Origin: Rhyzopertha dominica
Taxonomy: Eukaryota > Arthropoda > Insecta > Coleoptera > Bostrichidae
Assembly (NCBI GenBank): GCA_025024175.1
Contig: QCXZ01000053.1
Location: 13,268,001-13,332,000, forward strand
Reading direction: 5' to 3'
Length of the DNA stretch: 64,000 nt
Shown: piece after piece, positions 1 through 64,000 of the stretch
How positions within the stretch are numbered: the stretch's first letter is position 1
Layout: every line of letters begins with the position of its first letter
The notes under the pieces: generated by a model
Told to the model about the DNA's origin: nothing
Seen by the model: only the letters and a program-made list of their open reading frames with translations
The model's database searches: none
Translations under genes and position numbers: made by a program

Positions 1-1691
1 TTTTCACTTTGCACATGCGACTGCATTTCGTTGGGGTTTAAATATTACATCACTTTACTTTTACTTCAACTTTTATAAATGCACTATGTTTATGTACTCA
101 AGCTCACCAGGATACTTTACTAAGCAAAAGTCTAAAATTATACTGAAACACTGTTATTATTTAAGCATTTTTTAAATAAGGTTGTGAAATACTACCGAAT
201 AAATGAAGCTAAATATTTTGAAAATAATCGGCAAACTCCACACTTTAAAAAATTCAACAACTAATAGTTTGTAAAAAAATTACGACAACCTTAAGGAATG
301 CCGCTAACAGCTAACAAAATTTACTGTCTTCAGCAAAACATAAAGTTAAATCATTATGAATTTACTTAGGAGCCGCGTTACTGAAAGTTTCAGCTTAATG
401 AATTCATCCAAGCCTCGATCATTGTATTTCAAGTCAGTTTACAGTTGCTACAAATAGACTTAAAAGTACGAGCTTTTGGATAAACAATCCTAAAATATGA
501 ATTTTCATGTGTACATATGCAAATGTTATTTGAAGACTATCAATTATGTGTTATGCTCTAGTTTTCGTTTTCATTACGATTGATACTCAATAAAACTTAT
601 TGTTTTCCTTAGGGCTTGCATTGTTGCAATATTCCATTATTTCGTGATATTACTAAGTACCTGAAGTTATTTTCTTAAATGTATCTGTAAAATATGTTGT
701 GTTTATGCTACTGCAAAGATAATATACTCTTCATTACATGTGGTACAGTCTAATCCATTGAAAAAAAGGCCCACAATGTTATCAACGTTCTCTTTAGTTT
801 ACATCTGGATTAAAAAATATGAATTACTTTAACACTAATCGGTAATTATCAGGTGCTGAAGTGCCCCAAAAGTTATTAACCTAAACACGGAATTAGTATC
901 GTGCACGGACCGAGAACAAAGCGCCCTCCTTGCTCTACCCACTTTGTCTTTCTGCCTCGCTGAAAGCGTCAAACAACCAACGCTAAAAGTTCTAAAAGAT
1001 TTTCTATGAAGCAGTCCTAAACTGAAACGACGACACCATTTATGGTTGCAGATTGGCAGCCACTGCCTACTTTAAGTTTCCGTCCCTTTGAGGATTCACC
1101 CCTTTTTATAAATGAAAGTCGCGATACGCTACTGAAGTTGCCGTAAACTTTTGAAGCACGGGAACTGGATTGCCCTTACCACTTTTGGCTGCAATATTCA
1201 TGAGCTGACCTATATACGAGCCCACATAAGCCGAACGTTTGGCGTAAACTTGACGATGTTTTCGCCTGTCGCTTTGTGATGCAAACTGTCCTATGTGGGG
1301 AAAAGTTATGTTGGTTGAACGGTCGAGATGTTACATTCACAATAAGGAGTAAAAGCATAACTTTATGGGGCCATTCTATTTTGAAGGCAAAGTTTATGGA
1401 ATCGCTAGAATTACCTACTGTTTGTTATACGAGTCGTTATTACATATTAGTTTTCTTGCTCAGTAAAATGCTACAGAGGTAATTAAAAATCCAATTCAGA
1501 TTAGATTTTTAAAAATATTTTTTCGGGCAAAATTTTTTGTTTTTTAAGACACAGTCTCGATTTTATAATACCTTTCACAAAAAAGTACGGAAAAATGAAT
1601 TTTATTTGTTCGGAGAACTGAGTAATATGAAATGCTATCCATCGCTCCTTGGTTATTTGGCTATTTTTGGACGGTAATGTCAGGTTATCTA
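1..1691. other. AT-rich non-coding stretch
   Basis: No gene or repeat is recognised here. The part at about 900-1260 is less AT-rich and more complex than its surroundings, so it may be constrained non-coding DNA, but there is no open frame bounded by splice sites that could be defended. Confidence 0.4.
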
Positions 1692-2400
1692 TACAGGGCG
1701 TCCCACCGCTAGTGTCTATGTATGCAGTGGTAGAACCTAAAACAACAAATTTAATATTGAACAATAACAGCATTCTGCACCAGCATATTTCACAACATGT
1801 ATGTATTCATTTAATTTCTTATTTAGGTGATCATTTGTATGTAATTTTATATTGCTGAGAATTCAATCTATTCCCAAAAACTCTACTACAGTGAAACAAC
1901 AGTTCGTCGATTTTTTTAAGGAAATAAATTAATTAATAAACAGGGACAACAATTTCATAAACAAAATCATTTGGGCGGACGAATCAAAATATACTAATTG
2001 TGCAACATTTAATAAAAAAAACATACATGTGTGAACTGAATTAAAAATCCAAGAATAAATCGTGAAGCATGACTCTAAGTCAGATTTTCTTTAAATAAAT
2101 AAATGTTCGAAAAAATTTAACGGGCAGCACATATTAAAATATTTTGGAACAAAATTTCCAAACATTATATGGAGTTCTACTGACTTTATTGGTCAGGAAT
2201 TACTTAAATGGACAATTGATTTTGACACAGGAACTTGCAGCATGGCCACTTCCCTCACTCGATTTCAGTGTCGTAGATTTTGTTCTTTGGACAGTTTAAA
2301 AGCTAGAGTTGAAATGAAATGAAACTAAGCCAAACATTGTCGAATAAAGTCAGAATATCCTGATAATAACTGTAAAATTCTCTATGTCGTCGATATCTAA
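1692..2400 (+). pseudogene. Degraded Tc1/mariner-like transposase (insect PLDFFLWG-type)
   Basis: The left end reads TACAGGGCGTCCCACC, the kind of terminal sequence many insect Tc1/mariner-like elements carry. Downstream, a transposase can be followed only by switching frames across stops. Near 1965-2030 is a segment reading FINKIIWADESKYTN, which corresponds to the family's first catalytic region (normally SDEA/TDES). Near 2100-2180 is an LTGSTY-like piece. Near 2240-2290 is WPLPSLDFSVVDFVLW, a decayed form of the WPPRSPDLTPLDFFLWG block. Many frameshifts and stops make it a clear pseudogene. No matching right terminus was found, so the right edge is approximate. The family assignment rests on remembered family motifs and is an inference. 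Confidence 0.6.
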
Positions 2401-5400
2401 AGTGCCGATAACAATACAAGAAATAACAAAACGACTGTGTTTTTGTTTAGAACAGAATAACGGCTTATTTAAACTTTACTTTAGTAACAGAATATTATTG
2501 TCATTATTTGATTTCAAATTCACGTTTCTGATTGTCATGTTACTGATTTCTTGAAAAATTCTATGTAATTTTAAAAATATATTTGATGTGGTTGCCTTTC
2601 ATCCATAAGGCTCCTAGCATATTTGGCGTATTATTTAAATTAAATGTTTATTTGTAATATAAACATTTTCTTCAATAGGTAAATCCAATTTTCAATTGCA
2701 AATTGTAGTGCAGTACTGACCATAGCCAATGCTAACCATTCCAAATCAACTGTCAATAAAGAAAGTCGTTTTTATGGTTTTATATATAATCTATTCTAGG
2801 TCATGCGCACATTATGTTACTTTGACTAGTGTAGCTCGTCACAATATGGCGACAAGGTATTTCACAGATCTCTAATTTCGCAGGCTAAGTCCTCAGTACA
2901 GTATAAATTCACGTTGATGTTTTTAATGTTTTCCATATGTGAACATCCCTTGGAAGAGTAGCATAGTAACTATTCATTTTTTAAGAAATATTCACATTTT
3001 TCTGTACCAAAAGTAGCCTGCTAACGTCAAAACATCAACTATATATAACCTCTTGGTTGTTTTATAAGATCTCCAGGGATACGGAAGCCTTGATTTAGAT
3101 CATTTTAGGTTTAGAAAACTATACATCTGAAATTGAAAAGTGCAATATAACATAATAATGAGTCTTCTTTACAGTTTCAAACATATTTCAGTCGGTTGAT
3201 TTACGTAATTTTCGTAAGAAGAGTACTACAGATTGAATTAGGGTGAATTAGTGATGAGCTACCATTATGAAGTTATGTAGGGAAAATTGTTGATGGCAAC
3301 AATCGTAAAATCGATTGATCAGTACTTAGAGAAACTCATGGTGTTGCAAGTACAAAAAAGAATTTGTGATACATGTTACACCTCTAAAGCAGCACTAGAA
3401 CTACTTAAAAAGACACGCATGTTTTTGCACATAATGAACTGTACTTTTTTTAAATGGTGATTAAATAATTTTTGCATATCAGTGCATATATCTTACGACG
3501 CACTGCTTTTGTCCACTGCATGTTGCATTCCTTTCTTCATGGACGATTAATAAATGTGTATGAATGTAGGTCGGATGTTTTTATTTTAGTATAAAAACAA
3601 ATGACCACACAGTTTTGATTTTACCGTTTTTTTAGCGCTTCAGGCTTCAAGCATTTTTTGTTAACTTTATAATGTCCACCAATGCTNTTAAGTACAATTG
3701 CCACCCCATTAATAAATTATTTAACGTTCTACATGCATTAGGGTGCCAATGTGTGTAGATTGTCAGCGTTTTTAGTTTTCAATTAATTTAACAAAGCTTT
3801 TGACAAATACAGACTTTTTAAGGTATTAAAATGATTCGAAAAATATATGACGTCTGTGAAAAATTTGCTGCACGTNAAGATAAGTGCTGTACTTTAGTTC
3901 CGCCATTTTCCTTCGCATGACCTACATATCAAGATACCATGTTTTACATGTCGCTGAATTCAGAGAAAAATCTTTTTTATTCAATAAGACAACTCTAAAC
4001 TGAACTAAATATACCTAAAAGTGCCTTAAGGTCAAAGTAGAAAAATAGATTGGTTAGCAATAAACTAACATGATGACAAAACCACCTAGCAGCCTAAAAG
4101 GGAACTATTTCCTAAAAAAAAAGTGATCTCCTGTCTTGTCTTTTTTCTTAATACCCCAAAAACTGTTGAAATGTAACAGCAATCTACCTGAACCTACTGG
4201 GTATGATATTGTACGTTTATTTCCTGATGAAAATAGACGACGAATGCCAAATCGCAATGACTTGTTTCAACAGAACGACGCAGGCGCACCACCATATTTA
4301 GATACTATGTTGGGGCACTACTGAATGGGTCTCTTGATTTATGCCGATTAAATCTGCAAGAGCTCTAAATTAAAATTGGACACGGAAAAAATGCGCCACC
4401 TTCGAAATCAGTTGATATACAAAACAGAAAGTAGGCTAAGAAGTGAAAAAGAACTATAGAAAGAAACTTTTGTTAAGAACATTTTACCTTAAAGTTAATG
4501 TTTGCAGAAATAAGCCTATTATTACATGCTTTTGACTTTGTGTAGAAGTCCTAATCATATTTATCTCAAATTTTGGTACACAATAAGCAATCATTTTCAA
4601 GTTGGTTATTCTCTTAGGGATCTTTGTTTGTGTAGCAGGCGACGGCTAACTTGTTGCCTTTTTTGCTGGATATCGATAAAAAGACTGTGGCTGTAAAAAT
4701 TACAGTTATTCTGTTTTCGGTGTTAAAAAGTAATCTGTGTACAGATTTGTTAAGCTTGTTTTCTTGAAAACACCGTTTTGTTATCAATCAAAGTAGATGT
4801 TTCACTTTCACACTTTTTGCAAGGCTAACCGTGTACCTTGACATATAGGCATACAGCCCTCTAAACTAAACTTCTTGTTATTAACATTGGCGGTTATCAG
4901 AAGAACCCTCTACTACCGGCAACTCTCACCCTTCATATGTTCTCGAGCTGTGGATTGACTCCATTAAAGTTTGAACAGTTCAGATAAATTTGAAGCTATG
5001 GCTATCGCTTGTTGGATTTTTTATTTCTCAAGATATTTGTTGCTCCTTTTTTATAATACCACAGCAATGCATACTACACTTAGTTCCTTTTAATTTCTAA
5101 TTTCAGTGCGAAGTTAAACAGGTGCCGTACTATATACTGTACCTTGTTGAAGTAGTGTATATTCTCCACTCTTGACAATTTTTGCAAATACTCTATTATA
5201 TACGTAGTTATCAAATAAAGCCACCACAGTTTTGTGTGGTTTTGAGTTTTTACATCGACACATTTAAGGAATCTGTAGTTACCATAGACAAATAAGCGTT
5301 GGTGTCAGAAGACGAGTTTTCATATATGTTGACAACTGGCAACAACAGCCAGCGCCACCCAAGTCAGCTGTTGGTATTAAATTAAGAGCGGCGCGAAATA

Positions 5401-5829
5401 TGAAAGAAATGAAATACGAGATTGTTAACATATTATGGGGTGTATTTGCTTGATGTGGGTTGAAAAAAATAGGATCAGTTTTATAAAATGCATGTTAAAC
5501 ATAAACCAGGTAAACATCGGTCATTAAAAACGGTTAGGTAACTATTAAAAATAAGGAATACATAGGAATACATCAAAATTGCACTTATACATGTAATATT
5601 ATTCTCATTTTATTTAATTGTGTATTGTTTTTTTGGGCAAAACTTTCTTTTCAGATAAAAAATTTTTTGTTATTAGGGGAACTGCTACATTTAAAAGTTC
5701 TTCGCTGAAATGTTTCTTACATGGATACTAATTTAAAAATTTTATCAGTTCCCTTATGGCAATTTTCATTTTCTGCAAAACATTCGAGGTTTCTCCGGCC
5801 GTTTAAAAAAATGTAGATTGCATCATGAA
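2401..5829. other. AT-rich stretch with one weak transposase scrap
   Basis: No host exon is recognised. Around 4245-4320 (+) a short frame contains FQQNDAGAPPYLDTMLGHY, resembling the FQQDGAPPH block just before the second catalytic Asp region of the same insect transposase family as at 1692-2400. It is too short and isolated to call with confidence. The remainder is featureless AT-rich sequence. Confidence 0.3.
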
Positions 5830-6313
5830 GTTCCGCTAAATAATTTGCTAGATTTTGAATCGCATATTTTCAGATTGTATATAAGTGCTGTGGCTTCAAA
5901 TTATCGCTTAATAACGCTTGACGGCACAGGTTGCAATCCAGGTTTTCAAGTTTTCTTACCAAATAGCCTGAAGCTTAAGTCAAACCTTGCATTTATAACA
6001 AAGAATTTGCAGGTTTCTCAGTAAAATGCATTCTAAAAAATTCATTGTTTTCATTATCTACCCTTAAAGGTCTCTTAATTCTAGAACTAGTCAAAAGCTC
6101 TTTAAGATTTGTCAAAATATAATTTTCATTTTCAGAGTTTTGAGCGCGGAAATGAATTGATAACAATTCGGAAAACTTGCCACATCCAGGTTGCCCACCC
6201 CAATCTCGATGAACTGCTCTAGTGCGCAAATATTTAAAACCAAGACTTTTGCAAAGAGACCACAATTCTTTAAATGGTCGTATATTATTGATCCAACCAT
6301 CCTTAAATTTCAT
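5830..6313 (-). pseudogene. P-element / THAP9-like transposase remnant
   Basis: Reading the minus strand, one frame gives GWINNIRPFKELWSLCKSLG then FKYLRTRA. After a frameshift a second frame gives ALEQFIEIGVGNLDVASFPN followed by CYQFISALKT. P-type and THAP9-type transposases have the order W-x-L...F-K-x-L-x-T-x-R-L-x-Q-D-x-L-E-x-x-F...G-G...N-P-x-x-x-x-F. The two frames joined at the shift follow that order well. Further along the strand, near 5830-5945, a CNLCRQALLS-like stretch resembles the C-terminal cysteine region of these proteins. The N-terminal THAP zinc finger and the termini are not visible. The fragment is broken by at least one frameshift and is surely inactive. Assignment is by motif order only. 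Confidence 0.5.
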
Positions 6314-7539
6314 TGTAGTTCGTGCAATTGTGCCAGTATTAGGACATTATAAATTGCCAGGATGCCATTTTTTAACATTTTATCCCAGAAAAGGAAATGG
6401 TGTGAACTACTTCTTATGCAATTTATTGCCGTTAATTTGATAAGGCTTGCTACTGTTCATTCTATCAAATAAATTGCAATATCGCTAACAAATGTTTCTG
6501 TCTAAATGACTTCACTTCTTACGCCTGCAGTACAAGTTGAAATCACCGTTTATTATTGTCGAAACACCAGGTACATATCTACAAAGCACAGATATCTGAG
6601 TAGGCTGGTCGTTTAGGTGATATTACTTATTTCTGGAAATAGAAATATCAATTAGTTGCAAAATTTAGTAAAATTTATATTTACTTAGATACTGGTAAAA
6701 GTTTCAGCAATAGATACTAATGTAGTATAATAAATATGTGATGATCTTGTCGTGTGATGTCTTCATTGGTACATAATGATGGAGGTGGACTACATTCCTA
6801 TTAAGAATAAACTGATTTGGTTTAGAATCATTTAATTATACCTACTATAGTAGGTATACCAGATTTAGGTAGCTACTTATAAATAAATGTAGTGTCGAAT
6901 AATAGCGTTATGATACTAAACATCATTAGAAACGAAATTAATCAATTGCACTGCAGTAAATATTAAAAATATCTTACCAGTAAAAGCAAAAGTTGTCTTT
7001 CTTAGCACAGAAGATGATTTTTGCGCATATTCGTTTAATTCAAAGTATATTTTTAGTTTATTTTATGATTTTGACGGTTAACTGTCACTTTTAGTACTTA
7101 ACGCGCACAAGTTTGTATGTTGGAGGGCGCTAGTATCAGTTGCCTAACCTTTAACTCGTCTCCTACTTAAATTGTCTTTGGTATTTACAGCGCAAGGTTA
7201 CTAGACATAGATAGGTTGTCTGGTAACTTCTAACCAATCAGCATGCGGCACCTAACGCGTCATCAGGGGTGTCGGTTCAAATCTTATGCATTGGAATAGG
7301 ATAAACCCTTATTAAGTATACTAAATAGTAAGTGTAACTAAAATTCTTGCAATTCTACAGAGTATCATAATAATAATAATGTTGCAGTATTTTACAAATT
7401 TTCATACAAACACTTCCATAAATTCAAAATGCGGCGATCTATACCTGGGATAGAAAAACTACATGTACGTTTACGGGTAGCTTTTAACATGGTTAAAGAA
7501 AACGTATATTTTAACCTATAATAAAAATAAGTGGAATAA
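6314..7539. other. AT-rich non-coding stretch with a short perfect palindrome
   Basis: No gene is recognised. A 22-bp perfect palindrome, TATACCTACTA and its reverse complement, lies at 6837-6858. A GGTTCAAATC sequence near 7272 resembles a tRNA-type B box, but no matching A box or cloverleaf can be drawn. Confidence 0.35.
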
Positions 7540-7625
7540 ATTGTTTCAGCTCCTTTCGTTTATTTATTGGTGATCGGTTTTGAGGTTAAATGTTACCTCA
7601 TTATCAGACGAAGGGTACAAAATAA
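7540..7625 (-). ncRNA. Decayed hammerhead-like motif, probable Penelope-type terminal-repeat scrap
   Basis: On the minus strand CTGATAA (7607-7601) is followed by a helix TGAGGT/ACCTCA (7600-7581) and then AAAAC. This is the layout of a hammerhead core, CUGANGA - stem II - GAAA. Two invariant bases are changed (G8 to A and G12 to A). The stem III part reads ACCGATC, close to the ACCGGTC form I expect in Penelope-type ribozymes. The ribozyme would be dead. No other part of a retroelement is recognisable nearby. Confidence 0.45.
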
Positions 7626-8726
7626 AAGCATATTATAGGAATATAAGCCCAGAAAACTGTAGTATTTATAAGTTATTTTAATTAGCTGAAGCATTGAGTT
7701 TATTATTCCGTTTCCATTATGGAATATTATAATCAAAGGCTCAAAGTACATCATGTTAAAGTAACATTACTCGAATAGAAATTCAAATAAGATATGATTA
7801 TGTGATTAAGTTTCAGCATAGTAGTATTCTGTAACTTCAACATCAATAATGATCAAAAGTAACAATTAAACTGTATTAGTAAGCATTATATCTATTACCT
7901 AAGGTTATCATTTTTTTGTTTTGTTATGCCATTATACTTTGGAAATTTTTACATTATTATTATCATATACTGTGTGATTCGTAATTAAAGTAATTTATTG
8001 ACAACTATGTAATTAAGAGAAGACAATGGCAAAAGACACATTGGCACTGCATAGTCGTTACCAGAATAAATAATCAGATAATCTGGATTAAGACATAAAT
8101 AATAACCAGATTCGTCATTAGGAATTTTCTTGTGTATGCTATTACTGCTTTTCTACACCCTGGGCAGTTGTGTAAATTCCATTATCGGCATTATAATTTC
8201 TGCCTCACTGCTGTTTCATTTTTATCAAAAATCACCAAAAACAGAAAAAGCAACAATAATTTGTACGATTTATTTGCTTATAAGACAGTAATAAATAAAT
8301 AAAAACAAAAAGTCTAACAAATGCACCATTTAAGAAATTGCTGCAAAAAAAGTTCATAAAAGCATAACTTTGTACATTCTTACCATCCTTTTTTTAGCTT
8401 TCTTGGTTGCAAATGCAATAACCTAGCTCGTATTTAATCCTCGATATCACATAGCTTAAAATGAACACTTCATATCTTCTCATTGTCAGCAGTCCATTTA
8501 TCTTTACGATAACATTTTCTGATCCATCCCCTTCGAATTTTAACATCATTAGGAAACGTAAAAGACATTAAATTTTCTCCTTTTCTTTAGCCTTTTTCTA
8601 ATTATTCTTGCAGAAAGCCACACGACAAACACTTCCACCAAGCATATCTGTTATTATTTAGGTACCTATAATAATAGTTTTAACTTGACTTCTCATTTCA
8701 CAAAAAAAAATATGGTAAAAACTTAC
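7626..8726. other. AT-rich non-coding stretch
   Basis: Nothing recognisable; no splice-bounded open frame or repeat structure was seen. Confidence 0.4.
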
Positions 8727-8883
8727 CTAAATGATATTTGCAACATACAAATTGTGGCACAAACGTTATTGTTGACCTTTAGCAAGAAAAATAACACGAA
8801 GAACAGAAGCACACCAAGTATCAGACCACTGACAGTTTTTGACGCCTGGCATCTGGCACCCTCGATGACGCGCACCTCCAGTT
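8727..8883 (-). CDS. Candidate exon encoding a membrane-spanning segment (unidentified)
   Basis: On the minus strand an open stretch of 51 whole codons lies between an acceptor-like AATTTTTTAG and a donor AG|GTAAGT (GTAAGT at 8726-8721). It begins LEVRVIEGARCQASKTVSG and continues into a strongly hydrophobic run (LILGVLLFFVLFFLLK) that would serve as a transmembrane helix, followed by a cysteine-containing tail. The segment is distinctly less AT-rich than its flanks, especially in its first half. I do not recognise the protein. Against it: the frame is short, hydrophobic runs arise by chance in T-rich DNA, and no partner exon on the minus strand was found. It remains a candidate only. Confidence 0.22.
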
Positions 8884-10189
8884 CTAAAAAATTTCGGCTT
8901 TAGTTGCCAGACAACCTATAAAATCTACTAACCTTGGTTACAGCGCTAGTTTTTATATAAGAGAAATTAGCTCTAAGCGAAAATGAAACTCCCAGAGCTT
9001 TAATAAAATTGCAGAACTGTGGCACGCTTACTCGTCTCAGTTTTAAAGGCCACACAGANTATATCATACCCAGTGCTGGCAAGCATTAAGGAAATAAGGT
9101 GGAAATTTGTTTTTTGTTTACGCCTCAACTACAAAGCGCCGGAAAAGCTCGAGATTAAGCTGCGCTGCTGTTGGTAACATCTCTCTCATACTTCCTTTCT
9201 CGAATTTAATAAAATCCCGCTCTTATTCCATACCCTTGCCCTACAAGCATTACTTCTCTTATTAAACGAGCCCGCCAGCGCAATGCGAGGGCGGGCTTTC
9301 TGCCAGCAAAGCTCGAACCAGATAAATTGTTCGAGCTATTTTGCATCCGGGCGGCGAATCCCATTTTGTGCACCGCTGAAATCGAGATGTATGCAAGCAA
9401 ACTTCGCCCGCATTCCGGTAGATCAAAGCCACGTGTGAGGAAGCAACAAGTATGTGGGAGTGTTTCGAATTGTGTGGATAAGAGTTAAAATGGAACAATT
9501 AAAATTAGTGCTGGGATACCGGAAAGAAGTATAATGTTAGCCGTGGATTTTAAAATTCTCGAAGGCTCGGCCCTAAGAGACAGTAACTGACATTTTGGTC
9601 AAAATTGAACTTGTACGTGTGTCCATGTTACAATAAAGCAGATTATGTTCAGGGCTTTGAAAAATTATCACGAAATTCGCCTTAACGAGTGCTGCAAGGG
9701 ATGTAAATACTCAGCTCAGCATGTAAAATATGGTAGACTATAAGATGGTCGTCGTCTCCACTTGTGCTTCTGCTGCTGGTGAAGACAGTCTGGACTCTAG
9801 ATCTCAGAACTGCTCACCAAACGACGCCTACTCCTCTTAAGAAGACTCTGACTACAATTTAAGTGTTGAAGACAAGTCTTGGTGTAAAAACACATAAAAT
9901 CTTTTATAAACTAAAACTACTGATACTAAAGTCACTAAATTCAAAAACCGCTAGCGCAGTAACACTATCATTCTAACGCTACTAAAGTGGAGCTTTTCCA
10001 AGCAGTTGACACTTGGTCACACATTCTCGTACAGCGAGATAAATACAAGGCAAATTTACCAACTTGACGGTTATAAATCGCTACTATCTGCAAATATATT
10101 TTCCTAAAGGTTTAACTATAGCAATTTTGAACGAATTAAGTTTGCATAGAAATGATGAAGTGTTTCAACTGCTAGCGCATTCCGACCAT
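8884..10189. other. Non-coding stretch with a GC-elevated part
   Basis: At about 9120-9460 the sequence is clearly richer in GC than its surroundings and includes overlapping minus-strand open frames of 64-78 codons. None resembles a known protein or is bounded by good splice sites. It could be a regulatory or first-exon region. The rest is AT-rich and unassigned. Confidence 0.35.
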
Positions 10190-10485
10190 AATTTAATTAA
10201 CCACTATTCAGAATACTAAATTTCACTACAATCACTCTAAAATACTTTAGATTATTATATAGTATATGTTCGCTTGCTTCGCCGCTATTCAGATCAGCAC
10301 GTTCACCGTGGCTTTCATCTTTATCGGCGTACTTTCTTGAATAGTCTAAAGCCAACTCCCTGTCTGTTATAAAACTCTTCCTGAACAACACATCACTACA
10401 AATCTACTGGCAACCGCTCGAACGTCATCGTCAGTCTGGTTGCCTAATCCATAGGCGCTAGTTTCCACACATCATATCAGTAGTG
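10190..10485 (-). repeat. Possible LTR fragment (related to 30360-30790)
   Basis: On the minus strand the order is a GC-richer part with TTAGGCAACCAGACTGACG, then GAGTTTTATAAC, then AGCGGCGAAGCAAGCGAAC. The fragment at 30360-30790 has the same order: TTAGGCAACCAATCG, CGGTATAAAAGC, AGCGGTGAAGCAAACAGAC. The shared order of a TATA-like box and a downstream conserved block suggests decayed LTRs of one family in the same orientation. No polymerase gene is attached. Confidence 0.33.
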
Positions 10486-11017
10486 AGATTTGTTAATTAT
10501 CTACATGTAAGATGCAAATAATGATACCTGCATGTCCTACATAATCTTACTGCCAGAACATTGGGCATTGATCAGTAACAATTTAATGATTTATGCAGTA
10601 TGTACCGGGTACAGATCAGGTAGAAAACAGGAGGAACATTAAGAAAGTTAAAGGTAGGGAAAGAAAAATAAGGCTATAAAAACAAACAAACGATGAATTA
10701 AAAAGTACGAAATCACAGAAATGCATACAGGTCGTATAGGAAAAAAAATTCTGAAGAAAAACACATGGGTCAAGCTGTAGCTGCAAGCAGATGGTTGGAT
10801 TTCCTATTAAGAGAGAGATGCACAAAAGTAGAACTAAAAGCTAATAAGAATCATCTTCACTTTAGAATAATCTGTAATGGTTGCTAGCTAAATTAATTTT
10901 GCAAGAAGGCATTTTTGGGTATCCATAGCTTGCAATAATTGAGAATATAGTAGCAAAGTTGCCAAAAGGGTATATATAATACACCAGGCCAAAAGAAGTT
11001 TTTTTAAAAATCACAAA
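10486..11017. other. AT-rich non-coding stretch
   Basis: Nothing recognisable. Confidence 0.4.
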
Positions 11018-11101
11018 AGAAAATAATTTTTACAATTAAAAGCATTCTCATGTGTTGAAATTTACACTCGAGAATGTTTCTAATTGTAAAAAAATTATTT
11101 T
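11018..11101. repeat. Imperfect hairpin, arms about 32 bp
   Basis: The left arm (about 11018-11049, ending in GCATTCTC) is the near reverse complement of the right arm (11070-11101, starting GAGAATGTTTC). They are separated by about 20 bp. It may be a tiny MITE or a chance AT-rich inverted repeat. Confidence 0.5.
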
Positions 11102-12107
11102 TATTATATTATTTCCTGGAAATTCGATTTATTCTTATTTACTACTTTTTGGACGTCAGCATAAAAACATTGTTTAAAAAAATACTTGTTTATATATTCT
11201 TTATTTAATTTAAAAATAGTAAACTATTAATACCAGGTAAGAATGTCACATCACATCGTCTTTTGGCACTCGCAAAACAGTGTAAATTGCAACCTTAGTT
11301 GAATCTGCAATTTTGCACCTTTTCGGCATGATTATTTATTTGAAATTAAAATATAATGATAAATTTGTAAAGGTACATATAGCGATACGTTTCTCAAATA
11401 TCCCTGTAAGCTCATGTGCGCATGAAGATTGTGTTTTAACTATACACATTTCGAGCATTCTTCCTTGCACCTACCTACATCTAAGCTCCTACCGTTGTCA
11501 GAATATCACACATGGGAGTTAAAATTAATAATTCCTCATTACGAATATATATAATAGAATTTATAATTATTACCTTAGTTAAAGTAACACACTCTTATCT
11601 AATTTCCGCAACATATAGTTCAAAGCAAAATTGTAGTTTAAAAAAAGTGTTACTGTGTATGCATGAATAGCTTACAAACCGATTTGTTGCAACCTAAAAT
11701 AGATGCTGCAAAGTATACATATTTCCATATCATTAAAATTAGAACATCCAGGGCCCCAATACGTTGCCATTTTCTGGTAAAACGTATAAATCGTAATGTT
11801 TTACGCACCGTTATTGCAGGTTAAGCTTTTCAGCAACACACTGTAACTGAATATAATTGAAGTATATAATTGCTAAGTAAAGCAAAGAAGTTTTAGCTCT
11901 ATTCCAACATACACAACAACACTTTAAAATATATACAACCACAGGATTGCGCCGATCACTGACTGATCTTCATTCACAACCTGGTTTGTTTGGATCCAGG
12001 ACCTTGACGTAGCGCATAAAGTCCCTATGTAGATAAAGTAGGTACCGCAATTGACAGCCACGTAGAGTTATAAACATGGCGCCAAATATAAATCCATTGT
12101 ATAGAAT
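11102..12107. other. AT-rich non-coding stretch
   Basis: Nothing recognisable. Confidence 0.4.
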
Positions 12108-12780
12108 AATGGGGTCGTTCACCCAATTTCTTTTAATTCGGAATATCAATCTGCATCTAAAAAAAGGAACCCGTATTTTTCCGTTTTTCTGTGTGATGTG
12201 TATTAGGGCAGAAAAAATTATTAAAGATTAGGAATTTTCGAGCGTGACGTCAGATGCCACAGCCCCCGCCAGTCACTTTCGTGCGTTTACACTAATAATC
12301 CACTGCAACTTCACGATGATGTGTGCGCCGTATATATTGTTTACATCTTGGAGGTTGAAACCAGAGTTGTCAGCTATACGTTCTTTATGTACTCGTATAT
12401 AAACATACAGAAGATTACACAAAAAATTGCACATAGCACACGAAAGTCTTCATGGTTCCGACATATAATATTTCTGATTTATATGAGATAACTAGTTCAG
12501 TTAAACTAAAATAGATCATACTTCATATTAAAAAATTACCCAAATTGCAAAATGCTCGTTTGGTACAATGGATGCAAATTTTGTTTCAAAATTTCTGAAA
12601 CACTTCAATATAACGCACAATCTGGCTACATTGCACAGAGGAATGATTGTTTTTATGTGAATATACGAACAGGAACTTCAGGGCTGGTTCAAAATGACAA
12701 CAGATGACTTAAAACTTCTGGCAAAGATTCGGAAGTTTGCGTCGATACGCGTTGTTTCTACAGATGTAAACGACCCCATT
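12108..12780. mobile_element. DNA-transposon-like element with AATGGGGTCGTT termini
   Basis: The stretch starts AATGGGGTCGTTCAC and ends with the reverse complement of AATGGGGTCGTTTAC, a 15-bp terminal inverted repeat with one mismatch enclosing 673 bp. Inside is a small open frame from 12554 (+) beginning MLVWYNGCKFCFK that I do not recognise; no DDE motif is visible. A clear target duplication could not be defined, so the superfamily is left open. The internal sequence is more complex and less AT-rich than the flanks, consistent with an inserted element. Confidence 0.55.
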
Positions 12781-15199
12781 GCTTAGATTTTTTTGTATTT
12801 TGCATCAGCTTGGGCTTAAATGGAGAAAAAATACAGTTCTGAAGATTTTACATCTCCTTATTTTATGTATATTAAATATAAACATTATTTTAGGTTGGCA
12901 ATGGTCGTAATTTTTTAAGCACTCGCCATTTAGTTAGCTTCTAAATTTTATTATTATTTGTTATGTATTATTGATATAAGAATAAGATCTATTATTTCTA
13001 TTAACTATCATTACTATCATTGGTATCCATAAGGTTAATTTATTAAAAAAATACTCATGAAGAAAAATACCCTTTTTACAAAATACATTCATTATTTATC
13101 ATATTTACTATTATGGTTAGCTGGTATAAAAATGTACCTAATTTGGCATAAAACTGTATACTATATACTTATACTCTGTAATATTTAAGATTATCTCTCA
13201 TTGAAACAATTCTAATACCCCTATTTATCTTGATAGCACCATCTTTTTTACTGAAAAATGAATACTGAACTTCACAAAATGTTCTAACACCCTTTTTAAA
13301 TCGTTTATAATGGTATCAGCTTAGAATCATATTCTATAATAACTTATAAACTTATAACTATAAACAAAATTCGTTCAGAAATATCATGGACCATTTTCAA
13401 CGTAACGTTGAGCAACTTTAACTAAAATATATGTTTTAGTTACGAACACTCAGAGGGGTTTGTACAGTAATTCCCGCTAGGATTTAAAAAAACTAAAGCC
13501 ACGAGGACCCTCAACACTTTCGTTATCGATGGCAAGGGCGGATCCTACCTCTTGAGACACCGTAAACGTATAAGCTTTTTGTTCGCAGGCCATTCCGAAT
13601 GCCCGGCATCCATTACCGCAAAAGTCTGTTTAGTGGCTCTGAGTGCAAAGTTTGTTAGCATCTGATCCCGCTCGGCCAATTTAATAAAGGACGGGGTGGG
13701 GATGTTCGCGAAATTTCCTTAAAGAGTGGAAAATAAATTGGATTTTAACTGCCTTATGTTGCCTGAGCAATTATTTNCTCTTTTGTGAGACGAACTGCTC
13801 TGCCCACTAATGCGGAAAGTTTCGAGGACCGGCCTTCAGGTGATTTTATGATACTGGTTACGCTTAGCCCAGGAGGGACCGATCGTAAAGCTCCGTAGAA
13901 AATGTGCTCACGCACGACCCTTTTCGATTTACCTAAGCACTTACAAGAGATCGTCATATATCGTTTGCAAAGTGGAATTGTATATGAACCACAGTTTTCC
14001 TTTTGCTGGTCATAACGTCATTCAGCGGCGCTTTCATGAAACAAATGCGTATAGAAAAAAATAAAAATAGAGATTGCTGAGATTCTGCGTCTTAAAGGTG
14101 CTATGGGGACCTGCTGTCAAGTTGGCGTATGCAGGTACATGCCAATTTGGCAGAATACAGGTCACTTCCTTTAGGAAGTAGTTCCTTATAAGGCAGCTTC
14201 TCGCCACGTCAATTCTTTACTAGNAGATACATTGCCACCCACGTTTCTGCTTAAGTACTGCAGTATTATTTCTTTCATAATCCCTTTTCCATTCATACCG
14301 GATATACGGATAAATCTCAATAGTCACATGGAAGTTACTACATAAACTTATTGTTTCTCGATAAAGTAGTTAACATACTTTAAATGGTGTAGGTACACTT
14401 GGTGCTTCAAAAGCTTATTATGAATTCTTAACATGTTTAAGTGTTCTGCTTCTTTCTGAAGAGTTAAAAAAATTGCTAAACGTTTAATAAGGGAATCGAT
14501 TTGCACTTGTATGGATAAAGAGCAATTTTACTATATTTACAAGCATCATTTAACCAGGCATTCTAAGAAATCTAACTGGTCATTGCAAATCCGCTTAACG
14601 CAGTCATTTACAGCTTTAAGCAATGTAATTTTATCCATCCAGGTGCAAATTGGTTCACTTAAATATTTGTAAGGGCTGTATAGTCCTAGACAACAGTAGG
14701 GACCTGACGATATAAACTTCTAGGGCCGTAAAGTAATTTATTGTATCCTAAAAAATTATGATAACCTTAATCCACATGCATTATACTATCACAGCAGCAG
14801 CACTGATGTGAAGATGTTTAACGGGTTGTTTTACTTTTAGATAGTGGACGAGGACGTACATACAATCAATCTCAAAAAAATATCCCAAGCCAAAATCAAC
14901 ATTATAACTTGACAACAATTCCAGATACTTTAGCTTTTGTCTAATGATACATCGTACAGTATAGGTACCAGCAATTTTTATTAGTAACAAAACTTGACAC
15001 TTTTAAAAGAAATCAATATTTAACAATGTTACTCGTAGTATTAGTCAAATTATCAGTATACTAATGGCTGATATCAGCCGACAACCTAGTGCTAAACATT
15101 TGTGTTCTTCGCGTTTATTGAATTGTAGTGTACCTACCAAACAGGTCCTTTTGGAAGTGTTGTGTGGGTGTTATCCCGTATTTATATCATGTTATTATA
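12781..15199. other. Non-coding stretch with a GC-elevated core at 13440-13990
   Basis: No gene is recognised. About 13440-13990 is less AT-rich and more complex than its surroundings, compatible with a conserved non-coding element, but nothing identifies it. The rest is AT-rich intron-like or intergenic sequence. Confidence 0.35.
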
Positions 15200-15201
15200 T
15201 A

Positions 15202-15834
15202 CAGTGGAGTCTCGATTATCCGAGTCTCATTTATCCGAGATCCGGCTTATGCGAGTTCACATTAGATTTGTCCGCATTATCCGAGCTGTCATCCGAATGA
15301 ATCCGTGTTATCCGTGTTCATGAACGTGGAATAACAGAATGCTGTTCGAGCTAGCGCACTTGCAAACTCGCATACGCGATCAGCTGTCTTGCAAAGTAAC
15401 CTGTATGTGTTTGCATCTAGCAGCCGTGTCGTCGTACAATGGCAACGAAAGAAAGCTGTAAAAGAAAACGCGTTGTTGCGTCCCTTTAAGATAAGTTAAA
15501 AGCCATTTAAAGATCAGACAACGGTAAACTGATTCCATTGGTGGCGGCTTGTTCTTGAAGAGATGGCGAGATCTAGCCACAAATAAAAGGCGAAGCACAT
15601 TGAAACAATCGCGAATTGATACCTATTTTTCGTTGTTGTAGTACAAATGTAGTTATTCGTAGTACCTACCTGTATACATTTAAGTTCTTAATAAATAGTT
15701 TTGTGCCGTTTACTACATGAAAAGCAACTCTTACGACGTTAAAAATATATATTTAGGTAATCCGCGTTATCCGAGTTTTTCTCTAACCGAGGTTACGACC
15801 GCCCACGTTACCTCGGATAATCGAGACTCCACCG
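15202..15834 (+). mobile_element. Tigger/pogo-type non-autonomous element
   Basis: Terminal inverted repeats begin CAGTGGAGTCTCGATTATCC at the left and match the right end with one change. Each is flanked by TA (15200-15201 and 15835-15836), the target duplication of pogo and Tigger elements. Inside, from ATG 15439 (+), a broken frame starts MATKESCKRKRVVAS, passes stops, and continues with DKLKAI and NGKLIPLVAA. This matches the N-terminal helix-turn-helix of Tigger/Jerky transposases. Almost directly after it, at about 15600-15640, a frame ends LKQSRIDTYFSLL-stop, resembling the extreme C-terminus of such proteins. The element is therefore a deletion derivative retaining only the two ends of its transposase gene. 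Confidence 0.82.
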
Positions 15835-15836
15835 TA

Positions 15837-16997
15837 CCTGTTATATAATAATATACGTCCTTTGGAAATCTTTTTATTCACAATGAAGGTTTGTTTAAAA
15901 AATGCATATTTGTTATGAGTTATTCCGACTACCTGGAGAAAAAGGACTTATACAAAATGGTCTACCATACTTCTGTTTTATTCATATATTTATAAATTGT
16001 ACATTTATGATCATTATAATTATTTGTGAATATCAGACAGCTTTTGTTTTGTTTATCATCGTTTAATTGCAATTTATTTTTACGTAATCTCTTATTAAAT
16101 TTGCAGGATAGTTTATTTTATCGCCATTTGAAGTTATCTGAGAAGTAACTTCGAAGGTAGTAATGGAACAAACTAGGAAAAAACAATTAAAAAGAAATTA
16201 AAAAACAATTCTGACTTACATGTTGTTGCTGCATCATTTAAAGCAGTTTCCTATGTCATCGGCGTGTGTAGTTTAGCCTAGTGACACTGCAGCCGCTTTA
16301 TATGAACCTACCCCCACCATTAAAGTTGCCTATCTATTTATATTGCCTTTGTCTATGGTTCTACGATAAAACACTGTAAAAATACCAAAATAAAAGTTGA
16401 GCCTCACGTCATAAATTTACAGCGTATGGTTCAAATTGATTGAAGGTCACTGTCAGATTTATCCAGTGGCGTATTATTTAGCTGTGTGGTGCTGCTGGCG
16501 CATGTGTAACGGGGCAAGCTCATGATATTATACCCCACATTTATAAACACTAACTCTCGTTTGATGAGTGAGTTCTGCCCCACACGAGATTTCCGTAAAA
16601 AAGCACACCGAAGAGTAGGCATCNCACGCTACACCATAAGAACAATCCCGTTATCTTCCTTCACGTTTATAAAGCCAATCAAAGTGAGGAGTCGCTTTAA
16701 GCTGAAAACGCCAAGGCTTAGCATTTCACGGCGCTTCAGCTCTTCCAACATGGAAAGTAGAATAATGTGTTTTTCTAGTGTTAGAAACATGTGACAGTCA
16801 GGAAAACGACATATGATTTGTACGCTCACTGTCTTTAAACATGTTGTACCTATGTATATCACGTCTCATACTACCATTTTGTATGTCTTCGGCATGCCCT
16901 CAGTGTTCAATTTTTTGGGACATCACCTGGAGCAAACGAGGGCGCCAAAACTTGGATCGCTAGAAATCTGCAAATAACGAGACTAATAGACTAATAC

Positions 16998-17002
<5 letters not shown>
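15837..17002. other. AT-rich non-coding stretch
   Basis: No host gene or clear element. The part around 16430-16960 is slightly GC-richer and has overlapping small open frames on both strands without recognisable content. Confidence 0.35.

Positions 17003-17049
<47 letters not shown>
17003..17049. repeat. (AG)n microsatellite
   Basis: An uninterrupted AG dinucleotide run of 47 bp, about 23 repeats. Confidence 0.98.
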
Positions 17050-17050
<1 letters not shown>

Positions 17051-18841
17051 GGATACGTATGTCTAATCCGCAGGATACGTACATGCCAAATTCGGTGTAA
17101 CAGTAAAATTTGTTGTCTTTATTACAAGATTTTAAGAGAAAATATTAAAATTAAAATTATTATATTTAATGTTGAATGCACTAACTCAGAACGAAACTAC
17201 ACTATTACGCTATTATTATACGTGTACAATCGTTAAAACAATTAATAGTATGAGGTGTCTAATAAAGTGTTCATCAAATAGTACTAACACTAGAAAAATA
17301 TACCAACAATGTATAAGTACAAAAAACATTACGTTACAAAGGATCGTAATAAAGTAAAAGTAATACAAGTAGGTAATTAATTTATTAATTAATTAAGCAA
17401 AGTAAGTGCAGGAAAAGCCTAGCAAAAAACAGCCGAGTTAAGTAAAATTACTTTGACTGGATTACCTCTTCTACTATTTAAGATACACGTGTCAATGTCA
17501 AACGTAGGAGTATGTACATCAAAGATACAACTACCCGGGATTTTATTAATGTAGTTATTCAATATTTGTTTGATTAATATTGTCAGTATCAGAATTCTTT
17601 AAGTTTTTAGCTTTAGTTTTTGTTAAAGTTAAAGTTAAATTTTGTGGTATTGTTATATACAATAGTTTACTTTTCTTAATATATTACGATCTCCAAGGTT
17701 TTAAGTTTAACAAGGTTAGATGGAAGATCGGGGGCATCTTGCGTCTTATCGATGTAAGTAGACATTGTTTTTTATATATTTTGTAATTTCTTTTCCAAAT
17801 AGAAAAACAAACACAGCTCCAAATACATAAATATCAATGAAATTGAGAAAGGTCATTGCATTTATTGATGAAACAATTTCACCAATTTGCATACATTATA
17901 AGCAAATAGTGGTCGTCAGTTATTTTGCGTGAAATGTAAAACAATGCCAGCTCTGATTTTGTATAAACATTCAGTATACTCGTATGCTGCTTGTTAAAAC
18001 AATTGTTTGAATAATACCAACGAGTGCTCTGCTAACAGTACTTTAAATATTTTGGAACGACTGAATACATAAAACATACAAAAGATTCCCATTAAAGTTA
18101 TTATAACTTGCGGGAATTTTGGTGAAATAAAGTGTCTCTATCATGAAAATATATATTAGAAGCTTTTAGTATGAACAGAAACAATATACTGTTTAGGACG
18201 CAGGCTTCTCTTTAAACTAGTAGTTCAATACAATGTAAATAGTGCCTAATGCACTTTCATAAGTGTAAGAATAGCAATTTTAAACCGCGAAGGTGGCAAA
18301 TCTCAAAAGCTTGGATTGACTTCTCTTTCACGTGAATACAACAGAGGTTCATTTAAAAAATCATCAGGTCACTTGTAACTTGTTGGCGGATGAAGGAGGT
18401 GCGAAAAAGAATGCCTAATGATGACATGATTTACCAAATTCATTTATGGAAATGAAAGCGCTACGGACAAAATCTGTTCATCACAGCCATTTTTCGCGGA
18501 CCAAAGCTTTCGATATGCCTGTTGCTGAACGTAAGCTTTTAAAATGATACGGTGCTTCTTTATAATAACTTAATTTTCTAACAAAGTAACGGCGATCGGT
18601 TTCCTGAAGTGACATGTTAGAATGTTATATCAAAACCTTAAACGACTTGATAATTTTTTTAAACGAACACCTATTATATTCTAATTATAGTAAGTGTCCC
18701 TAAAATGAACAAGAACTGGAAAAAAGCGTTTCAATGGATATAATGTCACGAAGACCAAATCAATTAGAAGGAAAACATAGTTAGTTTTTCATATTAAATT
18801 GAACTAAATACTCTTTAGCTGAAGCTAAACGTCAATTAAAC
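17050..18841. other. AT-rich non-coding stretch
   Basis: Nothing recognisable in either strand. Confidence 0.4.
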
Positions 18842-19047
18842 GTCATCATGTCAGTGTAATGCTGACAGATGGCATTGCCATCCTAAATTCTTACCTAAAT
18901 TTTACCGTTGCTTTGGTATATAAGCAAAACCAGTTCTATGCCGTGCTGTCTACACTAGACCTAAACTGCACTGATGAGCTGTAATGACAGCGAAATAGAT
19001 CTATCTGCAGTTGGTTGAGGTGCAGACAGCATAGACATGCATTTTAA
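18842..19047 (+). repeat. Dispersed hammerhead-bearing repeat, copy 1
   Basis: This 206-bp unit is shared with 40467-40646. Both start GTCATCAT and end ATGCATTTTAA, with long matching blocks between (for example GTGTAATGCTGACAGATGGC and ATCTATCTGCAGTTGGTTG). The 5' part has a stem-loop, TGTCAG-loop-CTGACA, and a TATATAAG sequence near 18917. The 3' part is a full hammerhead ribozyme. No open frame is present. Size, repetition and the embedded ribozyme resemble the short non-coding retroelements called retrozymes, or a Penelope-derived terminal repeat. Which one cannot be decided here. Confidence 0.8.
18943..19031 (+). ncRNA. Hammerhead ribozyme, complete catalytic core
   Basis: All invariant core positions are present. 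CTGATGA is at 18971-18977. Stem II is GCTGT/ACAGC with an AATG loop (18978-18991). GAA is at 18992-18994. A15.1 (18995) pairs with U16.1 (19004) across a short stem III, ATA-GATC-TAT, and C17 is at 19005, so cleavage is predicted after 19005. Stem I pairs CTGCA (18966-18970) with TGCAG (19006-19010). After an asymmetric internal loop it continues as TGCTGTCTACAC (18944-18955) with GTGCAGACAGCA (19020-19031), 11 of 12 bases paired. Open stem I with closed stems II and III makes it type I. The internal loop could supply the tertiary contact that natural hammerheads use. Cleavage itself is predicted, not shown. Confidence 0.85.
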
Positions 19048-19899
19048 TTTATATTTTCATTGTGATTGCTTTTGTACATAATGCTAATTGGACAGTTTAA
19101 TTTAAAAATTCATCGATTGCTGCATCCACTTGTGGGAAACTTCTTTACCTTGCGATTTGATAATATTTCGAAATGTCTTCGTCGATAACAGTTAGCTGAC
19201 GCTGGATTGGCCCAATTTACTGCAGCAGCCATTTGTCCTGACTTATAATCTTCAGTTTGCCTCGTATTAAATACTTACCTCATATCAGACATTTGATTGG
19301 AGATCTGATTTTCTTTGTGTCACCATTTTGTATTGATTACCATATTCGAGATCTCGCCGAGTCCTGAATTGATATCGCGTTTGACAACATTAAGTGTTTA
19401 AACAAAATTAAATAAAAGATAACTTACCTATTGAGTTAGTAATTCAGTTATTTCTGAAAGAGAAATTAATTAATTGCTTACCTACATGTATTACTTTTAC
19501 TTTCTTACAATCCTTTGCAACGTATTGTTTTTACATTGTTCTTGGTACATTTTTTTGGTGTTTGCACTATTCGATGAACACTATAGGGCACCTTATAATA
19601 TTATTAATTATTTTAACGATTGTAAATATGAATGCACACTCATATATCCAGTAACTGCAGTAAATATCACAGTTTCATTCTAAATTAGTGCATCCAGCGT
19701 TAAATATAATAATTTTAATTTTACTCTTACATTCATCTGTACAAATATTTTGTTAAAATCTTGTAATAAACGTATAATAATAGCTATATTTCTGGCTCGC
19801 ATCGTAATTCATAAAGCAACCACTACATGACAGACATAAACATTTTAGTCAATCTGTATGACTAAATTTATAGGAAATTCTGTTTATTCTTTTTATCCA
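19048..19899. other. AT-rich non-coding stretch
   Basis: Nothing recognisable. Confidence 0.4.
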
Positions 19900-20480
19900 A
19901 AAATGTATCACAAACAAAGTCCATATAAAACGTCATAGTGGTTGAGATGAGCTAGTGCAATGAAGTCGCATATCTTTTTAATATTAGTGTTTTCTAGAAT
20001 ATGCCTATACGGATATATCAGCCTTAGCTTTAAATAAGCATTTCTATGATGATTCATCTGCATAACAATGAAAATTGCCAGTAACGAAAAAGGTAAATGA
20101 GAGATATGTATATATGCAGAAACAGTATAGGGCCCAAAGCTGAGCCTTGAGAACACCAGAAGTGCCATCACACGGATCTGAAAAAGAGCTGTTAATTTTG
20201 ATCTGTTGCACTCTATTATTATATAAGTAACTTCTAATTATATTTAAGGCATATGTATTGAAAACACTATAATTAAAAAATTATATAAGGAATTTGTGGT
20301 TAGTAATACCGAAGGCCTTACTAAAATCAAGTAAATTCGAAAACGTAAGTTTCTTATGTCGCCCTGATTGTGTCATCTTCTGTATGCAATAACTCAGTAA
20401 GTACCAGGCAATTCTGAAATATGATAAATAAGAAGCTATTTNTATCATTATAGGATCTGAAAGGTGCACATTGAAGTGGA
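19900..20480 (-). pseudogene. LINE reverse-transcriptase remnant
   Basis: On the minus strand, near 20330-20280, a frame reads LLDFSKAFGITNHKFLI, matching the LDFSKAFDxVNHxxLL block of jockey/CR1-type reverse transcriptases. Further on (about 20215-20040), in another frame, QQIKINSSFSDPCDGTSGVL leads to LWALYCFCIYTY and then CYADES. These correspond to the [22 protein letters not shown] block and the catalytic YADD motif, here with one Asp replaced by Glu. Frameshifts and stops separate the blocks. The endonuclease and 3' end are not recognisable. Confidence 0.65.
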
Positions 20481-23400
20481 TTGTATATACCCAAATCTTT
20501 CAAATGTTTTTCATAACATAGCAGATCCACCAGCTCGGACGTAATACTGAAAATAATCTCTTTTCACTTTTGATAGCTAAAATAGTAACAGATTTATAAT
20601 AATTCCATTTTATCCCGCAACAATCATCGATTATCCGGACCATGGACTAAGTAAGTTTGAATACCTTCAAAGGCACGGGAAGACCGAAAACGAAGCATTT
20701 TAGTGTTAAGAAACTCAACTCTAATATCCACGTCATCTACATATACACATATGTCGTTCATGAAACTTCCAAATCGACCAAAAAGAAATTAATATTAAAG
20801 TTAGTAAAATTTGGGATTCTATAGTTCATCAATAATTGATATGAAATATGTACATCCTGAGCGATGCGTCCAATCTTGGAGTCTGATTAGAAATTATCTT
20901 GTCGCAGGTTATAATTTTCAAACATGTAAAAAATCTATTACCTCTTAAATTCTAAATATAAAAAATCAAGAATAAAATCACCTAAACAAATTATATATTC
21001 ATAGGTAGCCACTACATTAGAGATTACTTCCTCGAAATGACCGATAAAACTTGAAGCGTAAATAAACCTTCATTTGACTGTAATTAAAATTCCATAGGGA
21101 TTCCACATTTATGTCTATATTTCAATAATGGCGCACAATACACTGTCAAACTAAAGCTTTGTAATAATTCACTGGTCCGCAATGTAAGCAATAGCGCTAG
21201 GTAATAATGGTGTACTTAAGATATATGAACGTTGTTAATATTGCCCTGATACATGCACATGATCCTCGTTTTGGTTGTCTTCCTTAAAGTTTAAAGTTAA
21301 GTAATATTACATGAAGATGCTGCCACTTTCTATTTAAGCGATCTATTCGAGAAAGCATAATATTACCATAACTTGACAGTTCATTTGTACTTTAGTTATG
21401 ATAAATAATTATTACATTGTAGATTGTGCTTAAACTAGTGTAAAACGAGTTTTGAGATACTGCCTGCATTTAAATAGTTACATTTGTATATTCTTTGATA
21501 ACAACATGACAACTTGGAAAAATGTCAACGATTACGTACGAAACACTGTTTAATAACGCAAAGATTTTGTTATCGACCGTAATATATTAATCCATTTTGA
21601 TAGGTATAATGTATGTTTCTTTGTGTCAATCAGTTTAGTTTGTTAAGCTTTATAAATTAGTTTTCTAGTTTCTTAGCATTACCAATGTAAAGCATTCATT
21701 GGTTACTGTACAGAAAAAAATAGGCTAACCTGTTATTCCGCTGCTTTCATGCCAAACCTGCCTTCTAATCAAACACATTACGTCCTGAAGTAAGTGGCAG
21801 CAGGTGAAAACCTCGACAAAGGGGCTCATGTTTGCTTTACCCTCGCCTTTGTTTTCAAAAATAACCCACTTACTTGTAATCGATAGCGTCATAAATACGT
21901 CACACTGCATAATTTTGTCAGGCACAGGTGAAAGCCTTATGTTATGTTGTCAAAAAAAATCACCATTGTTTTAGATTTATTCAACGTGTTCGAAACAGTT
22001 TTGGTCAACTGGCGACGACGTCCTTTTCTTTGCTATATGAATTAACGTTATTAATATCAACAGAACGCTCGTAGTCAACACGTGCTTAATATTGCACATC
22101 AACTGCTTTTGTAAAATTTCTCGGCTGGTCAATGTTCGCCAATGTTTTGGAGAAAATCGAGTAGAGTATTTCGTGTACAAGTTTGACAAAGCATAGACGA
22201 TAAAAGTTTCAGATGTATTTGTATATTAAGCCTTATTTTCCATATTTCGGTTGCTTTTTCAAGATTCCGAAGTAAAATGTTACTTTTAACTTGTACCGAT
22301 AATTTAGCCACTAAGATTATTGTATATTTCAGTGTGTGTATTAAGACAATACCAATGTATAGGTAAAGTTAATGCTTCTTAATTATGACTTACATTTCAC
22401 TACTTTTATTGTATCTTAAGCTTGTTATTGCAAAATGAAATAAAGCCAGTAGTGGCTTCATTAACGCAAACAAAGAGAACTTTACTTTTGCAGAATATAA
22501 GACATGTACTTCATAAGCTAAAATAAGCCTTTGGCTATAAGAACACACTGTTGCGAAAGATACATCAGCAACGAATTTCGCTACGGAGGTCTCCGGACAA
22601 TCCGGCAACATCGTCATCCACCGTGGCAACAGACTAGCCAAATGTTCATTACCTAAAAGGTTCTAAGGGACATGACAGGAGGGTGAACCAGCGAGTATAA
22701 GAACTTATTCATTTGACCTAACCCTGGGCAGTTAAATGATAGGTGATGAACTAATCGATACTAATTATTAGGAGATGATAGTAGTTGTAGGGACGGAAAC
22801 TATTAATTAGAGATAGATAGGCAATTTGCGTGTTTTATTACTCCTTGAGCTGTTTGGGTTCGTCAACTTCATTAACCGAAAACCTTTTGAGCTGAGAAGG
22901 GTGTAACGAGACGCCGTGCCATTCAAAGTTAGCTGACAAGCCTATGCCACCACCATAGTATATGGCGTAGCCGTTCCCACATCCGCTGACTTGAAGCCCT
23001 TCTGCTTAGCAGGCTCGCCCTACTACTTTCCAAGATAATAATACCAAGAAATAAACTAGAGGTGTGAATCTTCATTATATGGCATGCCATGTAGTATCTC
23101 TTCCAGCTTCTAACCTACATACGTTCGTCCCAGACGAAGGTATCCATAGTAGTTCTGAGACAATACCTAAGTCAGGCATCGTCTCGGAAACGACCTTAGC
23201 AGCTAAAGTGGCTTGTTGTTCCTCTCTCTGACTGGTTGGCGCCAGTGAGCTGATATCGGTCGCCTCTAGCTTTCGAGCCCGTAACGCTTTCTCCACCAGG
23301 CCATCCGCTAGCGGATAGTGAGGCTCGCATCACCAATAGGATTGTTCACAAAATTTTAATTTTATGTCAGATATATTCATATTGGTTATAAAAACCTACG

Positions 23401-24009
23401 GCGCAAACGAAATTTAAAAATTCTAAATAGATTTTTAATTATTCGTATACAAAGTGTGCGTGCCAAGCAATTCGCGACAAGGCTAGGCATGTAACATTGA
23501 AGTACATAAGATAAACACAAAATTATTTATTTTTAAGACATGCAACAGTTGATTCCCAGCTTATTAATTGGAATGATAAGGGACAATTCCATCTGATTTC
23601 GTTCAATACTGTGTTTTATACTTTATCTTGTAATCGCAGGATATCGTTTTTAGTCTCTCTTTTTATAAAGAACTTTGTACTTAAATTGTTTAAGTTACTC
23701 CAAATTCTTGAGTACTGTATGCATCGATGGGTATGTGGATGTAATTTTTACTATAATAAGATGCTAAAACTAAGACTTACGAAGCTATGAACATCCCTGG
23801 TGAGGGCAAATTTTCTGCTTCCTAGACTTGCATGAATTAGCACAGCAACGGACTAATTTTCCATGGATGCGCAGCTTTGGAGACGCAGGAAACGTGGTGG
23901 AGGCCTTCTGATTGATGGTGGTAACGCAATTCCCGCTCCTCCTGCTCGGGCGCCAAACATGTGACCCTATCATTCGGTGAGCGGATCGGGGGTTCGTTGC
24001 GAAAGCACA
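20481..24009. other. Non-coding stretch with unassigned GC-elevated blocks
   Basis: No host exon or element is identified. Two parts are less AT-rich than their surroundings: 22560-22640 and especially 22860-23330. The latter holds a minus-strand open frame of 73 codons (23296-23075) rich in Glu, Arg and Ala that resembles nothing I know. It could be a retroelement fragment or an exon. 23780-23990 is similar in composition. Confidence 0.35.
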
Positions 24010-24640
24010 ATTACAGAAAACTTTAAGAGCATTCTAGAAGTTTCTATAAAAGAATAAGTGCTTTACTGATGAAACTGTCTCGCCGACAGGATATTAGATA
24101 TCGACATATCATGATTCTAGGAACTTCCATATAAGAAGAAATAGCCCCAAATGTCACATACAAGATCAAAGAACCCTACAATGTAGCTTATCACGGTGAC
24201 CATTTCAACGAAAACAAGCCGAAAATTAACATTTCAAGAAAATCAAAGGATATTTTAGAAGGTTTTATGGATAGACATATCAACGAAATGGTCTCAATGA
24301 AAAAAGGCCGAAAATTAGCATTTTAAGAAGCCCATACAACATCCCGGAAGTTTCCTTAGAAGAAGAAATAATTCTCGAAATTTGATATACCGCCGGAATC
24401 GTGTCTTGAGGAAGAATTCAAATTCCACATACCTGGAATGTACGTATCGGGAAACTTCGATAGAAAAAGAACTCCGAACTGTGACATATATTTACAAACG
24501 TTTCATCAAAACGAACGTGGAAATCGACGTTTCCAGAATGCCAGGAATCATTCTTGAAGTGACTATACAAGAAAAATGGACTACCAATTGCGACATATCT
24601 CCATAGTCCACTCAACGAGACGAAGTCGAAGATCGACGAG
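24010..24640. repeat. Diverged tandem array, unit roughly 80-135 bp
   Basis: A motif of the form GAAGTTTCxxTAxAAGAAGAAAT recurs at about 24035, 24118, 24253, 24346, 24450 and 24555. A second motif of the form AACGAAAAxxxGxCGAAAAT recurs between them (about 24208, 24296, 24510, 24614). Spacing of 82-136 bp and strong divergence indicate an old tandem repeat. It directly precedes gypsy-like coding remains on the same strand and may belong to that element. Confidence 0.5.
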
Positions 24641-24879
24641 TAGTCCAAAGTCAAAAATAAGAAAACCTTAAGGGTGCGTGCATTGTACTTTAACGTTTTC
24701 GACGTTTTGCTTAGTAACACTTTTCATGTCGGTGGAATCAAAAATCAATGACTACGAATGACCAGATGTAACAATAGCAATTCCGAACAATAATGTACAC
24801 TAAAGTAAGTAAGCAGGCCACGACGAACTGAAGGAATAAACTGAAATTTTGCAGTGTCTGTGAAAGAACAATCACGACA

Positions 24880-25375
24880 ACCCACGATGAAATTAAGCAG
24901 CAAGTGACTATAGATATGCTAGGCCTTCAAGACGAAACAAGAACACATATTAAAACAGTTATAATTGATTTCACAAATATCTTTACTTTGATAGAACCAG
25001 CCTGACAGCATCGGATAGACCAAGATCTTGTTAAACAGGATAATAGACAAGTTGCTTGGGTTAAGCAGGGGGGGGGGGGTACTTACGGTGACCAAGAAGT
25101 CAACAAAACCCTGTAAAATATATAAGCATCTCCTGTAGTCTTGTACGCATGAAGGAGTAGTCTACGTGGTACATGTAGATTACAGAGATTTTTATGATGT
25201 CACTCAAAAGAATACCTACCTCTTGGTACCAGACGATATTTGGTTCTTAATTTGATGAGCAGTATTGGCAAGTGGAATTTGGCCTGAAACTTAAAGAGGA
25301 TATAGACGAGAAATACTGAACAAAGACAGGGTGGAAACGAATGGCAATCGGTAATGGGTACATCTTAGTGATCTA
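24880..25375 (+). pseudogene. Ty3/gypsy polymerase remnant
   Basis: From about 24885 an open frame reads DEIKQQVTIDMLGLQDETRT then HIKTVIIDFTNIFTLIEPA, a stop, then QHRIDQDLVKQD. This follows the gypsy pattern upstream of reverse transcriptase (L...TR..I..LL.EF.D.F....H.IDTG). Near 25175-25245 is VDYRDFYDVTQKNTYLLVPD, corresponding to VDYRxLNxVTxKDxYPLPRIDD. At about 25263-25320, in another frame, QYWQVEFG corresponds to GYWQVE. A run of ten G at about 25068-25078 and several stops and frameshifts show decay. Protease, RNase H and integrase are absent. Confidence 0.7.
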
Positions 25376-25479
25376 TTTGTGCACATTATTCCCTTAGCAC
25401 TATAGGCCAGTTGTTTGATTTGCGCAATAATAAGGCGGAAGCGTTGGGAAGGGTGCATCAACAAAAGATCTTTTGCCTC

Positions 25480-25790
25480 GAAGGGAATCTACAAACCCGG
25501 GAATGTTCCCATCTTGGCAACGAACTTTTGACATCTAGAAGATTCTAAACGGCTTATCAGAGGTTATATAAAAGTAAGTTGGCGAGGATGAGGACTTATT
25601 TAGTTAGTTAATGTAAACGGTAATAGTCATAGCAATAGTGTTTATATGGCTGCAATCTGTCAGTTCTAGAGGTATAGTTAAATTGTGGGTTGTATTGTTG
25701 GTTGAGCTAATAACTAATAGTGTTTATTTAATATAGTACCTTCCGGACAAAGACAATGTGTTACAATACAATTTTTATCAGTTATCTTAT
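25480..25790 (+). repeat. Possible LTR-like fragment after the gypsy remnant
   Basis: The stretch includes TCTAGAAGATTCT and GGTTATATAAAAG (about 25563), an arrangement seen in LTR promoters, and lies 100 bp downstream of gypsy pol remains. No second copy was found to define its ends. Confidence 0.28.
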
Positions 25791-27301
25791 TTTTTAACAA
25801 TTTTTGCTGTCAGAACTATGCACACATAAACCGTTGACTTCATTATTGAAATTTTAGGTCAGTAGACTTCCGACTTATAGCTTTATTTGTTCCAAGGTGC
25901 ATTATAAATTTTTTTCTGAGTTGATGTTTGGAAACTAAAATTCGCTATATAACGCTAAAATAATAGCGGGTGGCGCTATCTCCACCACAACACAGTACAT
26001 ACATTTAACCAAAGACTATCGTCCGTGGTTTAACGTAGTTCACACGTTCACAGATATGCGCGCATTCTCTAGTCATAGGTTTTGGCAGAATCTGCACTCA
26101 GTGTTCTTTTTATCACAGAGTAGGGTCTATTTAATCAAATTTGCAGGCTTTAAAGTTTACTGTAATTAATGTGACACAAAAGTTATCATTACTTACAAAA
26201 AAATAAACCGCTGGAGGAAGCAAACTGCCTCCTACGGAGCTTTTAGAATAACGTTTAATGGGATACCCTAATCGTTAAAATATTTATCACGTAATCGCAC
26301 TTGGCATTTAAATAACGTGACTTTAAGGGATACCGTATTTTATCGTAACACTGCAATACTGTAATACTCCCTGTCACACATAAATTACACTAAGAGCAAC
26401 AAATCTAGCAGTGTATAAACCCAATGTTTAAGCCTTTGGACGAGCAATAACTGTTTTTTACACTTTTATAAATGCACGAGTCCTTTTAATAGCAGTTTTA
26501 CAAATGACGTCGATTAATGCACATTGCTTTAATTAAATTAACTATCCCGTTACTGGACATACAGATACACAAGGCCTTTGTATTACAGCGAATGATAAAA
26601 TTTATAAATTAATTACGGCTGATGGAAATTAATGCACCTACACGACGTAACAAACAACAAACAAACACGGCATACACGTGCGTATTGTAGCGCTCCATAA
26701 ATTTTTGTTTAGCGGCTTGTTTAACACGAACGGAAGGGTTTGCATGGATTCGAAATAATTAACAAGAAACCCTACCCCCGCAATCCCGTAATTTATTTTA
26801 AGTATGTCTGTTGCTTCCGAGCTGCGTCAGAATTTTCAAAGGAGGGTGCAAATGGCCAGCGATAAAATTATATTTCTGTATGAATGTTTAATTCCGTGCC
26901 CGTTGACTTCCGCTAAAAATGATTGAATTAGAATTGACTTTTCTTCTTCAGTAACCTCGCCAAAGCCTGAATTGTTTTAAAGCAAGAGACTTACAACAAT
27001 AGCAGTTCATGATTTACGATTTGCTTTAATTTTGCAAACATATTCATCGTTCTTTTAATATTTAACAAAAACAGATATTTATAAGCACGCAATCTTTGTA
27101 TTCACCACCTGATATTTTATCTGAAAGCAGGTTTACATGCTGATTACATTACATTAGTTATATGAAGGGGCTAAAATAAAGTGTTTAGAGTTTAATAAGT
27201 ATTTGGACTACATAAAACGTTTTACGTGGGCAATGAAGAATATGGCTAAAGTTGGCAACAGAATAAAAACTTAGAATAATGTATTTACGAATACAGTTGG
27301 T
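25791..27301. other. AT-rich non-coding stretch
   Basis: No gene or element is recognised. About 26640-26900 is more complex than its flanks and may be constrained non-coding sequence. Confidence 0.35.
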
Positions 27302-28209
27302 TTAAGAGGGGCATTTACTTGGAGCGATCGGGCAGAAATGTAAACTATGCAACCCGTATTACCAGCGGGACATGGGACGTAAGAGGGTAGCCGCTAGGTT
27401 GAAATCACGCAAAGATCGTTGGAGCAACAGACGGGCTAAACTAATATTCGGAAAATTGCTGACTGTAGGGTGTGCATAAAAAAGTAAGCATGATATTAGT
27501 AACTTACTATGATATTATACCAGGTTATTCAGAATATGGAATAACCCATTTATTTCTGTAAATATGAACTATATAACATTTCATTCTAACTGCATGTCGA
27601 CTATGATTTCTGGAGGAACTTTTATAATAATTTTCCTTGCGCCTCCCCATTGCTTCGGCAGACAGTAAATTAATGTGAAAGGGCTTTTAACATTAAATTT
27701 ATCACGTGTAATTAGACATACAATCTTAGAAATCCAGCCATATCGGAATAGATCGTATACCGCTCGATCATTCCCGACAGAATTGTATCTTAGCCTCACT
27801 CTTCTCTGGATACCACACGACGGACCTGGTGGGGATGGGCATTCGCATTCCGCTCTCGTGACTGACTCGTGCGAAAGGGTTTGCGGTTTTAGATTTTTTG
27901 AATGTTTTTACTCATTTATCGTGCTCATGTTTTTGTTATTGTACAACGTGGAGTTCGAATTTTTCGTTTATGTACCTTAGTTTTCGAGAAATAGCTCGCC
28001 AAAAATACGCATTTTAAAGCAAAATATAACAACAAATATTTAAATTACCGTACCAAATTCAGAAAAAACTCGAACTCTACATTGTAGCTACATCTTTTGT
28101 CATTGCCATGTCGAAATTTCACTTCGAAAAAGTTTCGAATAACTCGGTAAAATGTAAAACGGTAGGTGCTTAAAATGACCCGATTCGCTCTAGGTAAAGC
28201 CCCTCTTAA
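27302..28209. mobile_element. TTAA-flanked, piggyBac-like non-autonomous element
   Basis: The left end reads TTAAGAGGGGCATTTACTTG and the right end is the reverse complement of TTAAGAGGGGCTTTACCTAG. Similarity continues for about 30 bp (GAGCGA, TCGGG) with a few mismatches and two one-base indels. TTAA at both edges (27302-27305 and 28206-28209) is the target duplication of piggyBac elements. The 908-bp interior has small open frames (for example 27675-27980 +) but no piggyBac transposase motif that I can see. The superfamily is inferred from the TTAA and could be wrong, since the terminal bases GAGGGG differ from the classical CCCTAG. Confidence 0.65.
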
Positions 28210-29023
28210 CATACATTATTAGGCGATAATTACACAGAATTCAAACATATCAAACAGACAATTACAAAGTCACTTTACAAACGTTTTGAACCAGACGACT
28301 ACATTTAAGCAATANCNATCATGAAAGCTTTATATGAACGTGCNGCACCTGGAAATTACAAAATATATAGTTTACGTAGCATAAGCTGTATAACAATATA
28401 CCCAAAGACCATCCTTATNCGGTAAAAAATCACATACAGGNATGAATTTTCTGCTCCTTTTTCATGCTTTGCTAATTAACTTGACAAGCTCTATGCTACT
28501 TTAGATTTTGTTAACATTACCATATAACTATTTTGGTGCAGATCGTCGTAGTGAACGCACGCAACCGAACTATTCTTTGAGTGTTATACCTTTATTTGTA
28601 TGAATAGCAAAACAACTTAAGTATATATTATTATAAAATGAATTGTTTGAGATGTGATTATGATTTGTGATAATTTTTACGAACAGTTGTGCTTCGTACA
28701 ATAGCGTCTAAGGATAGCTAAGAATACTTGTTCGAAAATAAGCAGTATTAGTGAATCTTGTGACTTTGCTTACGATCCTGAAAATAAACAAGCTGCTCCG
28801 AGACCATTACCAACTGTTGTAAATACAAACTGCTCAAATCTGTAAATTCTACTGCCTATATTAAATGAGAAACGTTTGGAGTATTAAAAGAGTTTACTTA
28901 AACATAACTGCAGTTAAAGCCTAAACTAAGTTACATTGGTCACATTACAGTATGCAAACATAAATTTTGCTTCTATACTACACTACTACACTATTTTTTT
29001 AAACCAGTTTACTTGTATTACAG
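28210..29023. other. Probable intron, AT-rich
   Basis: Nothing recognisable before the splice acceptor at 29022-29023. Several ambiguous bases lie at 28315-28441. Confidence 0.4.
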
Positions 29024-29240
29024 GTGGACGACTCCTTAACAAAATCTTTCTCCGATGGCTGGACTCACAAAAAGAACTACTTCGAACACAAGGGACCGTC
29101 AACGAAACAGTTATCCATTGAAGTATCAGAGTTACACGTAGGTGACGATGGAGAGCTAAGACTTACTTGCATGTCTACAATTCCAGGCTACATAATCCAT
29201 AGCGAAGATTATGGTGATATGAGGAAGCGTTCTGTTAAGA
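29024..29240 (+). CDS. Ig-superfamily exon, probably Beaten-path (Beat) family
   Basis: The exon is bounded by an acceptor (ACTTGTATTACAG ending at 29023) and a donor (AAGA|GTAAGC, intron from 29241). It is open through all 72 whole codons, starting VDDSLTKSFSDGWTHKKNYF and ending with DYGDMRKRSVK. Near residues 35-58 the order LSIEVSELHVGDDGELRLTC then MSTIP looks like the last strands of an immunoglobulin domain with the C-terminal Cys. The pattern Sx(L/I)xxx(V)xxxHxxx...LxLxCxxTI is typical of the second Ig domain of insect Beat proteins, which are neuronal adhesion proteins binding Side-type receptors. Entry phase is 0 and exit phase 1. No other exon of the gene is recognised. The Ig call is fairly good; the Beat subfamily is an inference from remembered family members. 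Confidence 0.6.
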
Positions 29241-30359
29241 GTAAGCATTTTCTTGGTGTAATAAATTAAGAGCTGTGTGCATAAATTATAGCGGTACTTT
29301 ATCAAAGCTTGCATTGCGGAAGCTACGACTAAGCGCCAAAATATCAGCCTAACCATATATGAACAGTTACATTAATTCTACCTTTATTCGGATATGTCGC
29401 CGTTGATATTAAATCTATGCAGCAAAAGTCTATCACTCCTAACAATTACGTCTAAATGTTTACTACGAGTGTCTTTTTTCGAAATTCTAAAGAATAATAG
29501 CTGAAGATAAATAACTGGACCATAATTGTGGGTAAACTATCACCTATCTTTTTTCTTCCTAATTATTATATAATTTGTGCAGGAATTTTAGCTGAATAAT
29601 GTACCCCATATTATAGTGTTGAATTTATATTTTAAAAATGGATCATTATAGAACCTAGAGTAGTCTTCCAATTCGTATAAGGTCACATTGCTGCAGTAAA
29701 ATATTTTAATTCCAATAATGAGAGATTGCCTATCACTTCAGGTATCTGCAGAAAATAGCGACAGACCGGTCGTAAGGTAAGCACATTGAACAGGCATTGC
29801 TTCAGTAGCGGATTTAGCTTGAATAAGGGTTAAGCGCTTTATTATAAATTCTGCTTAGATCCTAATTGACGGATCCCTATATACATGTAAGAAAACAAAT
29901 ATGTTTAACGAATATGATTATTATTTATATCTAAAACTGTTCTAAATGGTAGGACATCGTCTCTTCTAAACGGGATGATGATTTAAAATACGGGACTGGA
30001 ACTGTTTGTAGATGACCCTAATTATGCAAATTTATGGTAGTGGCACCCATTGTGAGAGCGATTGATTTCTACACAAAGGGATCCCAATATAACCTTATAC
30101 GAATTGGAAGACTATAGCATTGTGTCAAGCCCTGCTCTCTAATAGAGATCTACTTTAAAAAACAAAGCAATAGTTGCTCTTACATTAGTTATTTTTAATG
30201 AAATAGAAAATAATGTATACTTTAAATACAAAAGAAATAAATAGCTGTTAAACAAAATGACATGGCAGTCCGTTATGAGGTATGAGTTGTGAAGTTATTA
30301 ATTGTTTTTAAAGTCATTAGATTCTGAATTCAGTAGATTATTGTTTGATCTGTCTTCTT
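29241..30359. other. Probable intron, AT-rich
   Basis: Begins with a consensus donor at 29241; nothing else recognisable. Confidence 0.4.
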
Positions 30360-30790
30360 TGCGATTGAATTCTCGCCTGCGAGGAAAAATGCAAATTTCC
30401 GACTAAACCGCTTTATTTACACATCAAGTGCTGACGTGCACACTAAATTCTAATACTACTACAATTACAAAAACACTAGATTAAACATTACTATCCCGTC
30501 AATTGCGTGAATTTTCTCGGTCTGTCGAGCCAGGGTTGTTATTTACTCGCCATCTATCCGTTAACCGGATGACTGATTACTGCATAGTCTGTTTGCTTCA
30601 CCGCTTTTCAAATTAAACTTATCTCTAGTACGCTGACTTTTGCTTTTATACCGGCCGACGAATACTCTGGAGCCATTTCCCTATCTAGCATGGCACATTC
30701 GCGAACATTCGAGTGGAGAAACCTACTGCACATTGCTGGAACGATTGGTTGCCTAACCTGCAGGCGATGGATTCTTACATAGTAGCATTA
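30360..30790 (-). repeat. Possible LTR fragment (related to 10190-10485)
   Basis: On the minus strand there is a GC-richer upstream part, then GGCCGGTATAAAAGCAAAAG (near 30655), a downstream block GCGGTGAAGCAAACAGAC, and an AATAAATAAC poly(A)-signal-like string. This matches the U3-R-U5 order of an LTR. The partial relative at 10190-10485 supports a repeat family. No internal coding region is attached. Confidence 0.35.
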
Positions 30791-31509
30791 CCGTTATTGG
30801 TAATCATGAAACCATTTAAGGTACATTATGAAGAAAGTAGTAACAACCGTTTTTATTGCAAAAGGTAACCACTTCGTTCCCGTTCATTCATTACGTGCCA
30901 TCAACTAAAAACGTTAACTTCTCTTTGTTATCAAGTTTTGATATCTGAATTGCCAATAAGATTATGAATAAAAGTGTTCTTATACTACACAACCACAGCA
31001 TTTGAAAAATACTTACTCCATTGTAACGATAGATATTCAACAATTGTTTCCTTTCCACTTTAAAGTAATTTACTATATCGCCAGCTTGATTCAGAACTGC
31101 AGCTAATTTGTTCTACAGTAGAGAGAGGACACAATAGCTGGTTATGCATATTGTATGAATGTCAATGGTTGTCCCATTATATGGTTGGGTCCTCAAAATT
31201 GAACCCGTTCTAAAATGTTTCACACACTTGCGGTGAGAGCCTATAATTATCGGAAAAGATCTATGAAACCGACTTATACAATATTGGCAATGCATCCCTT
31301 CACAGCAGGCCTCGCAATAAACTGGTAAAAGACAGCAATATTGTCAACTACACCGACCGAGAGGAATTACTTCACGTGGAACGGACTTCAAATTTTTCAA
31401 GTAGGACGGACTTGAAATATTTAAATTAGAATGTAATAATTGGAATAAAAACACAGCTTCCACAATTTTTTTTTGTATAATGGTATTCAAAATATAAATG
31501 TTCTTTAAT
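30791..31509. other. AT-rich non-coding stretch
   Basis: Nothing recognisable. Confidence 0.4.
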
Positions 31510-32180
31510 TAGGAATTCTTGAATTTTGCTTTTTTTACTGCTGTTGTGTAATGGTGACTGGCATTGTCAAACACAATAATACTTCCTTTTAGAATTTTTC
31601 TAATTAAGTTTTCCGTGAACCACTTCTCAAAAACTTCGGCAGTCATGTCAGAATGATAGTCCGCGCTAGCATTTTTTTAATTTTTACACCCCAGGTTTAA
31701 TGCATTATTCACAAATCCAATTTCACCCCCGGCAAGCAAAACTGAAATTTATTTACTTTTAGAAGGTACTTTAAAGTACATATCCTAGAACCGCCAGTCC
31801 ATCCCTTTTGGACTGTTTTATGGATATCAAACCAAGTCACTTCTACATTGAATATTAGTCTCTCTATTCGATATTGTTGGATTTCTTGTAGATAGCAATG
31901 TCTCCACCTTGTCACCAAGTCACTTTCCTTTAAATAGTTAATTTTATTTATACGCTGGAACGTGAACCCATATTTTTTAAAATTTTAGGAAAGGCGTAGT
32001 TTTTTGCCATACAATTGATACACAGCTCTTCGAATTCAGTTTTCTTGAATTGCGAGCAATTTTTTCGACGCTCTCTTATCTAATCGAATTTTTCTTTGTA
32101 ACGGTCCAAATTTCACCAACCGCCAGTGGTTGTTTTTGGAATTCCAAATAAATTGGATGTCTGTGTAAAGTGCTTTCTTC
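31510..32180 (-). pseudogene. Degraded Tc1/IS630-like (DDE_3-type) transposase
   Basis: On the minus strand, blocks in alternating frames follow the order of insect IS630/Tc1-like transposases. An N-terminal part near 32100 (KIRLDKRASKKLLAIQE) comes first. Near 31880-31800 is RWRHCYLQEIQQYR followed by a decayed VxxDETW block (NVEVTWFDIHKTVQKGWTGG). Then GxVNxALxLGxKxxK is seen in pieces, MTAEVFEKWFTENL near 31650, and SIIVFDNASHHYTTAV near 31570. The last contains the second catalytic Asp. At least three frameshifts and several stops make it a pseudogene. It differs from the PLDFFLWG-type remnants elsewhere in the window. Confidence 0.65.
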
Positions 32181-32239
32181 AGACTCACGTCTCGTATATC
32201 GTAGGATAGAAAATAAAAATATAAATCATCTGCCCTGGT

Positions 32240-32310
32240 CAGTCTACCCTCGCCCTACGACCAATTTCGACCTGTTGGGGCTCCTCAGGCAGAGGTAGAG
32301 ATTAGATCGA
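32240..32310 (-). ncRNA. Hammerhead-like motif with intact core (left copy)
   Basis: On the minus strand the core reads CTGAGGA (32288-32282), a valid CUGANGA. Next comes stem II GCCC-CAACA-GGTC with one C-U mismatch, then GAA with A15.1 at 32265, U16.1 at 32260 and C17 at 32259. Flanking sequence can form stem I over roughly 12 positions with G-U pairs and a mismatch. All invariant bases are present but the helices are weak, so activity is uncertain. Confidence 0.5.
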
Positions 32311-32529
32311 CCAGAGCAGACCGTCGCCTATAACCGCGGCGGGCGGACTGGTGCAAGTGGGAATACGAAGGCTCAAGCCCTCAGTGTTATCTGAGCGGAA
32401 CTCTGCAAGCTGGACGATCTATAAACTTTGAATAGACACCGGCTCAATGCAGGTTCCTAGCGATGGCATCGGAGAAGCTACTCCGTGAACAGATGAATAT
32501 GCGGCAGTCTGCCCTGATCAGTGATCAGT

Positions 32530-32600
32530 CTACTCTCTACCCCTGCCTGGAGATCCCCAACAGGCCGAAACTGGTCGTAGGGTGAGAGTAGAGTAACCAG
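32530..32600 (+). ncRNA. Hammerhead-like motif with one core change (right copy)
   Basis: On the plus strand CTGGAGA (32547-32553) replaces CTGANGA, so A6 is changed to G. GAA is at 32567-32569, A15.1 at 32570, U16.1 at 32575 and C17 at 32576. Stem I is strong: CTACTCTCTACCCCTGC upstream pairs with GTAGGGTGAGAGTAG downstream with few mismatches. The core change predicts loss of activity. Confidence 0.45.
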
Positions 32601-32758
32601 AGCAGATAATTCTTTCATCTGTTCACGGAGTAGCTTCTCCGATGCCATCGCTAGGAACCTGCACTAAGCCGGTGTCTATTCACAGTTTATAGATCGTCCA
32701 GCTTGCAGAGTTCCGTTTAGATGGCGCTGAGGGCTTGAGCCTTCGTATTTCCACTTGC

Positions 32759-33022
32759 GTAGGATAGAAAGTTGCGTTTTCTTTTCTTGGTACTCGGTTC
32801 ATCCTCTTGCACATAATTTTGATCTCACTTGATTAACAGTCTCTTTGCCATGGTCGCCACTGATTCGCTTAAAGATTCAATTAGAAGTGACTAGGTTTTC
32901 GAATCTACCTCCTCTTGTGTACATATATTTGAAACAACAAGTTGTAAAAGCGGAAAGAGTGCAAGGAGCCGAACAAATTTTATGTTATTCCGTCTACCTA
33001 GTTGTTTGGGATGAGCACGTGG
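32759..33022. other. Short non-coding stretch
   Basis: No gene or repeat recognised. Confidence 0.35.
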
Positions 33023-33717
33023 GGTATTTGTAAGGTGACCAACTTCCCAAACCAGAAAATCCGGACGCCTTTATGGTGCTATTTGTAATATAGGATAAAG
33101 GTGGATGGCCACATGGTCAGGCATTAGATTATGCCGGCTACGCAATTGCGTGCTGACACCACAGAACTAAATACCTAGATTTAGAAGTTCAATGTGATAA
33201 GATTTTGTGATAAATGATCCTCGAGCAGGTAGGACCAGACGCATGCGCAGTAAAGATTATAATATGAAAACGTCATAGTAGCGGTACAACAAACAACAGG
33301 ACCTGTTGCACATATGGCTAATCGCCATTCACTTTGTTACACCAGCGAGTTACCCCGCAGACTGGCTGCCCTACGAACGAGCAATATGGCGACTTACAGG
33401 TTGTTACAATATTTTCTCGCGCATGCCATAACAATTAGCCTTCTACGTAATAGATCATATGTCTGTGGTTGACATTAATGTGAGATATAAAACTATGAAG
33501 TTAGCTACGCCTGACTGCATGAAAAGACAGCTGGCAACAATGAAAAAGTAAAATACCATGTGCACATTTTTACCTCAAATTATGAAAAACCGGACAATTC
33601 CAAACAAAATTTTGAAAATCCGGACAAATCGGGATACCATATTAAGCACGGACTCATAAACAAAAATACAAACCTGTCCGGGCTAAATCCGGACGGTTGG
33701 TCACCTTAGGTATTTGT
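33023..33717. mobile_element. Non-autonomous DNA transposon, AAGGTGACCAAC termini, 9-bp target duplication
   Basis: GGTATTTGT occurs at 33023-33031 and again at 33709-33717. Between them the element starts AAGGTGACCAAC and ends GTTGGTCACCTTA, with TCCGGAC motifs just inside both ends. The 677-bp interior has no transposase. An 8-9 bp duplication suits the hAT or P superfamilies, but the termini alone do not decide between them. Several further CCGGAC motifs cluster near the right end, possibly as subterminal binding repeats. Confidence 0.78.
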
Positions 33718-35479
33718 TACTACTTTATAACACCAGTAACCTTTTGGCCATAAACCATTGTGCACTTCACAAATAGCTCTTATAATGAGGTTCATATATC
33801 TTTTCTTACAACTATACTAGATTGAGAATTATTGCGATAAATTGCCTTGAATAAGATACTTTTTTCTTTGAAAATCGTTGGAAAAGGTAAACATAAATAT
33901 TGAAATATCGAAAAAATATTCTCTTGTAGTTCATTGTTATCCTTAAATTTGGAATTTGAGGTTATGTGGTGGAAACTGGAAAGGAAGCTATACTTTAATA
34001 AGAACATTCAACTGTTCTTCATGAGCGTTCACATAATAATAAGGCGATCATGACGCAAGAAAGTGGATCTAACACAAATTGCAAAGCTAATTGCGAGTCG
34101 TACGGACATTGCCAAATATCGAACATCTAAATGGCTTGTAAACTAGAGCTGGTTCTGGTTTGACACATTGATCTTTTTGAAATGTAAAAGTTAAATATAG
34201 ATTTATAGCACCAAGACCTCCGTTCAACTGTCTTCATTAAATCTACAGAGCTGAAGAAAGTTGAGAGCATATGCTGGAGCTGAACTTCCACAAAGCTGCT
34301 TTCGGACCGTCGAAGATTCGATACATGCTTATAATTTGTAGCCCGTGATATTAGTGCCACCTATTTAACCTTTAAGCGACTATTGATTATTTTCGTGTCA
34401 GCACGTATTACAATATCATAATTTTGACCTGGTGCGTTACCTTTGGATCTATACCAACTGGCAAAGGTTTGGCGCTTAGCTCGTGCGTCATTTGCCTTCG
34501 ATTCATTGCTTCAGTTACTCCAATGAATCGAACGGTTGATTTGTTGTGATTCTTAGTGAATACAAATTATATTTTTGTTTTCAGTCGACATAGTAATGAC
34601 GGAGAACCCTGCAGAGCCGATATCCAACAATGAATTGTCTTCTTGCGGACGCCTAATACATTGTTACTTCGTGACGACGGTGTTCTCCTTATTTTTGCTA
34701 CTGTTTTAAATTAGTTAGGCTATGAAAGATGTTATTTATTTCGTATAACATAGATGTGTGTGTGTATATGTGTCAAGCAGGTGTACTACTGACTGTTCAG
34801 ACCAATTAGCGGGGAAAAATGGTCATATTTTCTGAAACTGTTGTACATAGATCGAAAAAAGGACGTTGCGACGGGTTAGGATGACACATGTCATTTTGAC
34901 CGCCGCACTGATGTGGTATGGTGCTAAAACAATCGTTTCGCTTTCATATTAAAATAATTTGTTGCTTTTGTTACCACGCAATCTGCTAAAATGTGAACAA
35001 GGTTGGAAAGGGCATTTTTAACAGCAAAATTTCTTTCCAAGAAATTACTACAGCTTGCTAATTTTTTGTAACATCGTCTTACTTTAACCAAACAAAATTG
35101 TATAATTTCGTGGTGTAAAACTCTAAGCAAAGTGGAATATTGATCACTTTATGTTGTTAACACATTGTGCTATACTTAATTAAGCAACAAGCAGGAGACC
35201 AATTGCATTTGTTACTTTTAAAATTCGCAGATCAATACTGTAATATTTACAGCGAGGTTTGTTAGTGCGAGTGTTATGAAAAATTTTTATTGGACAACTT
35301 GGTACAAATACAAGCTGGGTATTTAAAAACATCAACCCGTCATAAAGCCACTTTATGTAGTACTCGCTAGGTATGTGTATCTTTAAGTCCTTGTAATTTC
35401 ACGACTCACTACTACTATAGGTATACGTTTTGTTCCCCAAAGCATGTCGATGTTCATTATTTTGCAATCTGACGGTGTT
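33718..35479. other. AT-rich non-coding stretch
   Basis: No gene or element recognised; small open frames look random. Confidence 0.4.
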
Positions 35480-35830
35480 TGGAGAGATTTAATTGATTTC
35501 ATATTCACTTCTACTTGGTTACAGTGGCTGGTTCTAAAAGGCGCTCTTGGGGAAGCGTACAATAAATCTGAACATAAGTTCGATACCAAAATTGTATTGT
35601 TTTGCATATGAGAATGGCAGGGCAGATGCCCTCAGTGCCATTGTATTATTTTGCGAAAAGGGGGAACATACACAGGACCCATTTGAGGGAGTTTCACTTC
35701 TTACCATATTATCTATGTCAATGTGCTGCAGTGACGCTACAGAAAATTGAGCAGTTTTCCAGGTGGTTCAAGGCTTCCTGGAGGAATATAGCCCCCCCCC
35801 CTCGTGGATCGGCCACTACTTGGTTATGAG
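35480..35830 (+). pseudogene. Probable gypsy RNase H region remnant
   Basis: Near 35590-35640 (+) a frame reads PKLYCFAYENGRADALSAIV, similar to the Y-x-x-G-K-x-N-x-N-A-D-A-L-S-R-L block that closes gypsy RNase H. Just upstream, QWLVLKGALGEAYN in another frame resembles the RWALxLxAYxYxIxYR block. A run of ten C at about 35792-35801 and stops show decay. The match is short, so confidence is moderate. Confidence 0.42.
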
Positions 35831-36948
35831 GATCTTGCTTAAATACTAGATGCTATACTTTAGGCATTGTAGAATGAAGTAAATTTAGAAATATATAGAA
35901 TGAGTAACAAATGCGCTATACGTTTACACACTAGCTTCCTTTGGTGAAAATAAACCGAAAATAACCAACTTACCAATTTTGTCTCCTTACCAAGTTATAG
36001 CCCTTCCACTTGGAAACTTCGTTTCTTTCGACTGCTCTTGTGCGTTGGAAGATATATTCTTAAAATTTGGTACAATGGTATATATAATCATTTTAAACAA
36101 AGCATTATATTTACAATTTGACTAAATCGTGCAGCGCGCTCAGGACGCCTCTTTATTATTTTGTTTTTGCAATAACTTTTTGTAGAATAAATAATTATAA
36201 TTTAGTTTGACATTCTGTTAAGATCTAGTGGATTTGCTTTGAAAAAGGTATACATGTCATATGTCGCTAAAATGAGCCGTTTCAGAGAAAAATAGATTTA
36301 GATTTATCCCTGCACATTAAGCAAAATGTTTTCATAAAATACTTCTAATCTAGTAAGCGTATGTCATTAATGTGACAGTTAACTCATATTAATTAAATAA
36401 AATCCAACTTAAATTGTAGTCTTATTAAGTAACGCGCAAACACAATATGAAGAGTAATATTAACAATAACAAACGATAACAATAACCATATTAATGTATA
36501 AATGAATTTCTAAATACCTATTTGTTAAAGAGGTGTTCAATATGCCCTCTGTTGACTTCTGTGTCTATGCATTTTTGACACCTCTTAAATAAACAGGTAG
36601 ATGTTTATTTATGCCTCAATATGGTTATTTTTTCGTGTTGTTGCCTAAGGAGATTTTACTCTTTTCTGTGCAGTTTTGTTTAATTAACATGAATTAGAGT
36701 GCCAAATTAATGAAAGAGATTAAAAGTTTCTTGTGATCATTACATTTCCTTTAGTCTGTAGGGAAAAATTCAAATCAATTTTTCTCAGAATCGGCTTATT
36801 ATTATTATTAAAACGTTTTATAATTATTTATCCAACGAAAAGATTTAATTTCTGCTGATATAAGATGATTGGTAATATTCCCTCAATGATTTTTGAGAAA
36901 TTTGCGTTTTTCTAATGTTAAATAATCACGTGTCACACCACGCTAGGC
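35831..36948. other. AT-rich stretch with a transposase C-terminus scrap
   Basis: Near 36598-36530 (minus strand) a frame reads CIDTEVNRGHIEHLF-stop. It resembles the CIxxxGGHFEHLL C-terminus of the insect PLDFFLWG-type transposases seen at 1692-2400 and 51170-52171. Nothing else is recognised. Confidence 0.35.
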
Positions 36949-37066
36949 GTAAGTGACGTTTGGCGAATTTTTGTTTGTTTTTCCCCACAAATCTCATGTT
37001 ATTGACATGTGTTGTGGATTTATGCGATAAAGAAAGAAAAAAGAATATTCGCTAAACGTCACTCAC
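36949..37066. repeat. Inverted repeat, 24-bp arms, 70-bp spacer
   Basis: The left arm GTAAGTGACGTTTGGCGAAT (36949 onward) is matched by its reverse complement ATTCGCTAAACGTCACTCAC (to 37066) with few mismatches. It could be a tiny MITE or a structured RNA hairpin. Confidence 0.6.
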
Positions 37067-40000
37067 AGCTAATGTTTACAAAAAAGCTTAAACTAAAAGT
37101 AGTTGGTAGTAGATATACCAACAACCTTAGATCAACGGAAAGAAATTTTAGTGCCACAATCAATCAAGAAAAATAAGGTGTTTTGTTAAAAAAAATAGCA
37201 AATCATTTTTAAATTAGTAACTTTTAGCATCCATATATGAAATTTTAGATGTAACCGTTTAACATTTGAAAAAAGTAGGTTATTCCTTTCAGAAGCTAAA
37301 TGCTGAAATCACATCCTACCAATGTGTTATTTCGGAGATCCTTGAAATGGCACCAAATACTGCAAACGTTAAATTTTGCACAAAATGTGAAACAACTCCG
37401 GACGAAATGTAATATTAACTAATTGGCATTCATTTTCAGCGCGAAGTTGAGAAATGTAACAACAGGGTGTCAAAAATATATTTGCTTTTAGTTATATAGC
37501 TCCCTGCTTTACTGCCTAATACTGTTGTAAATTTATTTTTTTTGTATCTAGCATGCTGTTTTTTGCTTACTTAAATTAAAAGTAGTTCTAATGAAATTTT
37601 CATGTTAGCGACGCATTCTGACATAATGTTCTCACAAAATTAAATTATATTGTTATTATACAGTATTATACCAGAACATCAACTATGTTATGCGTGTTGA
37701 AAACATGGACCTTCATAATATAGATATGTTGTCACTGAAAACATACTGGTATGCATTAACAATGGCATACAAATATGAAGGATTTAACAAACTATTAAGT
37801 TTTAATACAAAAATAGCACTAGTTCCTGTGTATAACGAATGGAGTTTGAAGAGGAAACAACTGTGCTATGTATTATATTATTCAACTGGGAAATTACAAA
37901 TTGTTGTAGCTTAATGTTGAAGATAGTTACATATAGTGAATACTACATATGGTGAACTCAACCTATACAATAACAATCAATATTTTGAAGCGTAGAATAA
38001 GTGACAGTTACAATACGGATATTTGAAGTAACAACCGAAGAATGGGAAGGGAATTGGACAAATTGAAATTACTAAGCATGCAGAAAGTGTTAACCATTAG
38101 CTATGATAGCCAGCTAACTACAAGATATGACAAACAACTTGTATTTGTACATTGTTGCAAGATTTTAGTAAAAGGATGCCAATATCCCTAAACTAAATAT
38201 AATGAAAGCTGCACTCTGAGATTCAAAATATTTTATAAAACTAATTCATTATCATAATGAATACAAATTAGCAGTTTATCTGCACGAAACCCCATGGTTG
38301 TAATTTCCGTGGTCAAAACTCAATTGTTTATTTTTTGCAAATACCTATCCAACCTTGTGTTAAAGTCTTAATACCTGTAGTGGATCAGCGCAAATGGTTA
38401 TTCTAAGAAGTAGATCAGCTATAACGGAACAACTTTTATTCGGGGATGTAAAAGAAGCAACAGTATGAAGTCTAAGAAAGGGCTGCTAAAATTTAGCCCC
38501 CATATTTTTCTAATTAGAAATAGCGCTTTATTAATCCATCGATTAAAAGAAAAAAGCAACCTGAACGAAAGGCAAACACGTGATGTCAAATCGAATTATC
38601 AGTTTAATCACTTGGAGAGGCCAGCGCGTGATAAATTTTCAGACGGAAGATCTAATTTCATATTCTGTCGCAGCAGCACGGCAGTCCTTAGGAGTATCGA
38701 CCAGTCGTGTTACAAATTACACAAATAGATGGGCTCCAACCCACACATTCAGTTCATCATAAGCTGCCAATATTGTACAGTGCTCACGCATCGCCAACAC
38801 AGCTCCAATAAATCATTTATGAGACGCATCGGATGACGGTCCAAAAATCCATAATGTAGTACGTGTATCGCGGGATGTGACAGACCGATTACACGACCAT
38901 CTACTCCGGTAAAATTACGATGTTAATGCTCTTCCATTTGCAACGTATGTGGGCTTTACTCGGCGTTGCCGCTTCCGCATTTTATTTTTATTGCCTACCT
39001 CATACTCAGATTTCCTCAAATGATTTTTTCCACTTGTTGAAATGTTGAAAGCAGTTACTTTTGAGCTTTTGAAAAATGCCCTATGACGTCAGAGGGCCAA
39101 CTTCAACAAATTGTTTGATAAGGCCATTTGGATTATTCTAAATAAATATGTATTCTAGCGAACGGAATCATTCTTTTTTGTTTAGAAATATAAAAATACC
39201 TACTTCTTACCCAGCAACCAGTAATGGATCAAATATTCAGGTAAACTAAATGAACTATCAACAATAATGATATCTTACTCCAGAGAATAGGGCTGTTAAG
39301 AAGCTGGGAAGCAACGGGCCGCTTGCACAAAAAAATTGTATGTGCCTAATTTAATCATTAAGGCCATATAATTACGTGTGCAAAGTATTTTTTAATTGTC
39401 TTCGTTAATACGTTATTTATTTTGTGTTAAAATTCGAACCCAGTATCTACGCGCCAAAACGATACTGAACCGCAGTGACGTCAGAATTATCATAATATAC
39501 AAGTTAAAGGGAACGGCGCGCGGCCCACTGCTGTTAGAGGTCATTACCACTAGTCACTCGCTGTTTCAGCGTTTATTCGTTTGTTTACCTTTTGCCGGCG
39601 TCGAGTATGCGCATAACAGACTCGATAATAGTGACGTGGACATTGTTTTGATGTCACGTGAAATTTAAAAGGCCAAATGCAATTTTTAATTAATAATTTT
39701 ATGTATTTGCAAATTTTGCAAGTGCAAAAATAAAATTAGTGCAAATAGCCCAGAAAATAAATAATTTTATGTTTCTACCACGGATTACTTATGATATCTT
39801 ATGAACTCTATTTCAACGCCTAGCTTTGTCGCGTGGGGGTATTTTCTAGGACACGCAATATCTATAAAAAATATTTTAAAATCTATTTGAAATTTTTTGG
39901 TTTCGTCTACACTAGTAAGTGTCTATAACCAATATGAGTACTGACACAAATTTAGATTTTCGTGAACAGGCGCATGCACGGTCGTACTTGTTGAAGTTCA

Positions 40001-40466
40001 GAAAAGGATTTTTTGGATAATTCGACCTTATTTGATAAAACGGTATTGCTTAATTCTATTAGTTCGTTAGTTTTCAGATTAGATGTTGATAACAATGTTG
40101 GCATTATTGTGATCTCGGTAAACCTCATCAACAACTAACTCATTATACAATGAAATGATGATAATTGACAACAGACATATTGTATTAAATTTTGTGGGAT
40201 CGGAGAAATCTTTTCAGGATTTCTCCGCACCAAAGCATGTTGGTACACAGATTCGCATACTTGCAATCTCAAAACTGCCACTATCTCGAAATGACAAACA
40301 TTTCGCACATCCTTTAAAAAACCTAAAGGGTAATATAATAATACAAAGCTGTATATATCATTTAAACAAATTTTCAGAATTTTCCCCGATTCCATTTGGG
40401 AGTTCTCTTACTCTTAATAACATGTCCTTTAGGAAGTAGATCCCATAATGGCAGTTAGGTGGCTTT
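37067..40466. other. Mostly AT-rich non-coding stretch
   Basis: No gene is assigned. 38460-38960 carries overlapping small open frames on both strands that look like decayed element coding sequence but match nothing I know. 39280-39670 is GC-elevated, including GGAACGGCGCGCGGCCCACT, and may be a mobile-element end or regulatory DNA. Confidence 0.35.
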
Positions 40467-40646
40467 GTCATCATATCAGTGTAATGCTGACAGATGGCAT
40501 TAACACCTAAATATTTACATCATAGCAAGCCTTTAGTATATAGTCAAAACCAGTTTCATGCCGTGCTGTCTGCACTAATGAGTAGAGTAGCGATCTATCT
40601 GCAGTTGGTTGTGGTGCAGACAGCACAGCATAGACATGCATTTTAA
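40467..40646 (+). repeat. Dispersed hammerhead-bearing repeat, copy 2 (ribozyme deleted)
   Basis: This is a relative of 18842-19047, with matching ends and the same 5' stem-loop (GTGTAATGCTGACAGATGGC). Outer stem I is kept and even better paired than in copy 1 (TGCTGTCTGCAC with GTGCAGACAGCA). Stem II and most of the core are missing: CTGATGA is reduced to CTAATGA and GAAA is absent. ATCTATCTGCAGTTGG, spanning the cleavage site, is retained. This copy cannot self-cleave. Confidence 0.85.
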
Positions 40647-41301
40647 CATGTTGCCACATTTGTTTGAGGATGTCCTAGTCTTTATCCACTAGAAGTTTAG
40701 TCCCACATAGGTGTTATAACACAAGTCTCACAATTCAAAGATTAAGAACATTGTCTTTAAATTTATAGTTCTCCAAATTTTCGATGATTTCTTATATATT
40801 TTACAATGGTTTTAAGATAGTAGCTGGAAAAAGCAGCCTCAAGAGGCAACCTTACACGTGTAAATCCATTTAAAAAGCTTTTGATTAGTATAGCCTGATA
40901 ACTTACGAACTTGTTTACCAAACAGTAAACGAATTCGAACAGTTTTTTATATACCCGTTTTTCTATTTCATGAATGACAAGTGAAAAGTTCCTACCGATT
41001 TTGTAATTTGTTTACAAACATTGCAGTAACTTGCCGGCCTTGTTTTACTCAGATTTCTTCAGCACTTGTCGGGTGTAGGTGTAGGATACGGATGGCAGAA
41101 ATTGAGGAAAATCAGAATTCGATACTATCAATGCTATCACATAAACAAACATCAATGGTAATCCATCTCAGTACGTCGGTTTAAGTTAAAGATAAAGAAA
41201 AGTCGAAAAAACGGTTGTGGCGAGAGCTCATAAGTAAATAGTAAGAACTTCTAAACCTTTAAAGCAAATATTTTTTTAATTCATTGAATGGAGTTTTCAT
41301 T
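40647..41301. other. AT-rich non-coding stretch
   Basis: Nothing recognisable. Confidence 0.4.
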
Positions 41302-41402
41302 ATGGCGAGCGTAAAAGTTTCTGTCATCTCTTCGGTGTTTCATGGCTTAGCGAACACAAGTCCAGAAACGAAATACATTACCTTAGACAGAGCTCTACAA
41401 AC
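41302..41402 (+). CDS. Candidate first coding exon, unidentified protein
   Basis: An ATG at 41302 opens a frame reading MASVKVSVISSVFHGLANTS and ending ITLDRALQ. It stays open for 33 codons up to a near-perfect donor, AC|GTAAGTAT at 41403. Codons are less AT-rich than the surroundings, and the sequence changes to featureless AT-rich DNA directly after the donor. The protein is not recognised. It lies 6 kb upstream of the aPKC exon on the same strand, so an alternative 5' exon of that gene or an independent gene are both possible. With no acceptor upstream or partner exon identified, it is only a candidate. Confidence 0.3.
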
Positions 41403-44400
41403 GTAAGTATTCTCATAGCCGCCATAAGTTGACCAATCTTACGTAAACGTATCTATGTTATTCCGTATATAAATATAATGTCTGTGGACTAATATCGATA
41501 AAAAAAGTTAAAATGTAGTAGTTTTAACAAGATTTTTGTGTAGCGTACGTTTGAATCGACTACTACAAAGGTAACCTATGTTCTAACAAAAGCAGTTAGA
41601 ATGCCTCTCGATTTAGCTGTAAATTGAACTAAACGGGCAGAAATTGATCGAAAGTTTGTTATTCTTATAAACCTTGCAAGAAATGCAACATTAGTAAAAG
41701 AAATGCGATGTGACAAATATTGACGAGTAAATTATCCCTATGCGAGATATAATAGAACTATTTTATAGTTTAAAATGAAAGCTAGATATGTGTTTTTATG
41801 CTATTTCTGGTTAATAAGAAAAGGTACTTAATGTACAGCACTTTCAACACTTTTACATCTTATTAGAACATATCCTATGGGTCAAGAATGGCTACTGCGA
41901 ATGCTCACCTTTTCAGAGCTTTAAATAAGGTAGAGAATAATAAACCCAAGCGTTAAAAGCAAGCTCCTCAATGCGCTTGCTCAGAATTTTGTTTGTCTGT
42001 CACAGTGGCGTAGCTTTCGCTCTGGCATTGTTCACGTTGTTTTTTCCCACTTTATTGTTGTTTGCATTTTAAATATAACAACTTTTCTGAACCTTTATAT
42101 TTGGCAAAATCTGTACTTTTCAAAACACGAAATCATAGCTTTGTTTTGGTAAGTGATTGTGAACTACACTATTCACAGTCTCTACAAATAGGTTGTTGTG
42201 TTTCTTTATGGAAGACTTCTGAAGTTTTTTTTTTATTAATTTTGCTTGACTTTCTATATCTGCTATATTTAGATACCAAGGTGAATGTCTGTAATTGCTG
42301 TCTTAAAACTAAATTTTCAATCAAGAGCTAAACTGTTTCTACATTGTCGTGTTTAAATCCGCGACAAACTAGTGAACCACCAGATTTTGGTATTAAACTA
42401 TAATATTTGAGTATTAAGGTAACCCTTCATTAAACTAGTTCGAATAGTTCCTTATTATTAAAAACTCAGTATAAATCAATGAGAGCAACAGTGACTTTGA
42501 CGACCACCAGACCAGCTTCTATTTTGGAGACATAATACTAAATAATGCCTACGTTTTTTATTTTTATCACCGCCATTTCTCATTTAAGTATCAAACAAAA
42601 CCGCACTATTGTATTTGGCGGCCACATATAGATAAAGTAGAACACGTAATTATAAAAAGAAATAGAATTATCCTAAAGCTTTGACCTGACATACAAGAGA
42701 TAGAACAAGATATTTATATAGGTCGTACAATGAAAATCACTAAAAGGCTAACATTCGTAAGTTTCACACGTGACTGTTCGAGTTCAAAAAAACTTTGGAG
42801 TGAGAAAGCAGAAAAAAATAATAATATTGCTTTCGAGGCTTGAAAAGTAGCTGTAAAAGTAACTGACTTCAGCATGCAAGTGATTTCTAATGCTACCCTG
42901 CCTTTTCTTACAAATGAAAGTGACCAATAGGAAATAAACACGTATTGGAAATTTCGACTTTACAAAATTGAGGGGAATTCTATGGCAAGGTACGATATAG
43001 GTTCACAGCACTAGATGCGGGGTTAGAAAAACTACTGGTTTACGGATTGGATGAGTCGATAATCGGCAAGCACACTGTAAATACAAATAATGAATCAGAA
43101 AAGAGTGATTACTTTTGAAGTTTAGATAGCTACTTATGGTAACTTGACCATAAATGTCCGAAGTATTAGTTAGCAAATGAGGTACTCCTGCTACAGCTAT
43201 TACACTTTCACCTGATATTAAGTACTTCGTACAGAGTCTAATTGCATAAAACCAACTGTGCAAAATATTTACTTCCAATTAGTTTCTCACATTGCAGCAG
43301 CTCCATTTCCCACTGATCACTTAAATCAGATCATACGTCTTCATCAGTCACACCATAAAACCATACATAAGTAAAGCATAACTATCAAGAAGCAGGGTAA
43401 TTCTACAAACATTATTTGCAGCGTTTATTTTAAGTGTTTGGTGTAGTGTTTCTATGTTTCTTCGTGGTAACTATACTTAATTGTACCTATTGCTATTGAA
43501 TGTATGTCATGAAGGGATAATTTAATTTACCTTAATAACACAACAAAGATGGTTCTTTGTTCTTGTCCTCCAATTGATCCTCGAAATTGGAATGCACTGG
43601 TATATTGCAAGTGAACTGCAACAATGTCATTATTTTTTATTTATTTTGTTTGCTTGATCGCAAGAATAGTCCCTTATTAATTTGTAGTCGTTAGGTGCAG
43701 CGTCAATTACACTGATTCAGAGCAACGCAACAATCACTACCGGACTGCTGGTTTTTTAGAAAACTTTTTCCATAATCTATACACTAAAAGCTTACCCAAC
43801 AATTCTCACGGTAGATACTACACTCTGTTTTATACGAGGAAAAGAAAGACTACACGTGTTTTGCGCGTACATGTTTTTGAAATCAATCGTTGAAACAATC
43901 ATAGCATCTATTTACAGCTGTCTCCGGGAAGAACTTGTGATAGCGAGTGAATTTCCTTCAATATTAATGCGCAATAAACCTGTCAACCATACATATCAAT
44001 TTTGCAATAACCGTGTTTCATGTGAATTAGGTTTTAGACAGTGGAGTTATGGTGCGATCTATTCAGATACGTCGCTAGACGCATTTTGGCTGTGTTTATC
44101 CCGAAGTGACTACCTATTTCTATTTTACGACAGACAAAAGCCAACATGACTGTTGTTACTTCCACCCATATTCCAAGCAGCCCTGTTTACGGAATGGCTT
44201 CACAAGATCAACAAATCTAACTTAATGTTTGTGTAATGTGAACTTCGTTATCCCTACTATTCTAGTTGCTGGCATACTATACTGTAGCTTAACTAATTTA
44301 ACACTGGGAAACAGGTGGTCGCTTTGTTAATGTGTCTGTAAAGTGTATGTATGTGTGATTGTACCTGAGGCAACTGTAAATAAGTTTTGGATAATTAATT

Positions 44401-45422
44401 GCTTTCTTAGTGTTAGTGGACCTAACACCACACATATTTGTACATTGCAAGCGTGTGAGCGAAAATGTACCTTTGTGGATAAGGTTATTTGTTGGGCTAT
44501 CCTAAACATAGCCAAAAATTGTAAATATATTTGTAAAGGTATGCGAAGAATCATTTTAATATTAGTTAAAGATAATTAAATTAGCTTTATTGACTGTTAA
44601 TAGGATACTTTGCTGGCTACATTGCCAAAAATGTCTTCCTTAAGCTATTGTCTATTATATAAAAATGAGATATATTTATATTAAGGGAGCAAAATTGTCA
44701 CTTCGAGCTAGTCAGAAGAATTAGGTTCATCTGGACGAAACCTTTCTCATTAATTTCCCAAAATACGTAGATCAGTATTTCTATAGTTTATTTTCAATCT
44801 AGATTCACATTACCCTACCTGGTAAGTTGTTACCAGGTGGAGTAATTTTCTTGTAAAGAGAAACTGTACCAAATGATAACGGAACTTATGTAATCCTTGA
44901 CAAATACTTATTTTAGATAACCTAAAATCTTTCCCAAATTTCCGTTGCAATCCATTGCAACCGATTACAGGATATTGTAACTATAAGCTCGTAGATTTGA
45001 CAATAAATTGCTTTAACCTAGAATAGCAGAATAGCATCTTTTGTATCTGGTTAAGTAAATTGGTTCTGTTTTGGAGGGGGTCTCAGTGTAACTGTACTTG
45101 TTACGTTCGTTTTGTTGTGCAGATTTTCGTTTGTCAAAGGGATGTATATATTTATGTGAAATACAGTGTATTAACTCTTATGTGTTTCATGGATATCTAT
45201 GAAAAATAAATTATGTACTGTTCAATCGCCTTTCTTTACCCTGACCAACTGTTCCATATATTTTTAATCCACGCAAAAATAAAAGAGGGCCTATAAAATT
45301 TTTGCAAAGCAAGTTGTTAAAACCCCTTTTGTAGATACCTAAACATAGAGATAAGCACAACCATCTAGGTTTTTATACTGTCAAACTTAATTTCCGTCCA
45401 TGAGTAATAGATGATTGAAATA
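41403..45422. other. AT-rich non-coding stretch
   Basis: No gene or element recognised. A 97-codon open frame at 43856-44149 (+) and other small frames show no known motif and no supporting splice sites. Confidence 0.4.
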
Positions 45423-45660
45423 TACAGGGCGTCCAGTGTTGATTAAGCTATGCGATTATTAGCGAATGTTAAACAAATTCTATTAGATAAATTTACAGAT
45501 TGTAGACGTTTAATAACTTAGCTTAATGGTCCCAAATTAAAAATATAAAAGATTGTAATTTTAATGGGTCCTGCCACCTCTTTGAAACGTGTATCCACCC
45601 TTGTTACAAAGAGGGCCATTTTTTAGCATGACAGATGGCAAATATCGTAATCGTAGTCCT
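45423..45660. mobile_element. End of a Tc1/mariner-like element (single terminus)
   Basis: TACAGGGCGTCCAGTGTTG at 45423 resembles the terminus at 1692. It is followed by a stretch with ACCCTTGTTACAAAGAGGGC of a type I associate with insect TACAGGG elements. No opposite terminus or transposase was found, so extent is uncertain. Confidence 0.35.
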
Positions 45661-47370
45661 TAGTAGTGTTGTCCATAGGTACTATAACTACATAATAAAA
45701 ATGTCACAGCAAAAAGAGACGCATTTTTCCATCTCTCACTCTAGTGGCAATTAACGTTTTGGACATAAAATAACTTTGGATTTTTAATTTTACACCATAG
45801 TCAGGTTTCGTTCCAATCATTTGATTTGCATCTGATTATAGCTGTTCTGTAAGCATACATATACTTTTTTTCCTTGAGAGTTTCGAGCATCATCCTACAT
45901 TGTATACCGATAACAATGGGCTGTTTTCATGATTTTTTTTATTGCATTATCTGAAAGAGCGTATCAAAAACTATGAATACAACACGTTGTTTTTTCGTTT
46001 CGATTAGTAAATTGCACTAAAAATTAAAATGAAATTTGAATTTGGTCTTGTGACGTAATAAATACATTTCTGTATGCATCAAGTATTAACAAACTTTCGA
46101 TAGATTATCTCTCTCATTTCTCATAAGAGTGAGTGTAAAGAAAAATCATATATACTGTTCGTATGTGAATTAGCAATTCGTAGTTCATTTGTACTGCTGC
46201 CCTCGCGTCTTGCACGCGCGTTTGCGTTTGTTTTGTTGTCGTACGTGACCTAGTTCAGGAAGACATCTCGTGTAAAGTTTTCTTTTGTGCCTTCAAGCAA
46301 AAACCTTCACTAACTGCACTTCTTGATGACATTGTAAGAAACCGGAGGCAGAACATAAGAAAACAGTTAAAAACAATGTAAAACAACAAAATAGAAATTT
46401 GAGATTGGTAAATAATAAACACCTGTGCGGGCTGTTGTCCTACTGGCTTGCTCTTAATTGAAAGATTGAAACTACTGTAGGGACGAGCAATGTTGCCATC
46501 ATGTGCTGACAAATAATAGTGATGTTTGAAACGTTAAAATTCGGAACTTTTCAGTAAATATATTATTATATTATTATGTATTATTAAAATATTACTATTT
46601 GTGTTATACACTAATAAGTAAATGTAGAAGTTCAAAATAAATAAAAAAGAAATAATGCTGCCTATTAAGTGTTACATGTAACAACGCTGTAAGGTAGTTT
46701 ATATGATAACAGATTCATGACGTCATATAAACTTTAAACTATTATTAATTATACTTTATACATCAACTTTGATAGTTAATCAAATAGCTCGTCCAACTCC
46801 AAACACAAAGTACTTTGACGCAAAATTACTTATTTTACGTTTTTTGGTTGTGGGGAACGAGCCCATTGCAGCAAAAGTTTCTGGTGTGAATGCTAAAAGG
46901 ATATTGTCGCAAATCGCGATATTATTGTAGCTGGTGACACCTGCAGGCAACATTGTTACTTATACGCTGCACAGTAATACAGGAATCGAACTCCTGGCTT
47001 GCGGGTGCTCGGTATTCTACTTGATAGTCAGTACATTGTAACATAGAGCGCGCCAGCAGTTCGAACAACAGGTTGTATAATGTAAAGATCCCTGTACTGT
47101 TTACCTGGTAGCGGTCGGTATGGAAGTGACGTTTGCTTGGCTAATTTAGGTTATAATTTTCTATAAACCTTTTTTGTTGTTTACAAGATTTGAGGCGATT
47201 AATCGTTGATTATTATTACCAACTGAGTTTGTATAGTGCCTTATTCAAACAAGTAAGTTTTTACGTTAACACATTACATTTTTATGAGATTTATGTGGAT
47301 GTTGTTAAATGCATGACTAATAATTTAGAATATGAGCAAACTGTGACTTACCCGTTAACTTTTATTGCAG
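45661..47370. other. Non-coding stretch, probably 5' intron of aPKC in its right part
   Basis: No element is recognised. It ends in a clean splice acceptor (TTTATTGCAG, 47361-47370), so an upstream untranslated or alternative exon of aPKC must exist, but it cannot be located. Around 46980-47060 are GAATCGAACTCC and CAGTTCGAAC strings that do not fold into a tRNA. Confidence 0.4.
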
Positions 47371-47642
47371 AACCAAAATGCCTACACAGGATTCCGAAAA
47401 AGAGATAAAGGCTAAAATAGCCTTTAATGGTGATGTACTTATTACATATATTAATAAGGACATCACTTTCGAGGAACTTACGGAGGAAGTGAAGGAAATG
47501 TGCAAGTTTGACGACCTTGTTGCATTTACCATTAAATGGGTGGATGAGGAAGGTGATCCTTGTTTGCTGAGTACGCAGCTTGAGCTGGATGAGGCAGTCA
47601 GACTCTACAATATAAACAGAGACGCAGAGCTATCTATACATG
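47371..47642 (+). CDS. aPKC: Atypical protein kinase C, first coding exon (PB1 domain)
   Basis: The exon lies between acceptor TTTATTGCAG and donor G|GTGAGT (intron from 47643). ATG at 47378 starts MPTQDSEKEI, 7 bp after the acceptor. The 88 codons encode a PB1 domain: basic residues K11 and K13, the strands AFNGDVLITY (15-24), helix FEELTEEVKEMC (31-42), and the acidic OPCA motif WVDEEGDPC (54-62) followed by STQLELDEAVRLYNINRD. This is very close to the start of animal PKC iota/zeta and fly aPKC, whose PB1 binds Par-6 in the apical polarity complex. The exon leaves in phase 1 after His88, where the next residue is Val in fly and human proteins (GTN), so the split codon fits. The C1 and kinase exons are not within the following 16 kb as far as I can see. 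Confidence 0.93.
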
Positions 47643-48245
47643 GTGAGTTTTTCATGTTTTTCTGGACTTGCCAGCCTGTAACATATGTCCAAATATGCAA
47701 ATTGGTTCACATTTTGTGCTAAATGTACATCTATTTAATTCTGTATAGTCATATCCACAATATTAAGATAAACCGACTCACTAGTATTTATCAAGAGGTC
47801 TCCCACTTCAAAAGAAAAAGTACATATATTGTCAAATCAGTACATTTTGGAAGTAATTCCAAGCAGCCAAATACTTCCGATTCATTCTTGATAACGCTGC
47901 GGTACGTACTATTAGGCCAAATCGAAGGCAAAATGTAAGTACATGGTACATGTATCCTGGAGCGACTCTATGGTATTTATGTTCATTCTTGCTTCCATGC
48001 AAGATCGTTAGCTGTTATGCATTTGGTGTGATCATAATGATTTTGCTGCAAATGTCACTTGTCACAGCTGTGGTAGAGGCATGATGCGCCTTTTGTTATT
48101 TTAAAAATGCTTGAAAGTGAACCATAATTATTATTTACTCATTTTTCATAACGTGGATAATAGATTCTTATGAATTACTTCTGCGTTAATTAGTGTGCTA
48201 TGTACTCTATTGAAATAATAAATATTGAAAATGCAATTATTAAAA
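47643..48245. other. aPKC intron, unremarkable part
   Basis: Starts with the consensus donor GTGAGT; nothing else recognised before the Penelope-like insertion. Confidence 0.5.
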
Positions 48246-48291
48246 ATGCAAATTAAATACGAGGGTGAATGCTTTCAGCGTCCATAATATA

Positions 48292-48505
48292 ATAAGATAA
48301 TATTTTGTCGGATAGATCACTGTCCCTTGAAAAACACTGACAAAAAATTAATAGTCTGACGTTTCAATTACACCTGTAATCTTTGTCAAAGACGAAGAAC
48401 CTCAAAATTTGCCTGACACAAGTTCAAACAAATTTTTGAAAGTAAATAAACAAATCACCAAGGAAGCGAGACGTCATAGAAACAACGTGCCAACCTGATA
48501 AAAAA
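48292..48505 (+). repeat. Left inverted pseudo-LTR of the Penelope-like element
   Basis: It is the reverse complement of 48916-49129 with very few differences. It carries, on its minus strand, the decayed hammerhead described for the right arm. Confidence 0.9.
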
Positions 48506-48848
48506 TTCTACTAAAGATAAAGTACATTTAGAGAGTGAAGGTGTTTACAAAATTACTTGTTCTTGCGGAAAGTGTTACATAGGTCAAACAAAAAGAAAAG
48601 TAGGTACGCGTTTGAAAGAACACATACGTGCTACTAGGTTGCAACAGATAGATAAATCTTCCGTAGCTGAACACTCATATTTGACTAGACACATGATTGA
48701 TTTTGATAAAACAAAAATTTTACATAGAGAAAAATATTATCACAAACGTCTAATAAAAGAAGCTATAGAAATTTGTAGGAATACTAATAATTTTAATAGG
48801 GATTATGGAAATTATGAGTTAGGTGACATTTGGAAGGCTATTTTGTAG
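48480..48848 (+). CDS. Penelope-like GIY-YIG endonuclease fragment
   Basis: The frame is open from 48480 (after a TAG at 48477) to the TAG at 48846-48848, about 122 codons. Its first codons lie in the left repeat. The GIY-like triad GVYKI is at 48540, followed by CSCGKCYIGQT (about 48564-48590). The pair of cysteines before YIG is characteristic of the Penelope lineage. Next come the catalytic Arg in GTRLKEHIR, the conserved H in AEHSY and TRHMI, the catalytic Glu region RLIKEAIEI, and N in NFNRDYGNY. The C-terminus ends W-K-A-I-L. In full elements this domain follows the reverse transcriptase and nicks the target. The domain itself is uninterrupted, but it is orphaned from its polymerase and lacks a natural start. 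Confidence 0.88.
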   Translation, partial: KQRANLIKNSTKDKVHLESEGVYKITCSCGKCYIGQTKRKVGTRLKEHIRATRLQQIDKSSVAEHSYLTRHMIDFDKTKILHREKYYHKRLIKEAIEICRNTNNFNRDYGNYELGDIWKAIL

Positions 48849-48915
48849 TTATCTTTTATCTAGTAGTTCGTGTATATCTAGTAGGTAGGTAGTTCCTTTT
48901 TCATCGTTAGGTTCC

Positions 48916-49129
48916 TTTTTTATCAGGTTGGCACGTTGTTTCTATGACGTCTCGCTTCCTTGGTGATTTGTTTATTTACTTTCAAAAATTTGTTTGAACT
49001 TGTGTCAGGCAAATTTTGAGGTTCTTCGTCTTTGACAAAGATTACAGGTGTAATTGAAACGTCAGACTATTAATTTTTTGTCAGTGTTTTTCAAGAGACA
49101 GTGATCTATCCGACAAAATATTATCTTAT
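48916..49129 (+). repeat. Right inverted pseudo-LTR of the Penelope-like element
   Basis: It matches the left arm in inverse orientation and borders the 13-bp target duplication, whose first two bases coincide with the end of the repeat. Confidence 0.9.
49028..49067 (+). ncRNA. Decayed hammerhead motif in the Penelope-like terminal repeat
   Basis: TTGACAA (49032-49038) occupies the CUGANGA position with C3 and G8 changed. A 6-bp stem II GATTAC/GTAATT with loop AGGT follows, then GAA (49056-49058), A15.1, CG, U16.1 and C17 (49063). Stem I GTCT/AGAC closes the structure. The layout is hammerhead, but the two core changes predict inactivity. The same motif lies inverted in the left arm. Confidence 0.5.
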
Positions 49130-49140
49130 GCAAATTAAAT

Positions 49141-50509
49141 GTTATTGGTGTCTCGAAAACTGCCCTTGTCGTTGGCTTTTTGTATTGCTGTGATTAAAGG
49201 ACATCAATGGATTTTCTCAAACATCAACGTACTCAATATTATCATGGTTTTTCTGTTCTCGTTTAGGTACTTGGGGTGATAGTTCTCTATTCTTGTTACT
49301 CAAGATTTTTTTTTGCAAATTGGATCTTGCTTTTGGTTCATCATTGAAGATGTTTATATTCCATGCCGTTTTAGTTCAAGACGATCATCACTGTTTTTAG
49401 CTAACAATATAGCTGGCCAACCTGTTGTGTACATTTTATTATATTACGATAATTTAGGAAGAAATTATATTATTCAGTCCATTATTATGCTGAATGTGGG
49501 TTTTTGATTAGTCTGTTATTTTTCTCAACATGTATTTTCATGTTGTACAATTATTCTTCCTTTTTGCTTGATACAGACATTTCTAATATCTTCCTTGAAA
49601 AAAAAACCATAGCCATCTAGTGTACAAGGTTCAGTGTAATAAGCTGAATTTGCTTTAAGGTCAAGAAATTTTTAATCGGATGCTTCAAGTAGAAAATTTT
49701 TATTTAGTAAAAGGAAACACCGACCAACAATACTGAAAAACTGCAGTATTTCGATTTGTTTTCACATTGCTATAGGAATGCAATACAAACTAAGTGTTCT
49801 CTGATATACATTATGGTAATGTGAAGTGTAGGGTGACAGACTTCAGTTCTCTTTCTGATTTTTAACAATTATCGATTTAAGGCAATTACTTGAGTCATTG
49901 CTTAACTTCCCTTTCTTCAATTTTCTGATTACTTTAAAAAGTATATATTGTTTTATCAGATAATTCGGTTTCACTACCTGGAAAAATAAGCTAATGGTTT
50001 TTCAGTTCACTTTCAAGTAATTAATATTTGATTTTTTTTTAATATTCTTTGTTTTTTTCATTAAGCATTATTTTATACCATAAGTGAAACAACAACAAAA
50101 ATTAAAGTGTGCTTAAACATATTACATAACTGGTTTTTTTAAATTTTAGAATGTAAGTTTTCCCTCATACGGTTAACTGTGTATATAGGTACCTCTTTCT
50201 AAATTAACATCTTTATAAGTTTTGAAAATGGCTCATAAGAGCTGAAGCGTCCATTTCAGCTTAATTTTATATGTAATGCACACACTGTAATACCTTATTG
50301 GCATTATTTCTTAAGAACCTTATATTGAATCTTATTACTATTGNTTAAAATTCTTAACAGCTTTACAACAAAGTTATCACACAATATTTATTAAAAAAAT
50401 TTACATAAATATATTTTTATTACCAAAAGACTCTTAATAAATCATGGAAAGGAGCAAGAGCTTCCTATTACTTTCATCGTGATGTAAAAAGATAAACTCT
50501 CAAAGGTTT
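49141..50509. other. AT-rich intron sequence
   Basis: Nothing recognisable. Confidence 0.4.
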
Positions 50510-50707
50510 TTAACTTAATTTCTGTGCTGTCTGAATGTATATTATATAGAAAACATAAAACAGTGCAGCTTTTGCAATTTAATACTAGAAGGAAAACGCA
50601 ATTTTATTAACTTAATTTCTGTGCTGTCTGAATGTATATTATATAAAAAACATAGGACAGTGTAGCTTTTGCAATTTTTTAATACTAGAAGGAAAACGCA
50701 ATTTTAT
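50510..50707. repeat. Two-copy tandem duplication, unit 97 bp
   Basis: The unit beginning TTAACTTAATTTCTGTGCTG (50510) is repeated from 50607 with only a few differences, including a short T insertion. Confidence 0.92.
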
Positions 50708-51169
50708 CACTTTGTTTTGATTATTTTGTCTTCATATACAGATTGCAGTATGGATAAATAAACATGGATAACTTGATTATTTTACAAAACGGTACCAATA
50801 TTTTTCTTCGTTAGTTGCAAAATTAAAATCCTTTTATCTGATATAAAATTATCGCTATCATGCTTATGGATTTCGCGAAATTTGCAAAAAACATATGGTT
50901 TGAGCCTATGATCCGGATTTGATGCTTTTGGGACTCAAACTTCTGTGGTTTTCCCAAGAATACTGTTGTAACTGTCAATAAGAATAACTACTATGTGCAC
51001 GCGTAATTTTAATTATTATCTGTTATATTAGTAAGAGAACAACAACAATAAAAAGAACAATACGATAGCAACAAAGTAAATAGAGGCAGGATATATGATA
51101 TAAAAGAAAACTCTTAGATAAGATAATTGTTTGGGATTTTTAGATATAACACAAGAAATCATGAAGACA
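50708..51169. other. AT-rich intron sequence
   Basis: Nothing recognisable. Confidence 0.4.
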
Positions 51170-52171
51170 CAGGTTTGATGATTAATTCGAAATAATCGCT
51201 ATTTTCTTGCATGCACAATTTAAAGGTTTCTGTACACATTAAGGAGCATATCTAACGACACCTCTTGAAAAGCTAAACGAATTCTATTTTTCATATCATC
51301 CGGTATAGTTGAGAAAGTGGGGTAGACTTTTGATTTTATGTGTCTCCACAAAAAAAAATCCTGGTTTGTTAGGTCCACCTGTTTGGAAAGTTTTCGTTTA
51401 AACATTCTTTGTCGACCTTGCAGTTATGAGCAGTAGCTCCATTGTGTTAAAACCACGTTATCTGAAGTGTTATTAGTGAAGATTACAAAACTTTTGCCTC
51501 AAAAATGCAGATAATTTGTCTTTTAAGGTGCTCATTGAAAAAGAAATGACCTATAAGATGATTACTCAAAATTCCAGCTCAAACATTTACTGAACAGCGA
51601 TGCTGTCGATCTACAAATCGAAAATGATGTATATTTTGGGTATGATAGTACTGAAAATTGTATCTTAACAAATCCATTTCGATGAAATCTTGCTTCGTCA
51701 GAAAATAATACGTCTTTAAAAGAAATTCTCATCTTCACAAATTCTATTATCGACCCATTGGCAAAACACTCGCCTGTTTTCTTAATCACCTCCCAGCAAT
51801 TCCTGATGTAATTGAATGTAGTAAGGATGGTACCTGTGCTGCTGGAGTATCCTGTTATGTGTTAATAGTTAATTTTCCAATGTCGTGCATAGCACTTGAA
51901 TACGTATTTTCTTTAGCTGGTATTAGTACCAAATGTTCTTTTTTAAGTAATCCCGGTATGGGTTCTAATTTTTTAAGGTAATACACCCGTCCACTGCTTT
52001 TAAACCTATCCAACAGTCTTCGGAAGATTTCCCGGGAGCTCTTCTATTCGGAAAGCGTACAACAAACATTCTGGAAGCTAACAATGGATTTTTGATCAAA
52101 TTCTTCAAATATAAAGACCACGTCAATTAGCTCGTCATTCGTAAGACATTTTCAAAAACCAGCAAGAAACG
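51170..52171 (-). pseudogene. Degraded Tc1/mariner-like transposase (PLDFFLWG-type), split by a pogo insertion
   Basis: On the minus strand the protein runs from an N-terminus near 52135 (TNDELIDVVFIFEEFDQK), through FPNRRAPGKSS near 52040 and LLDRFKSSGRVYYLKK near 52010-51970 in shifted frames. The first catalytic block is FKDVLFSDEARFHRNGFV (about 51720-51665). Further on are TNQDFFLWRHIKSKVYPTFS (about 51370-51310) and the C-terminal blocks LDMLLNVYRNL and LCMQENSDYFELII (about 51250-51185). These follow the family order from start to C-terminal end. Stops and frameshifts inactivate it. The pogo element at 52172 interrupts it beside the N-terminal codons, so this element is the older of the two. 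Its own termini were not identified. Confidence 0.72.
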
Positions 52172-52412
52172 TAGGGTAGACCGGGGACAATTGAAACAGG
52201 GGACATTAGAAACAGTCGCCATATTTGCGGATTTCGCGGTTTGAATCACGCGCGCTTGTACAGTAGAATATGTCTCTAGTGGTTGCATGGAGTTATCATT
52301 CGGCAGATGGCGGCAGTGTACAGTGCTTGTGAGCAACCCTAAAAAAGTGATTTCGTGCTATTGAAGTAAACTTTTCCATTGTTCGAAAAAGTGTGGCACA
52401 CGAAATAAGAAC

Positions 52413-52667
52413 GTAAGTATTCAGTTTCCACAATTGTTATTAGTTTGTTGGGTATATTTCCTTTAGTATGGAGAGTTTAAATGATTTCTGATGTTCTGTG
52501 GTAGGAAAATATTTGAGTGTTTACTTTAAATTGTCTTGCGGGGACGACTGAAACAAACGACACGGGGGACGATTGAAACATGTTTCAATTGTCCCCATCG
52601 CGATCTTCCCGTGTTGTATTACTTATAAATTGTGTTAGGGTATCTTAAAGCTTTAATTTTGTTTTAG
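52413..52667 (+). other. Probable intron in the transposase 5' untranslated region
   Basis: A donor GTAAGTATTC at 52413 and acceptor TTTGTTTTAG ending at 52667, directly before GATGCC, suggest a spliced leader. The subterminal palindrome lies inside. Inferred from splice consensus only. Confidence 0.5.
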
Positions 52668-52668
52668 G

Positions 52669-54488
52669 ATGCCACGAGTAAGGGTGAGAAAAACAGAGAG
52701 AGGTTTAAAATCCGTTTCGATATATGAAGAAGCCTATAAAGAAGTTATTGAGAAAGAGGCATCAATAAGGTCAGTGGCAGCGAAATTTGGATTGCACTAT
52801 GTTTCTTTAAGTAGATTTATAAAGAAGAGAAAGCTAGCAATTGAACAGGGATCCCCTATTCCTGTCACTATGCGTTTTCGTTGTGTGAGACGAGTATTTG
52901 ATGTAAACCAGGAAAAGAGCATGGTTAGATATATAATCAAAGCCGCGCATATATTCTACGGGTTACCACCCAAGGAAATTCGCAAACTAGCCTTTCAATT
53001 AGCCGTGAAATATTCGTTGAACATGCCTTATACATGGAAACAAAATGCCATGGCAGGACAGGATTGGTTCTCTGGTTTCATGAAGCGTAACCCAGAACTT
53101 TCAATTCGCTGTGCTCAAGCCACAAGTCTTTCCAGAGCAACCAGCTTCAATGTTTCTAACGTAAAACTTTTTTATGACAACCTGGCTAATGTAATGGACA
53201 GGTATAAATTTGAACCGAAAGATATCTACAATATCGACGAAACAGGTGTCACTACGGTCCAAAAACCTGTGAAAATTGTAGCCGAAAAGGGAACCAAACA
53301 GGTAGGCGCACTAACATCAGGGGAAAGAGGAACGCTGGTAACAGTAGCTTTAGCTGTAAATGCTATCGGCAACAGTGTACCTCCCATTTTTATTTTTCCA
53401 CGGTTAAGATACAAGGATCATTTCGTCCGTGACGGCCCAGTGGGTTGTATTGGAGCAGGAAATGCAAGCGGCTGGATGCAAGAAGATGAATTCTTGATAT
53501 ACCTGAACCATTTTCAAAAGCATACTAATGCTTCAATTGAAAATAAAGTATTGCTTTTACTTGATAACCACCAGTCCCACATAGGTATACGATGTTTGGA
53601 CTTCTGTAAAGGAAATGGCATTGTCATCTTGTCATTTCCCCCGCATTGCTCTCACAAACTGCAACNATTAGATCGATCTATCTACGGTCCTTTTAAAAAG
53701 GCTGTAAATTCAAGCTGCGATGCTTGGATGAGGAATAACCCAGGCAAAACGATAACAATTTACGACATCCCAAGCATAGTCAAACAAGCTCTTCCACTAG
53801 CCCTCACACAATCAAACATTGCAGCTGGATTTGCTTGCACCGGAATATTTCCCTTTAATAGGGATATATTTACGGAACTAGATTTTGCTCCTTCCTATGT
53901 TACGGATAGATCAGCTCCTGATAACACAACCAATACCGCTGAAGTAGCAAAAGCCAGCACCAGCGAAGCTCTGCCATCTCCTAACAGCACTCATACTTTG
54001 CCAGCATCAACAAGCATTCACACTCCGCCAACATCACCAAGCACCCACACTCCCCCAGCATTAGCAAGGACCTCAAAGGTTATATTTTCGCCAGAGATCG
54101 TCCGACCGCTCCCGAAAGCGCTTCCTAGAAAAATAGCTGGCAAACGGAAAGGTAGGAAGTCAGCAATTTATACAGATACACCTGAAAAAATGCTATTCAA
54201 GAGGAATGTGAGGCGAAAAAGAAAAAACAAGTCAAGAGAAATCTTACAGAGTTAGAAGATAAAGCTATATTAGCTCGACAAGCCAAGAAAACCAAGCAGC
54301 GCCAAAACAAAAAGGAACAGAGTGACAGCGACGAAGAGGACTGTTATTGTTTAGTTTGTCTGGAACCTTATAGTAGAAGCCGTCCTGGAGAGAAATGGGT
54401 ACAATGCCTTGAATGTCGTCAGTGGTCCCACGAGGAATGCACCCAGCAAGAAGATCTTTATACCTGTCATAATTGCTTGTCAGAGTAA
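52669..54488 (+). pseudogene. pogo-type transposase, one frameshift before its zinc finger
   Basis: ATG 52669 opens a 528-codon frame to a stop at 54253-54255. Residues 15-52 form a pipsqueak/HTH-like domain (SIRSVAAKFGLHYVSLSRFI). A CENP-B-type DNA-binding region follows to about residue 165 (AGQDWFSGFMKRNPELSIR). The DDE_1 catalytic domain has D190 (YNIDETGV), D299 (LLLDNHQSH) and D335 (HKLQ-x-LD); the residue before L is ambiguous through an n at 53666 but fits Pro. A Ser/Thr/Pro-rich linker spans about 430-470. At the A run 54185-54190 one base appears lost. In the next frame the protein would run on through ELEDKAILARQAKKTKQR and an acidic patch to a PHD-like zinc finger (CYCLVCLEPY...WVQCLECRQWSHEEC...YTCHNC), ending at 54488. 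The two frames together look like the original protein. Confidence 0.88.
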
Positions 54489-54786
54489 ATATTAATGTTC
54501 TATTTTGCAGTAAAGTGTCATATTTCTTGAATCTAAATGCTGTTTCAATTGTCCCATACATAAGTTTCAATCGTCCCCGACACCGGGACGATTGAAACAG
54601 TTTGACAAGCTGCAGATTTATTTAAATATCTTATTTATATATCATTATAGGTTAACGAAATGATGCAAATAGAAGCCCAATTGAATAAGCTCTCTGCAAC
54701 TAACATCATAACACTGATTTGTACGACAGTCACGGAGAAAAAAAATAAAGAAGCTAAAACGTTTCACTTGTCCCCGGTCTACCCTA

Positions 54787-55999
54787 CAACAAGACGCAAC
54801 TTAATTTGTCGCAGCAATGCCAGTTCCTAATAGGAATCAATCTGTAAATGTCAAATGCTGTGGCAAATTAATATCTATTGAAGAAATAGAAATACTTCTT
54901 CACAAATTTTTCCAAAGCACGATATAGCGACAACATTAGATCGCAAGAAATGGATTTTAATTCTGAATCTAACCACAAAAAAACACTGATACAGTTTTGT
55001 TTAAAAAAAAATCAAGTTATCAGTGTTTGAATTTATCTAGATTACAATCTCTGTTTCATAGCAATCGCGGACAATAACATATCAAAACTTAGTGGCAAAA
55101 TAGCACTTTCCTTTTACTGTTAAACTGCGAATACTGTCCCATATTTTTTAGTGTCACAGAATGGCATAGTTAATAATAAAGTGACATTAGAAATCAATAA
55201 GGATTTTAAAGATGCAATAATTTACAATAATAATAATAATTTATAATAACAAAGTTAGAAACTTATAAACATTTTCGGTATATTTGAAAATAATTTTAAA
55301 ATGCGCAGTAATTTGGATAAGTTCGTTGTAGAATAATTTTCTCGTGTTTTAGGTGCGAATTTCAATCCCATAGTTAATAACGCGTCAGTTCTCTATTTTT
55401 AATCGATAGATCTACATACCATATATCTATTTATTTGTATAATTTTAATATAATTAATTTCTTAACTGAATCATATTTTTAAATAAAATTTTTAACCATA
55501 TAAAGTAAAAGCTGTTTAAAATTTATTAAATTTATTCACCTTCATAATAAAAAATTGCAAATAATTATATGGTCGTTTCATTAAACGCTTACATATTTAT
55601 AAGGGCAATGTCGAACTGTAGGACCACGTAAAGTATAACAACAATCGTCAGATTTCATCAGTGATGATATTTGGTTTATAGTTTAGATTAGAATCCAACT
55701 GTAGGTAAATACGAAATATATGTTTTTTAATTAATCATGATTTTTTTAATGCTCCGAATCTCTCAAATACTGTCAATGGTTAAGAACAATTTTTTTTAAT
55801 CATTCAAGAACATTTTAGTCGTTATTAATCGCATATATCTTTATGCGAGTAACGCCCAACTGTGGGATATTTTGTCGGGGCTATTTCGTATCGGGGCATT
55901 TTTTGGAAACCCGGTTCCTGCTATTTGTGTGAGATCAATTCTTCGATCTTGTAATATCATATCACTGATAGATCAATATTTTCCGGAATGGTCACAGAG
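54787..55999. other. AT-rich sequence, right flank of the nested insertion
   Basis: The first part should continue the 5' end of the older interrupted transposon, but no terminus is recognisable. The rest is very AT-rich without features. Confidence 0.4.
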
Positions 56000-56205
56000 C
56001 GGTGCTCATTTTTGACATCTGATCTTCCTCGTTTAAATTCCGCCACCCAGTTTTTAATAGTGCTATACGAAGGACACTAATTATCTAAGATTTTCACCAT
56101 ATCGGCGAAAATTTCGTTGTCGGTAACTCTTTCGAAAGTAAGTATTTAATAATTGACCAAAACTCGTTTTTATGAAAATTTATCTTTTTCCCAGACATGC
56201 CGGTT
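56000..56205 (-). pseudogene. mariner transposase N-terminal remnant
   Basis: On the minus strand ATG at about 56197 starts MSGKKINFHKNEFWSIIKYL. After a frameshift EIFADMVKIL is followed by YSTIKNWVAEFKRGRSD near 56080-56025. The latter is an excellent match to the second helix-turn-helix block of mariner transposases (YSTxKNWxAEFKRGR). No catalytic domain is present; the rest of the element is lost or unrecognisable. Confidence 0.8.
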
Positions 56206-56787
56206 TCAAAAATTCACGGTTTGGTCACAATTAAACTTTTAGATGCCAAATTTTGGGAATATAGATAAAATAAAACATCATACTTGTTACCATAGTAAGC
56301 ACTTTTTTTAGTGAAAGGTGTACAGGCCAACTAGATGTCATAGCTTCAAAAACTGAGGCATTTTAATACACATACGTGGTATATATTCCTTCCTTTTTTA
56401 ACTTGGATATTATTGCCATTGAATAAAAAACATACTCTTTACCGAGTACCCTTTTCTGTAAAAAATGATAATTCAGTAAAGGTTGATTTTTTAAAAATAA
56501 AATACCAACTTGTAGATAATTTTATGGTAAGATTCTTTTTTTCGATAAGTAACCCCAAACGAGATACAGCGGAAAAAGTCCCTATTTTCTTAAAAAAGGG
56601 GATTCTCGATAACAATTGGACCACGGCATACCTCTTTCCTGGGATATTAGTGGAGAAGGGTATTGAATATTTGATAACCTGCTGAAATTAGTATTGTTGT
56701 AATTTTTTGCGGTTGGTTGTTTTCTTCAATTAGAAACGGGTGTAATTTATGTATTCTTATCGATTTATATTAAAAAATTACGGTATT
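56206..56787. other. AT-rich stretch
   Basis: A 90-codon open frame at 56413-56685 (+) has no recognisable motif; nothing else is seen. Confidence 0.35.
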
Positions 56788-57618
56788 ACTTCCACATGCA
56801 ACAGATGGGAAGTATTGTATCGATTAAAAAAAAAACAAATTTTTTTATTTGCTCATTCGCTTTAAAATGGTCGAAAACGCAAAAAAAAACAAAATTTGAG
56901 CAAAAAATTTCTTGTCTGTGGTTTTGTTTGTAGACACGATAACTTTCGAAAGACTTAATAATATATGAACTTGAAATTTGGCAAACGTATAAATCTCAAC
57001 TACCCAAAGCGACCTAATGTTTGTGGGGTAAGTAGAGTATCGGGAAGGGGGCAAAATTGGGGGGTAACTACCCTTTTTGCAAATTTTATTTTTTTTATAT
57101 TTTTTTCGTTTTAGTGTGTGATTAGTAGTATAACTGCGAGTATTAATCGCTCTTATAAATTTTCGGTGCAGCAAACTGTTTAGAAGATATTAGCAAAAAA
57201 GCGTCACTTAAAGAAAACGGTTTTCCTAAACATCTCCGGATATATTTAATATATTCCAAAAGTGAAAATTCCTTCAGATAGGAAATAAAATTTCTCACAA
57301 AAAGTGTCTTAGAAAATTTATTCAAAATTTTGACATTTTCGAAATATTTCCAAAAATCCTACGTTTTTTTTTAATTTTGGTATTATGTATAAATTAAATT
57401 TCTGATCAGAAAGTACTCTTGTAATTTTTTTGTTAAGTTAATAATTTTCGAGTTATTTGGAAAAAAGCGATTTTAAAATTTATATATTTTTGCTAACATC
57501 ACGAGGACTTTGTCTTAGAAAAAATGTGTAGAGAGACAAAATGCTCAAAATCTGATTACTAATCGTATAGTAAAGAAATAAAAACGTAAATGTCATTTTG
57601 ACAATTGGATGTGGAAGT
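56788..57618. mobile_element. 0.8-kb TIR repeat, copy 1
   Basis: It starts ACTTCCACATGCAAC and ends TTGGATGTGGAAGT, a 14-bp terminal inverted repeat with one change. It is similar throughout to 63166-63981 (for example GCTCATTCGCTTTAAAATGG and TTTTTTTGTTAAGTTAATAA in both). No coding capacity is apparent. ATT borders both ends in both copies, and the following bases ATTGATTCAA are also shared, so the true repeat may be longer than the inverted termini. Confidence 0.78.
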
Positions 57619-57739
57619 ATTGATTCAATTTGCAGCGGTTTTTTAGCTAAGCCGATAAACTTAATTCATCCTACTTGAGCGAATAATTCCAAAGGTTACT
57701 AAGTATTTTAGGTGTACTCACAATGCTATTCATGCAGTT

Positions 57740-58200
57740 CAGTATATATTGTGTCACCCGCGCGAACCTTTTTTTACATTCCATATGCGAACAACAGAAA
57801 TAATCTCCAGCGGAACATGGTCGCATGGCCAACCCCTAATTCCCCCAGGAGTTAATCACCTATGCACCCTCCCCTTGTCGCCAGCGCACCGAGCTTTTTG
57901 TTACCTGGGTCTTGAGATGATGCCGCCGCCGGTGTTCTCATCTGCGCGGGGAATTATCGTTTTTTTCCGCGTTCCGGGCGTCTGGCCTTCTTTTTTGCGG
58001 ACGCCTGCCGCCGCTCTTTCCAACTCGGCGTATTGTTTGGACGTCGTGAATAGCGGCGTCGTGACAAACGACTTCGCGAACGTTGAATCACGACGGCGAC
58101 GCTTCCATTTCGCGGCGTTATCGATTGGCGGCGCCACCGGCGGCCTTGCCCGGCTGTTGGCGGCTGCGATGCCACGTTTCGGGCGGTGGCGGTGAATTTA
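57740..58200. other. GC- and CpG-rich island
   Basis: This block stands out sharply from the AT-rich flanks. It is dense in CpG, with strings such as GATGCCGCCGCCGGTGTTCT and GGCGGCGCCACCGGCGGCCT. It is open for 148 codons on the plus strand (57749-58195), and two overlapping minus-strand frames of 73 and 78 codons are Arg- and Lys-rich. None resembles a known protein. It may be a CpG-island promoter, a GC-rich first exon or an inserted element. Long open frames in GC-rich DNA are expected by chance, so no gene is called. Confidence 0.5.
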
Positions 58201-58559
58201 GGCGAATTTTGATTTTATAGACTAACCAGCTGTTACCCTTGTCTTTCCTCGTGTACTATAATCCAAATACAAAAAATTGGAACAATATCTCAAAAACAAA
58301 ATTTATAAAAGCATTAAATTTTATATTGTTATCAAATTATTTCTAATTTAAAAACAACTTATAAACAAATTGACGGAGTAGCACAATAATTAACCATGGA
58401 AGATAACAATAACAAACAGTATAAATTCTATAAAACTATATACAAGATAAATTCTTACTTTTATATACAAGATATGTACATTATATTCTTAATTTCCAAA
58501 AAAAAGATGAAACGGAACATATATGGGTTACTTTCTCACCAAAGACCTGAACATAAAGC
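58201..58559. other. AT-rich stretch
   Basis: Nothing recognisable. Confidence 0.4.
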
Positions 58560-59375
58560 TACTTTGAAAATCACGGAAATCACAGAGGAATTTTTATCCC
58601 CCTTTGTACACTTAAGAGTATAATTTTCCCAACAGTTAAAAGCGAGTATTAATTTCTAAACAAATACGTAAATACGTAATGCATATTAAATACTTCATAA
58701 ATAATTCAACTTCAAATAATGTTATCTCTTATTTTACCTTCAAAGAATTTAAAAAACCGTGTACTTATTCTTTTCTGAATAATAAAGTTTCATGCTTTCA
58801 CCTTCAAAAGATGATAGAACTCCCATAAAAATGTTCATCCCCCATTTCACCCCCTGAATGGTTCAAACGATGGAACACGTTAATTTATTTATAATCAAAA
58901 GCCTAAAAAGTTCCATGCTTCTAGCTTCAAAAATGACGCACCAAACTTTCGTCCCCTCTTTCATCCTCTTAAGTGTAAAATTTATAAAAACGTTGGAATA
59001 CATCTTTATGTACAATCGAACCCTAGAAATAAAGTTTCATGATTCTAGCTTCAAAAATATCAGATTAAACTTTCATCCGCTATTTCATCCTCTTAAGGGT
59101 GGAATTAGGAAAAACGAACACTCGTTTATTTATTTCTAATCAAAATCTTTAAAATAAAGTTTCATGCTCCTAGCTTAAAAAAATAACGGACTTCCTGCAT
59201 CCCCGATTTCACACTTTAAAGACAGAATTTACAAAAATTATGTAATACTAATTCATTTATTTATAATCGAAAGCCTAAAAATAAAGTTTCATGCTCCTAG
59301 CTTTAAAAATGACGGACTTCCATGCAAACTTTCAACCCTTGTTTTAACCCCTTGGGGGATGAATTTCCCAAAATT
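58560..59375. repeat. Minisatellite, unit about 125 bp
   Basis: AATAAAGTTTCATGCTTCTA-type starts recur at about 58781, 58904, 59028, 59154 and 59280, a regular 123-126 bp period. Each is followed by a TTCAAAAATGACG-type block, a block resembling TTTCATCCCCTATTTCATCC, a CTTAAGGGTGGAATT block and TTATTTATAATC. More diverged units probably extend left to about 58560. Five recognisable units with substitutions indicate an old array. Confidence 0.85.
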
Positions 59376-61695
59376 CCTTTTTATTTGCGTCATTTAGGAA
59401 ACGTTTATGCAAAATATAATGGTCATGTTCTTACTTTATATACAGGGTAATGGCACAGCTCCCTGGGAACAGTCCATAGTTGCTTAGTGAAGCAAGATAG
59501 AGGAAATGTTTTATACAAAAGGTGTTTACATTCATCCATCAATCCATTAACCATTATAATCTAGATCAATTAACTGAAATTTTTTATGTTCACATTAATA
59601 TTCAGGATCCACTATATCCTTAGATTTGTAAACACGAAGCCGCATAATGATATTTGTGACAGAAACTTTGGCTCATTTACCCACAGTTATCAGATTCAAT
59701 CAAATTGTGTAAAATTGTGTTTGATAACAAAAATCAACGTGTCCTACTCTAGCTAGCACTGGGTAATATTATTATGAATCTGTTAAGATGCCGACACTCA
59801 AGTATGCAAGAAATCTGGGTTTTGAAAATTAACTTTATTTTATATTTTAAGGAATGCGTAAGCCAATGTATTCGCTAAGCATGGTAGGGCGTACATGAAA
59901 TTGACTTACACAGATAAATGAGGGCAGTTCACACATTATTGTTCCTAACAAAGATAGGTGTGATTTACTTAAACGTTTGTCGCTAATGTCACTAAATTGA
60001 CATTTATTTGTGTGGTCTCGACGACATTAACAACCTGTAATACAGCTTCACCCATGAGTGTGACTGTCAGTCAAATATACCGCACATGTAATGTTCTAGT
60101 TTAGTATAGTTTATGTAGCTGTAGCATGTTACTACTTTGAACCACTATTTTGACATCCTGACTATATCAGGAGTGGGTGTATTCGCGATTTTAACTAAAC
60201 AGCACGCACCCTCGCTTTGTTTTTGGACAACTGTTCTAAGGAATCGCACGTGGCTTGGTTGCACGCACGTGGATATTTTTTGTCGAGTTTTTCGGTCTTT
60301 GTGAGCGTTTGTAGTGTGTATCACATACTGCTCATGAACTATGATACAATGGAACTCCTTCCAAAAAAGACAAATCAAGATAGTTTTGCTCTTGATACTA
60401 CAGAACTAATTGTACATTGCAATTGAAACTATTTAGAAAAACTTCAAGTTCTACTCGTACCTATGGTATTTCTGAGAATTCCTGAGGATCTGCTGACAAA
60501 ATTGTCAGCGTCTGCATTAACCTTATCTTCTAATTGGTGAATTTGTGACCTTTTGTGGGCACTTCTGAAAACCCTAATTACCCGCTGAAGTCAACACGTT
60601 TGTAGCTTTCAGAAAGTCGAATACTACAAGAGAACGGCTATAAACAATATCTGGGTATAATAATTTAAAATGTAAATATATAATTATTAATAATATTCCC
60701 GGATACAGGATTCAGGAGTACGTGAATCTTTCAATTTGATCTTAGGTTATCGCCGATTTATAGCAAATAAAACTGTCCAAAAAACGTATGCCTAGCAGAT
60801 GCCCTCTTGATAAAACGGACATCTCTCTTGACATCTTGGTATAATCTACGCAATAAAAGATATCATTTAGGCTAAACAGACTCACTTTTAGCATAATAGG
60901 CTTCATCTTGATATCATAGATGTTACATTGACATGTAGACTTCCTCATAGCACCATAAATGCCTCTGTGGCCGTATAGTTATCCCTACGACAATAATAAT
61001 GACCTTCGAAATTCATAGATTTCTCAGTAAAAGTAATAACGTAATACAGAAGAATATAGAGCAGTGAGAATTCTTTGATGTACATATATACCTACGACTG
61101 TTTTATTTCCCAATTATCCGAATATTGCAAAGTTTCAATCAAGCTTCATTTTAGTTGTCGATTTTGTCTTCGAGGACGACTGTGTAATCGGCAGTGCTTA
61201 TAACTATTAGCTTGGCTGTGTTTTCTATAATGCTGATTACACAGGGAAAAAACGACTGCTAATCATGCACGTGCGACGTGCGTAATTATTATATTAGTCA
61301 ACGATTTTGCTACTATCTTGGGTTGGAGCGTCTTCACCTGTGCTATCTGCTTAGGTATACTGGTCTTACAGAATCACAATGTTAACCACCTGCTCACTAA
61401 CACAAGGCCGTGCAATATTAATTAGGTACCTATATAGTTTGGTGATTTACCTTTATACAATAGAAATGTAATACTCGGAGCACATTTTGACTCCGTGCGT
61501 TCACTGCGACGGTCGACACCGAAATTCCTGGTTTTACTTATTTAAGTTACTAGACCAGAAAATGCTATATTGGAGTACAAATTTTGAAATGAGTAATATA
61601 AGATCATCATTTTATTTTCCTGCCTATACACGGTTCGGCATTATTTTGTAGAGTTGCATCTTCTAAAGTTAGTTTTACTTACGTAAGATTTCAAT
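59376..61695. other. AT-rich non-coding stretch
   Basis: No gene or clear element. A TACAGGGTAATGGCAC string at about 59450 resembles a transposon end but has no partner. Confidence 0.4.
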
Positions 61696-63007
61696 TCAAT
61701 CAAATTAGAAGAAAAATTGATTGATTGAACCAGCGTACGGGCCGGCCGTCTACGCTGGGTTGGAGGGGTACATGCTGATTGCTAGTAGTGCGACTGCCTA
61801 GCGCATGTTAAGGACATATATGGATTGGAGCGGGAAGGTTATATAGGTACATTCATTTTATTTGAATGTTTCCTTAGTGTTGCTGGCATCATTGGTCCAT
61901 TTCGGAGTCACTGGTTTCTGTAATGTCGTATAGCCTGAGGGATTCTTCGTTGATTAATTTCTTGTCTCTTGCCATTTCTATCAATTGTTCTTCATTCTTC
62001 CCTGATTTTGAATTATCCTTTCTATAGTTGTTTTCCATGTCTAGCACGGTCTACCTTTTTTTAGTTTGTCTCCGCTTAGCTCCCAGGCCTTTCTTAGTAT
62101 GTGGTCTACTTCTCTCCTTTGGATGTGTCCCCAGTATTTCATTACGTATGTCTCTATTCTCTTTATGATCGTTCTGCCACCTAGAATTTGAGCTGTTGAT
62201 TTTTCCTTGTTTTCGTTTATTGCCTTAGCTAGAAGTTGTACATTACCTTTATCTGCCTTTCTCAAGCTTTTCCTATTTGCCTTTGTCGTTGCGGCATTTT
62301 TTACTCAATACGTCATGACTGGCATAATGATTGATGTATATAGAATCTTTATCAATTTCCAGTGTGGTTTATGTTTCTCTATAAATGGTAATATCGCCCT
62401 TGTTACTCTGTGTGCAGTTTTGATTCTTTCTCTAACCGTCTCTCTGCGGCTAAGATGGCTGGTTATGTACGTACCTAGATATTTCATTTTGTTTGTTGTT
62501 TTCAAAATCCGGTTCCCTATCTTGTATTTTGTGCCCGTTTCGAGGATTGCTCTGTTGGACGGATCTCTTATCATGATGTTGCTTTTCGTGTAGTTTATTG
62601 TTAGTCCATATTTGTGGAGTTCGTGTTCTGCATTTTCTAAGAATTCTACCAAGTCAATTTCGTTTTCCGCGATTATTATCAGGTCATCTGCATATGCAAA
62701 GACTATAGGTAGTGCTATTTCATTCTCCCGCTTGTTAAGGGTTTCCGTGTTAGTTATGGTTTTTTGGAGAGCTTCATCTAGTACGATTGTGAAAATACGG
62801 AGAAATATTGTACATTCCTGTTTCACGCCTCTGCTTTTCTGTTTCGTTGGTGTTGTTTGTCCGAACAACTGCACTGTAGTATTTTCGTGTAGGCAAGCTT
62901 TTATTATTCTGTTGATTAAGTAGTGAGGGACCCCTTTGTCCATTAGGATTTGTGGTACTACTTCATGGTTTATCGTATCAAAAGTCAATCAAATTAGAAG
63001 AAAAATT
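61696..63007 (-). mobile_element. 5'-truncated LINE with 23-bp target duplication
   Basis: A 23-bp sequence beginning TCAATCAAATTAGAAG occurs at 61696-61718 and 62985-63007, bracketing a 1266-bp minus-strand LINE fragment. The 3' end (at 61719) has a short simple tail, TTCAATCAATC, as in LINEs that end in simple repeats rather than poly(A). The 5' truncation lies inside the reverse transcriptase. Perfect target duplications suggest a comparatively recent insertion. Confidence 0.9.
62041..62988 (-). pseudogene. LINE reverse transcriptase, C-terminal half
   Basis: The minus-strand frame 62988-62305 begins at TFDTINHEVVPQILMDKGVP (the first palm block). It continues with KSRGVKQECTIFLRIFTIVL (where KGVRQGCxLSPxLF is expected), the catalytic FAYADDLIIIAENE, GLTINYTKSNIMI, and KMKYLGTYITSHLSRRETVR. 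After a break, frame 62265-62041 carries the C-terminal YVMKYWGHIQRREVDHIL and GDKLKKGRP, typical of the region after the polymerase domain (RWxGHxxR...GRP). The YADD aspartates are intact, but the N-terminal polymerase and the endonuclease are absent and a frame interruption lies near 62270-62305. The clade (RTE-like or similar) cannot be fixed. Confidence 0.88.
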
Positions 63008-63165
63008 ATTTTTAAAATATTGCAATTACTTGCGGCGTTACGATTGTGCAACATTAAAAAAAATAAAAATATTTTCCATGCTTTTACCGTCCATTTACCA
63101 TTGACGATAAAAGTCGTATAATGGTCTGAATTACTTGATTATTTATAATGAAAATTCAGACTATT
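63008..63165. other. Short AT-rich stretch
   Basis: Continuation of the pre-insertion sequence; nothing recognised. Confidence 0.4.
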
Positions 63166-63981
63166 ACTTCCACATCCAACGGATGGGAAATATTGTATCG
63201 CGAAAAAAAATATCAAAAATTTTTGTTTGCTCATTCGCTTTAAAATGGGCGAAAACGAAAAAAAAAAACAGAATTTGAGCAAAAACAAATTTCTTGTCTG
63301 TCTGTGGTTTTGTTGTGGACACGATAACTTTCGAAATACAATATATGAACTTGAAATATGGCAAACGTATAAATCTCAACTACCCAAAGCGAGGGCGAAA
63401 TTGGGGGGTAACTATCCTTCTTGCAAATTTTTGTTTTTTTTTTGTTTTAGTATGTGGTTAGTAATATAACTGCGAGTATTATTCGTTTTTATAAATTTTC
63501 GGTGCAGAAAACTGTTTAGAAGATATTAGCAAAAAAGCGTCACTTAAAGAAAACGGTTTTTCCGAAATATCTCCGAATATATTTAATATATTCAAAAAAT
63601 GAAAATACCATCAGATAGGAAATAAAATTTCTCACAAAAAGTGTCTTAGAAAATTTATCTAAAATTTTGACATTTTCGAAATATTTCCAAAAAGCGTATT
63701 TTGGACCCTGCTCGTACGATTGTTTTTTTAAATTTTGGTAATATATAGAATATCAAATTTCTGATCAGAAAACACTCTTGTAATTTTTTTGTTAAGTTAA
63801 TAATTTTCGAGTCATTTGGAAAAAAAACGATTTTAAGAATTTATGTTTTTGCTAATATCACGAGTACTGTTTGTTTTAGAAAAAATGTCTGGAGAGAAAA
63901 AATGCTATAAACCTGATACCTAATCGTATAGTATAAGAAATAAAAACGTAAATGTCATTTTGAGAAATTGGATGTGGAAGT
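63166..63981. mobile_element. 0.8-kb TIR repeat, copy 2
   Basis: Same orientation and structure as 56788-57618, starting ACTTCCACATCCAAC and ending TTGGATGTGGAAGT. It differs by substitutions and small indels, including loss of part of the GC-rich segment near 63390. The termini here are an exact 14-bp inverted match. Shared sequence continues toward the end of the window. Confidence 0.8.
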
Positions 63982-64000
63982 ATTGATTCAAATTGCATCA

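Follow-up and report, generated by a model that had tools for sequence, protein, structure and literature searches.

A 352-bp hammerhead retrozyme of Rhyzopertha dominica with two fixed insertion ends, likely spread by a Penelope-like enzyme

The window analysed here, a 64-kb stretch of Rhyzopertha dominica DNA, contains a copy of a dispersed 352-bp repeat which we read as a non-autonomous retrozyme of the metazoan type, likely spread by a Penelope-like reverse transcriptase and endonuclease that copies its RNA, probably circular, from both strands of a cut target (probability about 0.7). Comparison of its copies across the genome brings out, at the level of sequence, the repeat itself, pair changes in its ribozyme, two fixed ends, arms that face apart, target duplications, microhomology where the arms meet, and arms that continue past the cut site of the ribozyme. 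Throughout, PMC numbers refer to excerpts of the papers cited.

A hammerhead fold in a dispersed repeat

The earlier note on this DNA had placed a complete type I hammerhead at 18943-19031, and the read-out of the sequence bears this out: the invariant core is present (all 12 of the core letters checked), there are three stems, and stem I is the open one (Table 1). Both the five pairs of stem II and the five of the inner helix of stem I can be read from the window sequence, and the outer helix of stem I is paired at 11 of 12 positions, as the note had it, the exception being A18952 opposite C19023. An internal loop in stem I is also present; the note had described it without any helix within, however, and four pairs (GACC/GGUU) lie inside it. 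On paper this is a type I hammerhead, with cleavage predicted after 19005. Folding of the 131-nt stretch 18930-19060 gives z = -3.5 (matched by 1 of 200 shuffles), and the segment 18842-18905 folds at -17.6 kcal/mol (z = -4.3 against shuffles).

Table 1 Features of the retrozyme copies and of the Penelope-like insertion in the window (window coordinates).
Feature	Position	Strand	Basis or remark
One-armed, 5'-truncated retrozyme copy covering unit 1-216, with its end at site B	18842..19052	+	94% identical to the L003 unit
Hairpin box GUCAUC-A-UGUCAG...CUGACA-GAUGGC, upstream of site A	18842..18873	+	Predicted fold
Site A position (unit ~52-59), internal in the window copy	18893..18900	+	A ends of 48 A-B insertions elsewhere
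Outer helix of stem I, 5' strand: TATGC + C + GTGCTGTCTACAC; A18952 mismatched	18937..18955	+	Alignment and pair counts
Outer helix pairs in the window copy	UGCUGUCUACAC 18944-18955 / GUGCAGACAGCA 19020-19031	+	11/12 paired
Outer helix, 3' strand; C19023 opposite A18952	19020..19031	+	5 nt shorter than in most aligned copies
Stem I middle helix, GACC / GGUU	18958..18961 / 19013-19016	+	95% of cells paired (50 copies); in the HH9 alignment
Stem I inner helix, CUGCA / UGCAG	18966..18970 / 19006..19010	+	Sequence and pair counts
Hammerhead core CUGAUGA	18971..18977	+	Sequence and HH9 alignment
Stem II, GCUGU (18978-18982), loop AAUG, ACAGC (18987-18991)	18978..18991	+	One compensated pair
Core GAAA (G12-A15.1)	18992..18995	+	Sequence and HH9 alignment
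Stem III and loop, palindrome AUAGAUCUAU: AUA (18995-18997), GAUC, UAU (19002-19004)	18995..19004	+	
C17; predicted cleavage after this base (unit 164/165 boundary)	19005..19005	+	Sequence
Site B terminus TAGACATGCATTTTAA, where the arm has its fixed 3' end	19032..19047	+	B ends over 48 insertions
Second retrozyme arm, ending at B; core lost, outer helix kept (12/12 by eye)	40425..40646	+	
Retrozyme fragment, unit 238-342	14094..14198	+	
Retrozyme fragment, unit 314-25	4053..4116	-	
Penelope-like insertion	48246..49140	+	13-bp target duplication, one-sided tail, inverted pLTRs, GIY-YIG frame

The note had also proposed an Rfam covariance search, with a score below threshold to count against the fold. 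In that search the fold was aligned to HH9 (RF02275), the best match in 1 kb (28.5 bits, E = 8.2e-5), but this score lies under the gathering cut-off of 52, by which the copy is not a member of RF02275; no Rfam family matched at gathering score anywhere in the 64-kb window. By the note's own measure the low score formally counts against the fold, but HH9 models one vertebrate family, and we therefore give it little weight, the more so as pair changes across copies back the fold. The likeness to HH9 lies in the same core and in a stem I made up of an internal loop, a GACC/GGUU-type middle helix and an outer helix. The note's description of the outer helix as unusual is thus not upheld, since the HH9 model also has one beyond the internal loop and the circles of published metazoan retrozymes are highly self-paired (PMC7229834).

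Among 104 copies that span the hammerhead, the outer-helix pair that is mismatched in the window varies as A-T (55 copies), G-C (27), A-C (18) and G-T (1), with a gap in 3, and one pair of stem II varies as G-C (92), A-T (11) and A-C (1). The change between A-U and G-C at the window's A.C position is a compensated one, so that the outer helix, which grows to 13 + 5 pairs in most aligned copies, is likely real and a structural part of the ribozyme, as the note had suggested. All 12 tested core letters are kept in 81 of the 104 copies, and the core is kept in 25 of the 31 copies from loci chosen on the B end only. In an alignment of 50 distinct copies, standard pairs fill 96.0% of 1739 cells against 95.4% in shuffles, and 20 cells, in two pairs, are changed on both sides against a shuffled mean of 9.3; none of 500 shuffles was as high on either count. 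The covariation score of this alignment (0.050 against 0.041 shuffled) was likewise reached by no shuffle. The same 50 copies gave no excess over shuffles in the number of pairs with two-sided change (2, reached by 342 of 500) or of further pair types (18, reached by all 500).

The alignment drew on 67 distinct spanning sequences, of which 17 were left out, several of them with insertions or deletions in the hairpin, and its pair counts therefore favour structure; the 104-copy counts were made without that selection. Conservation of the outer helix is biased because some loci were picked on parts of it, and the covarying columns, 16 and 87, are not among the letters fixed in the locus search. 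The pair changes in the outer helix and in stem II look like subfamily changes, so that few independent events would be involved. Together with the core kept in most copies, the compensated changes suggest that the hammerhead fold seems to be maintained in source copies.

Stem III has three A-U pairs only, with A15.1-U16.1 counted. Between A15.1 and U16.1 inclusive lie ten bases, which are AUAGAUCUAU in 70 of the 104 copies and AUAGUACUAU in 15. Each version is a perfect palindrome, and the two differ by two substitutions; neither of the one-step intermediates was seen among these copies, and the switch may rest on one event. We read the preservation of the palindrome through a two-base change as a sign that stem III can form between two units, and a palindromic stem III would fit a dimeric hammerhead of the kind described for newt and axolotl repeats, in which stem III pairs between two units (PMC7229834). 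Those satellite hammerheads, as described there, share a short stem III, a palindromic tetraloop cap and repeats of ~330-350 bp; the retrozyme stem III has three pairs with A15.1-U16.1, and the retrozyme would act as a dimer by analogy with that description.

The earlier note had instead supposed that the long outer helix locks the open stem I and perhaps allows efficient cleavage of a monomer. The outer helix does co-vary among copies, and monomer cleavage is reported for the hammerheads of invertebrate retrozymes (PMC7761336). Folding makes efficient cleavage as a monomer doubtful, however: with its three A-U pairs, stem III has a probability of 0.0 in the computed fold, and the native fold is 7.7 kcal/mol less stable than the computed minimum, these energies being those of secondary structure, with tertiary contacts ignored. 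The preserved palindrome fits the dimer and speaks against the monomer without refuting it.

Copies of the repeat stand head to tail at a spacing of 352 bp in locus L003, where the unit has 43% GC, and tandem units occur in L016 as well. A 116-bp stretch found 41 matches in its own genome (with 40 of 2103 first-look candidates scored), the outer-helix flank pattern, in which only the two flanks are fixed, found 875 copies, and the 22-nt B end ACAGCATAGACATGCATTTTAA has 3041 exact copies; backwards-pattern controls for the latter two found 0. With four fragments in the window and hundreds to thousands of copies in the genome, the note's call of a dispersed repeat is confirmed. No open frame of at least 80 aa overlaps the window copy, the second arm gave no hammerhead match, and an exact search of viral contigs with the 40-nt core returned 0 matches. 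Folded as a 352-nt circle, the unit is predicted at -122 kcal/mol.

Short, low-GC tandem repeats with a type I hammerhead are what characterises metazoan non-LTR retrozymes, and this is what is found here. The retrozymes of PMC7229834 share with the present repeat the type I hammerhead, low-GC tandem repeats of ~170-400 bp, thousands of copies, the lack of an LTR and a highly paired circle, the last of which is here a prediction only. Their RNAs are reported there as linear and abundant circular forms, and their target duplications, when present, exceed 4 bp. The present repeat differs in having two alternative fixed ends and arms that face apart, whereas the excerpted text of that paper reports tandem copies.

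Two fixed ends and the arms between them

The 98 loci that we read were picked in three ways: 30 by hammerhead similarity, 30 by the flanks of the outer helix, and 38 by the B end, the last being the first 30 of the list together with 8 others. Once clusters less than 15 nt from a locus end had been dropped, the 98 loci gave 91 distinct clusters. The largest class, with 48, consists of insertions of two arms that face apart and have their outer 3' ends at two different places on the unit, site A (unit ~56) and site B (~212). The remainder are 2 B-B, 1 A-other and 5 B-other insertions, 32 single arms (27 ending at B, 5 at A) and 3 clusters without a fixed end. By BLAST segments, the A ends of the 48 A-B insertions lie at unit 51-71 (43 of them at 51-59) and the B ends at 209-218; on the retrozyme unit the two ends are 155-197 nt apart. 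One of the B-B insertions (L002) may belong to a larger insertion as its inner portion, with an A-type end on the outer left, and the other (L022) has no duplication. The first 30 loci with a B end (L061-L090; 28 distinct insertions) comprise 18 A-B insertions, 10 with a single arm or nearly so, and no B-B. Among the open-access papers listed in literature searches, no title or abstract opening reports two-ended or inverted retrozyme insertions, though full texts or other papers may.

Loci selected in these three ways would show A-A insertions only by chance, and the A-A rate rests on 7 clusters from a survey of exact marks. This survey used 100 B marks and 82 of 100 A marks, matched to the stretch of the B list, and covered the first 16.8 Mb of contig C1. 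It gave 113 clusters, of which 33 were head-to-head: 18 A-B, 8 B-B and 7 A-A. When read, the 7 apparent A-A clusters resolved into 5 A-B insertions (one of them, L103, being L044 and already counted), one that is cut by the locus end (L099), and one A-A insertion without duplication (L101). Five of the 8 apparent B-B clusters were read in all: four overlap A-B loci (L069, L028, L027 and L053) and one, L045, reads as B plus another end. Since apparent A-A and B-B clusters mostly turned into A-B on reading, exact marks seem to understate the A-B share. L045 (1497-1903) is itself two-armed with a 13-bp duplication, and its second end is found not at A but at unit ~324, which may mark a third start site.

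Dispersal with target duplications, a further mark of retrozymes, is seen in the A-B insertions. Exact duplications of at least 9 bp flank 37 of the 48, against 7 of 1010 mismatched flank pairs, and duplications of at least 12 bp flank 31, against 1 of 1010. The window copy itself is without one (none of at least 6 bp flanks 18842-19052); it belongs to the 27 single arms ending at B, of which 2 have a duplication of at least 9 bp. Over 38 two-armed insertions (the 37 and L045), the letters of the duplications are 84% A+T against 64% for the loci, a figure partly due to letters that the element ends share with the duplications. The arms of the same 38 insertions overlap at their centres by a median of 3 nt, against a random mean of 0.7. 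No poly-A or simple tail was found in the end sequences at A or B.

In unit coordinates, the cut site is reached after 48 nt of copying from B and after 245 nt from A. Arms of at least 60 nt make up 82 of the 86 B arms and arms of more than 245 nt make up 13 of the 54 A arms, both crossing the cut site; lengths here are the unit coordinates spanned, the figure for B arms is inflated by loci selected on the hammerhead, and a few arms carry internal deletions. Arms longer than one 352-nt lap number 11 of 86 at B and 7 of 54 at A. If cut linear RNA were the template, inner ends should pile up at the cut site, but no such excess was found beyond 2-4 of 140 arms: two of the 86 B arms end at unit 160 and two at 154, and none of the 54 A arms ends within 160-170. 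As most arms pass the cut site, the template was mostly uncut there, and circular or multimeric. Two B arms (L083, 1497-1552, and L085, 1501-1552) stop at unit 160, near the 164/165 cut, perhaps through rare copying of cut linear RNA.

Similarity between copies within one insertion is a weak test for a single circular template. Such copies differ by a median of 4.5%, against 5.7% between insertions (one-sided p = 0.054). No rare variant is shared in 27 of 32 within-insertion pairs, the mean number shared being 0.44 against 0.07, and the haplotype at columns 16/87 agrees in 24 of 32 pairs, against 37%.

Penelope-like elements and other features of the window

Inverted pLTRs, a one-sided tail and a target duplication, the marks of a Penelope-like element, are found together at 48246-49140. 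The 13-bp duplication ATGCAAATTAAAT stands at 48246-48258 and 49128-49140, where about 9e-5 such 13-mers would be expected in the flanks by chance; it emerges when the tail is allowed for, and an automatic search that ignored the tail found none. The tail is 33 nt long (48259-48291) and present on the left side only, and the inverted pLTR arms (48292-48505 and 48916-49129) are identical at 213 of 214 positions. With 1 difference in 214 bases between the arms, the insertion is probably young.

This copy holds only the GIY-YIG part of the element, as a frame of 122 aa at 48480-48845. None of Pfam, NCBIfam or solved structures names this frame, and its kind is taken from its homologues and from the anatomy of the insertion; of four homologues, two carry Pfam GIY-YIG (PF01541). 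A genome search with the frame gave 10,061 first-look candidates, and the 150 that were scored are 94-100% identical, with open frames of up to 805-814 aa. Neighbouring pairs within 5 kb among the 150 number 27, of which 24 face apart (minus-plus) and 3 are minus-minus; none faces together (plus-minus) or is plus-plus. The same genome is hence home to a Penelope-like family of the same insertion shape as the retrozyme. Another GIY-YIG frame, from a second family and located in L086, matches a 463-aa protein (P0005) at 100% identity over 294 aa; the frame's own GIY-YIG match (E = 0.0023) lies below Pfam's cut-off, and P0005, which carries Pfam RVT_1, would tie it to a reverse transcriptase.

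Excerpts on other Penelope-like elements describe much the same build. Rotifer Penelope elements have inverted pLTRs, an optional 31-bp tail on one inverted arm, and duplications of 8-10 bp (PMC3846280). The purified Penelope-like protein of Anolis cleaves both strands of AT-rich target DNA, extends them, and initiates internally at two neighbouring sites (PMC11167929). Head-to-head inverted arms, target duplications, two internal start sites and the extension of both strands are thus shared between the retrozyme and these elements (PMC3846280, PMC11167929). The retrozyme differs in that its window copy is without a frame of at least 80 aa and in the spacing of its start ends, which are 155-197 nt apart against ~33 nt in the window's Penelope-like copy, and it carries a full hammerhead in place of the minimal Penelope form (PMC7761336). 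Compared with the retrozyme unit, the window's Penelope-like copy showed no convincing shared sequence (best E = 0.12, one copy), and no hammerhead was found in that copy.

Several other features were noted in the window. An inverted pair of another repeat (17118-17390 and 19464-19757, 73% over 302 columns) flanks the hammerhead copy on both sides. At 52657-54485, a 532-aa DDE_1 transposase frame precedes another frame that matches a PHD finger at 22.2 bits, under the Pfam cut-off of 24. A direct repeat (56740-57634 and 63116-63997) is 82% identical over 933 columns, 58567-59373 is internally repeated, and a reverse transcriptase fragment on the minus strand at 62308-62988 (RVT_1, E = 1.2e-13) reads as LINE-like. 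The PB1-domain exon (PF00564) at 47336-47719 probably belongs to a host kinase gene, which we guess to be that of an atypical protein kinase C.

A proposed mechanism and its alternatives

In the mechanism that we propose, tandem units would be transcribed into multimers that self-cleave at their hammerheads, perhaps in dimeric form through the palindrome of stem III, and the resulting monomers would be circularised by a host ligase. AT-rich DNA would then be opened by a Penelope-type enzyme with staggered cuts ~13 bp apart; of the two target 3' ends, one would start copying the RNA at site A, the other at B. Each would be extended over a variable distance, in some cases for more than a full lap, and the two cDNAs would finally join through microhomology of a few bases. 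That the RNA cuts itself, that it is circular, which enzyme acts and in what order the steps occur are what we infer. Two fixed ends, the extension of both strands and AT-rich duplications fit the mechanism of the Anolis Penelope-like protein, to which the A-B rule would add that the two target strands use different RNA sites.

A LINE-type enzyme could also be imagined to move the retrozyme, the inverted arms then arising by twin priming. Duplications of ~13 bp and 5' truncation would suit LINEs too, and the LINE-like reverse transcriptase fragment lies in the same window. Twin priming, however, yields a single fixed 3' end, and 48 of the 91 clusters have both outer ends fixed, at two different sites. 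The lack of a poly-A or simple tail at either end and the facing-apart build of the Penelope-like elements in the same genome add to what makes a LINE origin improbable. It would be very surprising if the inverted arms belonged to a fold-back DNA element, or to a satellite array spread by recombination, with the hammerhead as a passenger. Tandem units do occur in L003 and L016 and inverted arms do look like fold-back elements, but the outer ends differ in sequence, with no terminal inverted repeat seen, the inner ends vary among copies, and dispersed copies have target duplications of their own.

The template could, on the other hand, be an uncut linear multimeric transcript, with no circle formed and no role for the hammerhead in insertion. 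In the Anolis system, where the hammerhead cleaves only with the protein present, hammerhead mutants leave insertion in vitro unaffected, so that the ribozyme may not matter for insertion, and unprocessed RNA is suggested as the main substrate (PMC11167929). The hammerhead copies inside one retrozyme insertion also differ, as given above, though later mutation would give the same result. Against a linear template stand the compensated changes in stem II and the outer helix, the core kept in 81 of 104 copies, and the abundant circles reported for metazoan retrozyme RNAs (PMC7229834), which together lead us to regard it as rather unlikely and to favour copying from a circle.

The excerpts of PMC7229834 and PMC7761336 name Penelope-like elements as a candidate partner of animal retrozymes, a strong one in PMC7229834, and go no further, and in them both the mover of these retrozymes and the circle as its template have so far been proposed, not proven. 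The insertion ends described here amount to a signature that could be tallied from the genome sequence of any animal, and sites A and B pin down two RNA positions for work with a purified Penelope-like enzyme. A wider reading, that animal retrozymes are satellites of Penelope elements, with one enzyme complex priming both strands on one circular ribozyme RNA, one at A and one at B, and copying round it, sometimes for over a lap, to give paired cDNAs that face apart and are joined by microhomology, is tentative, and we would put it a little short of even odds. If general, the A-B rule would mean that each target strand has its own RNA start site, and this would explain the one-sided tail of Penelope elements.
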